A stretch of 64,000 nt of DNA from Pseudomonadota bacterium. Its GTDB lineage: Bacteria > Pseudomonadota > Gammaproteobacteria > Burkholderiales > Burkholderiaceae_C. The translations under genes and the position numbers were made by a program. Below the pieces are notes generated by a model. It made no database searches. It was not told the DNA's origin and saw only the letters and a program-made list of their open reading frames with translations. The DNA lies in assembly GCA_018241405.1 (NCBI GenBank), contig JAFEDY010000028.1, positions 24,014 to 88,013 on the forward strand. The letters run 5' to 3'. Below are positions 1-64,000 of this stretch, one piece after another (within the stretch, counting starts at the first letter, position 1; each line of letters opens with the position of its first letter).

Positions 1-2549
1 GCTGGGCCGTGGGCGATGGCGGCACCATCCTCGCCACCAGCAACGGCGGCAACTCCTGGGCCGCGCAGGCCAGCGGCACTAAGGCATCGCTCACAAGCGT
101 GCATTTCACCGCCGAGGACCCCCGGCGCGGCTGGGCCGTGGGCAACTACGGCACCATCCTCGCCACGCGCGACGGCGGCCGGCAGTGGAGCGCGATCGCC
201 CTCTACCAACGCTTCTGGGCGCCGTGGTACTTCGCGGCGCTGCTGCTCCTGACACTGGCGGCCTTCACCCTGCTCGGCTTCGACGAATCGAAGCGCGCTG
301 CCGGAGCTGTCGATGACGCCGCTGCCGCCATCGGCGGGGCGGCCACGTTCCTGCGCTCCGACCAGCCGGTCGCGGACAAGGCGCTGGACCGGCTCGGCGT
401 GCGCCCGGTCGTCGAGGCGCTGTCGTCCTTCATCCGCAACCGTGACACCGAACCGCGCGTGACGATTGCTGTCACCGGCGAATGGGGCAACGGCAAAAGC
501 TCGGTGATGCGCATGCTGCAGACCGAGCTCAACCACGCGGGCTTTCGCACCGCGTGGTTCAACGCCTGGCACCACCAGCAGGAGGGCAAGCAGATGAGCG
601 CGCTGTTCAATGTCGTGCGCAGCCAGGCCGTGCCGCAATGGTGGCGCCAGCCGCTGGCCGCATGGCGCGTGCGCTCGCGGCTGATCTGGGGACGCGGCTG
701 GTTCTACAAGGCCGTGGCCGTAGTCACGGCGTTCGTGCTGGTGCTGCTCGCCGGCAATCTGTTGGGCGACGGCTGGGGCATGGCCTATGAACGCACGCAG
801 GCGAACTTTCGCCATCATGTGCTGCAACAGAAAAAGACAGCGATCACCGGCGCGAGTCTGGCCAAACTCGATCCGTTCGCGAAGCCTGCATCCCCATCGC
901 CGCCGCTTCGCGCCGCCGAAAATGCCCCGTCCGCTACCGACCCGTGCGACACGCAAAGCTGGTCTCCTGGCCAGCGTACCGTGCCGATCCGGCCCGAGGT
1001 CTACTGCTATCTCAAGCGCAACCTGCAATGGGAAGAAGGCGGCGATACCCGCCTCTGTGGCGTGCAGCGCAAGCCATCAGCGCAAAACGGCCCCACTTGC
1101 GTGTTTCCGAAGCCAGAGGATCTGCTCACAACCATCGAGGCTCGCGATGTCACCGGCGCGCGCAAGCTCTTGCCGAGCGAGCGCAAGGCCATACGCGACG
1201 CCGCCGAGACCGTGCCGCCGCCGCCCATGTTCCCCTGGCTCGGCAGCACGACCTTCGGCACCATTGCGGCGGCGTTGGCCCTGCTGTTCACGAAGGGAGT
1301 CACCGTCTACGGCGTGCAGTTGACGGCACCGTTGCGCACCCTGCTCGCCGCGGCGCAAGGCAAGTCGGAGGTCGGCAAGGAGGCCAGCGGCACCGTGGAA
1401 CGCTACCGCACCGAGTTCCGCCTGCTGTGCGACGCGCTGGACGGCAGGCTTGTGATCTTTATCGACGACCTGGATCGCTGCACGCCCGAGACCGTGAACG
1501 GCATGCTGGAGCTGACGAACTACCTCACCGACGTCGGCCGTTGCTTCGTCATCATTGGCGCGGCGATGGAGCGCGTGCTCAAGTGCGTCAAGTCACCCGT
1601 CGGTGACGATCCGGACTATCCGACGGCCTACCTGCGCAAGCTCGTGCACATCGAACTGCCGGTGCCGCAGGACCGCACCCTGCTGGACCAGCTTGCCGCT
1701 GCGCCACCTGCCGCCGAGCCACGGCGCCCAGGGCTGCCACGGTGGGCGTCGCCGGCCGTGGGTGTCGCTGCGATGCTGGGCGTGTTGTGCCTGGCATTTC
1801 TTGCCGGAAGCGCATTGCACGAAGGCAGCAAGGGCGAAGCGTTCGAGGTTGTCGCGAAGCCCGTCGTTGTAGCCCTGGAGGACCCGGGTCCGGGCCCGAT
1901 CCCACCGCCCCCACCCCCGCCGCCCCCGGACCCGCAAACGCCAAGCCAAGAAGTAGGCCTGGCACCTGCACGCGCGGCCGAGATGCCCTACGCATGGCTG
2001 GGCGGCGCGCTGCTGTTGGTGCTCAGCGCGGTCGGCCTGCGCTGGCTGCGCCGCAACCGCGAGCAGGTCGTGGTCGCGCTGGGTGGCGCACTGCGATCCG
2101 AGGATTCGGATCGCTTCATGCAAGCACTCCGCATCTGGAACCCGGTGGTCGTCAGCTACGACCCCACGCCGCGCCACGTCAAGCGCTTCTACAACCGCGC
2201 GCGGCTGTTCGCGGCGTACGAGCAGCAACAAGGTGGCGAGAGCGCGGCGAGCGATGAATCGCTCGTCGCGCTGGCGGCCATGCACCACCTCGACCCGGCC
2301 TTGCTTGCAAGCCTGGCGGATACATGGACGAAGGCCGGTCCCGGAGCACGGGCACAGGACGTTGTGAACAGGTGGCTGCAGGAACGCGCTTCAGCCCAGG
2401 GTGGCAACCAGGATCAGCCGGCGCGCGAACTCCGAAGTCAGGCGCTGTTCAGTGCCTGGTCCCAGCATCTGAAGACCTTCGACACCGCCCCCAGCCTCGA
2501 CCAAATTCGGCGCTTCGCACGCCGCGTCGAAGGCATCCTGGTGCGATGA
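1..2549 (+). CDS. Ycf48-repeat / KAP-family P-loop NTPase membrane protein (5' end outside window)
   Basis: The frame is open to the left edge, so the N-terminus is missing. Numbering from the GTG at 9, residues 1-65 hold two repeats of the form GWAVG(D/N)xGTILAT-(S/R)(N/D)GG-W, as in Ycf48/Hcf136-type or BNR beta-propellers. A membrane segment follows (about 69-91). The KAP NTPase domain has Walker A GEWGNGKS near 157 and Walker B VIFIDDLDRC near 482, with two membrane segments between them (about 237-256 and 413-434), the usual KAP layout. Two more membrane segments (about 580-600 and 661-680) flank a run of nine prolines. The C-terminus has the KAP-like TPRHVKRFYNRAR. KAP NTPases are membrane-tethered ATPases, and some act in phage defence. 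The propeller fusion suggests an outward-facing sensor coupled to a cytoplasmic ATPase; that role is inference. Confidence 0.85.
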   Translation, partial: WAVGDGGTILATSNGGNSWAAQASGTKASLTSVHFTAEDPRRGWAVGNYGTILATRDGGRQWSAIALYQRFWAPWYFAALLLLTLAAFTLLGFDESKRAAGAVDDAAAAIGGAATFLRSDQPVADKALDRLGVRPVVEALSSFIRNRDTEPRVTIAVTGEWGNGKSSVMRMLQTELNHAGFRTAWFNAWHHQQEGKQMSALFNVVRSQAVPQWWRQPLAAWRVRSRLIWGRGWFYKAVAVVTAFVLVLLAGNLLGDGWGMAYERTQANFRHHVLQQKKTAITGASLAKLDPFAKPASPSPPLRAAENAPSATDPCDTQSWSPGQRTVPIRPEVYCYLKRNLQWEEGGDTRLCGVQRKPSAQNGPTCVFPKPEDLLTTIEARDVTGARKLLPSERKAIRDAAETVPPPPMFPWLGSTTFGTIAAALALLFTKGVTVYGVQLTAPLRTLLAAAQGKSEVGKEASGTVERYRTEFRLLCDALDGRLVIFIDDLDRCTPETVNGMLELTNYLTDVGRCFVIIGAAMERVLKCVKSPVGDDPDYPTAYLRKLVHIELPVPQDRTLLDQLAAAPPAAEPRRPGLPRWASPAVGVAAMLGVLCLAFLAGSALHEGSKGEAFEVVAKPVVVALEDPGPGPIPPPPPPPPPDPQTPSQEVGLAPARAAEMPYAWLGGALLLVLSAVGLRWLRRNREQVVVALGGALRSEDSDRFMQALRIWNPVVVSYDPTPRHVKRFYNRARLFAAYEQQQGGESAASDESLVALAAMHHLDPALLASLADTWTKAGPGARAQDVVNRWLQERASAQGGNQDQPARELRSQALFSAWSQHLKTFDTAPSLDQIRRFARRVEGILVR

Positions 2550-2683
2550 GGTAGTGCGGCACGGTGCCCGGGAACAGGGTCGGGCGGCACCCGCGCCGCT
2601 GCCGCGCTCCTTGGGGCAGATGTCAGCATTTTGCGCCGGGGCGCCCGTCAAGGCCTTTCGGGCCGAACCGCCGCGCGCCGCGC

Positions 2684-3460
2684 CTACAACTGCGTGCCCA
2701 CCAGCCGCCCCACCGCATAGGTCACGCCCATGGCCAGCAGGCCGCCGCTGGCGTTGCGCAGTGCGGCGCGCAGCCTGGGCGCGCCGCCCAGATGGGCCGA
2801 GGCCACGCCGGTGAGCAGCAGCGCCAGCGTCACGGCCCCCATGGCCACCGGCACCAGCCATGGCGCGGGCGCCAGCAGGACCGCCAGCAGGGGCACCAGC
2901 GCCCCCACGGCAAACGCCACGGCGGACGCGCCCGCGGCCTGCCAGGGGTTGGTGTACTCGCCGGGCTTGATGCCGAGTTCGATTTCGGCGTGGGCCGCCA
3001 GCGCGTCGTGCTGGGTCAGCTCCCGGGCCACCTGCGCGGCGGTGGCGTGGCTCAGGCCCTTTTTCTGCAGCAGGGCCGCCAGCTCCTTCAACTCCACCTC
3101 GGGCAACTGGGTCAGCTCCTCATGCTCCAGCAGCACGGCGGCGCGCTCCGTGTCGCTCTGGGTGCTGACCGAGACATACTCGCCCGCCGCCATCGACAGC
3201 GCTCCCGAGACCAGCCCCGCTATGCCCGCCGTGAGCAGGGCCGCGAAGCTGGGGCTGGCCCCCGCCACGCCCAGCAGCAGGCCCGCCGTGGACACGATGC
3301 CGTCGTTGGCGCCCAGCACGCCCGCGCGCAGCCAATTGAACCGCTGCGACATGCGGCCGGTAACAGTGCCGTCGTAGGCCGAGTGGCCCGGCGCCGCTAC
3401 GGGAGGGGAGGAGTCTATGGAGGGCATGGAAGGGCCGGGCAGTTGGATTGCATCCACCAT
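2684..3460 (-). CDS. VIT1/CCC1-family membrane transporter (Fe/Mn)
   Basis: The 258-aa product has the VIT/CCC1 signatures GANDGIVSTAGLLLG and SMAAGEYVSVSTQSD, a hydrophilic acidic middle part, and about five membrane segments (two early, three in the last 90 residues). The family moves Fe(II) or Mn(II) out of the cytoplasm, or stores it. The start at 3460 (MVDAIQ) is chosen because AGGAAA lies just upstream; an internal ATG at 3427 is possible. The frame continues open upstream, antisense to the LysR gene, but that part is a shadow. It converges with the KAP gene across a 134-bp gap. Metal specificity cannot be read from the sequence. Confidence 0.9.
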   Translation of the reverse strand: MVDAIQLPGPSMPSIDSSPPVAAPGHSAYDGTVTGRMSQRFNWLRAGVLGANDGIVSTAGLLLGVAGASPSFAALLTAGIAGLVSGALSMAAGEYVSVSTQSDTERAAVLLEHEELTQLPEVELKELAALLQKKGLSHATAAQVARELTQHDALAAHAEIELGIKPGEYTNPWQAAGASAVAFAVGALVPLLAVLLAPAPWLVPVAMGAVTLALLLTGVASAHLGGAPRLRAALRNASGGLLAMGVTYAVGRLVGTQL

Positions 3461-3489
3461 TTTCCTGCGTTGTGTGGCGCCTTGGCGCA

Positions 3490-4386
3490 TCAGTTCCGCG
3501 CGCCCAGCCGCTGCACCAGGAAGTCGATCATGGCCCGCACCTTGGCCGGCGCATGCCGCACCGCGGGCCAGACGATGTGGATGCCGCCCAGGTCGCGCGC
3601 GGGCTGGTCCAGGTCCAGTGCCTGCAGCGCGCCGCGCGCCAGGGCCTCGCCGACGATGAAGCCGGGCTCGTAGATCAGGCCCTGGCCGCCCAGGGCCGCG
3701 GCCAGCAGCGCGTCGCCGCTGTTGGCGCGCAGATTGCCCTGCACCTTCTGCCGCACGCGGCCGTCCGTGCCAAAGCACCACTGCTCCGGGCCATTGGTGC
3801 TGGAGAGCGTGTAGCCCAGGCAGTTGTGCTGCGCCAGGTCGGCCACGCGACGCGGCACGCCGCGCGCCTCCAGATAGGCGGGTGCCGCGCACAGCACCAG
3901 CCGGCAGTCGCCCAGGCGGCGCGCCTGCAGGCTGTCGTCGCGCAGCGCGCCTATGCGCACGGCCAGGTCCCAGCGCTGCTCCACCAGATCGACCACCGCG
4001 TCGGAGAGGCCCAGTTCCAGCGTGACGGCCGGGTGCGCCTGGCCGAAGGCCGGCAGCAGCGGCGCGATGTGGCGCAGGCCGTAGACCTGCGGTGCATTCA
4101 GCCGCAGCAGGCCGGTGGCCAGCCGGCGCTGGGATGTGGCGGCCGCGTCGGCCTCGTCGAGCTCGGCCAGGATGCGCTGCACGGCGTCCAGGTAGCTGGC
4201 GCCCGCGTCGGTCAGCGCCAGCCGACGCGTGGAGCGGTGCAGCAGCTTGACGCCCAGGCGCGCCTCCAGCGCATTGACATGCTTGGCGGCCATGGCGGGC
4301 GACATGTCGAACTGGCGCGCCGCCGCCGACAGACTGCCCACGGCGGCGGCGCGTGCGAACACGCGCAGGCTGGTGATGCGATCCAT
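3490..4386 (-). CDS. LysR-family transcriptional regulator
   Basis: The 298-aa product is the usual LysR length. The N-terminal winged helix-turn-helix (about 1-60, LSAAARQFDMSPAMAAKHVNALEARLG) is followed by a linker helix and a substrate-binding domain with ALRDDSLQARRLG and a typical C-terminal part. It resembles the DsdC/AaeR-like 'MDRITSLRVFARAA' subgroup. It is divergent from the dioxygenase gene at 4462 with a 75-bp spacer, so it probably controls that gene as well as itself. The gene ends 29 bp before the VIT gene start on the same strand. Confidence 0.93.
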   Translation of the reverse strand: MDRITSLRVFARAAAVGSLSAAARQFDMSPAMAAKHVNALEARLGVKLLHRSTRRLALTDAGASYLDAVQRILAELDEADAAATSQRRLATGLLRLNAPQVYGLRHIAPLLPAFGQAHPAVTLELGLSDAVVDLVEQRWDLAVRIGALRDDSLQARRLGDCRLVLCAAPAYLEARGVPRRVADLAQHNCLGYTLSSTNGPEQWCFGTDGRVRQKVQGNLRANSGDALLAAALGGQGLIYEPGFIVGEALARGALQALDLDQPARDLGGIHIVWPAVRHAPAKVRAMIDFLVQRLGARN

Positions 4387-4461
4387 TCAACACTATGGGT
4401 AGAAACTATGGTGCGATTTTGAGGCTTTGAAAATCCTGAGTCAAAGATCAAACTGGCCTGC
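4387..4461. promoter_or_regulatory. Divergent LysR/dioxygenase intergenic region with a direct repeat
   Basis: This 75-bp spacer must hold both promoters and the LysR operator. ACTATGG occurs twice, at 4392-4398 and 4405-4411, 13 bp apart, which would place two half-sites roughly on one face of the helix. The spacer is visibly AT-richer than the flanking genes. Treating the repeat as the LysR binding site is inference. Confidence 0.4.
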
Positions 4462-5286
4462 ATGACACACACTACGACCGCCCCCCGCATGCCCACGCTG
4501 TACATTCCCCACGGCGCCGGGCCCTGCTTCTTCATGGACTGGAACCCGGCCGACGCCTGGGACAAGACCGCCGCCTATCTGCGCAGCATTCCGGTCAGCC
4601 TGCCGGCGCGGCCGCAGGCCATCCTGCTGGTCACGGCGCACTGGTTGGCGCCGCAACCCAGCATGAGCAGCGCCGCCCGCCCCGGCCTGCTGTTCGACTA
4701 TGGCGGCTTCCCTCCGCACACCTACGAGCTGACCTACCCCGCGCCCGGCGCACCCCTGCTGGCCGAGCGCGTCAGCGACCTGCTGGCCGGCGCCGGCTTC
4801 GCCCCGGTGCAGGACGGCGCGCGCGGCTATGACCACGGCACCTTCATCCCACTCAAGGTGGCCTTTCCCGACGCCGACATCCCGGTGCTGCAGCTGTCGC
4901 TGCTGAAGAGCCTGGATGCGGCCGAGCACATCCGGCTGGGGCAGGCGCTCACAGCCCTGCGCGATGAGGGCGTGCTGATCATCGGCAGCGGCATGAGCTA
5001 CCACAACATGCGCGGCTACGGCGACCCGCGCGCCACCGCCATCGGCGCCGAGTTCGACCGCTGGCTGGGCGAGACGGTGGCGCTGCCTGCGCCTGAGCGC
5101 AATGCGCGCCTGGCCGACTGGGCCGTGGCGAGCGGCCCCGCGGGCCGCCTGTCGCACCCGCCGCGCGCCGAGGAGCATTTGCTGCCGCTGCACGTGGTGG
5201 CCGGCGCGGCCGGCGAGAGCCAGGGCGCCAAGGTGTTCACCGACCGCGTGATGGCGGTGGACATTTCCGCCATCCGCTTTGGTTGA
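4462..5286 (+). CDS. ygiD: DODA-type extradiol ring-cleavage dioxygenase (LigB superfamily, YgiD-like)
   Basis: The 274-aa protein begins with PTLYIPHGAGPCFFMD and has VTAHW around residue 60, the pattern of the class III extradiol / 4,5-DOPA dioxygenase family. Candidate metal ligands are His17, His60 and the EEHLLPLH segment near 237-244, with a conserved His in GSGMSYHNMRGYG near 181. Family members use Fe(II) or Zn(II) to open catechol-type rings; the physiological substrate of YgiD-like enzymes is usually unknown. The gene is divergent from the LysR gene at 3490, its likely regulator. The function call is by family only. Confidence 0.9.
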   Translation: MTHTTTAPRMPTLYIPHGAGPCFFMDWNPADAWDKTAAYLRSIPVSLPARPQAILLVTAHWLAPQPSMSSAARPGLLFDYGGFPPHTYELTYPAPGAPLLAERVSDLLAGAGFAPVQDGARGYDHGTFIPLKVAFPDADIPVLQLSLLKSLDAAEHIRLGQALTALRDEGVLIIGSGMSYHNMRGYGDPRATAIGAEFDRWLGETVALPAPERNARLADWAVASGPAGRLSHPPRAEEHLLPLHVVAGAAGESQGAKVFTDRVMAVDISAIRFG

Positions 5287-5304
5287 TGCCCACAGGAACG
5301 CGGC

Positions 5305-5787
5305 ATGATCGCCAACACACCCGTCATGCTTCTATTTCAGGGGCTTGGTGCGCTGATCCTGTGCGTGCCAGCGCGTGATTTGACACAAGAACCGGTGGAA
5401 CACGTACTGCCGCTGTCCGCGCCCGCTCTGGCCACCACGCTGCGCGGCACCCCGCCCAGCCCGTTGGCGATAGAGCAGGCCATCGAGCAGATCGAGGACG
5501 CGATCATGCCGGCACGCGCGCTCACCACCGGCGCCACGCAGCTCGTGCTTGCCGACGCGGCGCTGCACGCCTTGGTCGCAAGTGCCAGCGATGCATACGC
5601 GGATGAGATCACCCTCGGCCGCGACGCGGTCGAGCGCCTGTTCGAGCGCCTCGCCGCGCGCTCCCAGGGCCGCCCCGCCGCGCAGGACGCCCTGCCGACC
5701 GACCCGGCCAGCTGCGCCGCGCTGCTGCTCGCGCGCGAGGCCCTGCACCACTGGGGCCTGGAGACACTGACCGTGCGCCGGTCTTGA
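5305..5787 (+). CDS. Hypothetical 160-aa protein
   Basis: I do not recognise this protein. It begins 18 bp after the dioxygenase stop with AGGAA about 7 nt before the ATG, so it may be co-transcribed. The first 25 residues are hydrophobic (MLLFQGLGALILCV) and could be a signal or anchor, but no cleavage site is clear. The rest is Ala/Leu-rich and probably helical, with an acidic segment IEQAIEQIEDAIMP and a Leu-rich C-terminus. Codon usage with strong G/C in third positions matches its neighbours, which supports a real gene. No catalytic motif is visible. Confidence 0.6.
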   Translation: MIANTPVMLLFQGLGALILCVPARDLTQEPVEHVLPLSAPALATTLRGTPPSPLAIEQAIEQIEDAIMPARALTTGATQLVLADAALHALVASASDAYADEITLGRDAVERLFERLAARSQGRPAAQDALPTDPASCAALLLAREALHHWGLETLTVRRS

Positions 5788-5902
5788 TATGGTTTTTGCA
5801 TATCGCAGGCATTGGTGCAATTGATTTTTCTTTTGCCACCGGTTTTCCTACCATGGGCGCAGCCGTTCACGGCCCCATCCTTTCCCCCAACAGGAGCGCA
5901 CC

Positions 5903-7432
5903 ATGACCGACAGCCGCAAGCAATGCCCCGTCACCCACCTGACCACCGACTTCGGCGCCCCCGTGCCCAGCAACCGCGACAGCCTCACGGCCGGGTCGCG
6001 CGGCCCGCTGCTGGCGCAGGACGTCTGGCTCAATGAAAAGCTGGCCAACTTCGTGCGCGAGGTCATCCCCGAGCGGCGCATGCACGCCAAGGGCTCGGGC
6101 GCGTTCGGCACCTTCACCGTCACGCACGACATCACCAAGTACACCCGCGCCAAGCTGTTTGAACAGATCGGCAAGAAGACCGACATATTCGCCCGCTTTA
6201 CCACCGTGGCCGGCGAGCGTGGCGCGGCCGATGCCGAGCGCGACATCCGCGGCTTTGCCCTCAAGTTCTATACCGAGGAGGGCAACTGGGACATGGTTGG
6301 CAACAACACGCCGGTGTTCTTCATCCGCGACCCGCGCCAGTTCCCCGACCTGAACAAGGCCGTCAAGCGCGACCCGCGCACCAATATGCGTTCTGCCACC
6401 AACAACTGGGACTACTGGACGCTTGTCCCAGAGGCGCTGCACCAGATCACCATCGTCATGAGCGAGCGTGGCATCCCCGCCAGCTACCGCCACATGCACG
6501 GCTTTGGATCGCACACCTACAGCTTCTGGAACGCTGCGGGCGAGCGCTTCTGGGTCAAGTTCCACTTCCGCACCCAGCAGGGCATCCAGAACCTGAGCGA
6601 CGCCGAGGCCGAGGCCCTGGTCGGCAAGGACCGCGAAAGCCATCAGCGCGACCTGTACGAGGCCATCGCGCGCGGCGACTTCCCCAAGTGGACGATGTAC
6701 GTGCAGGTCATGCCCGAAACCGACGCAGACAAGGTGCCCTACCACCCGTTCGACCTGACCAAGGTCTGGCCGCATGGCGACTACCCGCTCATTGAGGTCG
6801 GCGAGTTCGAGCTGAACAAAAACCCCGAGAATTTTTTCCTCGACGTCGAGCAGTCCGCCTTTGCCCCCAGCAACCTGGTGCCCGGCATCGGCGTGAGCCC
6901 CGATCGCATGCTGCAGGCCCGCCTGACCAACTACGCCGACGCGCAGCGCTACCGCCTGGGCGGCAACTACCAACAGATCCCGGTGAACCGCGCGCGCTGC
7001 CCCGTGCACAGCAACCACCGCGACGGCATGGGCCGGGTCGATGCCAACTACGGCAGCGCCCCGCACTACGAGCCCAACAGCTTCGGCCAATGGCAGGCGC
7101 AGCCCGAGTTTGCCGAGCCGCCGCTCACGATCGCCGGCGATGCGCGCCACTGGAGCTTCCACGAGGACGACGCCAACTACTTCGAGCAGCCGCGCAAGCT
7201 CTTCCAGCTAATGACGGATGCGCAGAAGCAGGCGCTGTTTGGCAACACCGCCCGCGCCATGGGTGACGCGCCCGAGTTCGTGAAATTCCGCCACATCCGC
7301 AACTGCCACGCCGCCGACCCGGCCTACGGCGCCGGCGTTGCCCAGGCGCTGGGCCTGGATCTGCAAAAGGCCCTGGCCTCGAAGAAGGATGATCCGATGA
7401 ACGGCAGCCCGCTGGTGGCGCTGCCGGTGTGA
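5903..7432 (+). CDS. katA: Monofunctional heme catalase (small-subunit type)
   Basis: The 509-aa product is the length of a clade 3 catalase and decomposes hydrogen peroxide in the cytoplasm. The distal His61 ([14 protein letters not shown]), Asn134 ([11 protein letters not shown]) and the proximal heme ligand Tyr344 ([14 protein letters not shown]) are all present, as are the core motif [18 protein letters not shown] and the [14 protein letters not shown] segment. AGGAG sits 6 nt before the ATG. No Sec signal peptide is visible. The 115-bp upstream spacer is AT-rich, but I could not find a convincing OxyR site. Confidence 0.97.
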
Positions 7433-7462
7433 TGGGATGACTGCTCCGCTCGCTTTGCGCCT

Positions 7463-8398
7463 TCACCCCCTGCGGTGCAGCAGCTCCAGGAACATTTCTG
7501 CCGGCCGGCTCATGGGCCGGTCCTGGCGCACCAGGCTGCCGTAGGCCTCGAGCTTGCGGCGCATGCGGTAGGGCAGGATGCGCAGCATGCCGTGCGCGGC
7601 ATTGATGTCGGCCACGGCCTGTGGAATGACGCCCACCATGTCCGAGCCGCGCACCAGGTTCATGGTGGTCAAGATGGAGCCGGTCTCGATCAACCCGCGC
7701 GGCAGGGCCAGGCCATGGGCGCGGAACTCCTGCTCGATCAGCGCGCGCATGGGACTGCCCGGCGGCTGCAGCACCCAGCCATGGGCCTGCAGGGCCTCGA
7801 AGCTCACCGTGCGTGATTGCAGCAGCGGATGGTCGTTGCCGACCACGATGGCCAGGGCCTCGTCGTCGATGGCGCGAAAGCGGTAGTCGCCGGCCGCGCC
7901 GCCCGTCATGCGCCCTATCACCACCTCCAGTACGCCCTCGTGCAGCTGCGCCAGCAGGCGGTCGCTGGTGTCCACGGCCACCTCGATCTCCAGCAGCGGC
8001 AGCTGGCGCTTCAAGTCCAGCAGCGCGCGTGTCAGCCGCCCCGGCGATGCCGCCATGATGCTGCCCACGGCCAGGCGCCCGGCGCTGCCCTGGCGCAACT
8101 CGCCCAGCTCGCGGTTCAGCGCCTCGATGCTGCCGCGCAGGTTGCGAAAGTAGGCCATCACGCGCTCGCCCGCGGCATTGCGCTGCAGGCGCCGGCCCAC
8201 GCGGTCGAACAGCGGCTGGCCCAGCGCCTCTTCGAGCTCGTGCAGCATCTTCGTGGCCGCGGGCTGGGTCAGGCCCAGCTGATTGGCGGCGCCACGCAAG
8301 GTTTGATGCGCATCAATGGCCAGCATCAGCGCCACCTGGCGCATGCGCAGGCGGTTGAGCAGCTGCGGCGTGCTGTCGCTGCGGTCTATCGATCCCAT
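7463..8398 (-). CDS. LysR-family regulator (GbpR-like)
   Basis: The 311-aa LysR regulator has its helix-turn-helix near residues 20-80 (GAANQLGLTQPAATKMLHELEEALGQPLFDR). The extended N-terminus and the sequence RMRQVALMLAIDAHQTLRGAANQLGL are typical of the GbpR group, which often controls sugar-binding protein genes. It is divergent from the Bug/dehydratase operon starting at 8507, which also deals with a sugar acid, so a local regulator role is likely. The inducer is unknown. Confidence 0.9.
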   Translation of the reverse strand: MGSIDRSDSTPQLLNRLRMRQVALMLAIDAHQTLRGAANQLGLTQPAATKMLHELEEALGQPLFDRVGRRLQRNAAGERVMAYFRNLRGSIEALNRELGELRQGSAGRLAVGSIMAASPGRLTRALLDLKRQLPLLEIEVAVDTSDRLLAQLHEGVLEVVIGRMTGGAAGDYRFRAIDDEALAIVVGNDHPLLQSRTVSFEALQAHGWVLQPPGSPMRALIEQEFRAHGLALPRGLIETGSILTTMNLVRGSDMVGVIPQAVADINAAHGMLRILPYRMRRKLEAYGSLVRQDRPMSRPAEMFLELLHRRG

Positions 8399-8506
8399 GG
8401 CCGGTGTTGATTACCTCAGGTTATTGATTCATCAAGAACTTTCAGTTTACACGTATCAAACGCCTGCCTACGATGCGCCCACAGACCCATAAACACAGGA
8501 GACACC
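8399..8506. promoter_or_regulatory. Divergent promoter/operator region of the sugar-acid operon
   Basis: This 108-bp AT-rich spacer separates the LysR gene from the Bug gene. A perfect dyad TTGAT-TC-ATCAA lies at 8424-8435 and fits a LysR-type half-site arrangement. The Bug gene has AGGAGA 5-6 nt before its ATG. Assigning the dyad as operator is inference. Confidence 0.4.
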
Positions 8507-9487
8507 ATGCAACGACGCCCCCTCTTTCTCGCCCTGGTCGCCGCCGTGCTGCCCTGGCAGGCCCAGGCCCAGCCGGCCCAGGATGGGGCCAACTGGCCCA
8601 GCAAGCCCGTGCATATGCTGGTGGGCGCATCGCCCGGCGGCGGCACCGACGTGATGGCGCGCGCCGTGGCGGATCGCCTGGCGCCGCTGCTCAGGCAGCC
8701 GGTACTGGTGGAGAACCGCCCCGGCGTGTCCAACACTCTGGCGGTGGACGTGACCGCCAAGTCCACCGACGGCCACACCATGGTCATGGGCGTGGTCACG
8801 GCCCATGCGATTGCGCCGCACCTGCTCAAGCTGGGCTACGACAACAACAAGGATCTGGTGCCCGTGGCCTTCGTCGGCTCGGTGCCGAACGTGCTGGTGG
8901 TGGGCAACTCGGTGCCCGCGCAGTCGGTGGCGGAGCTGGTGGCCCTGGCCAGGAAGAGCCCCGGCCAGATCAACTTTGCCAGCAGCGGCACGGGCAGCAC
9001 GCAGCACATTGCGGCCGAGATGTTCAAGGACGCGGCCGGCGTACAAATCACCCATGTGCCCTACAAGGGCAGCGCCGCGGCGCTGGTGGATCTGGTGAGC
9101 GGCCAGGTGCAGATGAGCTTTGACACCATGCCCTCGGTCATTGGCCAGATCAAGGCCGGCAAGCTGCGCGCGCTGGCCGTGACCAGCCCCCAGCGCAACC
9201 CGCAGCTGCCCCAGGTGCCGACGATGGCCGAGGCCGGCCTGCCCGGCGTGGAGATCAGCGCCTGGTATGGCATCTACATGCCCGCATCCACGCCCAGGGC
9301 CGTGGTGCAGAAGGTCAACGACGAGGTCAACAAGGTGATCGCCATGCCCGAGACCAAGACCCGGCTGGAGGCCGTGGGCGCCGAGCTGCGCCCCATGTCG
9401 CAGGCCGAGTTCGCGGCCTTCCACCTGGCCGAGTACAAGCGCTTCGGCGACATCATCCGCAAGAACAACATCCGTCTGGACCAGTAA
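8507..9487 (+). CDS. Bug/TctC-type tripartite tricarboxylate transporter binding protein
   Basis: The 326-aa secreted protein has a Sec signal peptide ending near AQAQPAQ. The mature part has the Bug landmarks: WPSKPVHMLVGASPGGGTDVMAR, VLVENRPG, the HVPYKGSAAALVDLVSGQVQ segment and GKLRALAVTSPQR. Bug proteins bind carboxylated ligands in the periplasm and pass them to TctAB permeases or to sensor systems. No tctA or tctB is nearby. It is the first gene of the operon 8507-12684, so its ligand is probably the sugar acid degraded by the downstream enzymes. Confidence 0.93.
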   Translation: MQRRPLFLALVAAVLPWQAQAQPAQDGANWPSKPVHMLVGASPGGGTDVMARAVADRLAPLLRQPVLVENRPGVSNTLAVDVTAKSTDGHTMVMGVVTAHAIAPHLLKLGYDNNKDLVPVAFVGSVPNVLVVGNSVPAQSVAELVALARKSPGQINFASSGTGSTQHIAAEMFKDAAGVQITHVPYKGSAAALVDLVSGQVQMSFDTMPSVIGQIKAGKLRALAVTSPQRNPQLPQVPTMAEAGLPGVEISAWYGIYMPASTPRAVVQKVNDEVNKVIAMPETKTRLEAVGAELRPMSQAEFAAFHLAEYKRFGDIIRKNNIRLDQ

Positions 9488-9491
9488 ACCC

Positions 9492-10541
<1,050 letters not shown>

Positions 10542-10570
10542 TCCCTTCCACGCATTTCCCCGAGGTTTTT

Positions 10571-11743
10571 ATGAAGATCAAATCCGTCCGCGCCCGCGTC
10601 TACGAATGGAAGGGCAAGACCGTCCCGCCGCAGGGCAACTTCTGCTCCAACGCCATGGATCTCGTCTACTCCAGGACCGAGAGCATGAGCACCTTCCGCT
10701 TCCATTCGTGGACCGTGGTCGAGATCGAAACCGATGACGGCATCGTCGGCCTGGGCAACGTGGCGCTGGCGCCAAGAATAGCCAAGGCCATCATCGACGA
10801 GTACCTGGCGCCGCTGGTCATAGGCCAGGACCCCTGGGACTACGAATACCTGTGGCAGCGTATGTACCGCAGCACCCACGCCTGGGGCCGCAAGGGCGTG
10901 ACCATGGCGGCGATCTCGGCCGTGGACCTGGCGATCTGGGACATCCTGGGCAAGAGCGTGGGCAAGCCGGTGTTCAAGCTGCTGGGCGGGCGCACCAAGG
11001 AAAAAATCCCCTGCTACTACAGCAAGCTGTATCGCACCGACCTCAAGGAAATGCAGAACGAGGCGCAAAAGTTTCTGGACCAGGGATTCAAGGCCTTCAA
11101 GATGCGCTTCGGCTACGGCCCGGCGCATCTGCAGGACGGTGTGAAGGAGAACCTGAAGTCCGTCGAGGCCGTGCGCGAGGTCATCGGCTACGACACCGAC
11201 CTGATGCTGGAGTGCTACATGGGCTGGAACCTGGAGTACGCCAAGCGCATGCTGCCCAAACTGGCCAAGTTCGAGCCGCGCTGGCTGGAGGAGCCCGTGA
11301 TCGCCGACGACATCGACGGCTACGCCGAGCTCAACGCCATGGGCATCATCCCGATCTCGGGCGGCGAGCATGAGTTCAGCCTCTACGGCTTCAAGCAGCT
11401 GCTGGACAAAAAGGCCGTGAGCGTGGTGCAGTACGACACCAACCGCGTCGGCGGCATCACGGCCGCGCACAAGATCAACGCGCTGTGCGAGGCCTACAGC
11501 GTGCCGGTGATCCCGCACGCCGGCCAGATGCACAACTACCACCTGACCATGAGCACCCTGGCCTCGCCCATGGCCGAGTACTTCCCGATCTTCGACGTGG
11601 AGGTCGGCAACGAGCTGTTCTGGTACATCTTCGACGGCGAGCCCATCGCCGAGAACGGCTTCCTGCAGCTCGACGACGACAAGCCCGGCCTGGGCCTGTC
11701 GCTCAAGACCGAGTACCTGGACCAGTTCCACATCGTCGAATAA
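10571..11743 (+). CDS. Mandelate racemase/muconate lactonizing enzyme family dehydratase (rhamnonate-dehydratase-like)
   Basis: The 390-aa enolase-superfamily enzyme has an N-terminal capping domain (1-130) and a TIM barrel. Visible barrel features are [11 protein letters not shown] (second strand, where the K-x-K/R base motif lies), ECYMGW, WLEEPV and GGEHEFS for the Mg(II) ligands, QYDTNRVGG, and [10 protein letters not shown] for a general base His. This layout and length resemble L-rhamnonate and related acid-sugar dehydratases, which remove water from an aldonate to give a 2-keto-3-deoxy acid. Its product would feed the next gene. The exact sugar is not certain. Confidence 0.88.
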
Positions 11744-11754
11744 GGAGCCGCACC

Positions 11755-12684
11755 ATGCCCGGACTCTCGAACCCCCGCTACCGCGGCATCTTCCCCGTAG
11801 TACCCACCACCTTCCACGAGGACGGAACGCTGGACCTGGCCAGCCAGAAGCGCTGCCTGGACTTCATGATCGACTCCGGCGTCGATGGCCTGTGCCTGCT
11901 GGCCAACTACTCCGAGCAGTTCCTGCTGGCCGACGACGAGCGCGAGGTTCTCACGCGCACCTGCCTGGAGCATGTGGCCGGCCGCGTGCCCGTGATCGTC
12001 ACCACTACCCACACCAGCACCCGGGTCTGCGCCCAGCGCAGCCGCCGCGCGCAGGACATGGGCGCAGCCATGGTCATGCTCATGCCGCCCTACCACGGCG
12101 CCACCTTCCGCTTCGGCGAGACGCAGGTGCGCGCCTTCTTCCAGGGCGTGTCCGACGCCATAGACATCCCCATCATGATCCAGGACGCCCCGGCGGCCGG
12201 CACGCCGCTGTCGCCGGCCTTCCTGGCCCAGATGGCGCGCGAGATCGAGCAGGTCAGCTACTTCAAGATGGAAACCGCCGGCGCGGCGAACAAGCTGCGC
12301 GAGCTGATCGCCCTGGGCGGCGAGGCCATCGAGGGCCCCTGGGACGGCGAGGAGGCCATCACCCTGCTGGCCGACCTGGAGGCCGGTGCGACAGGCGCCA
12401 TGACCGGCGGCGGCTTTGCCGACGGCATCCGCCCCATCATCGAGGCGCACCGCGCGGGCGACAAGGACAAGGCCTTTGCCGAGTACCAGCGCTGGCTGCC
12501 CCTGATCAACCACGAGAACCGCCAGGCCGGCTTCCTCGCCGCCAAGGCGCTGATGAAGGCGGGCGGCGTGATCGCCTGCGACGCCCCGCGCGCGCCCTGG
12601 CCGCCCATGCACCCCGAGGTGCGGCGCCAGCTGCTGGACATCGCGCGCCGGCTCGATCCGCTGGTGCTGCGCTGGGGGCGCTGA
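11755..12684 (+). CDS. DapA-superfamily protein, L-2-keto-3-deoxyarabonate dehydratase-like
   Basis: The 309-aa DHDPS/NAL-superfamily protein has its Schiff-base Lys in SYFKMET. The usual catalytic Tyr motif (YNxP) is replaced by MIQDAPAAGTPLS, and the GTTGE-like loop is LLANYSEQF. From memory, both changes match the L-2-keto-3-deoxyarabonate dehydratase (AraD-type) group, which makes alpha-ketoglutarate semialdehyde, rather than aldolases. It begins 11 bp after the dehydratase stop with AAGGAG in front. Together the two enzymes would turn a pentonate into a TCA-cycle precursor. The alternative is another 2-keto-3-deoxy acid dehydratase or aldolase. Confidence 0.85.
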   Translation: MPGLSNPRYRGIFPVVPTTFHEDGTLDLASQKRCLDFMIDSGVDGLCLLANYSEQFLLADDEREVLTRTCLEHVAGRVPVIVTTTHTSTRVCAQRSRRAQDMGAAMVMLMPPYHGATFRFGETQVRAFFQGVSDAIDIPIMIQDAPAAGTPLSPAFLAQMAREIEQVSYFKMETAGAANKLRELIALGGEAIEGPWDGEEAITLLADLEAGATGAMTGGGFADGIRPIIEAHRAGDKDKAFAEYQRWLPLINHENRQAGFLAAKALMKAGGVIACDAPRAPWPPMHPEVRRQLLDIARRLDPLVLRWGR

Positions 12685-12698
12685 GATATTTCTATGCT

Positions 12699-12740
12699 AT
12701 TGATAGCTGTCAGCGCTTGATGGATAAGCGCTGGCGGCAT
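12699..12740 (+). repeat. Dispersed intergenic hairpin element, copy 1
   Basis: This is one of ten copies in the window. It has the leader ATTGATAGCTGTC, then arm AGCGCTT, 7-nt loop GATGGAT, arm AAGCGCT, then GGCGGC. The arms pair perfectly. It fills the 57-bp gap between the convergent AraD-like gene and the PACE gene. It is identical over 34 bp to copy 5 at 41557-41594. Confidence 0.9.
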
Positions 12741-12741
12741 T

Positions 12742-13203
12742 TCATGCCGAAGCCTGCAGGGCCTGCGCCGACGCCGGAAGGCCAAAGATGCGGTCGAACG
12801 CCCAGTTGAAGGCATAGGTATAGACCAGGAAGAACAGCAGCAGCCCCGCCTCCATCAGCGTGGCCTGCCACAGGCCCACGCCGAACCACCAGGCCATGAG
12901 CGGGATCAGCGCCAACGCCAGCCCGCCCTCAAAGCCCAGGGCATGCACCACCCGGCGCCGCATAGAGCGGCCCCTGACGCTCTGGCGCGCCTCCCAGCGC
13001 TCGAACAGGTGGTTGAAGGTGACGTTCCAGACGATGGCCAGTGTCGAGGCCACGACCGACATCACGCCCGACTCCAGCGCCTGCTGGCCTATGGCCATGA
13101 ACAGCAGGCTGGAGGCGAGGATGGCGATCAGCTCGTACAGCACGACAAAAATCACGCGCCGCCAGGGGCCCTGCAGGCCCTGGGGCGCACTCGTAGCATT
13201 CAT
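12742..13203 (-). CDS. PACE-family (AceI-like) multidrug/biocide efflux transporter
   Basis: The 153-aa inner-membrane protein has four predicted membrane segments arranged as two bacterial transmembrane pair domains. The first carries RRVIFVVLYELIAI and NVTFNHLFERWEAR, the second RRRVVHALGFEGGL and YAFNWAFDRIFG. These are the PACE family motifs (an acidic residue in helix 1, N-x-x-F-(N/D)-x-x-F/W before loops). PACE proteins export chlorhexidine, acriflavine or polyamine-like substrates by proton antiport. The length is typical. No regulator is adjacent. Confidence 0.92.
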   Translation of the reverse strand: MNATSAPQGLQGPWRRVIFVVLYELIAILASSLLFMAIGQQALESGVMSVVASTLAIVWNVTFNHLFERWEARQSVRGRSMRRRVVHALGFEGGLALALIPLMAWWFGVGLWQATLMEAGLLLFFLVYTYAFNWAFDRIFGLPASAQALQASA

Positions 13204-13390
13204 GGCGCGGCAGTATAGGTGCGCGCACTTGCACCCGGCACGGCCCGGGTCTTGGCGGGATCTGCCTATTGCCGGGGATGGCCGCAGGGTCTATGCAGGG
13301 CGTGCATTACAGGCATACAGATACGTGTTGGACAGCGCACAAACTCAGGCATACAGTCTCAGTTCTTGATTTGTTTCACAAGGACAATCC
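13204..13390. promoter_or_regulatory. Upstream region of glutamate dehydrogenase with a direct repeat
   Basis: This 187-bp gap separates the divergent PACE and gdhA genes. The 10-mer AGGCATACAG occurs twice in direct orientation, at 13311-13320 and 13347-13356, 36 bp apart start to start. An AT-rich stretch with TTCTTGATTTGTTT follows, and AAGGA lies before the start codon. Two sites spaced by about 3.5 helical turns suggest a regulator binding site, but none is identified. Confidence 0.4.
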
Positions 13391-14683
<1,293 letters not shown>

Positions 14684-14710
14684 TACGGGGCACGGCCTTC
14701 GCACTATGGG

Positions 14711-14736
14711 AGCGGCCTTCGGGCCGCTTTTGCTTT
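14711..14736 (+). terminator. Rho-independent terminator after gdhA
   Basis: AGCGGCC and GGCCGCT form a perfect 7-bp GC-rich stem closed by the stable TTCG tetraloop, followed by TTTGCTTT. It lies 27 bp after the gdhA stop codon in the gdhA orientation. This is the clearest intrinsic terminator in the window. Confidence 0.88.
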
Positions 14737-14761
14737 GGGGTTCTCTACCCCGTGCGTTGGC

Positions 14762-14835
14762 CCGTCATTGCCGCGAAAGCGGCAATCCAGGATGTTGAGG
14801 TGGCGATGGATCCCCGCCTGCGCGGGGATAACGGG
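14762..14835. repeat. REP-like doublet 1 (inverted pair of GTCAT...ATCC hairpins)
   Basis: Two hairpin units face each other. The left unit is CCGTCATTGCCGCG-AAAG-CGGCAATCC, and the right unit is GGATCCCCGC-CTG-CGCGGGGATAACGG. The same arrangement recurs at 17275-17363 and 19059-19130. It sits between gdhA and the GcdG-like gene. Confidence 0.75.
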
Positions 14836-14867
14836 TGGTTGCGCCAGGTCTTTTCGCAGGCATCACC

Positions 14868-16139
14868 TCACAGCACGCCCTTGCCGCGCAGCTCCTGCAG
14901 CCGCGTGGCATCCAGCCCCAGGCGCTCGCCCAGCACCTCGTCGGTGTGCTGGCCCAGGGCCGGCGGCGCGTGGCGCAGCGTGACGGGCGTGTCGGACAGG
15001 CGCAGCGGGCTGGCCGTGGTCACGACACGGTTGACGGCCTCGCCGGCCGGCAGCTGGCCGTCGGGGTAGCGCAGCTGCTCCACGCGCAGGCTGCGTGATT
15101 TCACCTGCTCGTCGTCAAAGGCCTGGCCTATGTGGTTGATGGGGCCGCAGGGCACGGCCTTGTCCTCCAGCAGCCTGATCCATTCGGCCGTGGGGCGGGT
15201 GCGCGTGAGCGCGGCCATCATGGGGATCAGCGCGGCGCGGTGGATGACGCGGCCGGCGTTCTGCGTAAAGCGCTCGTCGCCCGCCCAGTCCACGCCCGCG
15301 GCCTCGCAGAAGCGTGCGAACTGGCCGTCGTTGCCTATCGCCAGCAGCATGTTGCCGTCCTGCGTGGGGAAGTCCTGGTAGGGCACGACGCTGGGGTGGG
15401 TGTTGCCCTGGCGCTTGGGGATGTTGCCGGCATTGAGAAAGCCCGCGCCCTGGTTGGCCAGCACGGCCATGGCCACGTCCAGCAGGGCCATGTCGATATG
15501 CTGGCCGCGGCCCGTGCGGTGGCGTGCCTCCAGCGCGCCCAGGATGGCGGTGGTGGCGTACATGCCGGTGAACAGGTCGATCACGGCCACGCCCACGCGG
15601 ATCGGGCCGCCGCCCGGCTCGCCATCGGCATGGCCGGTGATGCTCATCAGGCCGCTCATGGCCTGGATCAGCAGGTCATAGCCCGCGCGCGGCGCGTAGG
15701 GCCCGGTGTGGCCGAAGCCCGTGACCGAGCAGTAGATCAGGCGCGGGTTCAGCGCCGACAGGCTGGCGTAGTCGAGGCCGTAGCGCTTCAGCCCACCGGT
15801 CTTGAAGTTCTCCACCACCACATCGCTTTGCTTGGCCAGCTCGCGGATCAGCTCCTGGCCCTCGGGCGTGGCCATGTCCACGGTGACGGATCGCTTGTTG
15901 CGGTTGCAGGCGGCGAAGTAGCAGGCGTTGTTGGTGGGCTGGCCCGCCTCGTCGGGGAAGAAGGGCGGGCCCCAATGGCGCGTGTCGTCGCCGTCGCCGG
16001 GTTTTTCGATCTTGATCACGTCGGCGCCCATGTCGGCCAGGTTCTGGGTGCACCAGGGGCCGGCGAGCACGCGCGAAAGGTCGAGCACGCGCAGGTGGCC
16101 CAGGGCGCCGGTGGTAGGGGTGTTGTCGTTGGTGGTCAT
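14868..16139 (-). CDS. CaiB/BaiF CoA-transferase, succinyl-CoA:glutarate CoA-transferase type (GcdG-like)
   Basis: The 423-aa class III CoA-transferase shows LRVLDLSRVLAGPW, GADVIKIEKP-GDDTR-WGPPF, NRNKRSV and the catalytic Asp in GYDLLIQAMSGLM. The sequence GQHIDMALLDV and VPYQDFPTQDGNMLLAIGNDGQF closely follows GcdG/SUGCT proteins, which activate glutarate using succinyl-CoA in lysine/glutarate catabolism. A divergent LysR gene at 16250 mirrors the gcdR-gcdG layout. No glutaryl-CoA dehydrogenase gene is adjacent, which is unlike the usual gcdHG arrangement. Confidence 0.87.
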   Translation of the reverse strand: MTTNDNTPTTGALGHLRVLDLSRVLAGPWCTQNLADMGADVIKIEKPGDGDDTRHWGPPFFPDEAGQPTNNACYFAACNRNKRSVTVDMATPEGQELIRELAKQSDVVVENFKTGGLKRYGLDYASLSALNPRLIYCSVTGFGHTGPYAPRAGYDLLIQAMSGLMSITGHADGEPGGGPIRVGVAVIDLFTGMYATTAILGALEARHRTGRGQHIDMALLDVAMAVLANQGAGFLNAGNIPKRQGNTHPSVVPYQDFPTQDGNMLLAIGNDGQFARFCEAAGVDWAGDERFTQNAGRVIHRAALIPMMAALTRTRPTAEWIRLLEDKAVPCGPINHIGQAFDDEQVKSRSLRVEQLRYPDGQLPAGEAVNRVVTTASPLRLSDTPVTLRHAPPALGQHTDEVLGERLGLDATRLQELRGKGVL

Positions 16140-16249
16140 GGGTGCGAGGGAAGCTGTCGGATGAACCGGCGCATCCTACGCGCACCGCCGCGGCGCCGGG
16201 TTCGCATTTGTGGAAGCGGGCGTTTGCCGCCCTTTCTACAATGCCGCCC

Positions 16250-17164
16250 ATGGCCATGCATTTCGATCTTGTGGACCTGCGCCTGATGGTGCATATCGCC
16301 GACGCCAACAGCATGACGCGCGGCGCCGAGCTGTCCTTCATCTCCCTGCCCGCCGCCAGCACGCGCATCAAGAACCTGGAGGAGAGCATAGGCACCAAGC
16401 TGCTCTACCGCACCAGCCAGGGCGTAACGCTGACGCCGCCGGGCCAGGCCTTCGTGACGCACGCGCGCATGGTGCTGGGCCAGATCGAGCACCTGCGCGG
16501 CGACATGCAGGAATATGTGCGCGGCATCAAGGGCCATGTGCGCGTGTTTGCCAACACCACGTCGCTCAGCGAATTCCTGCCGCCGGTGCTGCGCCACTAC
16601 CTGCGCCACAACCCGGACGTGAACATCGACCTGCGCGAGCGCCCCTCGCACGACATCGTGCGCGCCGTGACCGAGGGCCAGACCGACATCGGCATCGTCG
16701 CCGGCCTGGTGCGCACCGAGAACCTGGAGACCCTGCCCTACCGGCGCGACCGCCTGGTGCTGGTGCTGCCGCAAGGCCATGCGCTGGCCGGCCAGATGCA
16801 GATCGATTTTGCCGACACGCTGGAGCTCGATTACGTGGGCCTGCAGGAATCGACCGCCATCCACGCCTTTCTGCGCCAGGCCAGCGACCAGCTGCACCGC
16901 CCCATCAAGCTGCGCATCCAGGTGGGCAACTTCGAGACCGCCTGCCGCATGATCGAGTCCGGCGTGGGCGTGGGCGTGCTGCCCGAATCCGCCGCCAGCC
17001 GCCACGCCAAGGCCATGGACATCGCCATCGTGCCGCTGGCCGACGCCTGGTCGGTGCGCGAGATGCAGATCTGCGTGCGCAGCCTGGAGGCCCTGCCCAG
17101 CTTTGCGCAGGAGCTGGTGCAGCTGCTGGTGGCGGATGCGCAGGGGCGGCTGGAGCTGGGGTGA
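16250..17164 (+). CDS. LysR-family regulator
   Basis: The 304-aa LysR protein has its helix-turn-helix at about residues 18-60 (MTRGAELSFISLPAASTRIKNLEES) and a standard effector domain. Start codons at 16241, 16250 and 16256 are all possible; 16250 gives the common MAMHFDLVDLRLM start, and the frame is open 108 bp further upstream. It is divergent from the GcdG-like CoA-transferase with a 110-bp spacer and is its likely regulator. A CoA ester or a dicarboxylate is a plausible inducer, by inference only. Confidence 0.9.
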   Translation: MAMHFDLVDLRLMVHIADANSMTRGAELSFISLPAASTRIKNLEESIGTKLLYRTSQGVTLTPPGQAFVTHARMVLGQIEHLRGDMQEYVRGIKGHVRVFANTTSLSEFLPPVLRHYLRHNPDVNIDLRERPSHDIVRAVTEGQTDIGIVAGLVRTENLETLPYRRDRLVLVLPQGHALAGQMQIDFADTLELDYVGLQESTAIHAFLRQASDQLHRPIKLRIQVGNFETACRMIESGVGVGVLPESAASRHAKAMDIAIVPLADAWSVREMQICVRSLEALPSFAQELVQLLVADAQGRLELG

Positions 17165-17174
17165 TGCTCCTGTA

Positions 17175-17220
17175 AATATAGCTGCTTGCACTTGATACAT
17201 AAGCGCTACGGACTTATTTG
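17175..17220 (+). repeat. Dispersed intergenic hairpin element, copy 2
   Basis: The leader ATATAGCTGCT precedes arm GCACTT, 7-nt loop GATACAT and arm AAGCGC, then TACGGAC and a T-rich tail. One stem position is mismatched. It lies 10 bp after the LysR stop codon, between convergent genes. Confidence 0.85.
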
Positions 17221-17274
17221 ATGTTTTTCCGGAGGTTGCGTGGCTGCGTCTATGAAGCCACCTCGGCAAACCAT

Positions 17275-17363
17275 CCGTCATCCCCGCGAACGCGGGGATC
17301 CAGGTGCTACCCAAGCCGTTGATTCGTCACTGCTGTGGATCTCCGCGTTCGCGGGGATGACGG
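17275..17363. repeat. REP-like doublet 2 with 28-bp inverted ends
   Basis: The left end (17275-17302) and right end (17336-17363) are inverted copies of one another with a single mismatch. Each contains GTCATCCCCGCGAACGCGG, itself a hairpin, and a spacer of 33 bp lies between. It has the form of a tiny MITE or BIME. It sits in the gap between the convergent LysR and thioesterase genes. Confidence 0.85.
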
Positions 17364-17435
17364 GCCGTGGGATGGCCAGGCGTATCCATAGATGCGCAAC
17401 TTGAGCCTATTGAAATCAGGCGCAAACATCCACCC

Positions 17436-17858
17436 TCACTCGCGCGAATCCCAGGTCGTGGGTGCCAGCCAGTACTTGAAGGTGCCGCTGGCCGTGGCCA
17501 CTACCTGGCCCTGTTCGTCGCGCAGCTCGGCCGCGCAGCTGCACAGGCTGCGGCTGGCGTGCACCACCCAGCCCTCGGCCAGCAGGGGGCCGCGGGCGGG
17601 GCGGTGAAAGCGGCTGGACATCTCCACCGTCACGGCAGTCTGCGAGGGCGCGCCGGGCTGCTGCGCACAGGCGCGCGACATGACGGAATCGAGCAGCGCC
17701 ATGACCACGCCGCCATGCGCGGCGGGCAGCTGGTTGAGCAGTTCCTCGCGCATATGCGGCAGGCGCACCCACACCTTACCTTCGGGTGCTGGCACCTGGG
17801 CCGCGCCGATCAGGCGCATGAAGGAGCTGCGGTCGGGGGGCTGTTGCGTCTCACTCAT
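17436..17858 (-). CDS. PaaI-like hotdog-fold thioesterase
   Basis: The 140-aa protein has the PaaI/4HBT helix motif AAHGGVVMALLDSVMSRAC, where HGG and the following Asp are the catalytic-site region, and the strand TAVTVEMSSRFHRPA. Such enzymes release acids from stalled CoA esters. The start overlaps the stop of the upstream acyl-CoA dehydrogenase by 4 bp (ATGA), so the two genes are translationally coupled. It may clear dead-end CoA intermediates of that pathway. Confidence 0.88.
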   Translation of the reverse strand: MSETQQPPDRSSFMRLIGAAQVPAPEGKVWVRLPHMREELLNQLPAAHGGVVMALLDSVMSRACAQQPGAPSQTAVTVEMSSRFHRPARGPLLAEGWVVHASRSLCSCAAELRDEQGQVVATASGTFKYWLAPTTWDSRE

Positions 17859-19012
17859 GCGTCACGCGCCTCGCGGATCATGTTGCGGGCGATGATGATC
17901 TGCTGGATCTGCGTCGTGCCCTCGTACAGGCGGAACAGGCGCACGTCGCGGTAGAAGCGTTCTATGCCGTATTCGGCCATGTAGCCTGCGCCGCCCAGGA
18001 TCTGCACCGCGCGGTCGGCCACGCGCCCGCACATCTCGGTGGCGAACATCTTGGCGCAGGAGGCCTCGGTGGAGACGTTGTGCCCGTCATCGCGCCGGCG
18101 CGCGGCGTCCAGCGTCATGCACTCGGCCGCGTACAGCTCGGCCTGGCTGTCGGCCAGCATGGCCTGCACCAGCTGGAACTCGCAGATCGGCTGGCCGAAC
18201 TGTTTGCGCTCCAGCGCATAGGCCAGCGCATCGCGCAGCATGCGCTTGGCCACGCCCACTGCGACCGCGGCAATGTGGATGCGGCCCTTCTCCAGCACCT
18301 TCATCGCGGTCTTGAAGCCCTTGCCCTCCTTGAGGCCGATGAGGTTGGCTGCCGGCACGCGCACGTTGTCAAAGATCACGTCGCAGGTGTGAGCGCCCTT
18401 CTGCCCCATCTTGACGTCATACTTGCCAAAGCTGATGCCCGGGCTCTTGGCGTCCACGATGAAGGAGGACACGCCGCCAGCGCCCTTGTTGCTCGGGTCG
18501 GTGCGCGCCATCAGCGTGAACATGCCGGCGTGCGGCGCATTGGTGATGAAGCGCTTGGTGCCGTTGACGACGTAGTGGTCGCCATCCTTGATGGCCGTGG
18601 TGCGCAGCGAGGCCGCGTCCGACCCGGCCTCGGGCTCGGTGAGCGCAAACGATGCGATGACCTCGCCCGTGGCAAGTTTGGGCAGCCACTGGGCCTGCTG
18701 CTCGGGCGTGCCGTCGATCAGGATGCCCTGCGAGCCTATGCCCACCGTCGTGCCTATCACCGAGCGGAAGGCCGGCGCGGTCTGGCACAGCTCCAGCAGC
18801 ACGCGGCATTCCTCCTCCATGGTCAGCTCCAGGCCGCCGAACCGCTCGGGAATGGTCATGCCGAACAGGCCCAGCTCGCGCATCTCCTGCACTATTGACG
18901 AGGGGATCTCGTCGGTCTCGGCCACCTCATTCTCTGCGGGCACCAGGCGCTCGCGCACGAAGCGGCGCACGCTGTCGAGCAGGGCTTCCAAAATTTCTGG
19001 GTCGCGGATCAT
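17855..19012 (-). CDS. Acyl-CoA dehydrogenase
   Basis: The 385-aa flavoprotein has the family signatures FALTEPEAGSDAASLRT (FAD/substrate region), NGTKRFITNA, MGQKGAHTCDVIFDNVRVPA, RKQFGQPICEFQ and the C-terminal LYEGTTQIQ with the catalytic Glu. It introduces the alpha,beta double bond in an acyl-CoA. AAGGAGACAAAG precedes the start. It lies 155 bp downstream of the SCP-x-like thiolase on the same strand, with a REP doublet between. Chain specificity is not evident. Confidence 0.94.
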   Translation of the reverse strand: MIRDPEILEALLDSVRRFVRERLVPAENEVAETDEIPSSIVQEMRELGLFGMTIPERFGGLELTMEEECRVLLELCQTAPAFRSVIGTTVGIGSQGILIDGTPEQQAQWLPKLATGEVIASFALTEPEAGSDAASLRTTAIKDGDHYVVNGTKRFITNAPHAGMFTLMARTDPSNKGAGGVSSFIVDAKSPGISFGKYDVKMGQKGAHTCDVIFDNVRVPAANLIGLKEGKGFKTAMKVLEKGRIHIAAVAVGVAKRMLRDALAYALERKQFGQPICEFQLVQAMLADSQAELYAAECMTLDAARRRDDGHNVSTEASCAKMFATEMCGRVADRAVQILGGAGYMAEYGIERFYRDVRLFRLYEGTTQIQQIIIARNMIREARDA

Positions 19013-19058
19013 GTCTTTGTCTCCTTGAATGTTGAGCTTGAGGCGCCCGGCCAGCCCA

Positions 19059-19130
19059 CGTCATTCCGGCGCAGGCCGGAATCCACGCGCCACACCGAGC
19101 TACTGGATCCCGGCATTCGCCGGGATGACG
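19059..19130. repeat. REP-like doublet 3
   Basis: Two facing hairpins lie at 19059-19085 (GTCATTCCGGC-GCAG-GCCGGAATCC) and 19104-19130 (GGATCCCGGC-ATTC-GCCGGGATGAC). It is the same design as doublets 1 and 2. It lies between the thiolase and acyl-CoA dehydrogenase genes on the minus strand. Confidence 0.8.
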
Positions 19131-19167
19131 GCTTGCATGGTCAGGGTCGCTGAAAACAATAGCGCCG

Positions 19168-20376
19168 TCAAAGGGTTTCGGCCGTACCCAGAATCGCCGT
19201 GGACTGGCTCGACAGCGTGCCGCCGTTGCCATGCACCACGGCCGTGTCGTGCTTCGCCAGCTGGCGCGCACCCGCCTCGCCGCGCAGCTGGCGCACGGCC
19301 TCGATGAGGGCAAAGATGCCGTACATGCCCGGGTGCACGCAGGACAGTCCGCCGCCATTGGTGTTGACGGCCAGGCGCCCGCCCGGCGCGATACCGCCAC
19401 CCTGCACAAACGCCCCGCCCTCGCCCTTGGCGCAGAAGCCCAGGTCTTCCAGGAACAGAATGGTGTTGATGGTGAACGCGTCGTACACCTGGGCCATGTC
19501 CATGTCTTTTGCCTGCAAACCCGCCATGGCAAAGGCCTGGGCACCCGACTGCGCGGCGCTGGTGGTGGTCAGGTCGGGCATGCAGGAGATCTGGCGGTTC
19601 CAGATCGCCGTGGCATTGCCCAGCACGTAGACCGGGGGCCGCGCCAGATCGCGCGCACGATCGGCCCGTGTGAGCACGATGGCGCCGCCGCCGTCGGTCA
19701 CCAGGCAGCAGTCGCGCACGGTGAGCGGGCTGGCAATGGGCCGCGCGGCCAGCACCTCATCGATGGTGAGCGGGTCGCGCATGAAGGCCTCGGGGTTCTT
19801 CTGCGCCCAGGCGCGCGCGGCCACGGCCACCTCGGCCAGCTGGGCGCGCGTGGTACCAAATTCGTGCATGTGGCGTGCAGCGGCCAGCGCATAGGCGGTG
19901 ACGGGCAGCACGGGCTCGTAGGGATGCTCATAGGGCTGCGGGTCCAGAAAGCGCCGCGCCGCAATGCTTTCCTTGCGCCCGAACGTGGCCGAGCGCTGCG
20001 CGCTGCCATAGCACACCAGCACGGCCTTGCACTGCCCGGCCTCCAGCGCGCGGATCGCCGGCAGCAGGTGGGCGATAAAGCTGCTGCCGCCTATCATGGT
20101 GCCGTCCACATAGGTCGGGTTGATGCCAAGGTGTTCGATGACCGGCATGGGCCACATGCTGGCGTTGACGCTGCAGGTCGCCAGGCCGTCGATGTCCTGC
20201 ATGGTCAAACCGGCGTCTGCGACGGCTGCCTGCGCGGCGCGCACCAGGAGCGTCATGTCGTCCATGCCCGGCGCCTCGCCGCAGCCATAGGTGGCAGCGC
20301 CGGCAATCGCCACGCGGCCGCGCAGGTTGCAGTTCACGGCGGCGGCGTCGAAGGTGGATTGCGGAACGCGGCTCAT
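19168..20376 (-). CDS. Thiolase-family protein, SCP-x / lipid-transfer type
   Basis: The 402-aa thiolase-fold protein has GRVAIAGAATYGCGEAPG, DGLATCSVNASMWPMP, the VYDAFTINTILFLEDLGFC segment, and NTNGGGLSCVHPGMYGIFALIEAVRQLRG. These are typical of the non-decarboxylating SCP-x thiolases that partner with DUF35/OB-fold proteins in side-chain and branched acid catabolism. The stop of the upstream DUF35 gene overlaps its start by 4 bp, consistent with a two-subunit enzyme. It lacks the QSMCEAGG-type ending of AtoB thiolases. Confidence 0.9.
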   Translation of the reverse strand: MSRVPQSTFDAAAVNCNLRGRVAIAGAATYGCGEAPGMDDMTLLVRAAQAAVADAGLTMQDIDGLATCSVNASMWPMPVIEHLGINPTYVDGTMIGGSSFIAHLLPAIRALEAGQCKAVLVCYGSAQRSATFGRKESIAARRFLDPQPYEHPYEPVLPVTAYALAAARHMHEFGTTRAQLAEVAVAARAWAQKNPEAFMRDPLTIDEVLAARPIASPLTVRDCCLVTDGGGAIVLTRADRARDLARPPVYVLGNATAIWNRQISCMPDLTTTSAAQSGAQAFAMAGLQAKDMDMAQVYDAFTINTILFLEDLGFCAKGEGGAFVQGGGIAPGGRLAVNTNGGGLSCVHPGMYGIFALIEAVRQLRGEAGARQLAKHDTAVVHGNGGTLSSQSTAILGTAETL

Positions 20377-20756
20377 GCTGCACCCCCTTGCACTGCGGGC
20401 GTGAACAGCACCAGGCCGCGCCCGTCCTTCTGCGCCACATGGGCCTGCACGCGCAGGCCTATGGCCACCTCCTCGGGCGCCAGGCCCTCGACGCGGCTCA
20501 TCATGCGCACGCCCTCATCCAGATCGATCAGCGCCACGTTGTAGTTGCCACCGGCGTCCGGCTTGCGCGCAATGGTGCTCGTGGAATACACCGTGCCCAG
20601 GCCGCTTGCGCGCACCCAGCGCAGCGGGCTGGCGCCGCAATGCGGGCACAGCTCGCGCGGGGTGAAGACATGCTGCTGGCACTGCGGGCAGTGCTGAATG
20701 CAGAAGCGGCCGGCGTCCAGCTCGGCCTGGTAGTGGGTTTGGGCGGTCAGGTGCAT
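20373..20756 (-). CDS. Zn-ribbon/OB-fold (DUF35) protein
   Basis: The 127-aa protein has a rubredoxin-like zinc ribbon (CPQCQQHVFTPRELCPHCG, four Cys near residues 18-40) followed by an OB-fold domain. DUF35 proteins bind acyl-CoA and form complexes with SCP-x thiolases or aldolases. It overlaps the thiolase start by 4 bp (ATGA), so stoichiometric co-translation is likely. The gene is the first of the thiolase run and is divergent from the binding protein gene at 21011. Confidence 0.9.
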   Translation of the reverse strand: MHLTAQTHYQAELDAGRFCIQHCPQCQQHVFTPRELCPHCGASPLRWVRASGLGTVYSTSTIARKPDAGGNYNVALIDLDEGVRMMSRVEGLAPEEVAIGLRVQAHVAQKDGRGLVLFTPAVQGGAA

Positions 20757-21010
20757 GAGAAATGGCCGGGCGCATCCCCGGCATGTGAATCCTGTTGCCC
20801 ACCAGCATGCCCGCGACGCCGGCGCACTTCAATTCGGCAATTTGAAAGGGCGGCTTTTGCAGGCCTGCGACCGGTGATCACGCCCGGGAAAACCCGGCTT
20901 TCGCCATGCCGAAGACGGTCTTTGGCAATCGCGTAGGAACGCACGGCCATCCATCCCTAGCATGCGGCGCTGGTAGCACAGCGACAAACCCATCAACGAC
21001 AGGAGACAAC
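20757..21010. promoter_or_regulatory. Divergent spacer between DUF35 and binding-protein genes
   Basis: This 254-bp spacer contains CCCGGG-AAAA-CCCGG (about 20883-20897), able to form a hairpin, and GGCAATCGCGTAGG (20924-20937), which resembles GCAATCGCTAGG upstream of another binding-protein gene near 45692-45703. GGAGACAAC precedes the start at 21011. I see no gene in it. Confidence 0.45.
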
Positions 21011-22234
21011 ATGCTGCACCGCACCCATCCACTGTTCCTTGCCTGCCTCATGGCCTGCGGCCTGGGCTTGAGCGCCGCCGCGCAGGCGCAAAAGATTTCC
21101 GACGACGTGGTGCGCATCGGCGTGCTGTCGGACATGTCGGGCCTGTACGCCGACACCGCCGGGCGCGGCTCGCTGGAGTCGGCCAAGATGGCCGTGGAGG
21201 ACTTTGGCGGCAGCGTGTTGGGCAAGAAGATCGAGGTCGTCTGGGCCGACCACCAGAACAAGGCCGACGTGGGCGCAACGCACGCGCGCACCTGGTTCGA
21301 CCGCGACGGCGTGGACCTGATCATCAACCTCAACAACACCGCCGTCGCAATCGCCGTGAACAACCTGGCGCGCGAGCGCAACAAGCTGGTGATGAACACC
21401 GGCGGCGCCTCCGACATCCTGACCAACGAGCATTGCGCGCCCACCGCCATCCACTACACCTACGACACCTACGCGCTGGCCAAGGGCGCGGCCGACGGCA
21501 TCCTGGCCCAGGGCAAGAAGGAATGGTTCATCCTGGGCGTGGACTATGCGTTTGGCAAGGCCATGTCGGCCAACCTGACCGAGTTCGTGCAGGCCGGCGG
21601 CGGCAAGATCGTGGGCAGCACCTACCACCCGCTCAACGCCAGCGACTTCTCGTCCTTCCTGCTGCAGGCGCAGGGCTCCAAGGCGCCGGTGATCGCGCTG
21701 GCCAACGCCACATCGGACACCGTCAACACCATCAAGGCGGCCAACGAGTTCGGCATCGCGCAGAAGCAGACCATCGTGCCCAGCATCATGTTCATCAACG
21801 ACATCCACGCGCTGGGCCTCAAATACGGCCAGGGCATGGTGTTCACCACGGGCTTCTACTGGGACCGCAACGACGACACGCGCGCCTGGGCGCGGCGCTT
21901 CTTCGAGAAGATGAAGAAGATGCCCTCCATGGTGCACGCGGGCGACTATTCCGCCGTCACCCAGTACCTCAAGGCGGTGAAGGCCGCGGGCACCGACGAC
22001 GCCCCCGCCGTGGTCAAGCAGCTGCAGGGCATGAAGCTGTCGGACATGTTTGCGCAGAACGGCAAGCTGCGCGAGGACGGGCGCATGGTGCACGACATGT
22101 TCCTGGTGCAGGTGAAGAAGCCCGCCGAATCGCAGTACCCCTGGGACTACTACAAGGTGCTGGCTACGATTCCGGGGGATCAGGCGTTCAAGCCACTTTC
22201 CAAGAGTACCTGCAAGTACATCAAGGGGGGCTGA
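21011..22234 (+). CDS. Branched-chain amino acid-type ABC transporter binding protein
   Basis: The 407-aa protein has a signal peptide ending at AAAQAQ, followed by a type I periplasmic-binding fold (VRIGVLSDMSGLYADTAGRGSLESAKMAVEDFGG; WFDRDGVDLIINLNNTAVAIAV; KEWFILGVDYAFGKAM). This is the LivK/Peripla_BP_6 family. No ABC permease or ATPase genes are next to it. Members near CoA-catabolic genes often bind aromatic or other carboxylic acids rather than amino acids. The ATG at 21011 follows AGGAGACAAC and is preferred to upstream in-frame codons. Confidence 0.92.
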   Translation: MLHRTHPLFLACLMACGLGLSAAAQAQKISDDVVRIGVLSDMSGLYADTAGRGSLESAKMAVEDFGGSVLGKKIEVVWADHQNKADVGATHARTWFDRDGVDLIINLNNTAVAIAVNNLARERNKLVMNTGGASDILTNEHCAPTAIHYTYDTYALAKGAADGILAQGKKEWFILGVDYAFGKAMSANLTEFVQAGGGKIVGSTYHPLNASDFSSFLLQAQGSKAPVIALANATSDTVNTIKAANEFGIAQKQTIVPSIMFINDIHALGLKYGQGMVFTTGFYWDRNDDTRAWARRFFEKMKKMPSMVHAGDYSAVTQYLKAVKAAGTDDAPAVVKQLQGMKLSDMFAQNGKLREDGRMVHDMFLVQVKKPAESQYPWDYYKVLATIPGDQAFKPLSKSTCKYIKGG

Positions 22235-22400
22235 CGTGGCTATCGCCGGCGCCAAGCCGCGATGCCATCGCCGCCCGCTTCGCGTTTGGGTAAGCCGCTG
22301 TTTGGCGAATACAAATGTCCAAGCAGGGAGGGTTTCACTACGATCCGGGACGACGGTGCTGCACTGCCGCCGCAAGTTCACAACCAACCCGTGTTCAACC

Positions 22401-23582
22401 ATGCCCTCCCTCGCTCCCCAGGCCCTTCTGGACGCCATGCACGCCCTGTCCCCCGAGTTCGTCGCCATTCGGCAGGACATCCACGCCCACCCCGAGTTGG
22501 CCTTTGAGGAGCGTCGCACCAGCGACCTGGTGGCCGAGCGGCTCGCCGCCTGGGGCTACGAGGTGCACCGCGGCCTCGGCGGCACGGGCGTCGTCGGCAC
22601 GCTGCGCAAGGGCAGCGGCAGCCGCTCGCTAGGCATACGCGCCGACATGGATGCGTTGCCCATCGAGGAGCAAACCGGCCTGGACTACGCCAGCCGCCAC
22701 GCCGGCAAGATGCACGCCTGCGGCCATGACGGGCACACGGCCACCTTGTTGTGCGCGGCCCGCTACCTGGCCGAATCGGCCGATTTCAACGGTACGCTGC
22801 ACCTGATCTTCCAACCCGCCGAGGAAAACGAAGGCGGCGCGCTGCGCATGGTGGACGAGGGCCTGTTCACGCTGTTTCCCTGCGACGAGATCTATGCGCT
22901 GCACAACGCGCCCGGCATACCCGTAGGCAAAATGGCCATCAGCCCCGGGCCGTCGATGGCCTCGTTCGACCGCGCCACGGTGACGCTGCGCGGTCGTGGC
23001 GCCCATGGCGCCATGCCACACCACGGCGTCGATCCCATGCAGTGCGCGGCCAGCATCACGCTGGGGCTGCAGTCCATCGTCTCGCGCGAGATCGACGCGC
23101 TCAAGTCGGCCGTCATCACCGTGGGCTCGATACAGGCCGGCGAGGCCTACAACGTGGTGCCCGAAAGCGCGCGGCTCAAGATCGGCGTGCGCACGCTCGA
23201 CGCCGCAGTGCGCACGCTGGTGGAGCAGCGCATACGCGAGTTCGTCGCTGCTCAGGCACAGAGCTACCAACTGCAGGCCGAGGTGGTCTACGAGCGCAAG
23301 TACCCGGTACTGGTCAACCATGCCGCACAGACCGAGACTGCGCGCCAGGCGGCGATCCGGCTGCTCGGCGCCGAGAACGTGCTGGAGCGCCCGCCGGTCA
23401 TGGGCAGCGAAGACTTCGCCTACATGCTGGAGCACCGCCCCGGCGCCTACATCCGCCTGGGCAACGGCACGGGTGAGGACGGCGGCTGCATGGTGCACAA
23501 CCCCAAGTACGACTTCAACGACAAGGCCTTGCCCATCGGTGCCGCCTTCTGGACGCATCTGGCGCAGAGTTGTCTGAGGTAG
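22401..23582 (+). CDS. M20-family amidohydrolase (hippurate hydrolase / aminoacylase-like)
   Basis: The 393-aa metallopeptidase-fold amidohydrolase has the M20D signatures RQDIHAHPELAFEE, RADMDALPI, ACGHDGHTA, QPAEENEGGA, GRGAHGAMPHHGVDP and PVMGSEDFAYML, which hold the dinuclear metal ligands. It hydrolyses N-acyl amino acids or similar amides. The ATG at 22401 is chosen by homology; the frame is open 165 bp upstream but looks non-coding there. No strong Shine-Dalgarno is visible. Confidence 0.92.
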   Translation: MPSLAPQALLDAMHALSPEFVAIRQDIHAHPELAFEERRTSDLVAERLAAWGYEVHRGLGGTGVVGTLRKGSGSRSLGIRADMDALPIEEQTGLDYASRHAGKMHACGHDGHTATLLCAARYLAESADFNGTLHLIFQPAEENEGGALRMVDEGLFTLFPCDEIYALHNAPGIPVGKMAISPGPSMASFDRATVTLRGRGAHGAMPHHGVDPMQCAASITLGLQSIVSREIDALKSAVITVGSIQAGEAYNVVPESARLKIGVRTLDAAVRTLVEQRIREFVAAQAQSYQLQAEVVYERKYPVLVNHAAQTETARQAAIRLLGAENVLERPPVMGSEDFAYMLEHRPGAYIRLGNGTGEDGGCMVHNPKYDFNDKALPIGAAFWTHLAQSCLR

Positions 23583-23647
23583 CTCCGTACGCAGTCAGCG
23601 GCGCAGTGCATCGAAGCGGCCCCAACAACACAACCAAGGAGACAAGT

Positions 23648-24721
23648 ATGAATCGCTGGATATCCAAAAGTGGCATGGCAACCGCCGTACTGATTGCAGT
23701 GACCGCCTGCGGCGGAGGCGACGACCGAGTCACCGTAAAGTCCGTCACGGTGTTTGGCGACAGCCTGAGCGACGTTGGCACCTATCACGCCGCGACGGGC
23801 GATCCCGCAAACCCGGGGAAATTTACGGTCAACCCTGGCAAGGTGTGGGTGGAAAACGTCGCAGCCCAGTACGGCCTTACGGTGACGCCCAACCGCTCAC
23901 TCACCCTGGACAAGGACGCCAGTTCCGGCGCCACGACCGAGGTAGGAACCGCGACCGTCATCGGTGGCAACGGCTATGCCGAGGGAGGGGCGCGCGTGGC
24001 CGCGCTGCCCAGCGAGAGCGGCATTGGCAACAACCAACTCGTGGCACCGGTGCGAGCGCAGGTCAACCGCTACCTGCAGACACATGGCCGCTTCTCCGAC
24101 GGTGAACTGGTTTTGATCAGCGGCGGGGGTAATGATATTTACGCGCAGTTCAGCGCTGTGTGCTGGCACACCGACGACAATGGCCTGGGTGCGGACAACA
24201 CCACCATCGACATCGCCACCGCCAAGATCGCCGAGGCCGCACAGGCAGAAGTGGACATGATTCGGCAGATACGAAGCAAAGGTGCGCAGCTGATCGTTTT
24301 GATCTCTCAGGGCAACCCTATTCTCAGCCCCTTCTGGCGATACTACGGCTCACCTGAGTACCAGGCCAAAGGTTGCTACACGCCTGTCACTGCGCAGCAA
24401 ACAGACGCTTGGCGGACTCAATTCAACAAGATCGTTCAAGATGGCATAGCCAACATGCCTGAGGTCGTCTATGTGGACGCGCAAGCAACATGGGGCAAGG
24501 CTCTGGCCAATCCAGCGGCCTACGGCTTCACCAACCTCACTGCGAAAGCCTGCACCAACACGAAATTGACGACCAGTGCGACGTTCTGCACCCGCTCTAC
24601 TCTTGCTGCGCCAGATGCGGATCAAACCTACTTCTGGTCTGATGCTTTTCACCCTACTCCGCGTGGCCACCAAATGCTGTCAGATCAGGTACTGGAGCAG
24701 CTTAAATTCCGGACCCGTTGA
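23648..24721 (+). CDS. SGNH/GDSL hydrolase, predicted lipoprotein
   Basis: The 357-aa protein begins with a lipoprotein signal (LIAVTAC lipobox). GDSL block I is FGDSLSDVG, block III is GGGND, and block V is DAFHPTPRGHQML, giving the Ser, Asn, Asp and His of the active site. It is probably an esterase anchored to a membrane. AAGGAGACAAGT precedes the ATG. The last about 430 bp are noticeably less GC-rich than the surrounding genes, which may mean separate ancestry. Confidence 0.9.
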   Translation: MNRWISKSGMATAVLIAVTACGGGDDRVTVKSVTVFGDSLSDVGTYHAATGDPANPGKFTVNPGKVWVENVAAQYGLTVTPNRSLTLDKDASSGATTEVGTATVIGGNGYAEGGARVAALPSESGIGNNQLVAPVRAQVNRYLQTHGRFSDGELVLISGGGNDIYAQFSAVCWHTDDNGLGADNTTIDIATAKIAEAAQAEVDMIRQIRSKGAQLIVLISQGNPILSPFWRYYGSPEYQAKGCYTPVTAQQTDAWRTQFNKIVQDGIANMPEVVYVDAQATWGKALANPAAYGFTNLTAKACTNTKLTTSATFCTRSTLAAPDADQTYFWSDAFHPTPRGHQMLSDQVLEQLKFRTR

Positions 24722-24761
24722 CACAGCCAGTCAGTCAACCTCGTATTTTTTGAGAAGCTCT

Positions 24762-25763
24762 ATGCATACCCTGAGCCGCCGCCATTTCCTGCAGTCCGCC
24801 GGTGCCACATGCGCCCTCGCAGGCCTGCCCGCCTGGGCGCAGGAGGCATTCCCTACCAAGCCGTTGACCCTGGTCGTGCCCTACCCCGCCGGCGGCGCCA
24901 GCGACGCATCGGCGCGCATCTTTGCCGAATCCTTCTCGCAGAGCTTCAAACAACAGGTAATCGTGGAGAACTACGGCGGCGGCACCGGCTTGATAGGCGC
25001 CAACAAGGTGCTGAGCGCGCCCGCCGACGGCTACACGTTTCTGCACGGCTCGCCCAATGAGGTGATCCTGCCACCCATGCTCAACCCGGCGGCGCGCTAC
25101 AAGCCCTGGGATTTTGTCCTGGCTGCCCCCATCACCGCTGCGTCCATCGTCCTGCTGGTGCGCAATGGCATACCGGTGAGCACCATGGACGAATTCCTGG
25201 ACTACGCACGCCAGCAGAAGGACAAGCCGCTGACCTACGCATCGGTCGGCATCGATTCGCTCTACCACCTGATGGGCGATGCGCTGGCGGCGCGCCTGAA
25301 GCTGCCGTTCCTGCACGTGCCCTACAAGGGCGCCGCCCCCGCGCTGCAGGACCTTGCCGGCGGGCAGGTGGACTTTGCCATCCTGGCCTACCAGACGAGC
25401 TTCGACGGCATGCAGGAGCAGGGCCGGCTGAAGATCATCTCCAGCTTCTCCAAGGACATGGCCCCCGGCCTGAAGCACATTGCCCCCATCACGCAGAGCA
25501 AGCAGATTCCCGACTTTGTGCATGAAATCGGCGGCGGCTATTTCATGCGCAAGGGCACGCCCCCGGATCGGCTCGCGGCCCTGCGCAAGGCCATCGGCGA
25601 GGCCGTGGTGAAACCCGCGATCCGCGGCCGCCTGGAGGCCGAAGGGCGCAAGGTAGCGCAGCCCACCGAAACCCAGGCGCAGGCGGATGCGGCGTACAAG
25701 GAAATGATCGACAGCATTGCCTCGCTGCTGAAGGTGCTGGGGCGCAAGAATCTGGCGCTCTGA
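24762..25763 (+). CDS. Bug/TctC-type binding protein
   Basis: The 333-aa protein starts with a twin-arginine-like signal (SRRHFLQSAGATCALAGLPAWA), then the Bug core PTKPLTLVVPYPAGGASDASAR, IVENYGGGTGLIGANKV and HVPYKGAAPALQDLAGGQVDFAI. The ATG at 24762 places this signal at the N-terminus; longer in-frame extensions overlap the SGNH gene and are rejected. No permease gene is adjacent. The ligand is unknown, possibly the product of the SGNH hydrolase upstream. Confidence 0.92.
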   Translation: MHTLSRRHFLQSAGATCALAGLPAWAQEAFPTKPLTLVVPYPAGGASDASARIFAESFSQSFKQQVIVENYGGGTGLIGANKVLSAPADGYTFLHGSPNEVILPPMLNPAARYKPWDFVLAAPITAASIVLLVRNGIPVSTMDEFLDYARQQKDKPLTYASVGIDSLYHLMGDALAARLKLPFLHVPYKGAAPALQDLAGGQVDFAILAYQTSFDGMQEQGRLKIISSFSKDMAPGLKHIAPITQSKQIPDFVHEIGGGYFMRKGTPPDRLAALRKAIGEAVVKPAIRGRLEAEGRKVAQPTETQAQADAAYKEMIDSIASLLKVLGRKNLAL

Positions 25764-26041
25764 CCCCAGGCCGCTGGCGCACAGCCAGCGCAGTCCCGCC
25801 GTGCAGTGCAATCCGGGCGCAGTTCTCGCATAGACTGCCGGGCCTATGCCCATCCCTTCAGCACACCTGCAATGAAGCGTTGCATCGTCGGTATCCCCTG
25901 CCCAGAAACGCCCAAGCTGCCGCGATCGCTGCAATGGAGGGACGGCTATGGCTTGGTGGCATTGCAGAAAGACCTGCGCGATGAGAAGCCCATCGCGCTG
26001 GCCACCACTTTCACGATCCTGCTGGACTGAGGGACGATGCG
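25764..26041. other. Gap before the restriction operon, with a hairpin and a doubtful 52-aa ORF
   Basis: A 7-bp stem CGCTGGC-GCACA-GCCAGCG at 25772-25790 lies just after the Bug stop; it lacks a T-run, so termination is uncertain. An ORF at 25872-26030 (+) would encode 52 residues beginning MKRCIVGIPCPETPKLP. I see no family match and no clear ribosome site, so it may be a remnant at the island edge. The start of hsdR follows 11 bp later. Confidence 0.35.
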
Positions 26042-28456
26042 ATGAAAGCGGAGGCAATGCGCGATGGCGTGATCACCGAAGCGGATACCTGCCGCGAATT
26101 CGTCACCCCCCGCCTGGTCGAAGCCGGCTGGAGCGAGGCACCGCACGCGATTGGCGAGCAGCGCATTTTTACCAATGGCCGCATCATCGTGGCGGGCGGC
26201 AGGGTGCGCCGTGGCAAGCAAAAGCGCGCCGACTACCTGCTGTACTACCGCCGCGACTATCCCCTCGCCGTCGTCGAAGCCAAGGAAATCGGACTGCCCG
26301 CTGAAACCGGCGTGCAGCAGGCACGAGAGTACGCCGAGATTCTGGGCCTCCAGTTCGCCTATGCCACCAACGGCCACCGCATCATAGAAATCGACTACAC
26401 CACCGGCACCGAGCGCGAGGTCGATCGTTACGCGACGCCCGGCGAGCTGTTCGCCCGGCTGACGGCAGCCACACGGTTGCCAGCGGATGCACCCACCCAT
26501 TTGCTGGAGCCCTTCAACCTTGTTTCAGGCAAGGTGCCACGCTACTACCAGCAGATTGCCATCCATCGTGTCATCGAATCAATCTTGCGGGGCCAGAAAC
26601 GCATCCTTGCCACGCTGGCCACCGGCACCGGCAAGACCTGCGTGGCCTTCCAGGTCTGCTGGAAGCTGTGGAACAGCCGCTGGAATCGCACCGGCGAGCA
26701 CCGCCGCCCCAAGATCCTGTTCCTGGCCGACCGCAACATCCTGGTCGATGACCCCATGGCCAAGATGTTCGCGCCTTTTGGTGACGCCAGGCACAAGATC
26801 GCGGGCGGCGACACCCGCCAGAGCCGGGATATGTACTTCGGCATCTACCAGGCGCTGAGCACCGCCAGTGCCGATGTGTTCCGCCAGTACCGCCCGGATT
26901 TTTTCGACCTGATCATCATCGACGAATGCCACCGCGGCTCCAGCCGCGACGAGAGCGCATGGCGTGCGGTGCTGGACTACTTCGAGCCTGCCGTGCAGTT
27001 CGGCATGACCGCTACGCCGCTGCGCGAGGAATCGCGCGACAGCTACGAATACTTCGGCAACCCGGTCTACACCTACAGCCTGCGCCAAGGCATCGAGGAT
27101 GGCTTTCTGGCACCGTACCGCGTGCACCGCGTCATCACCACGGTCGATGCCGCCGGCTGGCGCCCCAGCAAGGATGAGCTGGACCGCTACGGCCGCGCAG
27201 TACCCGACGAGGAATACCAGACCAAGGACTTCGAGCGTGTCGTGGCGCTGCGCTCGCGTACCCGGGCGATGGTCCGCCACCTGAGCGATCTGCTCAAAGG
27301 CACCGACCGCTTTGCCAAGACCCTGGTGTTCTGCGTCGATCAGGAACACGCCGCCGAGATGCGCCAAGAGCTGATCCACCTGAACAGCGATCTGGTCAGG
27401 CAGTACCCCGACTATGTCTGCCGCGTCACCGCCGACGAAGGCGCGATCGGCCTCACCCATTTGTCGCACTTCCAGGACGTGGACAAACCCACGCCGGTCA
27501 TCCTCACCACCTCGCAGCTGCTGACCACGGGAGTCGATGCGGAAATGGTCAAGAACGTGGTGCTGGCACGCGTGGTGGGTTCCCGCTCCGAATTCAAGCA
27601 GATCATCGGCCGCGGCACACGGCTGAAGGTGGACTACGGCAAGGAATACTTCAACATCATCGACTTCACCGGCACCGCCACACGCCACTTTGCCGACCCC
27701 GACTTCGACGGCGATCCCACGCGCATCGAGGAAGTGACGGTCGATGAATCGGGTGAGCTTGTCGAAACCGCCGCAGACGAAGCCCCCCACGTTGCAGAGC
27801 CCGAACCCGAGTACCTGCCCGAAGCCGAACAGGGCGATGACGCTGGCGGCGCTGAGATCATCTCTGGCCCACCGGAAGAACCGCGCAAGTTCTACATCGA
27901 CGGCGGCGAGGTCGAAGTGATTGGCCATCTGGTCTACGACCTCGACACCGACGGCAAAAAGCTGCAGGTGGTCAAGTACACCGAATATTCCGGCCGCGCC
28001 GTGCGCACCCTCTACCCGACGCGCGAGGCGCTGCAATCGGCCTGGGCCAACCCTGACACGCGTGCCGAGGTGCTGCGCGCGCTGACCGAACGCGGCATCA
28101 GCTTCGAAGAGCTGGCCGCCAGCAGCGAGCAGCCCGATGCCGACCCCTTCGACCTGCTGTGCCACCTGGGCTGGAATGCGCCGCTGCTCACCCGCCGCCA
28201 ACGCGCCGAAAGCGCCAAGCGCCAGGCCCAAGACCTGTTCGCCCAATATGGCGAGACCGCCCGCGAAATCCTGTCGCTGCTGCTCGACCGCTATGTCGAG
28301 CGCGGCATTCTGCAATTCAATGCGCTGTCCGAGCTGATGAAGGTGCAACCCTTCGACCGCTACGGCAGTCCTTCCGAAATCGCCAGCCGCCACTTCGGCG
28401 GCGTGCGCGGCATGAAGGACGCCGTCTCCCGGCTGCAAACGGCGCTCTACCCATAA
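26042..28456 (+). CDS. hsdR: Type I restriction enzyme R subunit
   Basis: The 804-aa DNA-translocating restriction subunit has three visible parts. The N-terminal PD-(D/E)xK nuclease has Asp64 and Glu79-x-Lys81 (ADYLLYYRRDYPLAVVEAK). The SF2 helicase has Walker A ATGTGKT near 193, DECH near 294 and TATP shortly after. Domain 2 (TTGVDAEMVKNVVLARVV, IGRGTRL) is followed by an EcoEI-type C-terminal domain from about 670. The length fits the EcoEI/type IB R subunit. It is the first gene of the operon hsdR-hsdM-DUF1016-hsdS. All active-site motifs look intact. Confidence 0.95.
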   Translation: MKAEAMRDGVITEADTCREFVTPRLVEAGWSEAPHAIGEQRIFTNGRIIVAGGRVRRGKQKRADYLLYYRRDYPLAVVEAKEIGLPAETGVQQAREYAEILGLQFAYATNGHRIIEIDYTTGTEREVDRYATPGELFARLTAATRLPADAPTHLLEPFNLVSGKVPRYYQQIAIHRVIESILRGQKRILATLATGTGKTCVAFQVCWKLWNSRWNRTGEHRRPKILFLADRNILVDDPMAKMFAPFGDARHKIAGGDTRQSRDMYFGIYQALSTASADVFRQYRPDFFDLIIIDECHRGSSRDESAWRAVLDYFEPAVQFGMTATPLREESRDSYEYFGNPVYTYSLRQGIEDGFLAPYRVHRVITTVDAAGWRPSKDELDRYGRAVPDEEYQTKDFERVVALRSRTRAMVRHLSDLLKGTDRFAKTLVFCVDQEHAAEMRQELIHLNSDLVRQYPDYVCRVTADEGAIGLTHLSHFQDVDKPTPVILTTSQLLTTGVDAEMVKNVVLARVVGSRSEFKQIIGRGTRLKVDYGKEYFNIIDFTGTATRHFADPDFDGDPTRIEEVTVDESGELVETAADEAPHVAEPEPEYLPEAEQGDDAGGAEIISGPPEEPRKFYIDGGEVEVIGHLVYDLDTDGKKLQVVKYTEYSGRAVRTLYPTREALQSAWANPDTRAEVLRALTERGISFEELAASSEQPDADPFDLLCHLGWNAPLLTRRQRAESAKRQAQDLFAQYGETAREILSLLLDRYVERGILQFNALSELMKVQPFDRYGSPSEIASRHFGGVRGMKDAVSRLQTALYP

Positions 28457-28471
28457 CGAAAACCGCACGCC

Positions 28472-30313
28472 ATGGCCCCATCCGCCACCAAGGCAAGCAC
28501 AGCGGGCGGGAACAAGACCCGCGCGCCACGCAAAGCCAAGACACCGTTGACCACCCGTGAAAACCTGTCCGCGCTGATCGCCACCGCCCGCAAGATCCTG
28601 CGCAAGGACAAGGGCCTCAACGGCGACGTGGATCGCCTGCCGCTGCTCACCTGGGTCATGTTCCTCAAGTTCCTCGACGACCTGGAAGTCAAGCACGAAG
28701 AAGAGGCCGAGCTCGACGGCAAACGCTACCAGCCCATCATCGAAGCCCCCTATCGCTGGCGCGACTGGGCCGCCCGCGACGACGGCATCACCGGCGACGA
28801 GCTGCTGGCCTTCATCGGCCAGGAGTTCACCGTGCGCGCCGACGGCAGCGCAGGCCGCGGCCTGTTCGCCTACCTGCGCGGCCTGGCGGGCGAAGGTGAA
28901 AAAGGCAGCCAGCGCGAGGTCATCGCCAACGTGTTCAGGGGCGTGCAGAACCGCATGGTCAGCGGCTACCTGCTGCGCGACATCGTCAACAAGATCAACG
29001 GCATCCACTTCTCGGCCAGCGAGGAGATCCACACCCTCTCGCACCTCTACGAATCCATGCTGCGCGAAATGCGCGACGCCGCCGGCGACGCGGGCGAGTT
29101 CTACACGCCGCGCCCCGTCGTGCGCTTCATGGTGCAGGTCACCGACCCGTGCCTCGATGAGGTGGTGCTCGACCCCGCCTGCGGCACGGGCGGCTTCCTG
29201 GTCGAGGCCTACGACCACATCGCCCCGCAGGTGAGCACGCCCGATCAGCGGCGCAGCCTGCAGCGCGGCACCCTCTACGGCCAGGAGGCCAAGCCGCTGC
29301 CCTACATGCTGGCGCAGATGAACCTGCTGCTGCACGGGCTGGAGGCCCCGCAGATCGCCTACGGCAACACGCTGGACCGGCGGATTCTGGAGATCGGCCA
29401 CGCCGAGCGCGTGGACGTCATCCTCACCAACCCGCCCTTTGGCGGTGAAGAAGAAGTCGGTATCAAGGCCAACTTCCCGCCCAACATGCAGACGGCGGAA
29501 ACCGCGCTGCTGTTCCTGCAGTACATCATGCGCAAGCTGCGCGTGGCGGGGGCCAAGGTACCCGGCGGCCGGCCTGCCGCACGCGGTGGCCGCGCCGCCG
29601 TGGTCGTGCCCAACGGCACCCTGTTTGGCGACGGCATCAGCGCCGTCATCAAGGAGGAGATGCTCAAGGAGTTCAAGCTCCACACCATCGTGCGCCTGCC
29701 GCAGGGCGTGTTCGCCCCGTACACCGACATCCCTGCCAACCTGCTGTTCTTCGAGCGCGGCGGCCCCACCGACACCATCTGGTACTACGAACTGCCGCTG
29801 CCCGAAGGCCGCAAGAAGTACAGCAAGACCGCGCCCCTGCAGTTCGAGGAATTCGCGCAGGCCACGGCATGGTGGAACCACCGCGAAGAAGGGCCGCAGG
29901 CCTGGAAGGTGGACTTTGCCGCCAAACGCGCCGCCGCCATTGAGGCCGCCACGCCGCACTGGCAGCGCGCTGAAGAACAGCGCAACGCCGCCATCGCCCT
30001 GGGCAAACCCATCCGAGCGATGGAGCAGGCCATTCAGGCGGCCGCCCATGGCCAGAAGGCCGGTTTGCAAGATCGCTTGACGACCCTCAAGAGTGAGCAG
30101 GTCGGCCACGAACAAAACGCCAAGTCCGCCCAGGCCGAGGGCGACGCGCTGTACTGGCCGATTTACAACCTCGACCTCAAGAATCCCCACGCCAAGGCCG
30201 GGCTGGAACATGCCGACCCCAAAGACCTGATTGCCGCCATGCGCAGCCACGAGGCCGAGGTGATGCGCCTGCTGGTCGAGATCGAGGCCTTGGTGGCCGA
30301 GGTGCAGGCATGA
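28472..30313 (+). CDS. hsdM: Type I DNA methyltransferase M subunit
   Basis: The 613-aa N6-adenine methyltransferase has a Lys-rich N-terminus, an HsdM N-terminal helical domain (ENLSALIATARKILRKDKGL), the AdoMet motif I DPACGTGGF near 234 and catalytic motif IV NPPFGG near 320. The C-terminal 120 residues form a long Ala/Gln/Glu-rich coiled coil that probably contacts HsdS. It starts 15 bp after hsdR and overlaps the DUF1016 gene by 4 bp (ATGA). It methylates the sequence chosen by HsdS. Confidence 0.96.
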   Translation: MAPSATKASTAGGNKTRAPRKAKTPLTTRENLSALIATARKILRKDKGLNGDVDRLPLLTWVMFLKFLDDLEVKHEEEAELDGKRYQPIIEAPYRWRDWAARDDGITGDELLAFIGQEFTVRADGSAGRGLFAYLRGLAGEGEKGSQREVIANVFRGVQNRMVSGYLLRDIVNKINGIHFSASEEIHTLSHLYESMLREMRDAAGDAGEFYTPRPVVRFMVQVTDPCLDEVVLDPACGTGGFLVEAYDHIAPQVSTPDQRRSLQRGTLYGQEAKPLPYMLAQMNLLLHGLEAPQIAYGNTLDRRILEIGHAERVDVILTNPPFGGEEEVGIKANFPPNMQTAETALLFLQYIMRKLRVAGAKVPGGRPAARGGRAAVVVPNGTLFGDGISAVIKEEMLKEFKLHTIVRLPQGVFAPYTDIPANLLFFERGGPTDTIWYYELPLPEGRKKYSKTAPLQFEEFAQATAWWNHREEGPQAWKVDFAAKRAAAIEAATPHWQRAEEQRNAAIALGKPIRAMEQAIQAAAHGQKAGLQDRLTTLKSEQVGHEQNAKSAQAEGDALYWPIYNLDLKNPHAKAGLEHADPKDLIAAMRSHEAEVMRLLVEIEALVAEVQA

Positions 30314-31503
30314 CCGACGGCACCACCCCCGCCGTGCCGGACCAGGCCCACTACGCCGCCGTTCACACCGACATCGTTGCGCTGCTGGAGTCCGCACGCC
30401 GCGCCGCCGCGCGCAGCGTCAATGCGCTGATGACGGCCAGCTATTGGGAAATTGGCCGGCGCATTGTCGAATTTGAACAGGGCGGACAGGAACGGGCCGC
30501 CTATGGCGAGGCCTTGATGGTGCGGTTGGCAAGCGATTTGAGTGCGCGCTTTGGCCGTGGGTTTTCCAAGCGCAACCTCGAACAAATGCGGCTTTTTTAC
30601 CTGGCTTGGCCCGCCGACCAGATTGCGCAGACGGTGTCTGCGCAATTCGCACCCCCTCAAATTCGCCAGACACCGTCTGGCAGATCCCCCTCCGCCGAGA
30701 ATTCCGAGGCAGTGTCTCGGAACTCGATCAGCCTATCGGCTTTGGCCCAAGCCTTCCCCTTGCCCTGGTCGGCCTACGTGCGCCTGCTTTCGGTGCATAG
30801 CCCGCAGGCCCGCGCCTTCTACGAAGCCGAGGCCCTGCGCTGCGGCTGGTCGGTGCGCCAGCTCGACCGGCAGGTGAACAGCCAGTTCTACGAACGCATT
30901 GCCCTGTCGCGCAACAAGGCCGCCATGCTGCAAAAGGCCGAAGTGGCCGAGCCGGGCGACACCATCACGCCCGAGCAGGCCATCAAAGACCCCTTCGTGC
31001 TCGAATTCCTGGGCCTCAAGGACGCGTATTCCGAGTCCGAGCTGGAAGACGCGCTGATCCAGCACCTGGCCGACTTTCTGCTGGAGCTGGGCGACGACTT
31101 CGCCTTCGTCGGCCGCCAGCGCCGCCTGCGGCTGGACGACAGCTGGTTCCGCATCGACCTGCTGTTCTTTCACCGCAGCTTGAAGTGCCTGCTGGTCATC
31201 GACCTCAAGGTGGGCCAGTTCAGCTACGCCGATGCCGGGCAGATGCACATGTATTTGAACTACGCCCGCCAGCACTGGATGAAGCCCGGCGAGAACCCGC
31301 CCGTGGGCCTGATCCTGTGTGCCGGCAAGGGCGGCAATGAGGCGCACTACGCGCTCGAAGGCCTGTCCAACAAGGTGCTGACGGCGGAATACCGCACGGC
31401 GCTGCCGGATGAAGCGCTGCTGGCCGAGGAGCTGGACAGGACGCGGCGCGAGCTGGAGGCGCGGCGCATTGGGCGCGGCGGGGATGTGGAGGGTGGCGTA
31501 TGA
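30310..31503 (+). CDS. DUF1016 (YhcG-like) PD-(D/E)xK nuclease protein inside the type I operon
   Basis: The 397-aa protein has an N-terminal DUF1016_N helical domain (residues about 15-100, SYWEIGRRIVEFEQGG; FGRGFSKRNLEQMRLFY) and a C-terminal nuclease domain with Asp283 (FRIDLLFFHRSLK) and Asp298-Leu-Lys300, followed by GQFSYADAGQMHMYLNY. Between them (about 105-138) is a Ser/Pro/Gln linker encoded by three palindromes. It overlaps hsdM by 4 bp and hsdS by 4 bp, so it is fully embedded in the operon. YhcG-like nucleases are known near type I systems; the job here may be added restriction. That role is inference. Confidence 0.93.
   Translation: MTDGTTPAVPDQAHYAAVHTDIVALLESARRAAARSVNALMTASYWEIGRRIVEFEQGGQERAAYGEALMVRLASDLSARFGRGFSKRNLEQMRLFYLAWPADQIAQTVSAQFAPPQIRQTPSGRSPSAENSEAVSRNSISLSALAQAFPLPWSAYVRLLSVHSPQARAFYEAEALRCGWSVRQLDRQVNSQFYERIALSRNKAAMLQKAEVAEPGDTITPEQAIKDPFVLEFLGLKDAYSESELEDALIQHLADFLLELGDDFAFVGRQRRLRLDDSWFRIDLLFFHRSLKCLLVIDLKVGQFSYADAGQMHMYLNYARQHWMKPGENPPVGLILCAGKGGNEAHYALEGLSNKVLTAEYRTALPDEALLAEELDRTRRELEARRIGRGGDVEGGV
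30622..30722. repeat. Three successive in-frame palindromes in the DUF1016 gene
   Basis: Palindrome 1 (30622-30646) has perfect 11-bp arms (ATTGCGCAGAC / GTCTGCGCAAT) around GGT. Palindrome 2 (30665-30681) has 7-bp arms GCCAGAC / GTCTGGC around ACC. Palindrome 3 (30702-30722) has TTCCGAGGC / GTCTCGGAA around AGT, with one mismatch in 9. All share an AGAC-N3-GTCT-like core but different flanks, so the family looks duplicated with compensating changes. They encode QTVSAQ, QTPSGR and EAVSRN in the linker. Confidence 0.9.
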
Positions 31504-32663
31504 AGGCGTGGCCCAAAGTCGCACTGGGCGAGTTGCTCCAGCGCTCCGATGAGCCCGCGGTGATCGATCCGGCTGCCGAATATCACGAAGTCACCATCAA
31601 GCTGTGGGGCAAAGGTGTCATCAGCCGAGGCAAGGTTTCGGGCAGCAACGTCGTATCGGTTCGCCACGTTGTGCGGGCCAACCAACTGATCCTGTCGAAG
31701 ATCGATGCGCGCAATGGCGCGATTGGCCTGGTGCCGCGGGAGCTTGACGGCGCGATCGTCAGCAACGACTTCCCCTCATTCCAGTTTCGCGATCCAAGCC
31801 GGTGCGATGCGACATACATGGGTTGGCTGGTGCGGTCATCGCCCTTCGTTGAACTGTGCAAGGCAGCCAGCGAAGGCACCACCAACCGGGTGCGCATCAA
31901 GGAAGATCGTTTTCTTGACCAGCGGATTGCGCTTCCGCCGCTCGCCGAACAACAGGCCCTCGTCGCCCGCCTCAACGCGCTGGCCGAGAAAACCCGGCAG
32001 GTCGAAGCGCATCTGGATGCCGTGGAGCGCAATGCCGAGCACCTGCTGGCCCTGCGCTTTCGCGATGCCATTGCCCATGCGCCGCTGCGGGCGATGGCAG
32101 AAGTAGCGCCGTTGGCGCGTCGTGAAGTCACCATCGACCCCAAGAAGAGCTACACCGAGCTGGGCGTGCGCAGCTTCTATAAAGGCGCATTCCACCGGCG
32201 CACCGTGCCAGGTTCGGACTTCTCGTGGCAGGGCCTGTACCGCATCCAGGCCGGTGATCTGATCTTCAGCAACATCATGGCGTGGGAGCAAGCCATTGCC
32301 ATTGCGCAACCCGAGGACGATGGTTGTGTCGGCAACCATCGCATGCTCACTTGCGAGGCCAATGCAGAACTCGTGATGCCCGGCTTTCTCTGGTACTACT
32401 TCACCACCGATGAGGGTTTTGCAAAAATCTACGCCGCATCGCCGGGGACAGCCGCCCGCAACCGAACCATGACGGCTCCGGCGCTGATGGCCATCGAAGT
32501 CCCCACACCGCCACTGGCCGCGCAGCAATCCTTCGACCGCCTGCAAGCCGATGTCGCCGCGCTGAAAGCCAGGCACAGCGCCATCCGCCAGGCCAACGCC
32601 GCGCTGCTGCCCGCGACGCTGGAGCGGGTGTTTGGCGCCGCTCACACGGACGCCTGCCGGTGA
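31500..32663 (+). CDS. hsdS: Type I specificity subunit
   Basis: The 387-aa HsdS has two target-recognition domains. The first is about 1-150 (ending IALPPLAEQQALVARLNAL), followed by a conserved spacer helix (about 158-190). The second is about 195-345, ending VPTPPLAAQQSFDRLQADVAAL with a second helix. The two half-sequences IALPPLAEQQ and VPTPPLAAQQ show the usual internal repeat. It reads the two halves of a bipartite DNA site. The start overlaps the DUF1016 stop (ATGA). It looks intact, and the target cannot be predicted here. Confidence 0.94.
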   Translation: MKAWPKVALGELLQRSDEPAVIDPAAEYHEVTIKLWGKGVISRGKVSGSNVVSVRHVVRANQLILSKIDARNGAIGLVPRELDGAIVSNDFPSFQFRDPSRCDATYMGWLVRSSPFVELCKAASEGTTNRVRIKEDRFLDQRIALPPLAEQQALVARLNALAEKTRQVEAHLDAVERNAEHLLALRFRDAIAHAPLRAMAEVAPLARREVTIDPKKSYTELGVRSFYKGAFHRRTVPGSDFSWQGLYRIQAGDLIFSNIMAWEQAIAIAQPEDDGCVGNHRMLTCEANAELVMPGFLWYYFTTDEGFAKIYAASPGTAARNRTMTAPALMAIEVPTPPLAAQQSFDRLQADVAALKARHSAIRQANAALLPATLERVFGAAHTDACR

Positions 32664-32699
32664 CTGCCCGTGCCTACGGCACAAAAGGCCCGGTTCACT

Positions 32700-32753
32700 A
32701 TCAAAAACAGAGCTGTTTGCGCTTGTCAAATAAGCGCTGGAGGCCTTTTTATT
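32700..32753 (+). repeat. Dispersed intergenic hairpin element, copy 3
   Basis: ATCAAAAACAGAGCTGTT leads into arm GCGCTT, loop GTCAAAT and arm AAGCGC (perfect), then TGGAGGCC and TTTTTATT. The T-run after the stem could let this copy act as a terminator for the restriction operon. It lies between convergent hsdS and Bug genes. Confidence 0.88.
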
Positions 32754-32799
32754 CTCAAATGGCGATGCCTGTTGTCCAGGCCATCCCCGCGAAAGCGCC

Positions 32800-33783
32800 T
32801 CACCCCGCCGTAATCCCCGCCGTCTTGATCACCTTGGCCCACTTGGCAATCTCGGCGCGCAGGAAGTCGCGCAGCTCCTGTTGCGTGCCGGGCGCGGCCT
32901 CGGCGCCTATGTCCAGCAGGCGCTGGCGCACGGCGGGGTCTTTGAAGGCGGTGTTGAAGTCGGCGTTGATCTTGTCCAGCACGGGCTGCGGCGTCTTGGC
33001 GGGGGCGAACAGGGCCGTCCAGGAATAGGCCTCGTAGCCGGGCAGGCCGGCCTCGGCCGCGCTGGGCACGTCGGGCAGCATGGCCGAGCGCTTCTTGCTG
33101 GCCACGGCCAGCACCTTGACGCGGCCGGCCTTGATCTGCGGCAGCGCGGTGGGCGCGTCGGCAAACATGATCTGCACCTGGCCGCCCAGCAGGTCGTTCA
33201 TGGCCGGGGCGCTGCCCTTGTAGGGCACATGCTGCAGCTTGGTACCGGCCTCCATGTTGAACAGCTCGCCCGCCAGGTGGGTGCCGCCGCCGTTGCCCGA
33301 TGAGGCATAGCTCAGGTTGCTGCCCGGCTTCTTGGCCAGGGCGATCAGCTCCTGCACGGTGCTCACCGGCACCGAGGGGTGGACCACGATGAACACCGGG
33401 AACATGGCGGCGAAGCTGATGGGGGCGAAGTCTTTTTCGATGTCGTAGGGCAGGTTGCCCATCAGCGTGGGGTTGACCGAGTGGTGGATGGCGCCCATGA
33501 ACAGGGTGTAGCCGTCGGGCGCCTCGCGCGCCGCGGCCTGGGCGCCGACCACGCCGCCGGCGCCGGCGCGGTTGTCGATGACGGTGGGTGTCTTCCAGAT
33601 TTCGCCCAGCTTCACGCTTGCGGCGCGGGCGGTGGTGTCCACCGGGCCGCCGGGCGGGAAGGGCACGATGAAGCGCACGGGCTTGGTGGGCCAGGCATCA
33701 AAGGCCAGGGCGGCAAAGGGTTGCGTGGCGGCGGCGAGCAGGCCGGCGGCGACCACGTTGCGGCGTGTCAGGTGGATGCTCAT
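32800..33783 (-). CDS. Bug/TctC-type binding protein
   Basis: The 327-aa protein has an N-terminal signal (HLTRRNVVAAGLLAAATQPFAALA) and Bug motifs WPTKPVRFIVPFPPGGPVDTTAR, VIDNRAGAGGVVGAQ, SYASSGNGGGTHLAGELF and HVPYKGSAPAMNDLLGGQVQIMF. AAGGAGACAACCC precedes the ATG at 33783; upstream in-frame codons lie inside the acyl-CoA synthetase and are rejected. It is the last gene of a minus-strand Bug/acyl-CoA synthetase/Bug operon, so it likely binds the same acid that the ligase activates. Confidence 0.93.
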   Translation of the reverse strand: MSIHLTRRNVVAAGLLAAATQPFAALAFDAWPTKPVRFIVPFPPGGPVDTTARAASVKLGEIWKTPTVIDNRAGAGGVVGAQAAAREAPDGYTLFMGAIHHSVNPTLMGNLPYDIEKDFAPISFAAMFPVFIVVHPSVPVSTVQELIALAKKPGSNLSYASSGNGGGTHLAGELFNMEAGTKLQHVPYKGSAPAMNDLLGGQVQIMFADAPTALPQIKAGRVKVLAVASKKRSAMLPDVPSAAEAGLPGYEAYSWTALFAPAKTPQPVLDKINADFNTAFKDPAVRQRLLDIGAEAAPGTQQELRDFLRAEIAKWAKVIKTAGITAG

Positions 33784-33799
33784 GGGTTGTCTCCTTGCA

Positions 33800-35308
33800 T
33801 CAAATGCGGGCGGCTTGCTCTTGCAATTGGCGCTTGAGCACCTTGCCGTTGTGGCTGGTGGGCAGCTCGGGCAGCACGACGATGTGGCTGGGCTGCTTGT
33901 AGGGCGCGAGCTGCTCGCGCAGGCGCGTGCGGGCCGCGACCTCGTCAAAACTGGCGCCAGGGCTGAGTTCGACGAAGGCGATGACCTCCTCGTTGCCGTC
34001 GCCCTCGGGGCGGCCGACGACGGCGCTGCGCTGCACGCCGGGCAGCTGGTTCAGCGCCAGCTCGACCTCGGCCGGATAGACGTTGAAGCCCGAGCGGATG
34101 ATCATCTCCTTGAGCCGCCCGACGACGAACAGCGCGCCATCGGCATGCAGCTCGCCCAGGTCGCCGCTGGCGTACCAGCCGCCGTCGCGCATCACGGCCT
34201 TTGTGGCCTGCGGGTCGCGGAAATAGCCGCGCATCAGGCCGCGGCCGCGCATCCACAGCTCGCCGCGCTGGCCCAGGGGCAGGGGCTGGCCGCTGGCCGG
34301 GTCGGTGACCTGCACCTCGGCATCCTCGACCACATAGCCCACGCTGGTGTCGGGGCGCTGTTCGCCCAGGCGCGTGAGGTGCACCGAGCCCGCGTATTCC
34401 GACAGGCCGTAGCCGTGGTGCAGCGCCTGGCCGAAGGCGGCTTCGACGCGCGTTTTGAGCGTCAGATCCAGCGGGCCGGCGCCGGTGTAGACATAGCGCA
34501 GTGTCGGCGCCGCGGGGTGGGCTATGCCGCTTTCCTGCAGATGGGCCAGCAGGCGCGAGAACAGCGCGGGCGGGCCCTGCAGCTGCGTGATGCCGTGGTG
34601 CGCCAACGCGTCGAGCAGATCCGCCGGGTCGAACTGCGGGCGCAGCACCAGCTGCGCGCCGGCATACAGCGAGGTGAGCAGCACGGTGGCCAGGCCGAAG
34701 ATATGCGTCATGGGCACGAAGGCGTAGCAGCGGTCCTGCGGGCCCAGGGCGCGCGACGCGGCCGAGACGCGGGCGAAGTGGATCAGCGCCTCGTGCGTGA
34801 CCATGACGCCCTTGGGCGCGCCGGTGGTGCCGGAGGTGAAGATCAGCGCCGCCACCTCATCCTGCAGCGGCGGCGGCTCCACGGTGGCCGCCGTGCGCGG
34901 GGCGCCATGCTGCATGCCGGAGAGCACGCTGTCCACGGCGGCATGGCGCGCGGCATGGGCGGCGGCGGCGCGCGAGCTGCTGGCCGTGAAGTACAGCAGG
35001 CGCGCGTCGGCCTTCTCGGCAAAGGCATCGACCTCGCCCGGCGCCATGCGCGCGTTCACGCCGCAGGACCAGGCGCCCACGCGGCTGCAGGCCAGGATCA
35101 GCGCGGCATGCTCGGGGCAGTTTTCGGCCACGACCAGCACGCGGTCGCCGGCGCGCACGCCAAGCCGGCGCAGCTCGGCCTCGGCCGCGTCGGTCAGCGC
35201 GCCCAGGTCGGCAAAGCGCAGGCTGCGGCCGTCCGGCAGATGGATGAAGGGCTGCTGCGGCGCCTCGGCCAGCCAGCGGTCCAGCAGCTCGTGGATGCGT
35301 TCTGCCAT
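33800..35308 (-). CDS. AMP-dependent acyl-CoA synthetase (class I adenylate-forming)
   Basis: The 502-aa ligase activates a carboxylic acid to its CoA thioester. Core motifs are FTSGTTGAPKGVMVTHEAL (A3 P-loop), YGLSEYAGSVHL (A5), ASGDLGELHADGALFVVGRLKEMIIRSGFNVYPAEVE (A7-A8 hinge) and the A10 lysine in SHNGKVLKRQLQ. It starts 1 bp after the stop of the upstream Bug gene and ends 16 bp before the next, which ties a CoA ligase to two binding proteins. The substrate is not evident. Confidence 0.93.
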   Translation of the reverse strand: MAERIHELLDRWLAEAPQQPFIHLPDGRSLRFADLGALTDAAEAELRRLGVRAGDRVLVVAENCPEHAALILACSRVGAWSCGVNARMAPGEVDAFAEKADARLLYFTASSSRAAAAHAARHAAVDSVLSGMQHGAPRTAATVEPPPLQDEVAALIFTSGTTGAPKGVMVTHEALIHFARVSAASRALGPQDRCYAFVPMTHIFGLATVLLTSLYAGAQLVLRPQFDPADLLDALAHHGITQLQGPPALFSRLLAHLQESGIAHPAAPTLRYVYTGAGPLDLTLKTRVEAAFGQALHHGYGLSEYAGSVHLTRLGEQRPDTSVGYVVEDAEVQVTDPASGQPLPLGQRGELWMRGRGLMRGYFRDPQATKAVMRDGGWYASGDLGELHADGALFVVGRLKEMIIRSGFNVYPAEVELALNQLPGVQRSAVVGRPEGDGNEEVIAFVELSPGASFDEVAARTRLREQLAPYKQPSHIVVLPELPTSHNGKVLKRQLQEQAARI

Positions 35309-35309
35309 G

Positions 35310-36290
35310 TCAGTCCACCGTGATGCCCTGCGTCACCGTGGCCCACATGGCGCGCTCCTTGGCGGCGCGCTCGGCCAGCGTTTGGGGGCTGCCGGTCCAC
35401 TCGTCGTAGCCCAGTTCCTTGTAGCGCTTCTTCAGATCCGGCTGGGCCAGGGCGGCGTTCACGGCCTTGTTGAGTTTGGCGAGCAGCTCGGGCGCCATGC
35501 CCTTGGGGCCGTAGATGCCGTACCAGCCGCCCACGTCAAAGCCCTTCAAACCCTCGATGCCCGATTCGGCAAAGGTGGGCACGTCGGGCAGCGCGGCGTT
35601 GCGCTGCGGCGATGTGACGGCCAGCGCGCGCACCTTGCCCGCGTGGACGTAGTTACTGGCGGTGCTGATGATGTCCAGCATCATGTTGAGCTGGCCGCCG
35701 ATCACGTCCGTCATGGCCGGTGCGTTGCCCTTGTAGGGAATGTGGTTCATCTCTATGCCGCTGCGGCGCGCAAACAGCAGCGCGCCCAGGTGGTTGGACG
35801 CGCCCACGCCGGCCGAGCCATAGGCCAGCTTGCCCGGGTTGGCCTTGGCGTAGGCGACGAGCTCCTGCAGGTTTTTGTAGGGCTCGCTGTTGTTCACCAC
35901 CAGCAGGTTGTAGTAGCTCAGGATGGGCGCCACCGGCGCCAGATCCTTGGCCGGGTCGAACGGCATCTTGCTCATCACATTGGGGCTGATGGTGATGGTG
36001 GGGCTGGCGGCAAACCACAGCGTCAGGCCGTCGGGCTTGGCGCGCACCACCTCGCTGCCGGCAATGGTGGCGTTGGCGCCGGTCTTGTTTTCCACCATCA
36101 CGGTGGTGTTCAGCTCCTTGGCCAGCGCCTGGCCAAACAGGCGCGCACCCTGGTCCACGGGGCCGCCCGCGGCATAGCCGACGATGAGGCGCACAGGCTG
36201 ACCCTCTTGCGCCAGGGCGGGCAGCGGCGCCAGGGCCAGGGGCGTGAGGGTCAGCGCGGCAATGGCCAGGCGGCGGGTCATCTGGGGCAT
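35310..36290 (-). CDS. Bug/TctC-type binding protein
   Basis: The 326-aa protein has a signal peptide (LAIAALTLTPLALAPLPALAQ) then VRLIVGYAAGGPVDQGARLFGQ, MVENKTGANATIAGSEVV, AYGSAGVGASNHLGALLF, HIPYKGNAPAMTDVIGGQLN and GKVRALAVTSPQRN. GGAGACACCC precedes the ATG at 36290. It is the first gene of the minus-strand operon and stands head to head with another Bug gene at 36676. The two are clearly different sequences, so probably bind different ligands. Confidence 0.93.
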   Translation of the reverse strand: MPQMTRRLAIAALTLTPLALAPLPALAQEGQPVRLIVGYAAGGPVDQGARLFGQALAKELNTTVMVENKTGANATIAGSEVVRAKPDGLTLWFAASPTITISPNVMSKMPFDPAKDLAPVAPILSYYNLLVVNNSEPYKNLQELVAYAKANPGKLAYGSAGVGASNHLGALLFARRSGIEMNHIPYKGNAPAMTDVIGGQLNMMLDIISTASNYVHAGKVRALAVTSPQRNAALPDVPTFAESGIEGLKGFDVGGWYGIYGPKGMAPELLAKLNKAVNAALAQPDLKKRYKELGYDEWTGSPQTLAERAAKERAMWATVTQGITVD

Positions 36291-36675
36291 GGGTGTCTCC
36301 GGTGTAGGTGGTGGTGGCCGTCGTATGCGGCCTTGTGCCACGCATGGTGGACGCGCACCCCTGCCCTGTGAATCTGCTTTTGCCAAAGAGGCGCTTTGCG
36401 CGCCATTAAGAGCGCGGCAGCCAACTACTGTCAGATTGCAGGTTTTTATAGCACCTGACGCTTGATGGACAAGCGCTGGAGCCCTATTTGATCGCAAGGC
36501 AACGACCTCAAACATTCGATCAGCGAATGATGAAATGGCTTTTCTATATTGGACGGTTCAGGCCCGCCTTCCTAGACTGCATCGCACGGCGCCCATGCAG
36601 CGGACCCAAGCCTGCACATGCATGGCGCCGCGCCACGACACGACACAAAACTTCCCTTCCCAGGAGCCAGGAGAC
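36291..36675. promoter_or_regulatory. 385-bp spacer between two divergent Bug genes
   Basis: No gene is seen. It contains hairpin element copy 4 (36443-36491). A sigma70-like pair TTGGAC (36549-36554) and TAGACT (36573-36578), 18 bp apart, points toward the 36676 gene. It is followed by the ribosome site GGAGCCAGGAGAC. An AT-rich stretch at about 36500-36550 surrounds the -35 box. No regulator gene is adjacent. Confidence 0.45.
36443..36491 (+). repeat. Dispersed intergenic hairpin element, copy 4
   Basis: TTTTTATAGCACCTG is followed by arm ACGCTT, loop GATGGAC and arm AAGCGC, then TGGAGCCC and TATTTGATCG. The outer base pair of the stem is lost. This copy is in a divergent promoter region, so a pure terminator role does not explain the family. 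Confidence 0.85.
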
Positions 36676-37653
36676 ATGTTGCATTCATCCCTCGCCAAAC
36701 TCGCCGCCATCGCCTGCGCCGCTGCCCTGTGGGGCGGCACCGCGAGCGCGCAGGACCAGTCCCCCGTCAAGATCATCATCGGCTTTCCCGCGGGCGGCGC
36801 GCTGGACAACCTGTCGCGCGCCCTGGCCGAGAAGCTGCGCACCGACTTGGGCAGGACGATCATCGTGGACAACAAGCCGGGCGCCAGTACCCAGATCGCG
36901 CTGACCACGGTCAAGCGCGCTCCGGCCGATGGCAACACCATCCTCATCAGCCCGGCGCCACCGTTTGTGACGCAGCCGCTGACCTACGACAAGCTGCCCT
37001 TTGACCCCGACAAGGACCTGATCCCGGTCGCGCACCTGGCCGACACGCCGCTGGTGGCCACCACCGGCGCCAGCAGCCCCTTCTCCACCATGCGCGAGTA
37101 TGTGGAATGGGTGAAGAAAAACCCCAAGGAATCCGGCGTGGGCATGGTCACCCTGGGCGGGGTGTTCCACTTCGGCCTGTTGCAGATGAATCAGCAGATG
37201 GGCCTGAACCTGACGCCCGTGGCCTACAAGGGCGCGCCGCCCATGCTGACCGACGAGATCGGCGGCGTGCTGCCCATAGGCATGGACACCGTGGCCGCCG
37301 CCAACGAGCTGGTCAAGGCCGGCAAGATCAAGTACCTGGGCGTGCCGGGCACGGCGCGCACCAAGCTGCTGCCCAATGTGCCCACCTTCCAGGAGCAGGG
37401 CGTGACGGGGTTTGAGAACGCGCTCAGCTGGTATGCGGCCTTCGTCCCCGCGGGCACGCCCAAGGCCGTGGTCAGCAAGCTGGAGCAGGTCATGATCCAC
37501 ATCGTCAAGGATCCGGCCTTCACCGAGAAGATGGCCACACTCGGCATGGTCACCACGGGCCTGCCCGGCGCGCAGGTCACCGAGATGATCAAGACCCAGC
37601 GCGAGGCGCTGCGCCCCATCGTGGAGAAGTCGGGCTTCAAGGCCACCCAGTAA
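36676..37653 (+). CDS. Bug/TctC-type binding protein
   Basis: The 325-aa protein has a signal peptide (LAAIACAAALWGGTASAQ) and a Bug core: VKIIIGFPAGGALDNLSRAL, IIVDNKPGASTQIALTTV, PVAYKGAPPMLTDEIGGVLPIGM. AGCCAGGAGAC precedes the ATG at 36676; longer frames overlap the promoter and lack a signal peptide. It heads an operon with an amidohydrolase and a CobW GTPase, which suggests that it binds the amidohydrolase substrate or a related acid. Confidence 0.92.
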   Translation: MLHSSLAKLAAIACAAALWGGTASAQDQSPVKIIIGFPAGGALDNLSRALAEKLRTDLGRTIIVDNKPGASTQIALTTVKRAPADGNTILISPAPPFVTQPLTYDKLPFDPDKDLIPVAHLADTPLVATTGASSPFSTMREYVEWVKKNPKESGVGMVTLGGVFHFGLLQMNQQMGLNLTPVAYKGAPPMLTDEIGGVLPIGMDTVAAANELVKAGKIKYLGVPGTARTKLLPNVPTFQEQGVTGFENALSWYAAFVPAGTPKAVVSKLEQVMIHIVKDPAFTEKMATLGMVTTGLPGAQVTEMIKTQREALRPIVEKSGFKATQ

Positions 37654-37702
37654 TCGGCCACGGCCACGCACATTGCTTCAGCCCATTCCATCCGCTACCG
37701 CC

Positions 37703-39361
37703 ATGACACCGCCCGCCGACACCACCGTGGTCTTCCAGGCCCGGAGAATCATCACCATGAACCCCATGCAGCCCGAGGCCACGCATGTGGCCGTGCGCGA
37801 CGGGCGCGTCCTGGGCGTGGGCAGCGCAGACGAGCTGGCGGGCTGGGGCCCGGCCCGGCTCGACACCCGCTTTGCGGACAAGGTGCTGATACCCGGCCTG
37901 GTGGAGGGGCACGCCCATCTGCTCGACGGCGGCATGTGGAACTTCATCTACACCGGCTTTCACGACCGGCGCGGCCCCGATGGCCGGCTCTGGCCCGGCG
38001 TGCAGAGCTTCGAGGCGCTGATCGCCCGCCTGCGCGAGGCCGAGGCGCAATTGCCCGACCCCGACCAGCCGCTGCTGGCCTGGGGCTTTGACCCCATCCA
38101 CTTCGGCACGGCGCGCATGACGGTGCAGGAGCTGGACCAGGTCTCCACCACCCGCCCCGTGGTGGTGCTGCACGCCAGCGTGCACCTGCTCAACGTCAAC
38201 AGCGCCATGCTGCGGCGCGCGGGCATCAGTGCCGACACCGAGACCGAGGGCGTGGCCAAGGACGGAGAGGGCCAGCCCACGGGCGAGCTGCAGGAAATGG
38301 CGGCCATGTTCCCGGTCTTCGCGGCCATAGGCAATGTGTACTTCGAGGCCGGCCAGAGCGAGGACGGCATACGCAACTTCGGCCGCCTGGCGCAGCTGGC
38401 CGGCGTGACCACGGCGTCCGACCTGTCCAACAGCCTGACCGACGAGGCCGTGGCCAACCTGGTCAAGGTCACGTCGGACCCGCAGTATCCGCTGCGCCTG
38501 GTGCCGGCCTACAACCCGATTCGCGGCCCGGCCCAGGGCGGGCCCGAGCATGTGCGCCGCGCCATGGCGCACAACAGCGACAAGCTGCACTTCGGCCTGA
38601 TCAAGATGGTGGTCGATGGCTCCATCCAGGGCTTTACCGCGCGCCTGCGCTGGCCGCTCTACTACAACGGCCAGCCCAACGGCATCTGGGTGATACCGCC
38701 ACAGAAGACGCTGGAGCTCATCGACACCTACCACGCGGCGGGCTTCACCATCCACATCCACACCAATGGCGACGAGGCCACGGAGATGGTGCTGGACGCC
38801 GTGGAGACCGTGCTGCGCAAACACCCGCGCTGGGACCACCGCCACACCCTGCAGCATTGCCAGCTGGCCGACGCCACGCAGTTCAAGCGCATGGCGGCGC
38901 TGGGCATGGCCGTGAACCTGTTTGCCAACCACCTCTACTACTGGGGCGACGCGCACTACCGCCTGACCGTGGGCCCGGACCGCGCCAACCGCATGAATGC
39001 CGCCGGCACGGCGCTGCGCCTGGGCGTGCCGTTCTCGCTGCATTCGGACGCGCCGATCACGCCCATTGCGCCGCTGTTCACCGCATGGTGCGCCGTCAAC
39101 CGCCAGACCGCCAGCGGCCGCACCCTGGGCGCGAGCGAGCGCATCGGCGTGTATGACGCGCTGCACGCCGTCACCCTGGGCGCCGCGCACACGCTGCGCC
39201 TCGACCATTGCATAGGCAGCATCGAGGTTGGCAAGTACGCCGACTTTGCCGTGCTGGAGCAGGACCCGCTGGAGGTCGCGCCGCAGGATCTGCGCAACGT
39301 GCCCGTGTGGGGCACGGTGCTGGGCGGGCAGGTCTTCGAGGCGCCAGCGCGCGCATGCTAG
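37703..39361 (+). CDS. YtcJ-like metal-dependent amidohydrolase
   Basis: The 552-aa amidohydrolase-superfamily enzyme (amidohydrolase_3) has the first-strand metal motif GLVEGHAHLLDGG (HxH), later His residues in FTIHIHTNGDEA and HTLQHCQLAD, and the Asp in HSDAPITPIAP. These give the usual mono- or binuclear zinc site. It is probably cytoplasmic, with no signal. The ATG at 37703 is preferred to an upstream TTG. It ends overlapping the CobW start by 7 bp. The substrate is unknown; YtcJ relatives act on N-substituted amides or cyclic imides. Confidence 0.91.
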   Translation: MTPPADTTVVFQARRIITMNPMQPEATHVAVRDGRVLGVGSADELAGWGPARLDTRFADKVLIPGLVEGHAHLLDGGMWNFIYTGFHDRRGPDGRLWPGVQSFEALIARLREAEAQLPDPDQPLLAWGFDPIHFGTARMTVQELDQVSTTRPVVVLHASVHLLNVNSAMLRRAGISADTETEGVAKDGEGQPTGELQEMAAMFPVFAAIGNVYFEAGQSEDGIRNFGRLAQLAGVTTASDLSNSLTDEAVANLVKVTSDPQYPLRLVPAYNPIRGPAQGGPEHVRRAMAHNSDKLHFGLIKMVVDGSIQGFTARLRWPLYYNGQPNGIWVIPPQKTLELIDTYHAAGFTIHIHTNGDEATEMVLDAVETVLRKHPRWDHRHTLQHCQLADATQFKRMAALGMAVNLFANHLYYWGDAHYRLTVGPDRANRMNAAGTALRLGVPFSLHSDAPITPIAPLFTAWCAVNRQTASGRTLGASERIGVYDALHAVTLGAAHTLRLDHCIGSIEVGKYADFAVLEQDPLEVAPQDLRNVPVWGTVLGGQVFEAPARAC

Positions 39362-40311
39362 AGCCGCGCCCGCCCATCGCGCTGACGGTGCTCGGCGGCT
39401 TTCTGGGCGCGGGCAAGACCACGCTGCTCAACCACCTGCTGCGCGCGCCGCAGGGCGAGCGCGTGCTGGTCATGGTCAATGACTTCGGCGCCATCAACAT
39501 CGACGCCGAGCTGGTCGCGCAGGGCGCGCCCGGCCTGCCCGAGGGCATCATCAACCTGGCCAACGGCTGCGCCTGCTGCGCCATCGGCGGCGATTTGATG
39601 CAGGCCTTCCTGAAAGTGCTGTCGCTGCCCGAGCCGCCCGATCGCGTGGTGGTCGAGGCCAGCGGCGTCGCCGACCCCGCGCGCATCGCGGCCATGGGCC
39701 GAGCGGGCGGGCATTTTCGCTGCGATGGCGTGATCACCGTCGTTGACGCCCAGCAGGTGCAGGCCCTGGCGCGCGACCGCTATGTGGGCGACACCGTGCA
39801 GGCCCAGCTGCGTGCGGCCGACCTGCTGCTGCTCAACAAGACCGACCTGGTCACGCCGCAGGAGCTGGCCGCTCTGCGCCGCTGGCTGGGCGCGCAGGCG
39901 CGCGGCGTTCCGGTGCTGGAGAGCCGCCAGGCCGAGGTGGACCCGCGCCTGATCCTGGGCCCGCTGCTGGCCGACCCTGCCGATGCCGCTGCCGAGCCCG
40001 ACATCGACCACGCGGCCCGCTTCGTGAGCCACCGCTTCACGACCACCCACCCGCTGCGCCGCGCCGCGCTGGAGGCCGCACTCGCCAGCCTGCCGCCGCA
40101 GGTGCTGCGCGCCAAGGGTTTCGTGTTTCTGCAGGGCGAGGACGGCCCGCGCGTGCTGCAGCTGTGCGGCCGGCGCTGGAACCTGGGCAGCCCCGGCCCC
40201 GCGCAGAACCGGCGCCACACGCGCATCGTGCTGATCGCAGCGCGCCAGGACGATGCCCCGGCCTTCAACGCCTGGAGCCACTTCGAGGCCTGCGTGGCCG
40301 CGGATGGCTAG
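39355..40311 (+). CDS. CobW/COG0523-family GTP-dependent metallochaperone
   Basis: The 318-aa GTPase has Walker A GGFLGAGKTTLLNHLL, the metal-binding CxCC motif in NGCACCAIGG, the VVEASGVADPARI switch, NKTD guanine specificity and a C-terminal CobW_C domain. COG0523 proteins insert or allocate Zn, Co or Fe into client enzymes. The start overlaps the amidohydrolase stop by 7 bp, so the amidohydrolase is the obvious candidate client; that is inference. It converges with the thiolase gene, 3 bp apart. Confidence 0.93.
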   Translation: MLEPRPPIALTVLGGFLGAGKTTLLNHLLRAPQGERVLVMVNDFGAINIDAELVAQGAPGLPEGIINLANGCACCAIGGDLMQAFLKVLSLPEPPDRVVVEASGVADPARIAAMGRAGGHFRCDGVITVVDAQQVQALARDRYVGDTVQAQLRAADLLLLNKTDLVTPQELAALRRWLGAQARGVPVLESRQAEVDPRLILGPLLADPADAAAEPDIDHAARFVSHRFTTTHPLRRAALEAALASLPPQVLRAKGFVFLQGEDGPRVLQLCGRRWNLGSPGPAQNRRHTRIVLIAARQDDAPAFNAWSHFEACVAADG

Positions 40312-40314
40312 CCC

Positions 40315-41523
40315 TCACACGCGCTCGAACACCGCCGCAATCCCCTGCCCGCCGCCTATGCACATGGTTTCCAGCCCATAGCGGCCCTGGCGGCGCTGCA
40401 GCTCGTGCAGCAGCGTGGCCAGGATGCGCACGCCCGTCGCGCCTATGGGGTGACCCAGCGAGATGCCCGAGCCGTTGACGTTGAGCCTGGCCTCGATGGC
40501 GCCCTGGTCCTGCCAGCCCCAGCCCTTGAGCACGGCCAGCACCTGGCAGGCGAAGGCCTCGTTGAGTTCGACCAGGTCCATGTCGTCGATCTTCAGGCCC
40601 AGGCGCGCGAGCAGCTTTTGCGTGGCCGGCACCGGGCCTATGCCCATGTGCGAGGGCTCGCAGCCCGCGGCGGCCCAGCCGACCAGCGTGGCCATGGGGG
40701 TCAGGCCCAGCTCGGCCAGCTTGTCCTCGGCCACGATCAGGCAGGCGGCTGACGCATCGTTCTGCTGGCTGGCGTTGCCGGCCGTGACGGTGCCGCCCGG
40801 CATCAGTGCGCGCAGCCTGGCCAGGCTCTCGGGCGTGGCATCCAAGCGAAAGCCTTCGTCCTTGGCAAAGGTGAGCGGATCACCCTTGCGCTGGGGCACC
40901 TGCACCGGGACGATTTCTCCATCGAAGCGGCCCGCGGCCCAGGCGGCTGCGGCCTTCTGGTGGCTGCGCAGCGCGAAGGCGTCGGCCTGCTCGCGCGTGA
41001 TCTGGTAGTCGCGCGCCAGGTTCTCGGCGGTCTCGATCATGCCGCTGATCTTGCCGAAGCGCTCCACGGGCTGGGAGCGCTCGCGCCCGCGGTCGAGCCG
41101 GTCATAGAAGCGCACGTTCCCTGAGCGCGCGCCCCAGCGCATGTCGGTGCTGTAGTACTCGATGTTGCTCATGCTCTCCACGCCGCCGGCAATGACCACA
41201 TCGGCGGCGCCGCTTTGCACCATCATCGCGGCCGTGACGATGGCCTGCAGGCCGCCGCCGCAGCGCCGGTCCAGCTGCATGCCGGGCACGCTGACCGGCA
41301 GGCCCGCCTGCAGCGCCGCCCAGCGGCCCACGCAGGGGGTCTCGCTGCTGGCGTAGGACTGGGCAAACACCACGTCGTCGATGCGCGCGGGGTCTATGCC
41401 GCTTCGCTGCACCACGGCGCGCACGGTGGTGGCGGCGAGTTCTTCGACGGGCACGGGGCGCAGGCTGCCGCCAAAGGTGCCAACGGCGGTGCGGACGGGG
41501 GTGACGATGGCGGCTCGGCGCAT
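40315..41523 (-). CDS. Acetyl-CoA acetyltransferase / 3-ketoacyl-CoA thiolase
   Basis: The 402-aa thiolase has the nucleophilic Cys in LDRRCGGGLQA, NEAFACQVLA, GHPIGATGVRI and the second Cys in METMCIGGGQGIAAVFE. It cleaves a 3-ketoacyl-CoA to acetyl-CoA and a shorter acyl-CoA. It is the last gene of the minus-strand operon 45620-40315 and completes the beta-oxidation set there. Hairpin element copy 5 sits between it and the CoA-transferase upstream. Confidence 0.95.
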   Translation of the reverse strand: MRRAAIVTPVRTAVGTFGGSLRPVPVEELAATTVRAVVQRSGIDPARIDDVVFAQSYASSETPCVGRWAALQAGLPVSVPGMQLDRRCGGGLQAIVTAAMMVQSGAADVVIAGGVESMSNIEYYSTDMRWGARSGNVRFYDRLDRGRERSQPVERFGKISGMIETAENLARDYQITREQADAFALRSHQKAAAAWAAGRFDGEIVPVQVPQRKGDPLTFAKDEGFRLDATPESLARLRALMPGGTVTAGNASQQNDASAACLIVAEDKLAELGLTPMATLVGWAAAGCEPSHMGIGPVPATQKLLARLGLKIDDMDLVELNEAFACQVLAVLKGWGWQDQGAIEARLNVNGSGISLGHPIGATGVRILATLLHELQRRQGRYGLETMCIGGGQGIAAVFERV

Positions 41524-41556
41524 GGGGGGTCTCCTTGGGGTGTGAATGAAAAATGA

Positions 41557-41594
41557 CTTTAGCGCTTATCCATCAAGCGCTGACAGCTATCAAT
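41557..41594 (-). repeat. Dispersed intergenic hairpin element, copy 5
   Basis: Read on the minus strand it begins ATTGATAGCTGTC, with arm AGCGCTT, loop GATGGAT, arm AAGCGCT, then AAAG. The TGA of the upstream CoA-transferase gene is part of the element's ATTGATAG leader. It is identical over 34 bp to copy 1 at 12699. Confidence 0.9.
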
Positions 41595-42879
41595 TTGTGT
41601 AAAACGCCGCGCCACAGCGGCGCAGCAGCGCATGGGCCTGGCGCTCCAGGTCCTCACGGTGCTCGGGCGCGGCGATGTCTATCAACCGGCGCACGCGGCG
41701 CGACAGGGTCTGGCCGCGCAGGTCGGCCACGCCGTGCTCGGTGACGATCAGGCCCGCGTCGGCGCGCGGCGTGCTCACGGGGCCAGCCAGCTGCGCGACG
41801 ATGCGGCTCGCGCCCTTGGCGGTGGACGGCAGCGCGACGATGGGCAGGCCGCCGCGGCTCCTGGCCGCGCCGCGCAGAAAGTCCATCGCCCCGCCCACGG
41901 CGCCCACGTAGCAGCCGGCGGCGACCTCGGCGTTGATCTGGCCCGTCACATCGACCTCGATGGCGGCGTTGATGGCGGCCAGCTTGTGGCTGGCGGCCAG
42001 CACCTCGGGGTGGTGCGTGTAGTCCGTGGCGCGCAGTTCGATCTGCGGATTGCGGTGCGCCCAGCGGCGCAGGCGTTCGCCGCCCATGAGGATGCCGCCC
42101 ACGCCCACGCCGGGGTCCACGGTCTTGCGCGCGTTGGTCAACACGCCGGCCTCGGCAAGGGCGGCGATGCCGTCGCCCACGGCGCCGCTGTGCAGGCCCA
42201 GGTCGCGGTGGCCATGCAGCGCGGCCAGCACGGCCTCGGGCAGGTTGCCCACGCCCAGCTGCAGCGTGGCGCCGTCCTCGATCAGGCCGGCGATATGGCG
42301 CGCAATGGCCTGCTCGGCCGCGCCGGGCGCGCCGCGGCTGGGCGCGAGCGGCGGGTGCTCGGCATCAAGCAGCAGCGCGAAGTCGCTGGCGTGGAAATGC
42401 CCGCCGCCATGGGTCCAGGGCACATCGGGGTGCACCTCGGCGATCACCACGCGCGCGCGGCGGCGCACCGCGGGCAGGTATTCCTGCGCCATCCCCCAGC
42501 TGTGGCGGCCCTGCGCATCGGCGGGCGAGACCTGCAGCAGCAGCACGTCGGCCGGCAGCAGGCCGCTGGCTATCTGGCCGGGCAGGTGCGCATAGTGGCT
42601 GGGCAGGATGTCGAGCACGCCGGCATCGGCCAGCGCCCGGTGCGCGCCGCCCGCGGCGTAGCCGAAGAAGTCGAACACGTCGGCCTGCTCGGGCTTGAGC
42701 GTGTCCGACCCGGCCATGCCCACGAACACGCCCAGCCGCCCACCGCGCGCCAGCGCGTGGCGATGCACAGTGACTGCGCGCGTGAGCGTCAGCGGCTCGG
42801 CCTGGGCCTGGCCCCACCACAGGGTGTCGCCGGGGCGGATGAGCTGCTGCAGGCGCTGGGCCAGGTCGTCCTCGGTCAT
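41590..42879 (-). CDS. Acetyl-CoA hydrolase/transferase family CoA-transferase (Cat1/4-hydroxybutyrate CoA-transferase type)
   Basis: The 429-aa family I CoA-transferase has GMAGSDTLKPE, LLQVSPADAQGRHSWG, LQLGVGNLPEAVL, LGLHSGAVGDGI, GCYVGAVGGAMDFLRGA and the C-terminal LIVTEHGVADLRGQT. It moves CoA from acetyl-CoA or another donor to a carboxylate. The start overlaps the crotonase stop by 4 bp (ATGA). The Yersinia itaconate enzyme RipA is of this family, but the itaconate operon here has its own CaiB-type enzyme, so this one probably serves the beta-oxidation operon. Confidence 0.9.
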   Translation of the reverse strand: MTEDDLAQRLQQLIRPGDTLWWGQAQAEPLTLTRAVTVHRHALARGGRLGVFVGMAGSDTLKPEQADVFDFFGYAAGGAHRALADAGVLDILPSHYAHLPGQIASGLLPADVLLLQVSPADAQGRHSWGMAQEYLPAVRRRARVVIAEVHPDVPWTHGGGHFHASDFALLLDAEHPPLAPSRGAPGAAEQAIARHIAGLIEDGATLQLGVGNLPEAVLAALHGHRDLGLHSGAVGDGIAALAEAGVLTNARKTVDPGVGVGGILMGGERLRRWAHRNPQIELRATDYTHHPEVLAASHKLAAINAAIEVDVTGQINAEVAAGCYVGAVGGAMDFLRGAARSRGGLPIVALPSTAKGASRIVAQLAGPVSTPRADAGLIVTEHGVADLRGQTLSRRVRRLIDIAAPEHREDLERQAHALLRRCGAAFYTN

Positions 42880-43673
42880 GCCTGGCGATCCCAATCGAAG
42901 CGCAACGGCTCCTTGTTCTTGAAGCGCTGGATGGCCTCCTGGTGGTAGGGCGAGCTGCGGCACATGGCCTGGCCGTAGGACTCCAGCTCGGCAATGGTGC
43001 GCGCGTCGCTCTCGAAGGACTGGTTCATGATGGTCTTGGCCATGCCGATGGCGGCCGTCGATGCGTCGCCAAAGCGCTTTGCAAGCTCCTGCGCGGCCTG
43101 CTGCAGCGCGGCGCCGTCTTCCACGATGTCGTAGACCATGCCGAGCTGCTTGGCTTCTTCCACATCCACGGTGCGCGCCGTGAAGACCAGCTCCTTGGCC
43201 TTTTGCAGGCCCACGATGCGCGGCAGCAGGTGCAGCGCGCCCAGGTCGGGGATCAGGCCGATGCGGCCGAACACGGCACAGAACTTGGCGCGGCGCGTGG
43301 CGAGCACGAAGTCGGCCGCCAGCGCCAGGCTCAGGCCGGCGCCGAAGGCCGGGCCGTCGACGGCGGCAATCACAGGTTTTTCCAGGTTCACGAGCTCGGG
43401 GAACCACTGGTGCAGTGCGCGCATGCCATCGCGGAAGCTGAGGCCCGTGCGGCTGGTGTCGAGCATGGCCGAGATGTCGCCGCCCGAGCAGAAGGCGCCG
43501 CCCGCGCCGGTGAGGATGACGGCATGCACATCCTTGTCGTCACGCATCTGCAGGACGGCGGCGGCCAGGGCCGGGCGCATGGCCTGGCTGAGCGCGTTGC
43601 GCGCCTCGGGACGGTTCAGGGTGATGGTGCCTATGCCGTCCTGCACGGCGGTCAACACGGGGGATGTGGTCAT
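42876..43673 (-). CDS. Crotonase-family enoyl-CoA hydratase/isomerase
   Basis: The 265-aa crotonase-fold protein has the oxyanion-hole motifs GAGGAFCSGGDISAML and DGPAFGAGLSLALAAD. The usual catalytic Glu pair is not kept: the first Glu position reads AVFGRIGL and the second is Asp in LIPDLGALHLLPR, a pattern seen in PaaG-type isomerases. It may therefore shift a double bond rather than hydrate. AAGGAGACACC precedes the start. It lies between a MaoC hydratase and a CoA-transferase in the same operon. Confidence 0.9.
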   Translation of the reverse strand: MTTSPVLTAVQDGIGTITLNRPEARNALSQAMRPALAAAVLQMRDDKDVHAVILTGAGGAFCSGGDISAMLDTSRTGLSFRDGMRALHQWFPELVNLEKPVIAAVDGPAFGAGLSLALAADFVLATRRAKFCAVFGRIGLIPDLGALHLLPRIVGLQKAKELVFTARTVDVEEAKQLGMVYDIVEDGAALQQAAQELAKRFGDASTAAIGMAKTIMNQSFESDARTIAELESYGQAMCRSSPYHQEAIQRFKNKEPLRFDWDRQA

Positions 43674-43690
43674 GGTGTCTCCTTGTATTG

Positions 43691-43804
43691 CTCCCTCGCC
43701 CCCTTGGGGGAGAGGGTGGGGGTGAGGGGGTGCGTGAGCACAACGCGCGCGGTGCAAGCCGTCACCCTCACCCCTGCCCTCTCCCGCCCGCGGGAGAGGG
43801 AGTC
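43691..43804. repeat. G/C-rich inverted repeat pair in the MaoC-crotonase gap
   Basis: The right half contains CCCTCTCCC-GCCCGC-GGGAGAGGG (43777-43800). The left half (43691-43733) is a degenerate inverted copy with CCCCC-TT-GGGGG. The same 9-bp arms recur at 56012-56032. It fills the 134-bp gap between two genes of one operon. Confidence 0.75.
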
Positions 43805-43807
43805 GAA

Positions 43808-44701
43808 TCAGCCCAGCTCGGCAACGCCGTGGCTCAGCACGACCTTGTCGCGCTCGGCCACCCGCGCGCGCAGCTGGAACTGCCCGGCCTGGCCCGGCAC
43901 GCGCCAGATCTCGGTCACCAGGGTCTCGCCCGGATAGACCGGCGCGGCGAAGCGGATGTCCAGCGCCTTCAGGCGCGCAGCATCGCCGCCCGCGCATTGG
44001 CGCAGCAGCGCGTGCGCCACCAGGCCATAGCTCGCCAGGCCGTGCAGTATGGGGCGATCGAAGCCGGCCTTGGCGGCCACGGCGGGGTCGGCGTGCAGCG
44101 GGTTGTAGTCGCCCATCAGGCGGTACAGCAGCGCCGCCTCGGGGCGGATCAGCTGCGTGTCGGTGCAGTCGGGTGCACGATCCTGCGGCGTGTGCGGCAG
44201 CGGCGCAAGCGGCTCGTCGCTCGGTTGCCCGCCGCCCTGCTCGCTGTAACCGCCGTCGCCGCGCAGAAAGCTGACCTGCTGCATGGTGGCCAGCAGCGCG
44301 CCGGCCTCGGTCTCCACGCGCCGTTCCGTGATCATGATGGCGCCGCGGCCCTCGCCCTTGTCGGTCAGGTGGGTGATGCGGCTCTTGCCGACCACGGCGC
44401 AGTCCGCGGGCAGCGGCTGGTGCCAGCGCACGCGCTGCTCGCCGTGCAAGAGCTTGACCCAGTCAATGCCGGTGTCCGCCTCACGCGCCCAGAAGCCGGG
44501 GTAGCCCAGCACCACGGCCAGCGTGGGCAGCGCGCGCAGGCCGCCGGGGGCGCCCTCGTAGACGAAGGGCAGCGCGGCCGCGTCGAGCGGGTCGTTACCC
44601 AGGCCCAGGCTGAGCGCGTACAGCATGGTGTCGCGCGCGGTGTAATGCTGGTGCACGGGCGCGAAGGCCCGGTGCTTCAGGTGGTGGTAGTCGATGGCCA
44701 T
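43808..44701 (-). CDS. MaoC-family enoyl-CoA hydratase 2 (double hotdog, MFE-2 type)
   Basis: The 297-aa protein has two hotdog domains. The N-terminal one is the MaoC_N-like half; the C-terminal one carries the hydratase 2 motif GDYNPLHADPAVAAKAGFDRPILHGLASYG with the catalytic Asp and His. It makes the (R)-3-hydroxyacyl-CoA. It starts 1 bp from the stop of the SDR gene. The SDR and hydratase 2 together match the two halves of eukaryotic peroxisomal MFE-2, here as separate genes. Confidence 0.93.
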   Translation of the reverse strand: MAIDYHHLKHRAFAPVHQHYTARDTMLYALSLGLGNDPLDAAALPFVYEGAPGGLRALPTLAVVLGYPGFWAREADTGIDWVKLLHGEQRVRWHQPLPADCAVVGKSRITHLTDKGEGRGAIMITERRVETEAGALLATMQQVSFLRGDGGYSEQGGGQPSDEPLAPLPHTPQDRAPDCTDTQLIRPEAALLYRLMGDYNPLHADPAVAAKAGFDRPILHGLASYGLVAHALLRQCAGGDAARLKALDIRFAAPVYPGETLVTEIWRVPGQAGQFQLRARVAERDKVVLSHGVAELG

Positions 44702-44702
44702 G

Positions 44703-45620
44703 TCAGACGGGGTCCCACGAGAACACGTCGCCAGAGCGCTCCATGGGCACGAAGGAGGCTTTGAGCGCCGGCATGCCGTGCTCGGCGATGTGCTCGGCCG
44801 TCCAGCCCTCGCTGCGGTGCACCGAGCGCACCGGGCGCGGCTGGCTCATCAGGAAGATCTCGTTGTTGCGCACGGCAAAGACCTGGGCGTTGACGTCGCT
44901 CGCCTGGTCGGACAGCAGGTACACGGCCAGCGGCGCAATCTTGTTGGGCGTCATCTGCTGGATCTTGGCCACGCGCGCCTGCTGCTCGGGCGTGTCGGTG
45001 GGGATGGAGCCGATCATGCGGCTCCAGGCAAAGGGCGCGATGCAGTTGGAGCGCACGTTGAACTTGGCCATGTCCAGCGCAATGCTCTTGGACAGCGCCA
45101 CCAGCGCCAGCTTGGCCGCGCTGTAGTTGGCCTGGCCGAAGTTGCCGATCAGGCCCGAGGTGGAGGTCATGTGCACGAAGGCGCCGCTTTCCTGCTCCTT
45201 GAAATGGTTGGCCGCCGCGCGCGCCATGTAGTAGCTGCCGTACAGGTGCACCTTGATCACGCCATCCCACTCGTCCAGGCTCATCTTGTGAAAGAACCGG
45301 TCGCGCAGGATGCCGGCGTTGTTGACCACGCCGTCGATGCGGCCAAAGTGATCGAGTGCGCATTGCACGATGCGGCCCGCCGCCGCGGCATCTGCCACGC
45401 TGTCCATGTTGGCCACGGCCTGGCCGCCGGCGGCCTTGATCTCATCGACCACCTTCTGCGCGGGGCCGGCGTCCTGGCCCTCGCCGCTCGTGGAGGTGCC
45501 GATGTCATTGACCACCACCTTGGCCCCGGCCGCCGCCAGGGCCAGCGCCATGTCGCGCCCTATGCCGCCGCCGGCACCCGTGACCACCACCACCTTGTCC
45601 TGCACCATCTTCTGCGCCAT
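44703..45620 (-). CDS. SDR-family (R)-3-hydroxyacyl-CoA dehydrogenase (HSD17B4-like)
   Basis: The 305-aa short-chain dehydrogenase has the cofactor motif VTGAGGGIGRDMALALAAAGAKVVVND, NNAG, and the catalytic Ser-Tyr-Lys in STSGLIGNFGQANYSAAKLA. The insertion GTSTSGEGQDAGPAQ and the C-terminal extension are typical of the MFE-2 dehydrogenase domain. It oxidises (R)-3-hydroxyacyl-CoA to the ketoacyl-CoA. It is the first gene of the minus operon and is divergent from the Bug/itaconate operon. Confidence 0.93.
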   Translation of the reverse strand: MAQKMVQDKVVVVTGAGGGIGRDMALALAAAGAKVVVNDIGTSTSGEGQDAGPAQKVVDEIKAAGGQAVANMDSVADAAAAGRIVQCALDHFGRIDGVVNNAGILRDRFFHKMSLDEWDGVIKVHLYGSYYMARAAANHFKEQESGAFVHMTSTSGLIGNFGQANYSAAKLALVALSKSIALDMAKFNVRSNCIAPFAWSRMIGSIPTDTPEQQARVAKIQQMTPNKIAPLAVYLLSDQASDVNAQVFAVRNNEIFLMSQPRPVRSVHRSEGWTAEHIAEHGMPALKASFVPMERSGDVFSWDPV

Positions 45621-45847
45621 GTTCGTCGTCCTCAGGGTTTGTTGTCGATAGGAGCGCAAGCATGAACCCAAAGCCGGGACGACGCCATTTCGCAATCGCT
45701 AGGCCGGGCTTTGGCTGCGTGAAAGCGGGACGGGGGCTTCATGGGCGCGGAAGGCCCGCTTTCGCAAACGTGGATTGCGCGAACCAGCCGCAGCGGCGAG
45801 CATCGGTCCCTGTCGCTTCAACGATCTGGAACCCGGAGACACGCCAC
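45621..45847. promoter_or_regulatory. Divergent spacer between beta-oxidation and itaconate operons
   Basis: This 227-bp gap contains a perfect 9-bp inverted repeat GAAAGCGGG (45721-45729) / CCCGCTTTC (45755-45763) and the motif GCAATCGCTAGG, similar to the motif upstream of the 21011 gene. GGAGACAC precedes the Bug start. No regulator gene lies here, so both operons may answer to a distant factor. Confidence 0.45.
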
Positions 45848-46861
45848 ATGCGCCGCACCTTCTCGCCCGCCATGACCCGCCGCGCCCTGTGCGCCAGCGC
45901 CGCCCTGGGCTGCGCCCTGGCCGCCGCACCATCGGCCTTCGCCCAGGCGGCCTACCCCAGCCGCCCCATCGTGCTGGTGGTGCCCCAGGCCGCCGGTGGC
46001 ACCAACGACATCGTGGGCCGCATGGTGGGCCAGAAGCTGGCCGAAAAGCTGGGCGGCAGCGCCGTGGTGGAGAACAAGCCCGGCGCGGGCGGCAACATTG
46101 GCACGCAGGCCGTGGCCAAGGCACCCAAGGATGGCTACACCCTGCTGATGACCATCAGCAGCAGCCAGGCCATCAACCCGGCCCTCTACAAGGCGCCGGG
46201 CTTTGACCCGGTGGCCGACTTCCAGCCCGTCAGCCTGGTAGGCGCCGTGCCCAATGTGCTGCTGGCCCACCCGTCCTTCCCCGCCAAGACCGTGCCCGAG
46301 CTGCTGGCCCTGGCCAAGTCCAAGCCCGGCCAGCTGCAATACGCCTCGGCCGGCAACGGCACGCTGAACCACCTGCTGGGCGAAATGCTGAACCAGATGG
46401 CCGGCATCGAGCTGCAGCATGTGCCCTACAAGGGAGTGGCCCCCGCGCTCAATGACGTGCTGGGCGGCCAGCTGCCCCTGCTGTTCGGCAGCCTGCCATC
46501 CACGCTGTCCCACATCAAGGCGGGCAGGCTGCGCGCGCTGGCCGTCAGCAGCCCCCAGCGCTCGCCCGTTCTGCCCGACGTGCCCGCGATTGCCGAATTC
46601 GTGCCCGGCTACAGCGGCACGCTATGGATAGGCCTGTTTGCACCCACCGGCGTACCCAGGGAGGTGATGGACCGCCTGCAGGACGGCATGCGCCAGGCCA
46701 TGGCCGACAAGGAGATGCGCGACAAGCTGGAGGCGCAGGGCGTGGAGCTGGCCGGCACGGCGGCCAAGCCCGTCACGCCCGAGGAGTTTGCGGCGCTGCT
46801 CAAGCAGGACATTGCGAAGTGGGCGCGCATCGTGAAGACCTCAGGCGCGACCGTCAACTGA
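45848..46861 (+). CDS. Bug/TctC-type binding protein, first gene of the itaconate operon
   Basis: The 337-aa protein has a signal peptide (ALCASAALGCALAAAPSAFAQ) and Bug motifs YPSRPIVLVVPQAAGGTNDIVGR, VVENKPGAGGNIGTQAVA, HVPYKGVAPALNDVLGGQLPLLF and GRLRALAVSSPQRS. The ATG at 45848 has GGAGAC 8 nt upstream. Only 11 bp separate it from ich, so it is co-transcribed and probably captures itaconate or a related C5 dicarboxylate. No tctAB genes are present. Confidence 0.92.
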   Translation: MRRTFSPAMTRRALCASAALGCALAAAPSAFAQAAYPSRPIVLVVPQAAGGTNDIVGRMVGQKLAEKLGGSAVVENKPGAGGNIGTQAVAKAPKDGYTLLMTISSSQAINPALYKAPGFDPVADFQPVSLVGAVPNVLLAHPSFPAKTVPELLALAKSKPGQLQYASAGNGTLNHLLGEMLNQMAGIELQHVPYKGVAPALNDVLGGQLPLLFGSLPSTLSHIKAGRLRALAVSSPQRSPVLPDVPAIAEFVPGYSGTLWIGLFAPTGVPREVMDRLQDGMRQAMADKEMRDKLEAQGVELAGTAAKPVTPEEFAALLKQDIAKWARIVKTSGATVN

Positions 46862-46872
46862 GCGACTGAAAC

Positions 46873-47754
46873 ATGACTAGCACCTTAGACACCACACAGC
46901 TCGCCCACCTGCAGTCCTGGCAGGGCAGGAGCGAGACCCTGAGCGACAGCCTCTCGGCCACGCCCGTGGCCGCGATGTCGGCCACGCTGGACCGCGACGA
47001 CCCGGCGCCCACCACTGGCACGGTGGTTCCGCCGCTGTGGCACTGGATGTATTTTCTGCCCCACGCCCGCGCCAGCGAGATCGGGCCCGACGGGCATCCG
47101 AAACGCGGCGGCTTTCTGCCGCCCGTGCCGCTGCCGCGGCGCATGTGGGCCGGCGGGCGCCTGTCCTGGGAGGCCGCCAACCCGCTGCGCGTGGGCCAGC
47201 AGGTGCAGCGCCAGTCCACCATCCAATCCGTCACGCACAAGGCCGGGCGCTCGGGCGAGCTGCTGTTCGTGCTGGTCGAGCACCAGTACCGCAATGCCCA
47301 GGGCCTGGCGCTGACGGAGGAGCATGACATCGTCTACCGCTCGGCCGCCCAGCCCGGCGACCCGGCGCCGCCGCCCACGAAGCCGCCGCTTCATGGCCAG
47401 GCCGCCTGGTCGCGCACGATCGCTCCGGACGAGGTGCTGCTGTTTCGCTACTCGGCCCTGACCTTCAACGGCCACCGCATCCACTACGACCGCAAATACG
47501 TGACCGAGGTCGAGGGCTACCCCGGCCTGATCGTGCACGGCCCGCTGATCGCCACGCTGCTGCTGGACCTGCTGCGCCGCTCACTGCCCGATGCGCAGCT
47601 GGTGCGCTTTGACTTTCGCGCCGTGCGGCCGACGACCGATCTGCACCCGTTCAGCGTGCATGGCAGGCCATCCGCCGACGGCAAGACCGTGGAGCTGTGG
47701 GCCCAGGACCATGAGGGCTGGCTCACCATGCAGGGCACGGCCACGCTGGCCTGA
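46873..47754 (+). CDS. ich: Itaconyl-CoA hydratase-like (HTD2/mesaconyl-C4-CoA hydratase family)
   Basis: The 293-aa double-hotdog protein has an N-terminal FAS1-like dehydratase half (LWHWMYFLPHARASEIGPDGHPKRGGFLPPV) and a C-terminal half with FNGHRIHYDRKYVTEVEGYPGLIVHGPL. This is the HTD2/mesaconyl-CoA hydratase group that includes the Pseudomonas Ich (PA0878-like). In the pathway it hydrates itaconyl-CoA (via mesaconyl-C4-CoA) to citramalyl-CoA. The operon order (ich, acyl-CoA dehydrogenase, ict, MmgE/PrpD, ccl) supports the call. Confidence 0.85.
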   Translation: MTSTLDTTQLAHLQSWQGRSETLSDSLSATPVAAMSATLDRDDPAPTTGTVVPPLWHWMYFLPHARASEIGPDGHPKRGGFLPPVPLPRRMWAGGRLSWEAANPLRVGQQVQRQSTIQSVTHKAGRSGELLFVLVEHQYRNAQGLALTEEHDIVYRSAAQPGDPAPPPTKPPLHGQAAWSRTIAPDEVLLFRYSALTFNGHRIHYDRKYVTEVEGYPGLIVHGPLIATLLLDLLRRSLPDAQLVRFDFRAVRPTTDLHPFSVHGRPSADGKTVELWAQDHEGWLTMQGTATLA

Positions 47755-47767
47755 ATGCTTCCAAACC

Positions 47768-47800
47768 AATAGCTGCCAGCGCTTGCCACGTAAGCCATAG
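47768..47800 (+). repeat. Dispersed intergenic hairpin element, copy 6 (degenerate)
   Basis: AATAGCTGCC precedes arm AGCGCTT and loop GCCACGT, but the right arm has decayed to AAGCCAT, so only about 4 bp pair. It lies between ich and the acyl-CoA dehydrogenase, in the orientation of the operon. Confidence 0.75.
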
Positions 47801-47826
47801 ACACCAATAGCACTTGAAGAAACACC

Positions 47827-48987
47827 ATGATCCACCAGCCTGACCAGTACCAAGAAATCCGCGACGCCGTGCGCGCCCTCTGTGCACAGTTCCCCGACGA
47901 ATACTTCCGCAAGGTCGATGAGGCCCGCGCCTACCCCGAGGCGTTTGTCGATGCCTTGACCAAGGCCGGCTGGATGGCAGCGCTGATCCCGCAGGAATAC
48001 GGCGGCTCGGGCCTGAGCATGGCCGAGGCCTCGGTGATCATGGAGGAGATCAACCGCAGCGGCGGCAACTCCGGCGCCTGCCACGGCCAGATGTACGTGA
48101 TGAACGCCATCGTGCGCGGCGGCTCGCAGGCGCAGAAAGAGCTGTACCTGCCCAAGATTGCCTCGGGCGAGCTGCGCATCCAGTCCATGGGCGTGACCGA
48201 GCCCACCACGGGCAGCGACACCACCAAGCTCAAGACCAGCGCCGTCAAGAAGGACGGCCGCTGGGTCATCAACGGCCAGAAGGTGTGGATTTCGCGCATC
48301 CAGCACAGCGATTTGATGATTCTGCTGGCACGCACCACGCCCGCCGACCAGGTGCAAAAGCGCTCCGATGGCCTGTCGTGCTTCCTGATCGACCTGCACC
48401 AGGCGATGGGCAACGGCCTGACGGTGCGGCCCATCCTGAACATGGTCAACCACGAGACCAACGAACTGTTCTTCGACAACCTCGAAATCCCCGAGGACGC
48501 GCTGTTGGGCGAAGAAGGCAAGGGCTTCAAGACCCTGCTGGACGGCCTGAACGCCGAGCGCACCCTGATTGCCGCCGAATGCATTGGCGATGGCTACTGG
48601 TTCATCGACCGTGCCCGCAAATATGCCAGCGAGCGCGTGGTGTTCAACCGCCCCATCGGCCAGAACCAGGGCGTGCAGTTCCCGATTGCCGATGCCTTCA
48701 TCGAGCTGGAAGCCGCCAACCTGATGCGCTGGAAGGCCTGCGAGAAGATTGACGCCCACCAGAACGCGGGCGCCGAGGCCAACATGGCCAAGTACCTGGC
48801 CGCCAAGGCCAGCTGGGAGGCGGCCAACGTCTGCCTGCAGACCCACGGCGGCTTTGGCTTTGCCTGCGAATACGACATCGAGCGCAAGTTCCGCGAGACC
48901 CGCCTGTACCAGGTGGCACCGATTTCGACCAACATGATCTACAGCTACGTGGCCGAGCACATCCTGAAGCTGCCCCGCTCTTTTTGA
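47827..48987 (+). CDS. Acyl-CoA dehydrogenase of the itaconate operon
   Basis: The 386-aa flavoprotein has IPQEYGGSGLSMAEASVIMEEINRSGGN, MGVTEPTTGSDTTKLKT, VINGQKVWISRIQHSD and THGGFGFACEYDIERKFRETRLYQVAPISTNMI. The C-terminus lacks the YEGT motif of short-chain enzymes, so the catalytic base must lie elsewhere. It sits at the place of PA0879 in the Pseudomonas itaconate cluster, where its role is unclear; it could act on a methylsuccinyl- or related C5-CoA. It starts 72 bp after ich. Confidence 0.92.
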   Translation: MIHQPDQYQEIRDAVRALCAQFPDEYFRKVDEARAYPEAFVDALTKAGWMAALIPQEYGGSGLSMAEASVIMEEINRSGGNSGACHGQMYVMNAIVRGGSQAQKELYLPKIASGELRIQSMGVTEPTTGSDTTKLKTSAVKKDGRWVINGQKVWISRIQHSDLMILLARTTPADQVQKRSDGLSCFLIDLHQAMGNGLTVRPILNMVNHETNELFFDNLEIPEDALLGEEGKGFKTLLDGLNAERTLIAAECIGDGYWFIDRARKYASERVVFNRPIGQNQGVQFPIADAFIELEAANLMRWKACEKIDAHQNAGAEANMAKYLAAKASWEAANVCLQTHGGFGFACEYDIERKFRETRLYQVAPISTNMIYSYVAEHILKLPRSF

Positions 48988-48991
48988 CCCC

Positions 48992-49050
48992 TGGGAGCGC
49001 CGGCATCCTGCCGGCATCGAAGTCCTGCCGGCAGGATGCCGGCGCTCCCA
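48992..49050. repeat. Perfect 59-bp inverted repeat (25-bp arms)
   Basis: Arms at 48992-49016 and 49026-49050 are exact reverse complements around a 9-bp spacer. Each arm contains GGCATCCTGCCGGC and ends in TGCCGGCA, itself a palindrome. It starts 5 bp after the acyl-CoA dehydrogenase stop codon and ends 22 bp before ict, so it is inside the operon and may attenuate or protect the transcript. It has no T-run. Confidence 0.92.
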
Positions 49051-49072
49051 TCCCCGTACCGGAGCCATCACC

Positions 49073-50254
49073 ATGACCCGCCCCCTGGACGGCATCACCG
49101 TCATCTCGTTGGAACACGCCGTCGCCGCGCCGTTCGCCACGCGCCAGCTCGCCGACCTGGGCGCGCGCGTGATCAAGGTCGAGCGCCCCGGCAGCGGCGA
49201 CTTTGCGCGCGGCTACGACCAGCGCGTGCGCGGCCAGTCCTCGCATTTCACCTGGATCAACCGCAGCAAGGAAAGCCTGGCGCTGGACGTCAAGCACCCC
49301 CAGGCCAAGGCCGCGCTGCTGCAGCTCCTGAAAACGGCCGACGTGCTGGTGCAGAACCTCGCGCCCGGCGCGGCGGCGCGCATGGGGCTGTCGTACGAGG
49401 CCCTGAAGGCGCACAACCCCAGGCTCATCGTCTGCGACATCAGCGGCTATGGCGCCGACGGGCCGTACCGCGACAAGAAGGCCTATGACCTCTTGATCCA
49501 GAGCGAGGCCGGTTTTCTGTCGGTCACCGGCACGCCCGAGACACCCAGCAAGAGCGGCATCTCGGTGGCCGACATCGCCGCCGGCATGTATGCCTACACC
49601 AACATCCTGTCGGCCCTGCTGCTGCGCGGCAAGACGGGCGAGGGCAGCCATATCGACGTCTCCATGCTCGAAGCCATTGGCGAGTGGATGGGCTACCCGA
49701 TGTACTACGCCTGGGGCGGCGCCCCGCCGCCGCCGCGCACCGGCGCATCGCACGCCAGCATCTACCCCTACGGGCCGTTCACTGCCGGCGACGGCGGCAC
49801 GGTGATGCTGGGCCTGCAGAACGAGCGCGAATGGAAGGCCTTTTGCGACCAGGTCTTGCAGCGCCCCGAGGTGGCCACCGATGTGCGCTTTGATAGCAAC
49901 GCCCAGCGCAACGCCCACCGCGACGAACTGCAGGCGCTGATCCTGCAAGCCTTTGCATCGCTGACCGCCGCCCAGGTGGTCGAGCGGCTGGACGAGGCGG
50001 CCATCGCCAACGCGCGTGTCAACGACATGGCCGACCTGTGGGCGCACCCGCAGCTGAAGGCGCGCGAGCGCTTTAGCGAAGTGGATTCGCCCGTGGGCCG
50101 CATCCCGGCCCTGCTGCCGCCGGGCGTGAACAGCGCCTTCGACTACCGCATGGATGCCGTGCCCGCCGTGGGCCAGCACAACGCCGCCATCCTGGCCGAG
50201 CTGGGCTGGAGCGCGGAGCAGATCGACGCGCTGCAGCCGCCGCAGGCCATTTGA
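49073..50254 (+). CDS. ict: CaiB/BaiF CoA-transferase, itaconate CoA-transferase-like
   Basis: The 393-aa class III CoA-transferase has GITVISLEHAVAAPFATRQLADLGARVIKVERP, RGYDQRVRGQSSHFTWINRSKESLALD and the catalytic Asp in KKAYDLLIQSEAGFLSVTG. The FTWINRSKESL form is typical of the Pseudomonas Ict (PA0882-like) branch, which moves CoA from succinyl-CoA to itaconate. It lies with ich and ccl, which makes the role likely. The alternative is another C4-C5 dicarboxylate CoA-transferase. Confidence 0.85.
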   Translation: MTRPLDGITVISLEHAVAAPFATRQLADLGARVIKVERPGSGDFARGYDQRVRGQSSHFTWINRSKESLALDVKHPQAKAALLQLLKTADVLVQNLAPGAAARMGLSYEALKAHNPRLIVCDISGYGADGPYRDKKAYDLLIQSEAGFLSVTGTPETPSKSGISVADIAAGMYAYTNILSALLLRGKTGEGSHIDVSMLEAIGEWMGYPMYYAWGGAPPPPRTGASHASIYPYGPFTAGDGGTVMLGLQNEREWKAFCDQVLQRPEVATDVRFDSNAQRNAHRDELQALILQAFASLTAAQVVERLDEAAIANARVNDMADLWAHPQLKARERFSEVDSPVGRIPALLPPGVNSAFDYRMDAVPAVGQHNAAILAELGWSAEQIDALQPPQAI

Positions 50255-50259
50255 ATCAA

Positions 50260-50301
50260 AAAACATAGCTGGCAGCGCTTTTCCAACCTGCCCTGGAGCC
50301 C
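50260..50301 (+). repeat. Dispersed intergenic hairpin element, copy 7 (supplies a ribosome site)
   Basis: ACATAGCTGGC and arm AGCGCTT are kept, but the right arm is lost (TTCCAACCTGCCC). The element's 3' CTGGAGCCC remains, and its GGAG (50295-50298) lies 6 nt before the ATG of the MmgE/PrpD gene at 50305. It is the only visible Shine-Dalgarno for that gene. Confidence 0.8.
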
Positions 50302-50304
50302 AAA

Positions 50305-51678
50305 ATGAAGCAAGAACCCCAAGCCACCATCCACCCCCTGGCCCAGTTCGCCGCCACCTTGCAATGGAGCGACGTGCCCGCCGCCGTCCAAGACCGCACC
50401 GTGGATCTGTGGGTGGACTGGTTCGGCTCCGTGCTGGCCGGCTGCAAGGCCCGGCCCGTGGCCAGCATCACGCGCTTTGCGCTGTCGCAGGGGCCGGCGC
50501 AAGGCCCCAGTGAAGTGATCGGCCTGGGTGCGACCAGCTCGCCCATGATGGCCGCACTGGCCAACGCCGCGGCCAGCCACTTTGCCGAGCAGGACGATGT
50601 GCACAACGGCTCGGTGTTCCACCCGGCGGCCGTGGTCTTTCCGCCGGCGCTGGCCGTGGCGCAAAGCGTGGGCGCCAGCGGCGCCGAGCTCATGGCCGCG
50701 TGCGTGGCGGGCTACGAGGTGGGCATACGCGTGGGCGAGTTCCTGGGCCGCAGCCACTACCGCATCTTCCACACCACGGCCACGGCCGGCACGCTGGCGG
50801 CGGCCGCGGCGGTGGGGCGGCTGCTGAAACTCACGCCCGCGCAGATGCAGCACGCCTTCGGCTCGGCCGGCACGCAGTCGGCGGGGTTGTGGGAATTTTT
50901 GCGCACCGCCGCCGACAGCAAGCAGCTGCACACGGCGCATGCCGCCGCCGCCGGCCTGATGGCGGCCTATCTGGCACAAGACGGTTTTACCGGGGCGCAG
51001 GACATCTTCACCGGACCGCAGGGCCTGGCCGCCGGCATGTCCAGCGACAGCAACCCCGCCAAACTCACCGATGGTTTGGGCACACGCTGGGCCACGGCCG
51101 AAACCTCGTTCAAGTGGCACGCCTCCTGCCGCCACACGCACCCGGCCGCCGATGCGCTTTTGCAGGTGATGCGCGAGCACCAGCTGGGCATTGCCGACAT
51201 CGCCCAGGTCACCTGCCATGTGCACCAGGGCGCCATCGACGTGCTGGGCCCCGTCACATCGCCCAGCACGGTGCACCAGAGCAAGTTCTCGATGGGCACG
51301 GTGCTGGCGCTGGCCGCACGCTTTGGCCATGCGGGCCTGACCGAATTCGACGCCGAGTTCCTGGCGCCGGACACTGTGGCGCTGCGCGAGAAGGTGAGCA
51401 TGGTGCTGGACCCCGAGGTGGATGCCGCCTACCCCCAGCGCTGGATCGGCAAGGTCACCGTGCAGACCCAGAATGGCCGCCGGCTGCATGGCCGCGTGGA
51501 TGAGCCCAAGGGCGACCCGGGCAACACCCTCTCGCGCGACGAGATCACCGCCAAGGCGCTGCGCCTGGCAGCGTACGGCGGGGCCGTAGGCGCAGAGCAG
51601 GCCACGGGCGCCGTCGCAGCAGCATGGCAGGTGGCGCAATGGCCGCGCGTGGGCCGGCTGCTGGCGGCAGGCGCGTGA
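50305..51678 (+). CDS. MmgE/PrpD-family protein
   Basis: The 457-aa protein belongs to the MmgE/PrpD/cis-aconitate decarboxylase superfamily: GSVLAGCKARPV, NAAASHFAEQDDVHNGSVFHPAAVVFPPALAVAQ, AGYEVGIRVGEFLGRSHYRIFHTTATAGT, TRWATAETSFKWHASCRHTHPAADALL. Family members dehydrate methylcitrate or decarboxylate cis-aconitate to itaconate; both cited activities are C6-C7 tricarboxylate chemistry. It corresponds to PA0881 in the Pseudomonas cluster. In this operon it could form, isomerise or scavenge C5-C6 acids; the true reaction is open. Confidence 0.92.
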   Translation: MKQEPQATIHPLAQFAATLQWSDVPAAVQDRTVDLWVDWFGSVLAGCKARPVASITRFALSQGPAQGPSEVIGLGATSSPMMAALANAAASHFAEQDDVHNGSVFHPAAVVFPPALAVAQSVGASGAELMAACVAGYEVGIRVGEFLGRSHYRIFHTTATAGTLAAAAAVGRLLKLTPAQMQHAFGSAGTQSAGLWEFLRTAADSKQLHTAHAAAAGLMAAYLAQDGFTGAQDIFTGPQGLAAGMSSDSNPAKLTDGLGTRWATAETSFKWHASCRHTHPAADALLQVMREHQLGIADIAQVTCHVHQGAIDVLGPVTSPSTVHQSKFSMGTVLALAARFGHAGLTEFDAEFLAPDTVALREKVSMVLDPEVDAAYPQRWIGKVTVQTQNGRRLHGRVDEPKGDPGNTLSRDEITAKALRLAAYGGAVGAEQATGAVAAAWQVAQWPRVGRLLAAGA

Positions 51679-51734
51679 CCGCGGCGCAAACGGCTTTCAT
51701 TCATTTTCACAACGGCTACCAAGGAGACCCAGCC

Positions 51735-52727
51735 ATGAAGCCATTCGCTTTGACGACCCGCCGCGCCATTGCCGGTGCCTGCGCCCTGCTGGCCCTGGGC
51801 CTGTCCGGCGCCGCCCATGCCTGGCCCGACAAGCCCGTAACCCTGGTCGTGCCCTACAGCGCAGGCGGCCCCACCGACGTGGTGGCACGCCTGCTGGCCG
51901 TACCCATGGGGCAGTCGCTGGGCCAGACGGTGGTGGTGGAGAACACCGTGGGTGCGGGCGGCACGCTGGCGCCCGCACGCGTGGCACGGGCCAAGAACGA
52001 CGGCTACACCGTCCTGATCCACCACATGGGCATGGCCACGGCCATGACGCTCTACAAGAAGCTGCCCTACGACTCGCTCAAGGACTTCGAGTACATCGGC
52101 CAGGTGCTGGACGTGCCCATGACCCTGCTGTCGCGCAAGGACTTCCCCGTCAACACCTTCCCCGAGCTGATGGACTACGTGAAGAAGAACCAGGAGAAGG
52201 TGACGCTGGCCAATGCCGGCATCGGCGCTGTGTCGCAGCTGTGCGGCATGCTGCTCATGCACCAGCTCGGCGTAAAGCTGACCACCGTGCCCTACAAGGG
52301 CGCGGGCCCGGCCATGAACGACCTGATGGGCGGCCAGGTGGATCTGCTGTGCGACCAGACCACGCAGACCGCGCCCGTGATCCAGGACGGCAAACGCGTC
52401 AAGGTGTTCGGCGTGACCACGCCGCAGCGCCTGTCGTCCATGCCCAACATCCCCACGCTCGACGAGCAAGGCCTCAAGGGCTTTGACGTGAAGGTCTGGC
52501 ACGGCATGTATGCGCCCAAGGGCACGCCCAAGGAGGTCATCGACAGGCTGAACAAGGCGCTCAACGTGGCACTCAAGGACGACAACGTCAAGAAGCGCAT
52601 TGCCGAGCTCAGCTCCGACCTGGTCACGCCCGACAAGGCCACGCCCGAGAGCCTGCGCAAGCACCTGGAGGCCGAGGTGGCGCGCTGGAACAAGGTCATC
52701 ACGGCGGCCGGCGTGTCGGCCGAGTAA
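51735..52727 (+). CDS. Bug/TctC-type binding protein, second in the itaconate operon
   Basis: The 330-aa protein has a signal peptide (AIAGACALLALGLSGAAHA) then WPDKPVTLVVPYSAGGPTDVVARL, VVVENTVGAGGTLAPARVA, TLANAGIGAVSQLCGMLLM, TVPYKGAGPAMNDLMGGQVDLLCDQ. AAGGAGACCCAGCC precedes the ATG. Where Pseudomonas has TRAP transporter genes (PA0884-0886), this operon has two Bug proteins instead. It is clearly diverged from the 45848 paralogue, so they may bind different C5 acids. Confidence 0.93.
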   Translation: MKPFALTTRRAIAGACALLALGLSGAAHAWPDKPVTLVVPYSAGGPTDVVARLLAVPMGQSLGQTVVVENTVGAGGTLAPARVARAKNDGYTVLIHHMGMATAMTLYKKLPYDSLKDFEYIGQVLDVPMTLLSRKDFPVNTFPELMDYVKKNQEKVTLANAGIGAVSQLCGMLLMHQLGVKLTTVPYKGAGPAMNDLMGGQVDLLCDQTTQTAPVIQDGKRVKVFGVTTPQRLSSMPNIPTLDEQGLKGFDVKVWHGMYAPKGTPKEVIDRLNKALNVALKDDNVKKRIAELSSDLVTPDKATPESLRKHLEAEVARWNKVITAAGVSAE

Positions 52728-52737
52728 GGGGGCAACG

Positions 52738-53601
52738 ATGTCCGATTTGCTGGCCCAGGCCTGCTCCTTCCTGTTCGTCCCCGCCACGCACCCTGAGCGT
52801 CTGCCCAAGGCCCTGGCCAGCGGCACCGACATGGTCATTGCCGACTGGGAGGACGCCGTGGCACCGGCCGATAAGGAGCACGCACACAGCGCGCTGCTGG
52901 AAGCCGCAGCGCTGCTCGATGGCGCCCAGCGCGCCCGCCTGCTGGTGCGCATCAACGCCGAGGGCACGCCCTGGTTTGCCGCTGACCTGCAGGCGCTGGC
53001 CCAGCTCACGGCGCTAGGCCTGGCCGGCGCCGTGATTCCCAAGGCCGAAAGCGCACAGACCCTGCAGACCGTGGCCCAGGCCGTGGGCAGCCGGGCGGCG
53101 CTGGTGGCGCTGGTCGAATCCGTGGCCGGCCTGGCCGCCATCGACGCACTGGCGTCCGCGCCCCAGGTCGCGCGCCTGGCCTTCGGCCACCTGGACTTCC
53201 AGGTCGATGCCGGCATGGCCTGCGGCCCGGACGAGGCCGAGCTGCTGCCCATGCGCATGGCCGTGGTGCTGGCGGCGCGCCGTGCCGGCATGGCCGCACC
53301 CATAGACGGCGTGACCGTGGACACGAAGAACCCCGAGCGCATGGCCGCTGATGCCGCACGCGCGCGCCGCATGGGCTTTGGCGGCAAGCTGTGCATACAC
53401 CCGGCCCAGGTGGCTGTGCTGCACGCCACCTTCGACCCCGACGAGGCGGCCGTGGCCCAGGCGCAGCGCGTGCAGCAGGCCTTGCTGGATGCGGGCGGCG
53501 GCGTCTGCGTGCTCGACGGCCGCATGGTCGATGCCCCCGTGCTGGCCCAGGCCCGGCAGACGCTGGAGCGCCACGCGCGGGCGCAGCGGCGCCTGCGTTG
53601 A
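52738..53601 (+). CDS. ccl: CitE-like citramalyl-CoA lyase (HpcH/HpaI family)
   Basis: The 287-aa TIM-barrel lyase has SFLFVPATHPERLPKALASGTDMVIADWEDAVAPADK, LLVRINAEGTPWF, AVIPKAESA, LVALVESVAGLAAIDAL and FGHLDFQVDAG, the Mg(II)/acyl-CoA sites of the CitE/Ccl group. It would split (S)-citramalyl-CoA into acetyl-CoA and pyruvate, the last step of itaconate use. It starts 10 bp after the Bug stop. A malyl- or citryl-CoA lyase role is the alternative. Confidence 0.86.
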   Translation: MSDLLAQACSFLFVPATHPERLPKALASGTDMVIADWEDAVAPADKEHAHSALLEAAALLDGAQRARLLVRINAEGTPWFAADLQALAQLTALGLAGAVIPKAESAQTLQTVAQAVGSRAALVALVESVAGLAAIDALASAPQVARLAFGHLDFQVDAGMACGPDEAELLPMRMAVVLAARRAGMAAPIDGVTVDTKNPERMAADAARARRMGFGGKLCIHPAQVAVLHATFDPDEAAVAQAQRVQQALLDAGGGVCVLDGRMVDAPVLAQARQTLERHARAQRRLR

Positions 53602-53613
53602 ACCCTCACGCCC

Positions 53614-54870
53614 GTGCCACAATTTCCCGTGACCGTTTCCGCCTCGCCCCATCCCCCCACCCGCACCCACCCGCTGTGGCTCATGCTGCTGGCCCTGCTG
53701 TCGGGCTTTGCGCTGAGCCAGGCCTATCGCACCGTCACCGCCATCGTGGCCCAGGGCCTGCGGGAGGACTTCGGCCTGTCCGTCCAGGCGCTGGGCAGCT
53801 TTGCCGGGCTGTTCGGCCTGTCCTTCGGCGTGGCGCAACTGCTGATGGGCATCACCATGGACCGCTATGGCCTGCGCCGCACGGTGCTGGCCGCAGCGCC
53901 GTTGTCGGTTGCGGGCGCCGCGCTATCCGCGTTGGCGCCCAGCCATGGCTGGCTGATGCTGGGGCAGGTGCTCATAGGCGTGGGCTGCTCGCCGGCGTTT
54001 CTGGCCTGCACGGTGTTTATTTCGCGGCATTTCCCGAGCGAGCGCTTTGCCTTCTACTCGGGCCTGAGCCTGGGGATGGGCGGCCTGGGCCTGATGCTCA
54101 CCGGCACGCCGCTGGCCTGGGTGGTGCAGCACTGGGGCTGGCGCACGGGGTTCGGCATCCTGGCGGCGATGAGCGTCCTGTCCTGGCTGATCGTCTTTGC
54201 GCTGGTGCACGAGCCCGCCCTGCCCAATGCGCCGCAGCAGCCGCAGGAGGGCTGGGGCGAATCCCTGCGCGGCCTGGCCACGCTGTTCACGCTGCCCCAT
54301 ACCTGGGGCATTCTGGTGCTGGGCATGTCGGCCTATGCGGCCTTTCTGTCGCTGCGCGGCCTGTGGCTGGCGCCGCTGTTGATGGACCGCTTCGGCTTCT
54401 CGCTGGTGGACAGCGGCAACGTGGCGCTGGTGCTGTCGCTGATCTCGCTGTTCGCCCCCGGCACCTTCGGCCGCATGGATCCGGGCCCGCAGCGCCGGCG
54501 TGCCTGGATCGCCAACTTCTCGCTGCTGATGGCCGCCATGTTCGTCGCCATGGCCGTGCTGCAGCACGCGGGGGCCACCGTGGCGCTGATGATGGTGCTG
54601 GGCCTGTTGTGGGGCTTCAACGTGCTGCAGTACACCGACGTGCGCACGTCCTACCCCGCCGCGCTGACGGGGCGCGCCCTGTCGCTCTACACCATGTCCA
54701 TGTTCCTGGGCGCGGCGCTGATGCAGTCGGCCACCGGCAGCGTGGCCGCCTGGGCCACGGGCTTCGGGACCGAGCCCTACCGCGCGGTGCTGCTGACGAT
54801 TGCCGCCTGGGTGGCGCTGGCCTCGCTGGCGTTCCGCTTTCTGCCGGCGTCGCCCTTGCTAGGGCGCTGA
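53614..54870 (+). CDS. MFS transporter
   Basis: The 418-aa integral membrane protein has about twelve segments. The loop 2-3 motif MDRYGLRRTV (the MFS D-R-x-G-R-R signature) and a central hydrophilic loop PALPNAPQQPQEGWGESLRG are visible. Family members take up or export small organic molecules by proton symport or antiport. The GTG at 53614 is used; another GTG at 53629 is possible. It is 12 bp downstream of ccl, so it is probably the operon's permease. The last 12 bp overlap the 3' end of the convergent AMACR gene. Confidence 0.92.
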   Translation: MPQFPVTVSASPHPPTRTHPLWLMLLALLSGFALSQAYRTVTAIVAQGLREDFGLSVQALGSFAGLFGLSFGVAQLLMGITMDRYGLRRTVLAAAPLSVAGAALSALAPSHGWLMLGQVLIGVGCSPAFLACTVFISRHFPSERFAFYSGLSLGMGGLGLMLTGTPLAWVVQHWGWRTGFGILAAMSVLSWLIVFALVHEPALPNAPQQPQEGWGESLRGLATLFTLPHTWGILVLGMSAYAAFLSLRGLWLAPLLMDRFGFSLVDSGNVALVLSLISLFAPGTFGRMDPGPQRRRAWIANFSLLMAAMFVAMAVLQHAGATVALMMVLGLLWGFNVLQYTDVRTSYPAALTGRALSLYTMSMFLGAALMQSATGSVAAWATGFGTEPYRAVLLTIAAWVALASLAFRFLPASPLLGR

Positions 54871-55950
54871 ACGCGGCCGCCAGACGGCGCCCGCCTGCGT
54901 ATGCGCGCCGGGTGCGCAGACATCACCGGGCGCGTAGGCCTCGCCATCGAAGCGCGGCGCCGGCGTGGCCTGCAGCACGCCGCCGCGCTCCGTATAGACG
55001 CCGCGTGCGCGCATGTGCGGGTGCTCTGCGGCCTCCACGGGGCTGAGCACGGCGCCGAAGCAGGCGTCGGTGGGCTCCAGCAGCGCCTGCCAGTGGGCGC
55101 GCGGCTGGGTCAGGAACAGGGTTGCCAGGCGCGCGCGGCGCGCGGGCCAGGCGGCTTTGTCCCATTGCGCACCCGCAAAGTCGGCGGCGTCCTTCAGGCC
55201 CAGCGTGTCCAGCAGCAGCGCGTAGAACTGCGGTTCCAGCGCGCCCACGGTGATGTGGCCGCCATCAGCGCAGACATAGGTGTCGTAGAAGGGCGCACTG
55301 TCGTGCACGCTGTGGCCGCGCGCATCGGCCACCAGGCCGCTTTGGCGGGCGCTCAGCATCAGGTTCAGCATGTGGGCCGCGCCATCCACGATGGCCGCGT
55401 CCACCACCGTGCCGCGGCCCGTGGCGCGTGCCTGCACGATGCCCGACAGCAGCCCCGTCATCAGGTACAGGGCGCCGCCGCCAATGTCACCCAGCACGGC
55501 AAAGGGCGAGACCGGGCGCGCGTCCGCTGGGCTGCAGCCCCAGAGCGCGCCGCTCACGGCCGCGTAGTTGGTGTCATGCCCGGCGCGCGGCGCCAGCGGC
55601 CCGCTCTGGCCCCAGCCGGTCATGCGGCCGTAGACCAGGCGTGGGTTGACGCCCAGACATTCCTCGGGCCCCAGGCCCAGGCGCTCCATGACACCAGGGC
55701 GCATGCCCTCGATGAGCGCGTCGGCATCGCGCACCAAGTCCAGCACCAGGCGGCGGCCCTCCTCGGTCTTCAGGTCGGCAAACACCGAGCGCTTGCCGCG
55801 GTTGAGCAGGCTGCCGGTGGTGCCGTTGGCCGGGCCCGGGCGCACGACGGAGATCACGTCGGCACCCAGGTCGGCCAGGTGCATGGCGCAGAACGGCCCC
55901 GGGCCCAGGCCGCCGATTTCCAGCACGCGCACGCTGTCCAGTACCTTCAT
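54859..55950 (-). CDS. Alpha-methylacyl-CoA racemase (CaiB/BaiF family)
   Basis: The 363-aa protein is short for a CaiB member and has the AMACR pattern: RVLEIGGLGPGPFCAMHLADLGADVI, NRGKRSVFADLKTEEGR, IEGMRPGVMERLGLGPEECLGVNPRLVYGRMTGWGQ, and the racemase His-Asp region in RAGHDTNYAAVSGALW. AMACRs invert the (R)/(S)-2-methyl centre so that branched acyl-CoAs can enter beta-oxidation. This fits the branched-acid character of nearby genes. It has no operon partner; the IclR gene is 124 bp upstream on the same strand. Confidence 0.92.
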   Translation of the reverse strand: MKVLDSVRVLEIGGLGPGPFCAMHLADLGADVISVVRPGPANGTTGSLLNRGKRSVFADLKTEEGRRLVLDLVRDADALIEGMRPGVMERLGLGPEECLGVNPRLVYGRMTGWGQSGPLAPRAGHDTNYAAVSGALWGCSPADARPVSPFAVLGDIGGGALYLMTGLLSGIVQARATGRGTVVDAAIVDGAAHMLNLMLSARQSGLVADARGHSVHDSAPFYDTYVCADGGHITVGALEPQFYALLLDTLGLKDAADFAGAQWDKAAWPARRARLATLFLTQPRAHWQALLEPTDACFGAVLSPVEAAEHPHMRARGVYTERGGVLQATPAPRFDGEAYAPGDVCAPGAHTQAGAVWRPRSAP

Positions 55951-56011
55951 ACAGTCTCCTTATGGAACATAAGCTACATGCGGCCGTTCATGCCGCAGGC
56001 CCTTACCCCTG

Positions 56012-56032
56012 CCCTCTCCCAGAGGGAGAGGG
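56012..56032. repeat. CCCTCTCCC hairpin
   Basis: Perfect 9-bp arms CCCTCTCCC and GGGAGAGGG around AGA, between the AMACR and IclR genes. The same arms occur at 43777-43800. It lacks a T-run, so I class it as a REP-like unit rather than a terminator. Confidence 0.75.
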
Positions 56033-56074
56033 AGTCAAACCGGCGCGGCCGATCGCCCTCGCGCCTTCGCAAAA

Positions 56075-56845
56075 CTACACCCCCAGCACGCTCTCCACCG
56101 ACCGTACCAGCGTGCGCAGGCGCGGCCCCAGGTCGGTCTCCAGCTTGCTGTAGTGCGGGCTGAACACCGGCACCGACACCGCAAAGATCCACAGCTCGCC
56201 GTCCTGCGGCTGGCTCATGGGGATGGCGATGGATTCGATCTCGCCGTGCAGGTCGCCGTGGCTGCGGCAAAAACCATGGCGCGCAATATCCTCGCGTGCA
56301 GTGGTCAGGCGCTGCGCGAGCCAGTCGGCGCGCTGCGGGTCGCGGGTCTGCAGCTCGCGCAGATAGCTGGCGCGCTCGTCCTCGGCCATGGCCAGCAGGT
56401 AGGCGCGGCCCGTGGCCGTGCGCGACAGCGACATGCGCACGCCGATCTCGGGCCGGTAGACGCTGTTGCCCATGCCATTGGCCAGCTCCACCAGGCACAG
56501 ATCGCGCCGGTGGCCCACAGCCAGTTGCACCTGGCCCTCGATCAGATCGGCCAGGGCCTGCATCTGCGGGCGCGCAAACTGGCGCAGCGCCATGCGCGTG
56601 AGCACGGGCGAGGACAGCTGCAGCAGGCCCAGGCCCGGCACGTATTTGGACAGGCGCTCGGAATAGCGCAGCAGGCCGAGCTCGCACAGCGTCTCGGTCA
56701 GGCGAAACAGCGTGGGCTTGGGCAGGCCTGTGCGCTCCATGAGATCGCGCGCGCTCAGCTCGGCGCACTTGTGGTCAAAGCAGCGCAGTATGGAGATGCC
56801 GCGCACCAGGGCGCTGACCAGTTTGGCGTCTGCCTCATTGCTCAC
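56075..56845 (-). CDS. IclR-family transcriptional regulator
   Basis: The 256-aa regulator has an N-terminal winged helix (LVRGISILRCFDHKCAELSARDLMERTGLPKPTLFRLTETLCELG) and a C-terminal GAF-like IclR effector domain (LAVGHRRDLCLVELANG; SLSRTATGRAYLLAM). The GTG start at 56845 is chosen because GAGGAGATTCT precedes it; an ATG frame extends 90 bp further but lacks homology. It lies between the AMACR gene and the acyl-CoA synthetase operon, so either could be its target. The ligand is unknown. Confidence 0.92.
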   Translation of the reverse strand: MSNEADAKLVSALVRGISILRCFDHKCAELSARDLMERTGLPKPTLFRLTETLCELGLLRYSERLSKYVPGLGLLQLSSPVLTRMALRQFARPQMQALADLIEGQVQLAVGHRRDLCLVELANGMGNSVYRPEIGVRMSLSRTATGRAYLLAMAEDERASYLRELQTRDPQRADWLAQRLTTAREDIARHGFCRSHGDLHGEIESIAIPMSQPQDGELWIFAVSVPVFSPHYSKLETDLGPRLRTLVRSVESVLGV

Positions 56846-56939
56846 AGAATCTCCTCGGAAATCCGTGGATTGTCGCCTGACGGTGCTACAGAAGGGCGGC
56901 GCCGGAGCGGCTGCGCCATGGCCATTGCACGACACCGCT

Positions 56940-58499
56940 TCAGCCCACCTGCCGCGCCTGAGTACCCCAGAAGCGGGCGCGCAAGGCCTTCTTGTCTATC
57001 TTGCCCAGCGGGGTCACGGGCAGTTCCTGCTCAAACAGCAACTGCTTGGGCGTGTGCAGCGCGCCCTTGCGCGCATGCACGAAGTCCATCAGCTCCAGCG
57101 GCGTTGCGCTCGCGCCGGGCTTGAGCACCACCAGCGCGGCCACGGCCTCGCCCCATTTGGCGTCGGGCACGCCGATGATGGCGGATTGCGCCACGGCGGG
57201 GTGCAGGGCCAGGCATGCCTCGACCTCGCTGGAATACACGTTGAAGCCGCCGGTGATGACCATGTCCTTGGCGCGATCGACCAGGTACAGAAAGCCGTCC
57301 TCATCGCGGCGCGCCATGTCGCCGGTGTGCAGCCAGTCGCCGGCAAAGGCCTCCGCCGTCGCGTCGGGGCGGTTCAGGTAGCCCTCCATGACCAGGGGGC
57401 TGCGCAGGCACAGCTCGCCCACCTCGCCGGCCGCCACCTCCCGGCCCTGGGCATCGAGCAGCCGCACCAGATTGCCGGGCAGGGGCTGGCCGCAGGACTG
57501 CAGGCGCTCGGGGCGCGCGAGGTCGTGCGCGGCCTTGCGCAGGTAGGCGATGGTCATGGGCGCCTCGGCCTGGCCGTAGAGCTGGCCGAAGAGGGGGCCG
57601 AAGCGTTGCAGGGCCTCGGCCAGCCGCGCCGGCGCCATGGGCGAGGCGCCGTACAGCACGTACTGCAGGCTGGAGCGGTCCCAGTCATCCAGCCCGGGGT
57701 GGTCCAGCAGGCCATAGATCTGCGTGGGCACCAGAAAGGTGGCGCTGATGCGGTGCTGCTGCACGGCCTGCAAAAACGCGTCGGGCGAGTATTTGTCCAG
57801 CAACACCAGCGTGCCGCCGCGCAGCAGCGTGGGCAGCACCAGCGTGCCGCCGGCGTGCGAGATCGGCGTGGCCACCAGCACGCGCAGCGGCTCGGGCCAT
57901 TCCCAGCAGGCGAGCTGCTGCAGCAGCATGGTCAGCGTGGTGCGGCTGCGGTGCACGACGCCCTTGGCGCGCCCGGTGGTGCCGCCCGTGTAGCTGACGC
58001 GGTAGATGTCCTCGGGCTGGGCGGCGATGGGCAGCTCGCCGCCGTCAAAGGCCAGGCTGGCGGCAATCGCATCCTCGCCCAGCGCCGACGGGCCCAGGCC
58101 CATGACCAGCGGCACCACGCCGCGCGCCTTGAGCGCCTGGCCGCGCTGCACATGCTGCGCGCCCACCACCAGCGCGCGGATGTCCGCGTCCTGCAGCACG
58201 AAGGCCTGATCGTCGATCGCACTCATGGGGTGCAGCGAGGTCTGGCGCAGGCCCAGCCAGGCGCAGGCGATGAGGACCACCAGGGCCTCGGGCTGGTTGC
58301 CGGCCAGCACCGCCAGGCCGTCCTGGTGCCTGAGCCCGCGCGCCTGCAGCAAGCGCGCCATGGCATGCACGCGCCGCTGCAGCGCGGCATAGGTCCAGTG
58401 GCTGCCATCGGGCAGCACCAGGGCCACGCGTTCGGGATGGGACTGCAGGGCCGTGCGGTAGGCCTCGGCCACGGTGGCGCCGGTGTGCAAGTGGGTCAT
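56940..58499 (-). CDS. AMP-dependent acyl-CoA synthetase
   Basis: The 519-aa class I ligase has VSYTGGTTGRAKGVVHRS (A3), VATPISHAGGTLVLP, YGQAEAPMTIAYL (A5), LHTGDMARRDEDGFLYLVDRAKDMVITGGFNVYSSEVE (A7-A8) and the A10 lysine in TPLGKIDKKALRARFW. The start at 58499 overlaps the stop of a collapsed paralogue by 4 bp (ATGA). It is the last gene of the thiolase/SDR/ligase operon on the minus strand. The acid substrate is not clear. Confidence 0.92.
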   Translation of the reverse strand: MTHLHTGATVAEAYRTALQSHPERVALVLPDGSHWTYAALQRRVHAMARLLQARGLRHQDGLAVLAGNQPEALVVLIACAWLGLRQTSLHPMSAIDDQAFVLQDADIRALVVGAQHVQRGQALKARGVVPLVMGLGPSALGEDAIAASLAFDGGELPIAAQPEDIYRVSYTGGTTGRAKGVVHRSRTTLTMLLQQLACWEWPEPLRVLVATPISHAGGTLVLPTLLRGGTLVLLDKYSPDAFLQAVQQHRISATFLVPTQIYGLLDHPGLDDWDRSSLQYVLYGASPMAPARLAEALQRFGPLFGQLYGQAEAPMTIAYLRKAAHDLARPERLQSCGQPLPGNLVRLLDAQGREVAAGEVGELCLRSPLVMEGYLNRPDATAEAFAGDWLHTGDMARRDEDGFLYLVDRAKDMVITGGFNVYSSEVEACLALHPAVAQSAIIGVPDAKWGEAVAALVVLKPGASATPLELMDFVHARKGALHTPKQLLFEQELPVTPLGKIDKKALRARFWGTQARQVG

Positions 58500-58855
58500 G
58501 GTGAGGATTCCTGGATCGCGCAGCACGCTGCAGCACGCGCGCGCAGCCGGTTTTTGAGCACCTTGCCGGTGGGCGACAGGGGCAGCGTATCGGCCAGCGG
58601 CGTGGCGCGGGCCATGGCGTCCTCGGTGCGCGCCATGCCGGCGGGGGCCTGGCCATCGCCCAGGTGCAGCAGGGCGCGCAGCCCGGCCACACGCTCGCCG
58701 GCCTGCAGGCCGTGGGAGTGCAGCACCGCCGCCAGGCGCGCCACGCGGCCCTCCAGCGTGCGCCAGTCCTGCCGGCGCTCGCCGCAAATGGTGGCCGTGG
58801 CCTGCGGCCTTTGCTGGACCGCGCGGTGCAGGCCCTGGGTCAGGTAGATGTCCAT
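58496..58855 (-). pseudogene. Internally deleted acyl-CoA synthetase remnant
   Basis: This 119-aa frame begins like an acyl-CoA synthetase (MDIYLTQGLHRAVQQRPQATATICGERRQDWRTLEGR..LHSHGLQAGERVAGL) and then passes directly into the C-terminal A10 region (ADTLPLSPTGKVLKNRLRA). About 400 residues with the P-loop, A5 and A7-A8 motifs are missing, so it cannot be a ligase. It keeps a good Shine-Dalgarno (AGGAG) and an ATGA overlap with the intact synthetase that follows. An in-frame deletion between two positions of one gene explains it; it may still be translated to couple the next gene. Confidence 0.82.
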
Positions 58856-58904
58856 GGCCGGGCTCCTGGTTTGGGCGGCGCGGCGGCGGGCCGTTGCTGT
58901 CGCT

Positions 58905-58955
58905 ATTGAAAGGTGAGCTGCTTGCGCCCTATCCACGGGCGCTACGGCCTGTTTT
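58905..58955 (+). repeat. Dispersed intergenic hairpin element, copy 8 (covarying stem)
   Basis: GAGCTGCTT leads to arm GCGCCC (58924-58929), loop TATCCAC and arm GGGCGC (58937-58942), then TACGGCC. Compared with GCGCTT/AAGCGC, two base pairs have changed on both sides, keeping the stem perfect. It is in opposite orientation to the flanking minus-strand genes. Confidence 0.88.
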
Positions 58956-59722
58956 CACCTGGGCTGCATGCGGATGGCGCCATCGAGCCGTATGGTCTCG
59001 CCATTGAGCATGGGGTTCTCCAGAATGTGCAGCGCGGTCATCGCGTACTCGGAAGGGCGGCCCAGGCGCGCCGGGTTGGGCACGGATGCGGCCAGCGACT
59101 GGCGGATGTCGTCGGGCAGCTTGGACAGGATGGGCGTGTCGAACAGGCCCGGCGCGATGGTGCAGACACGGATGAACCTGGTCGCCAGGTCGCGCGCGGC
59201 GACGATGGTCATGCCGATCACGCCGGCCTTGGACGATGCGTACGGAATCTGGCCGATCTGCCCCTCGTAGCCCGCGATCGACGCGGTGAGCACGCAGGCG
59301 CCGCGCTCGCCATCCACCGGTTCGTTGCGCGCCATGCTGGCGGCGGCCAGGCGCAGGGTGTTGAAGCTGCCGATCTGGTTGACGCGGATGATGTTGACGA
59401 ATTTCTCCAGCGAACCCGGGCTGCCGTCCTTCTCGACCAGCCGCACGGGGCCGCCTATGCCGGCGCAGTGCACCAGGGCGCGGAAGTTGCCGAAGGCCTC
59501 GGCCGCGGCAATGGCCTGCTGCATCTGGGCCTCATCGGCCACGTCGGCCTTCACGTAGCGCAGGCGGCCGGCGTACTTCTGTTCCATCGCCTGGCCGCGC
59601 TCGTCGTTCAGGTCCACGGTGACGACATTCAGGCCGCGCTCCAGCAGGGCGATGGCCGAGGCTTCGCCCAGGCCCGAAACGCCGCCGGTGACGAGGGCGG
59701 TCATTCCTTGTTGCAGTTTCAT
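58955..59722 (-). CDS. SDR-family 3-hydroxyacyl-CoA dehydrogenase (HSD10-like)
   Basis: The 255-aa short-chain dehydrogenase has VTGGVSGLGEASAIALLERGLNVVTVDLND (NAD motif), HCAGIGGPVRLV and the catalytic segment ASIAGYEGQIGQIPYASSKAGV with Ser, Tyr and Lys. The pattern IAPGLFDTPILSKLP matches type II (HSD10) 3-hydroxyacyl-CoA dehydrogenases that act on 2-methyl-3-hydroxyacyl-CoA. AAAGGAGTAAAT precedes the ATG. With the thiolase upstream and the ligase downstream it makes a short branched-acid beta-oxidation unit. Confidence 0.93.
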   Translation of the reverse strand: MKLQQGMTALVTGGVSGLGEASAIALLERGLNVVTVDLNDERGQAMEQKYAGRLRYVKADVADEAQMQQAIAAAEAFGNFRALVHCAGIGGPVRLVEKDGSPGSLEKFVNIIRVNQIGSFNTLRLAAASMARNEPVDGERGACVLTASIAGYEGQIGQIPYASSKAGVIGMTIVAARDLATRFIRVCTIAPGLFDTPILSKLPDDIRQSLAASVPNPARLGRPSEYAMTALHILENPMLNGETIRLDGAIRMQPR

Positions 59723-59732
59723 ATTTACTCCT

Positions 59733-59776
59733 TTTGGCCTCCAGGGCTTTCCTGGCAAGCGCTGGTAGCTATCAAT
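59733..59776 (-). repeat. Dispersed intergenic hairpin element, copy 9
   Basis: On the minus strand: GAATTGATAGCTACC, arm AGCGCTT, loop GCCAGGA, right arm AAGCCCT (one mismatch), then GGAGGCC. It lies between the thiolase and SDR genes in their orientation and ends 11 nt before the SDR start, next to its Shine-Dalgarno. Confidence 0.85.
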
Positions 59777-59783
59777 TCAGTGG

Positions 59784-60962
59784 TTACAGACGCTCGATGA
59801 TGGTGGCGTTGGCCATGCCCCCCGCCTCGCACATGGACTGCAGGCCGTAGCGCCCGCCGCCGTCCTCCAGCGCGTGCAGCATGGTGGTCATCAGGCGTAT
59901 GCCCGATGCGCCCAGCGGGTGGCCCAGGGCGATGGCGCCGCCGCGCGGGTTCAGGCGTTCGCCGTCGGCCTTCATCTCCTTCTGCCAGGCCATGGGCACG
60001 CTGGCGAAGGCCTCGTTGATCTCGTAGTGGTGGATGTCATCGAGCCTCATGCCGGCCTTGGCCAGCACGCGCTGCGTGGCGGGGATGGGGGCGGTGAGCA
60101 TGTACAGCGGGTCGTCGCCCACCACGTCAAACGCCACGAAGCGCGCGCGGGGCGTCAGGCCCAGCTGCAGCGCGCGCTCCTCGCTCATGATGAGCATGGC
60201 GCTGGCGCCATCGGTCATCTGCGAGGCGTTGCCGGCCGTGGTGCTCCACTGGATTTGCGGGAAGCGGGCCGACAGTTCCTCGCTCTCGAACACGGCCTTC
60301 AGACCGGCGAGCTTGTCCACCGTGGTGCCGGCGCGTATGGTTTCATCCAGCGTCACGCGGCCCGCGGGCGTGTCCATGCCGACGATCTCGCGCGCAAAGT
60401 GGCCGCCGGACTGCGCGGCATGCGCCCGCTGGTGCGAGCGCGCGGCGTAGCTGTCCAGATCGGTACGACTTAGCCCCCATTTGGCGGCCACCAGGTCAGC
60501 CGACACGCCCTGGCCCACGAGGCCCGGCGCGTAGCGCGCATCCATGCGCGCGCCGGTGGTGTTCTTGCCCATGCGCGAGCTGCCCATGGGCACGCGGCTC
60601 ATGCTCTCCACGCCGCAGGCGATGACGATGTCCTGTACGCCGGCCATGACGGCCTGGGCCGCGAAGTGCACGGCCTGCTGGCTGGAGCCGCACTTGCGGT
60701 CTATGGTGGTGGAGGGCACATGCGCGGGCAGGCCCGCGGCCAGCCAGGCCAGGCGCCCGGGCGTGCCGGCCTGCTCGCCCGCCTGGCTCACGCAGCCGCA
60801 GATCACGTCATCAACCTGGCCGGGATCGATCTTGTTGCGCGCGACGAGCTGCTCCAGCACCTGGGACAGCAGGTCCACGGGGTGCAGCCCGGCCAGCGCG
60901 CCATCGGGCTTGGCCCGGGCCATGGGGCTGCGGATGGCATCGACGATGACGGGTTTCTTCAT
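59784..60962 (-). CDS. Acetyl-CoA acetyltransferase / thiolase
   Basis: The 392-aa thiolase has the nucleophile Cys in TIDRKCGSSQQAVHFAAQAVMAG, NEAFASVPMAWQKE, GHPLGASGIRLMTTML and the ending QSMCEAGGMANATIIERL. The start at 60962 (MKKPV) has GGAG 7-8 nt upstream; an ATG four codons earlier is less likely. It is the first gene of the minus-strand operon and divergent from the acyl-CoA synthetase at 61140. It would cleave the ketoacyl-CoA made by the HSD10-like SDR. Confidence 0.94.
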   Translation of the reverse strand: MKKPVIVDAIRSPMARAKPDGALAGLHPVDLLSQVLEQLVARNKIDPGQVDDVICGCVSQAGEQAGTPGRLAWLAAGLPAHVPSTTIDRKCGSSQQAVHFAAQAVMAGVQDIVIACGVESMSRVPMGSSRMGKNTTGARMDARYAPGLVGQGVSADLVAAKWGLSRTDLDSYAARSHQRAHAAQSGGHFAREIVGMDTPAGRVTLDETIRAGTTVDKLAGLKAVFESEELSARFPQIQWSTTAGNASQMTDGASAMLIMSEERALQLGLTPRARFVAFDVVGDDPLYMLTAPIPATQRVLAKAGMRLDDIHHYEINEAFASVPMAWQKEMKADGERLNPRGGAIALGHPLGASGIRLMTTMLHALEDGGGRYGLQSMCEAGGMANATIIERL

Positions 60963-61139
60963 ACTTGACTCCATGCGGTTTATGAAACCAATGATCCATT
61001 AAAAGCCGTGTCTTGCGAGTTTGTTTGTCGTTAAGAGCGTGTTTACCCGGTGCTTTCTGTGTGAGCCGGCTGAAACAATCGCGTTTATTCAATGATTTGT
61101 GAGACGAACATTTCGCTTTTGGATTCCCAGGAACCACCC
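60963..61139. promoter_or_regulatory. Divergent spacer between thiolase and acyl-CoA synthetase operons
   Basis: This 177-bp AT-rich spacer must hold both promoters. AGGAACC precedes the plus-strand ATG at 61140. I see no clear dyad or regulator gene. An in-frame extension of the plus gene to 61092 lacks a ribosome site and is not used. Confidence 0.5.
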
Positions 61140-62696
61140 ATGACAGCTCTGCAGGACTTCTTTGGCCGCGCCCAGGCGGCACCGGACCGCATCGTGGTGG
61201 TCATGGCCGACCAGGGCCAGAGCTGCAGCGCCGGCACGCTCGCGCAGATGGCGCAGCAGATGGCGCAATGGCTGGCGGCCCAGGGCCTCGCGGCGGGTGA
61301 GCGCTTTGCCGTGCTGCTGGAGAACCGCGTCGAGATCCTGGCCCTGGCGCTGGCCGCGCGCCAGGCGGGCCTGTACGCCGCCGTGCTCAGCACGCACCTG
61401 ACGGCCGACGAGGTGGCCTACATCGTCGCCGACAGCGGCGCGCGCCTGGTGGTGGCTTCCGCCCGCACGCTGCCCCAGCTCGACGGCGTGAATCTGCCGC
61501 GCTGGAGCGTGGACGAGGGCCAGAGCGATGCGCCCTCGCTGCACGCGGCGCTGGCGCGGCTGCAGGGGCCGCCCGTGGACTTTTCCGACCGGCCGCTGGG
61601 GCGCGACCTGCTGTATTCCTCGGGCACCACGGGCCGACCCAAGGGCGTGCTCAAACCCCTGTGGCCCGCAGAACTGCGCGGCCAGTGCGACCCCGAGGCC
61701 GCGGGCACGGGCCAGCGCATGGCCATGGGCGAGGACACGGTCTATCTGTCGCCCGCGCCGCTGTACCACGCGGCGCCGCTGCGCTACTGCATGCGCGTGC
61801 TCGAACTCGGCGGCCAGATCGTGGTGATGGAGCGCTTTGACGCTGAAGCGGCGCTGGCCCTGATCGCGCACCACCGCGTCACGCACAGCCAGTGGGTGCC
61901 GACCATGTTCACGCGGCTGCTCAGGCTGCCGGCGGAGGTGCGGCAACGCTACGACCTGTCCAGCCAGCGCGTGGCCATCCATGCCGCCGCGCCCTGCCCG
62001 GTGGATGTCAAGCGCGCCATGGTCGACTGGTGGGGCCCGATCCTGCTGGAGTACTACGCCGGCTCCGAAGGCTGCGGCACGACCATGATCGACTCGAACG
62101 AATGGCGCCTGCGCCCCGGCTCCGTGGGCCGGGCCACGACGGGCCAGCTGCATATCGTGGACGACCAGGGGCATGAGCTGCCGGCCGGCGAGATCGGCCA
62201 GGTGTATTTCTCGGGCGGCGGGCAGTTCAGCTACCTGAACGACCCCGAGAAAACCCGCCAGGCCATCAACGAGCGCGGCTGGGTGACCTATGGCGACATA
62301 GGCCATGTGGACGCCGAGGGCTATCTTTTCTTAAGCGACCGGCGCGCCGACCTGATCCTGTCGGGCGGCGTGAACCTTTACCCGCAGGAGATCGAGAACG
62401 CCCTGGCGCGCCACCCCGGCGTGCTGGAGGTGGCCGTGGTCGGCGTGCCCCACCCCGACTTCGGCGAGGTGCCGCTGGCGGCCGTGGTGCTGCGCCCCGG
62501 CACCGAGGCCACGCCACAGACGGCCCGTGCCATTGCCGCCCAGGCCGCCCAGGTGCTGGCGCGCCTGAAGCTGCCGCAGCGCATGGTCTTCGTCCATGCC
62601 CTGCCGCGCCTGGAGACCGGCAAGCTGCTGCGCCGCCGGCTCAAGGAGCAGTACCGCGACCAGCCGCTGGCCGGCTTTGCGCTGCGCGACTCCTGA
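61140..62696 (+). CDS. AMP-dependent acyl-CoA synthetase (fatty-acid/bile-acid ligase-like)
   Basis: The 518-aa class I ligase has LLYSSGTTGRPKGVLKPL (A3), LSPAPLYHAAPLRYCM, YYAGSEGCGTTMIDSNEW (A5), TYGDIGHVDAEGYLFLSDRRADLILSGGVNLYPQEIE (A7-A8) and the A10 lysine in PRLETGKLLRRRLKE. The YYAGSEG and GGVNLYPQEIE forms are usual in ligases for cyclic, steroid or branched acids. It is divergent from the thiolase operon and followed by an acyl-CoA dehydrogenase, so both probably serve one pathway. Confidence 0.93.
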   Translation: MTALQDFFGRAQAAPDRIVVVMADQGQSCSAGTLAQMAQQMAQWLAAQGLAAGERFAVLLENRVEILALALAARQAGLYAAVLSTHLTADEVAYIVADSGARLVVASARTLPQLDGVNLPRWSVDEGQSDAPSLHAALARLQGPPVDFSDRPLGRDLLYSSGTTGRPKGVLKPLWPAELRGQCDPEAAGTGQRMAMGEDTVYLSPAPLYHAAPLRYCMRVLELGGQIVVMERFDAEAALALIAHHRVTHSQWVPTMFTRLLRLPAEVRQRYDLSSQRVAIHAAAPCPVDVKRAMVDWWGPILLEYYAGSEGCGTTMIDSNEWRLRPGSVGRATTGQLHIVDDQGHELPAGEIGQVYFSGGGQFSYLNDPEKTRQAINERGWVTYGDIGHVDAEGYLFLSDRRADLILSGGVNLYPQEIENALARHPGVLEVAVVGVPHPDFGEVPLAAVVLRPGTEATPQTARAIAAQAAQVLARLKLPQRMVFVHALPRLETGKLLRRRLKEQYRDQPLAGFALRDS

Positions 62697-62698
62697 AA

Positions 62699-62745
62699 CG
62701 ATAGCTGCCAGCGCTTGATAGACAAGTGCAAAGGCCTTATTTCAC
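62699..62745 (+). repeat. Dispersed intergenic hairpin element, copy 10
   Basis: CGATAGCTGCC, arm AGCGCTT, loop GATAGAC, arm AAGTGC (a G-T wobble keeps the stem in RNA), then AAAGGCC and TTATTTC. It begins 3 bp after the ligase stop codon and lies in the operon orientation before the acyl-CoA dehydrogenase. Confidence 0.85.
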
Positions 62746-62770
62746 CCTTGAACTACAGAGGCATACCGCC

Positions 62771-63913
62771 ATGCAAGACCTGATCACCCGCACCATCTAC
62801 CGTGAAGACCATGAGCTGCTGCGCGCGCAGGCGCGGCGCTTCTTCGAGCGCGAGGTCGTGCCCTTCCACGCCCAGTGGGAGCGCGACGGCATCGTGCCCA
62901 AGGAGGTCTGGCGCAAGGCCGGGCGCGAGGGCCTGCTGAACCCCATGCTGCCCGAGCCCTACGGCGGCGGCGGCGACTTCGGCCATGCCGCCGTGCTGCT
63001 GGAGGAAATCGCCCGCGCCGGCGCCAGCGGCCTGGGCTTTCCGCTGCACTCGGACATCGTCGCGCCCTACATCTTTGCCTATGGCAACAAGGAGCAGAAA
63101 GACCGCTGGCTGCCCAGAATGGCCGCGGGCGAGCTGATCGGCGCCATCGCCATGACCGAGCCCGGCGCGGGCAGCGACCTGAAATCCGTGCGCACTACGG
63201 CCGTACGCGACGGTGACCACTACGTCCTCAACGGCAGCAAGACCTTTATCACCAACGGCATCAACAGCGAGCTGGTCATCGTCGTCGCCAAGACCGCGCC
63301 CGAGCTCGGCGCCAAGGGCGTGTCGCTGATCGTGGTGGAGGACGGCACGCCGGGGTTCAGCAAGGGCCGCAAGCTGGAGAAGATCGGCCTGATGGCGCAG
63401 GACACCTCCGAGCTGTTCTTCGACAACGTGCGCGTGCCCGTGGGCAACCTGCTGGGCGAGGAGAACCTGGGCTTCAAGTACCTGATGAAGGAGCTGGCCC
63501 AGGAGCGCCTGGTGGTCGCCGTGCGCGCCGCCGCGTCGGTCGAGACGTTCTTGCAAAAGACCGTGGACTACACGCGCGAGCGCAAGGCCTTCGGCCAGAG
63601 CGTGTTCGAGTTCCAGAACACGCGCTTCAAGCTCGCCGAGGCCAAGGCCCAGGCCACCATGCTGCGCGTGTTCGTCGATGACTGCATTGCATTGCACATG
63701 CGCCGCGAACTGACACCCGAGCGCGCGGCCATGGTCAAGCTCAACGCCACGGTGCTGCAAAACCGGCTGCTGGACGAGTTTTTGCAGCTGCATGGCGGCT
63801 ACGGCTACATGACCGAATACCAGGTGGGCCGCGCCTGGACCGACGCGCGCATAGGCCGCATCTACGGCGGCAGCGACGAGATCATGAAGGAAATCATCGC
63901 GCGCACGCTGTAG
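62771..63913 (+). CDS. Acyl-CoA dehydrogenase
   Basis: The 380-aa flavoprotein has LPEPYGGGGDFGHAAVLLEEI, IAMTEPGAGSDLKSVRT, LNGSKTFITNGINSELVIVVAKT, LMAQDTSELFFDNVRVPVGNLLGEENLGF, RKAFGQSVFEFQNTRFKLAEAKA and IYGGSDEIMKEIIARTL. The GGSDE ending, in place of YEGT, is the LCAD/isovaleryl type, in which the catalytic Glu lies on another helix, perhaps in ASVETFLQKT. It follows the ligase by 74 bp. Confidence 0.94.
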   Translation: MQDLITRTIYREDHELLRAQARRFFEREVVPFHAQWERDGIVPKEVWRKAGREGLLNPMLPEPYGGGGDFGHAAVLLEEIARAGASGLGFPLHSDIVAPYIFAYGNKEQKDRWLPRMAAGELIGAIAMTEPGAGSDLKSVRTTAVRDGDHYVLNGSKTFITNGINSELVIVVAKTAPELGAKGVSLIVVEDGTPGFSKGRKLEKIGLMAQDTSELFFDNVRVPVGNLLGEENLGFKYLMKELAQERLVVAVRAAASVETFLQKTVDYTRERKAFGQSVFEFQNTRFKLAEAKAQATMLRVFVDDCIALHMRRELTPERAAMVKLNATVLQNRLLDEFLQLHGGYGYMTEYQVGRAWTDARIGRIYGGSDEIMKEIIARTL

Positions 63914-63942
63914 GCCATTCATACGCATACAAGGAGAGAAAA

Positions 63943-64000
63943 ATGGCATTCACCCGACGCAAGACCCTGGCCCTGCCCCTCATTGCCCTGGCCGCCTGCG
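63943..64000 (+). CDS. Secreted protein start (truncated by the window end)
   Basis: AAGGAGAGAAAA precedes an ATG, and 19 codons follow: MAFTRRKTLALPLIALAAC. This is a signal peptide with a paired Arg and a hydrophobic core, perhaps with a lipobox-like ALAAC end. By position (30 bp after the acyl-CoA dehydrogenase) it is likely another binding protein of the same operon, but the mature part is outside the window. Confidence 0.6.
   Translation, partial: MAFTRRKTLALPLIALAAC

Follow-up and report, generated by a model that had tools for sequence, protein, structure and literature searches.

Results and discussion

Organisation of the propeller-KAP gene

The window, i.e. the whole stretch of 64,000 nucleotides that was analysed (G000:C20:24014-88013), opens inside a gene. 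One open frame on the forward strand (3-2549, 848 codons, stop codon at 2547-2549) with an open 5' end carries propeller blades, a KAP domain and membrane helices. It is the 3' part of a propeller-KAP gene, the 5' part of which lies beyond an 82-N scaffold gap and outside the window. A Pfam search with this part alone yielded KAP_NTPase (aa 135-557, E 8.5e-25, 88 bits, cut-off 20) and PSII_BNR/Ycf48 (aa 1-70, E 4.5e-7, 29.9 bits, cut-off 27). Both scores exceed the Pfam cut-offs, and hence neither match arose by chance.

The final two Ycf48/Asp-box blades (GWAVGxxGTILAT...DGGxxW), probably periplasmic, occupy positions 3-209, as indicated by the PSII_BNR match, the placement of their motifs (WAVGDGGTILAT at 3-38 and GWAVGNYGTILAT at 129-167) and matching 126-bp units upstream. 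Both precede membrane helix 2 of the full protein (225-281, hydropathy 2.01), which lies between propeller and KAP domain at a position shared by relatives. The first-pass annotation had described at least two Ycf48/BNR repeats before the first membrane segment of the window and a full KAP ATPase with membrane segments inside and after it, and the Pfam matches and hydropathy bear this out. Repeats in a separate upstream reading frame, which it had also considered, were rejected: the blades are in frame with the KAP domain, and a paralogue in the same genome is one intact frame.

With its inserted membrane helices, the KAP P-loop NTPase domain spans 405-1673. Its Walker A motif (GEWGNGKS, 477-500; W, G, G and K invariant among 68 relatives) is followed by a conserved FNAWHH motif (558-575), invariant or nearly so in the same relatives, and by Walker B (VIFIDDLDR, 1452-1478; D, D, D, R and C invariant among the 68). 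The first inserted hairpin consists of helix 3 (711-767, hydropathy 2.37) and a predicted helix 4 (1233-1298), which corresponds to a helix of the structural model (347-364), weak in the window copy and clear in several relatives. In the window protein and in relatives alike, hydropathy peaks lie between the two Walker motifs, and the helices are also present in the model; such insertions into the NTPase domain are a trait of part of the KAP family (PF07693). Beyond the domain lie helix 5 (1755-1811, hydropathy 2.21) and helix 6 (1983-2039, hydropathy 1.72). The loop joining them holds the nine-proline run noticed at first reading (1902-1928), which is not conserved in the 80%-identical orthologue. 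A conserved TPRxxKRFxNR motif 3' of helix 6 (2166-2198; P, R, N and R invariant and K nearly so among 68 relatives) may have a sensor-like role, and the C-terminal part of the protein is helical and conserved. All these features are encoded on the forward strand.

As the first-pass annotation had stated, the 5' context lies outside the window. Leftward extension places the start of the gene about 2 kb upstream at a candidate ATG (MSSAPRDNGE...), followed by an N-terminal membrane helix, one isolated blade, a low-complexity linker and the 126-bp repeating blades. Ten more blade units were seen there, most with a period of 126 bp and many with a DNA similarity of 80-90%, so that at least 12 units are visible for this gene. 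Twelve regular blade motifs at a spacing of 42 aa agree with an Asp-box propeller, i.e. tandem units of about 42 aa with an SxDxGxTW motif and Ycf48-like homology. On the 3' side of the KAP gene, a VIT-type gene (iron/manganese transporter-like) lies on the minus strand at 2684-3430.

Integrity of the window copy and its orthologue

The 82-N gap reaches exactly to window base 1. About 0.75 kb upstream of the window, the frame changes beside an ambiguous two-base NN, and one upstream blade unit contains a 27-bp insertion. Since these irregularities fall in a draft contig, the upstream array is unreliable and the window copy is unproven as intact. In the complete genome G005, the orthologue is 80% identical in the KAP part and comprises nine blade units, with one frame change where six C follow one another in the linker. 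In G005 the VIT-type stretch is missing, and a ring-opening-dioxygenase-like gene adjoins the KAP gene instead.

Whatever the role of the family, the window copy might be a decaying, functionless gene. Its frame change, its insertion and the gap within its array fit decay, as do the frame change of the orthologue in a complete genome and the split frames of several of the 80 best relatives. The frame change of the window copy, however, lies beside NN in a repetitive stretch of a draft assembly in 71 contigs and may be an assembly error, and the KAP half is intact, with its motifs all present and its identity to the orthologue high. We regard decay as rather unlikely, though well worth bearing in mind.

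An intact paralogue in the same genome

A second copy in this genome (G000:C14; L018 5779-9900, minus strand) is intact and encodes 1,373 aa with 14 blades in a single frame; Pfam PSII_BNR matched it at E 2.8e-68. The gene is alone inside a 4.4-kb insert between direct repeats of 665 bp with 95.6% identity (L018 5105-5769 and 10184-10848). These repeats are duplicated ends of an osmC-like and an rbgA-like gene in convergent orientation. Four congeners (G001, G002, G004 and G005) have the same site without the insert. Repeats and empty site together indicate that the gene moved as single-gene cargo and that its flanks were duplicated. In the tree, the window copy groups with G005, Aquabacterium and Rhodocyclales and the C14 copy with Variovorax. 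The two copies lie on different branches and look like separate acquisitions. Both are surrounded by housekeeping genes.

The same genome also encodes a Ycf48-repeat protein of about 1,150 aa that begins with MQGDLSRETFD and carries no KAP domain (G000:C18; L032 5600-9067). It has counterparts in congeners (L020-L024), in L020 near a phage-type-baseplate-like protein.

Distribution, phylogeny and domain architecture of the family

The GTDB genomes were scanned with the KAP part as query, and the 80 best loci were taken. In at least 67 of these 80 closest KAP loci, the KAP domain is preceded by two or more Asp-box blades, as judged by profiles, and six more have one recognisable blade. The members belong to Pseudomonadota, Acidobacteriota, Verrucomicrobiota, KSB1, Calditrichota, Spirochaetota, Armatimonadota and others. 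Strong matches are sparse (three of 399 Burkholderiales and one of 398 Pseudomonadota genomes, the genome of the window being included in each count). The architecture is thus recurrent across phyla yet rare per genome. Asp-box propellers are already known, as are KAP NTPases and STAND ATPases with repetitive propellers. The first-pass annotation had called a propeller sensor joined to a KAP ATPase unusual. This holds insofar as no description of an Asp-box propeller-KAP fusion was found in the literature searched, which included few subscription papers and did not include the original KAP-family paper; the fusion is nevertheless far from a one-off, given its frequency among the nearest KAP loci.

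In most of the complete members, an N-terminal helix is followed by an ectodomain with one or two Asp-box propellers. Helix 2 then lies about 75 aa ahead of Walker A of the KAP core, in which one helix pair separates the two conserved Walker motifs and another follows Walker B. The ectodomain lengths are bimodal with peaks near 400 and 630 aa. A strict rule of 7 or 14 blades was dropped in favour of about one or two propellers, since lengths between and beyond the peaks exist.

A tree of the NTPase core separates all 72 family proteins from QatA, PifA and other KAP proteins by a branch with an SH-aLRT of 100; the sample was drawn with a family member as query, and the long branches of PifA and some other proteins leave the deeper order unsure. 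WD40 ectodomains are nested at two separate places in this tree. The remaining loci among the best 80 include three with WD40 propellers. In two loci from Rhizobiales (L084 and L086), WD40 propellers replace most of the Asp-box blades, while a degenerate Asp-box-like stretch is kept beside helix 2, suggesting that WD40 blades were grafted into an older ectodomain.

Topology and predicted structure

Across 58 proteins, the 15 aa on the N-terminal side of helix 1 hold on average 3.4 K+R compared with 1.5 on the sensor side, whereas the bias around helix 2 is weak. Together with the known topology of KAP proteins, this charge bias gives moderate support to a periplasmic propeller and a cytoplasmic NTPase.

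Structure prediction, which the first-pass annotation had proposed as a check, returned a KAP model (pLDDT 81) that resembles AAA+ proteins and a propeller-like ectodomain. In the VIA-align comparison, the nearest match of the NTPase model was RdrA of RADAR (Z 16.0, 3.4 A, 220 residues), followed by ORC/Cdc6 and BrxC; Foldseek gave no match for this model below E 0.001. The RdrA match denotes similarity of the modelled AAA+ fold and shows no function. By sequence, the ectodomain is Ycf48-like (PDB 2xbg, E 2.6e-27). The top Foldseek match of its model was 2ymu, a highly repetitive propeller (E 6.8e-17); the model is modest (pLDDT about 72 over the blades, pTM 0.40) and was used for the fold class only.

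Relation to known systems

The protein shares with the KAP family (PF07693), including PifA and QatA, the KAP-type Walker A and B motifs, the inserted helices and a Pfam score far above the cut-off. It differs in its N-terminal helix and Asp-box ectodomain, in forming a clade of its own and in being encoded by a stand-alone gene. Assignment to QatA fails, as the window protein and the paralogue score 81.6 and 82.5 bits against an NCBIfam equivalog threshold of 600 and fall in a separate clade. As for qatB, qatC and qatD, the 80 loci hold no recurrent neighbour of any kind, a comparison that did not rely on gene names. PifA of the F plasmid aligns over short KAP stretches only and not over its full length (23-30% identity, E 1e-5), and its clade is separate, though on a long branch.

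With Ycf48/HCF136 (2xbg, 5oj5), the ectodomain shares blade sequence and fold, and Ycf48 PDB chains match it at E about 1e-27. In contrast to these proteins, it often contains about 14 similar blades, is fused to an ATPase and has no link to photosynthesis. Scores against the Ycf48 model (NF010237, 326 bits) were 36 for the window part, 164 for the orthologue and 245 for the paralogue, all below the threshold. WRAP-type WD40 propellers on STAND ATPases (2ymu; PMC9218822) are likewise recently amplified, often 14-bladed, attached to a P-loop ATPase and subject to frame disruptions. Here, however, the blades are mostly of the Asp-box type, the ATPase is a KAP protein that spans the membrane, and the propeller is N-terminal and, as argued above, probably periplasmic. 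The best STAND model, nSTAND_NTPase5, scored 28 bits and thus below its cut-off of 34.

RdrA of RADAR (8hr8, 8fnu) is the best structural match of the NTPase core, yet identity in the alignment is 14%, our protein is a membrane protein and no recurrent neighbour was found. KAP NTPases also occur among the hypervariable antigen sensors diversified by DGRs (PMC10907252). These resemble the present family in placing a variable recognition module on an NTPase, in some cases a KAP NTPase; here diversity comes from blade duplication, and no reverse transcriptase was noticed recurring beside the genes.

Blade turnover, mobility and a phage-borne copy

Blades of L055 and L115 have within-protein similarities of 0.76 and 0.72 and a similarity of 0.54 between the proteins; for the C14 copy and its Variovorax relative, the values are 0.73 and 0.79 within and 0.67 between. 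As blades are closer inside one protein than across relatives in several pairs, they appear to have been re-amplified within several lineages, whereas in some others they are old and diverged. L115 and L059 share 71% identity in the KAP part and have ectodomains of 629 and 290 aa. Split frames occur in about seven of the best 80 loci, in addition to the window copy and G005, and are perhaps in part assembly errors.

Two near-identical IMG/VR contigs (L159 and L160), both from a single phage lineage, encode a complete member of 1,315 aa with 15 blade matches at 3838-7785. Genes for a head maturation protease, a major head protein and a minor tail protein lie on one side and a gene for a tape measure protein on the other, a placement like that of a moron in a head-tail cluster. 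No terminase was found in the contig, which is recorded as a fragment. Among the isolated phages of INPHARED, the KAP part had no match, and the annotated propeller matches were tail fibre or baseplate proteins. In PLSDB, no propeller-KAP fusion was present among the plasmid matches listed, only propeller proteins annotated as 'YCF48-related' or similar, and also QatA or another KAP protein. One contig of Siccirubricoccus sp. G192 holds three near-identical propeller-KAP loci (L093, L096 and L109), with a serine-recombinase-like gene close to each; the copy that was scanned also has a large helicase-like gene beside it.

Taken together, blade re-amplification, two WD40 swaps, frame disruptions, movement as single-gene cargo and a copy in a phage cluster give the evolution of the family a conflict-like look. 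Rapid turnover and a possible link to immunity have also been described for repetitive, often disrupted propellers (PMC9218822). The same study raised self-recognition for short-lived repetitive propellers, and the propeller could accordingly be a variable surface in self/non-self or contact recognition at the envelope, e.g. in kin recognition or in immunity to bacteriocins or contact-delivered toxins. A repetitive, variable ectodomain on a conserved signalling domain would suit such a task. The family genes nonetheless have no recurrently linked toxin, secretion or immunity genes, and phage exclusion fits the phage-borne copy better, which makes recognition of this kind a quite improbable role.

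Gene neighbourhoods

No recurrent partner gene emerged from an all-against-all comparison of the neighbours at the 80 loci. PADLOC gave few matches for 115 neighbours, mostly generic and none common to more than two, a count made with no background set for comparison. A location of homologues in defence islands, for which the first-pass annotation had suggested looking, gains no support from these neighbours. The family genes often lie among ordinary metabolic genes, and a few of the 115 neighbours are response regulators (four) or sigma factors (two).

The regulators, along with a topology compatible with a receptor, would agree with a general envelope-stress or nutrient sensor whose ATPase organises membrane signalling complexes, as has been proposed for the animal protein Kidins220/ARMS. 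A conserved regulatory partner is missing, however, and the genes are mobile and rare, so that we consider a sensor of this type very unlikely. The metabolic surroundings, for their part, together with the Ycf48-like blade sequence (see the 2xbg and PSII_BNR matches above), accord with housekeeping assembly or quality control, in which the periplasmic propeller would be a chaperone platform, like Ycf48 for photosystem II, and the KAP ATPase would remodel inner-membrane complexes. Against this stand the very sparse distribution, presence and absence within a genus, the turnover of blade number and propeller class, and the copy in a phage structural cluster; so sparse, variable and phage-borne a gene is ill-suited to be a conserved assembly factor, and a housekeeping role seems improbable.

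Proposed function

A rare, mobile and fast-changing design that recurs in many bacteria and once among phage tail genes suggests a role in phage defence. In its specific form, we give this reading an even chance: a single mobile gene would encode an envelope receptor-ATPase that serves phage exclusion or abortive infection. The first-pass annotation had proposed a membrane surveillance or defence protein, which remains a reasonable supposition from topology, blade turnover, mobility and the phage-borne copy but gains no support from defence islands. The missing recurrent partner, the lack of visible defence-gene enrichment among the neighbours and the single phage lineage count against defence, as does the occurrence of blade amplification in propellers generally (PMC9218822).

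Under the defence reading, the propeller would bind a ligand that appears in an attacked envelope, be it through phage adsorption, DNA entry or an envelope fragment. Binding would be relayed across helix 2 and lead to ATP-dependent assembly of the KAP domains, probably as a ring, because the closest folds among solved structures belong to AAA+ proteins that form rings. This assembly may then rearrange the inserted helices, so that infection is blocked or the membrane depolarised (superinfection exclusion or abortive infection), and rapid re-amplification of blades would alter what the propeller senses. The distant KAP protein PifA excludes T7, and it reportedly senses T7 proteins and kills by membrane depolarisation (PMC8594841).

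More tentatively, and with somewhat less than even confidence, the family could represent a so far unnamed class of single-gene transmembrane immune receptors of bacteria, in which swappable, re-amplified propellers (Asp-box, sometimes WD40) would face the periplasm while a KAP ATPase assembles and disrupts the membrane. Carried by chromosomes and at least one phage lineage, such receptors would be the counterpart of the cytosolic propeller-STAND ATPases. To our knowledge, all bacterial propeller-bearing immune ATPases known so far are cytosolic. If the propeller is indeed outside and the ATPase inside, attack could be detected at the envelope, and known bacterial receptors for this step are few. 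The recently amplified blades and the shorter and longer versions, with about one and about two propellers, further offer a natural set for studying how recognition surfaces originate by blade duplication.
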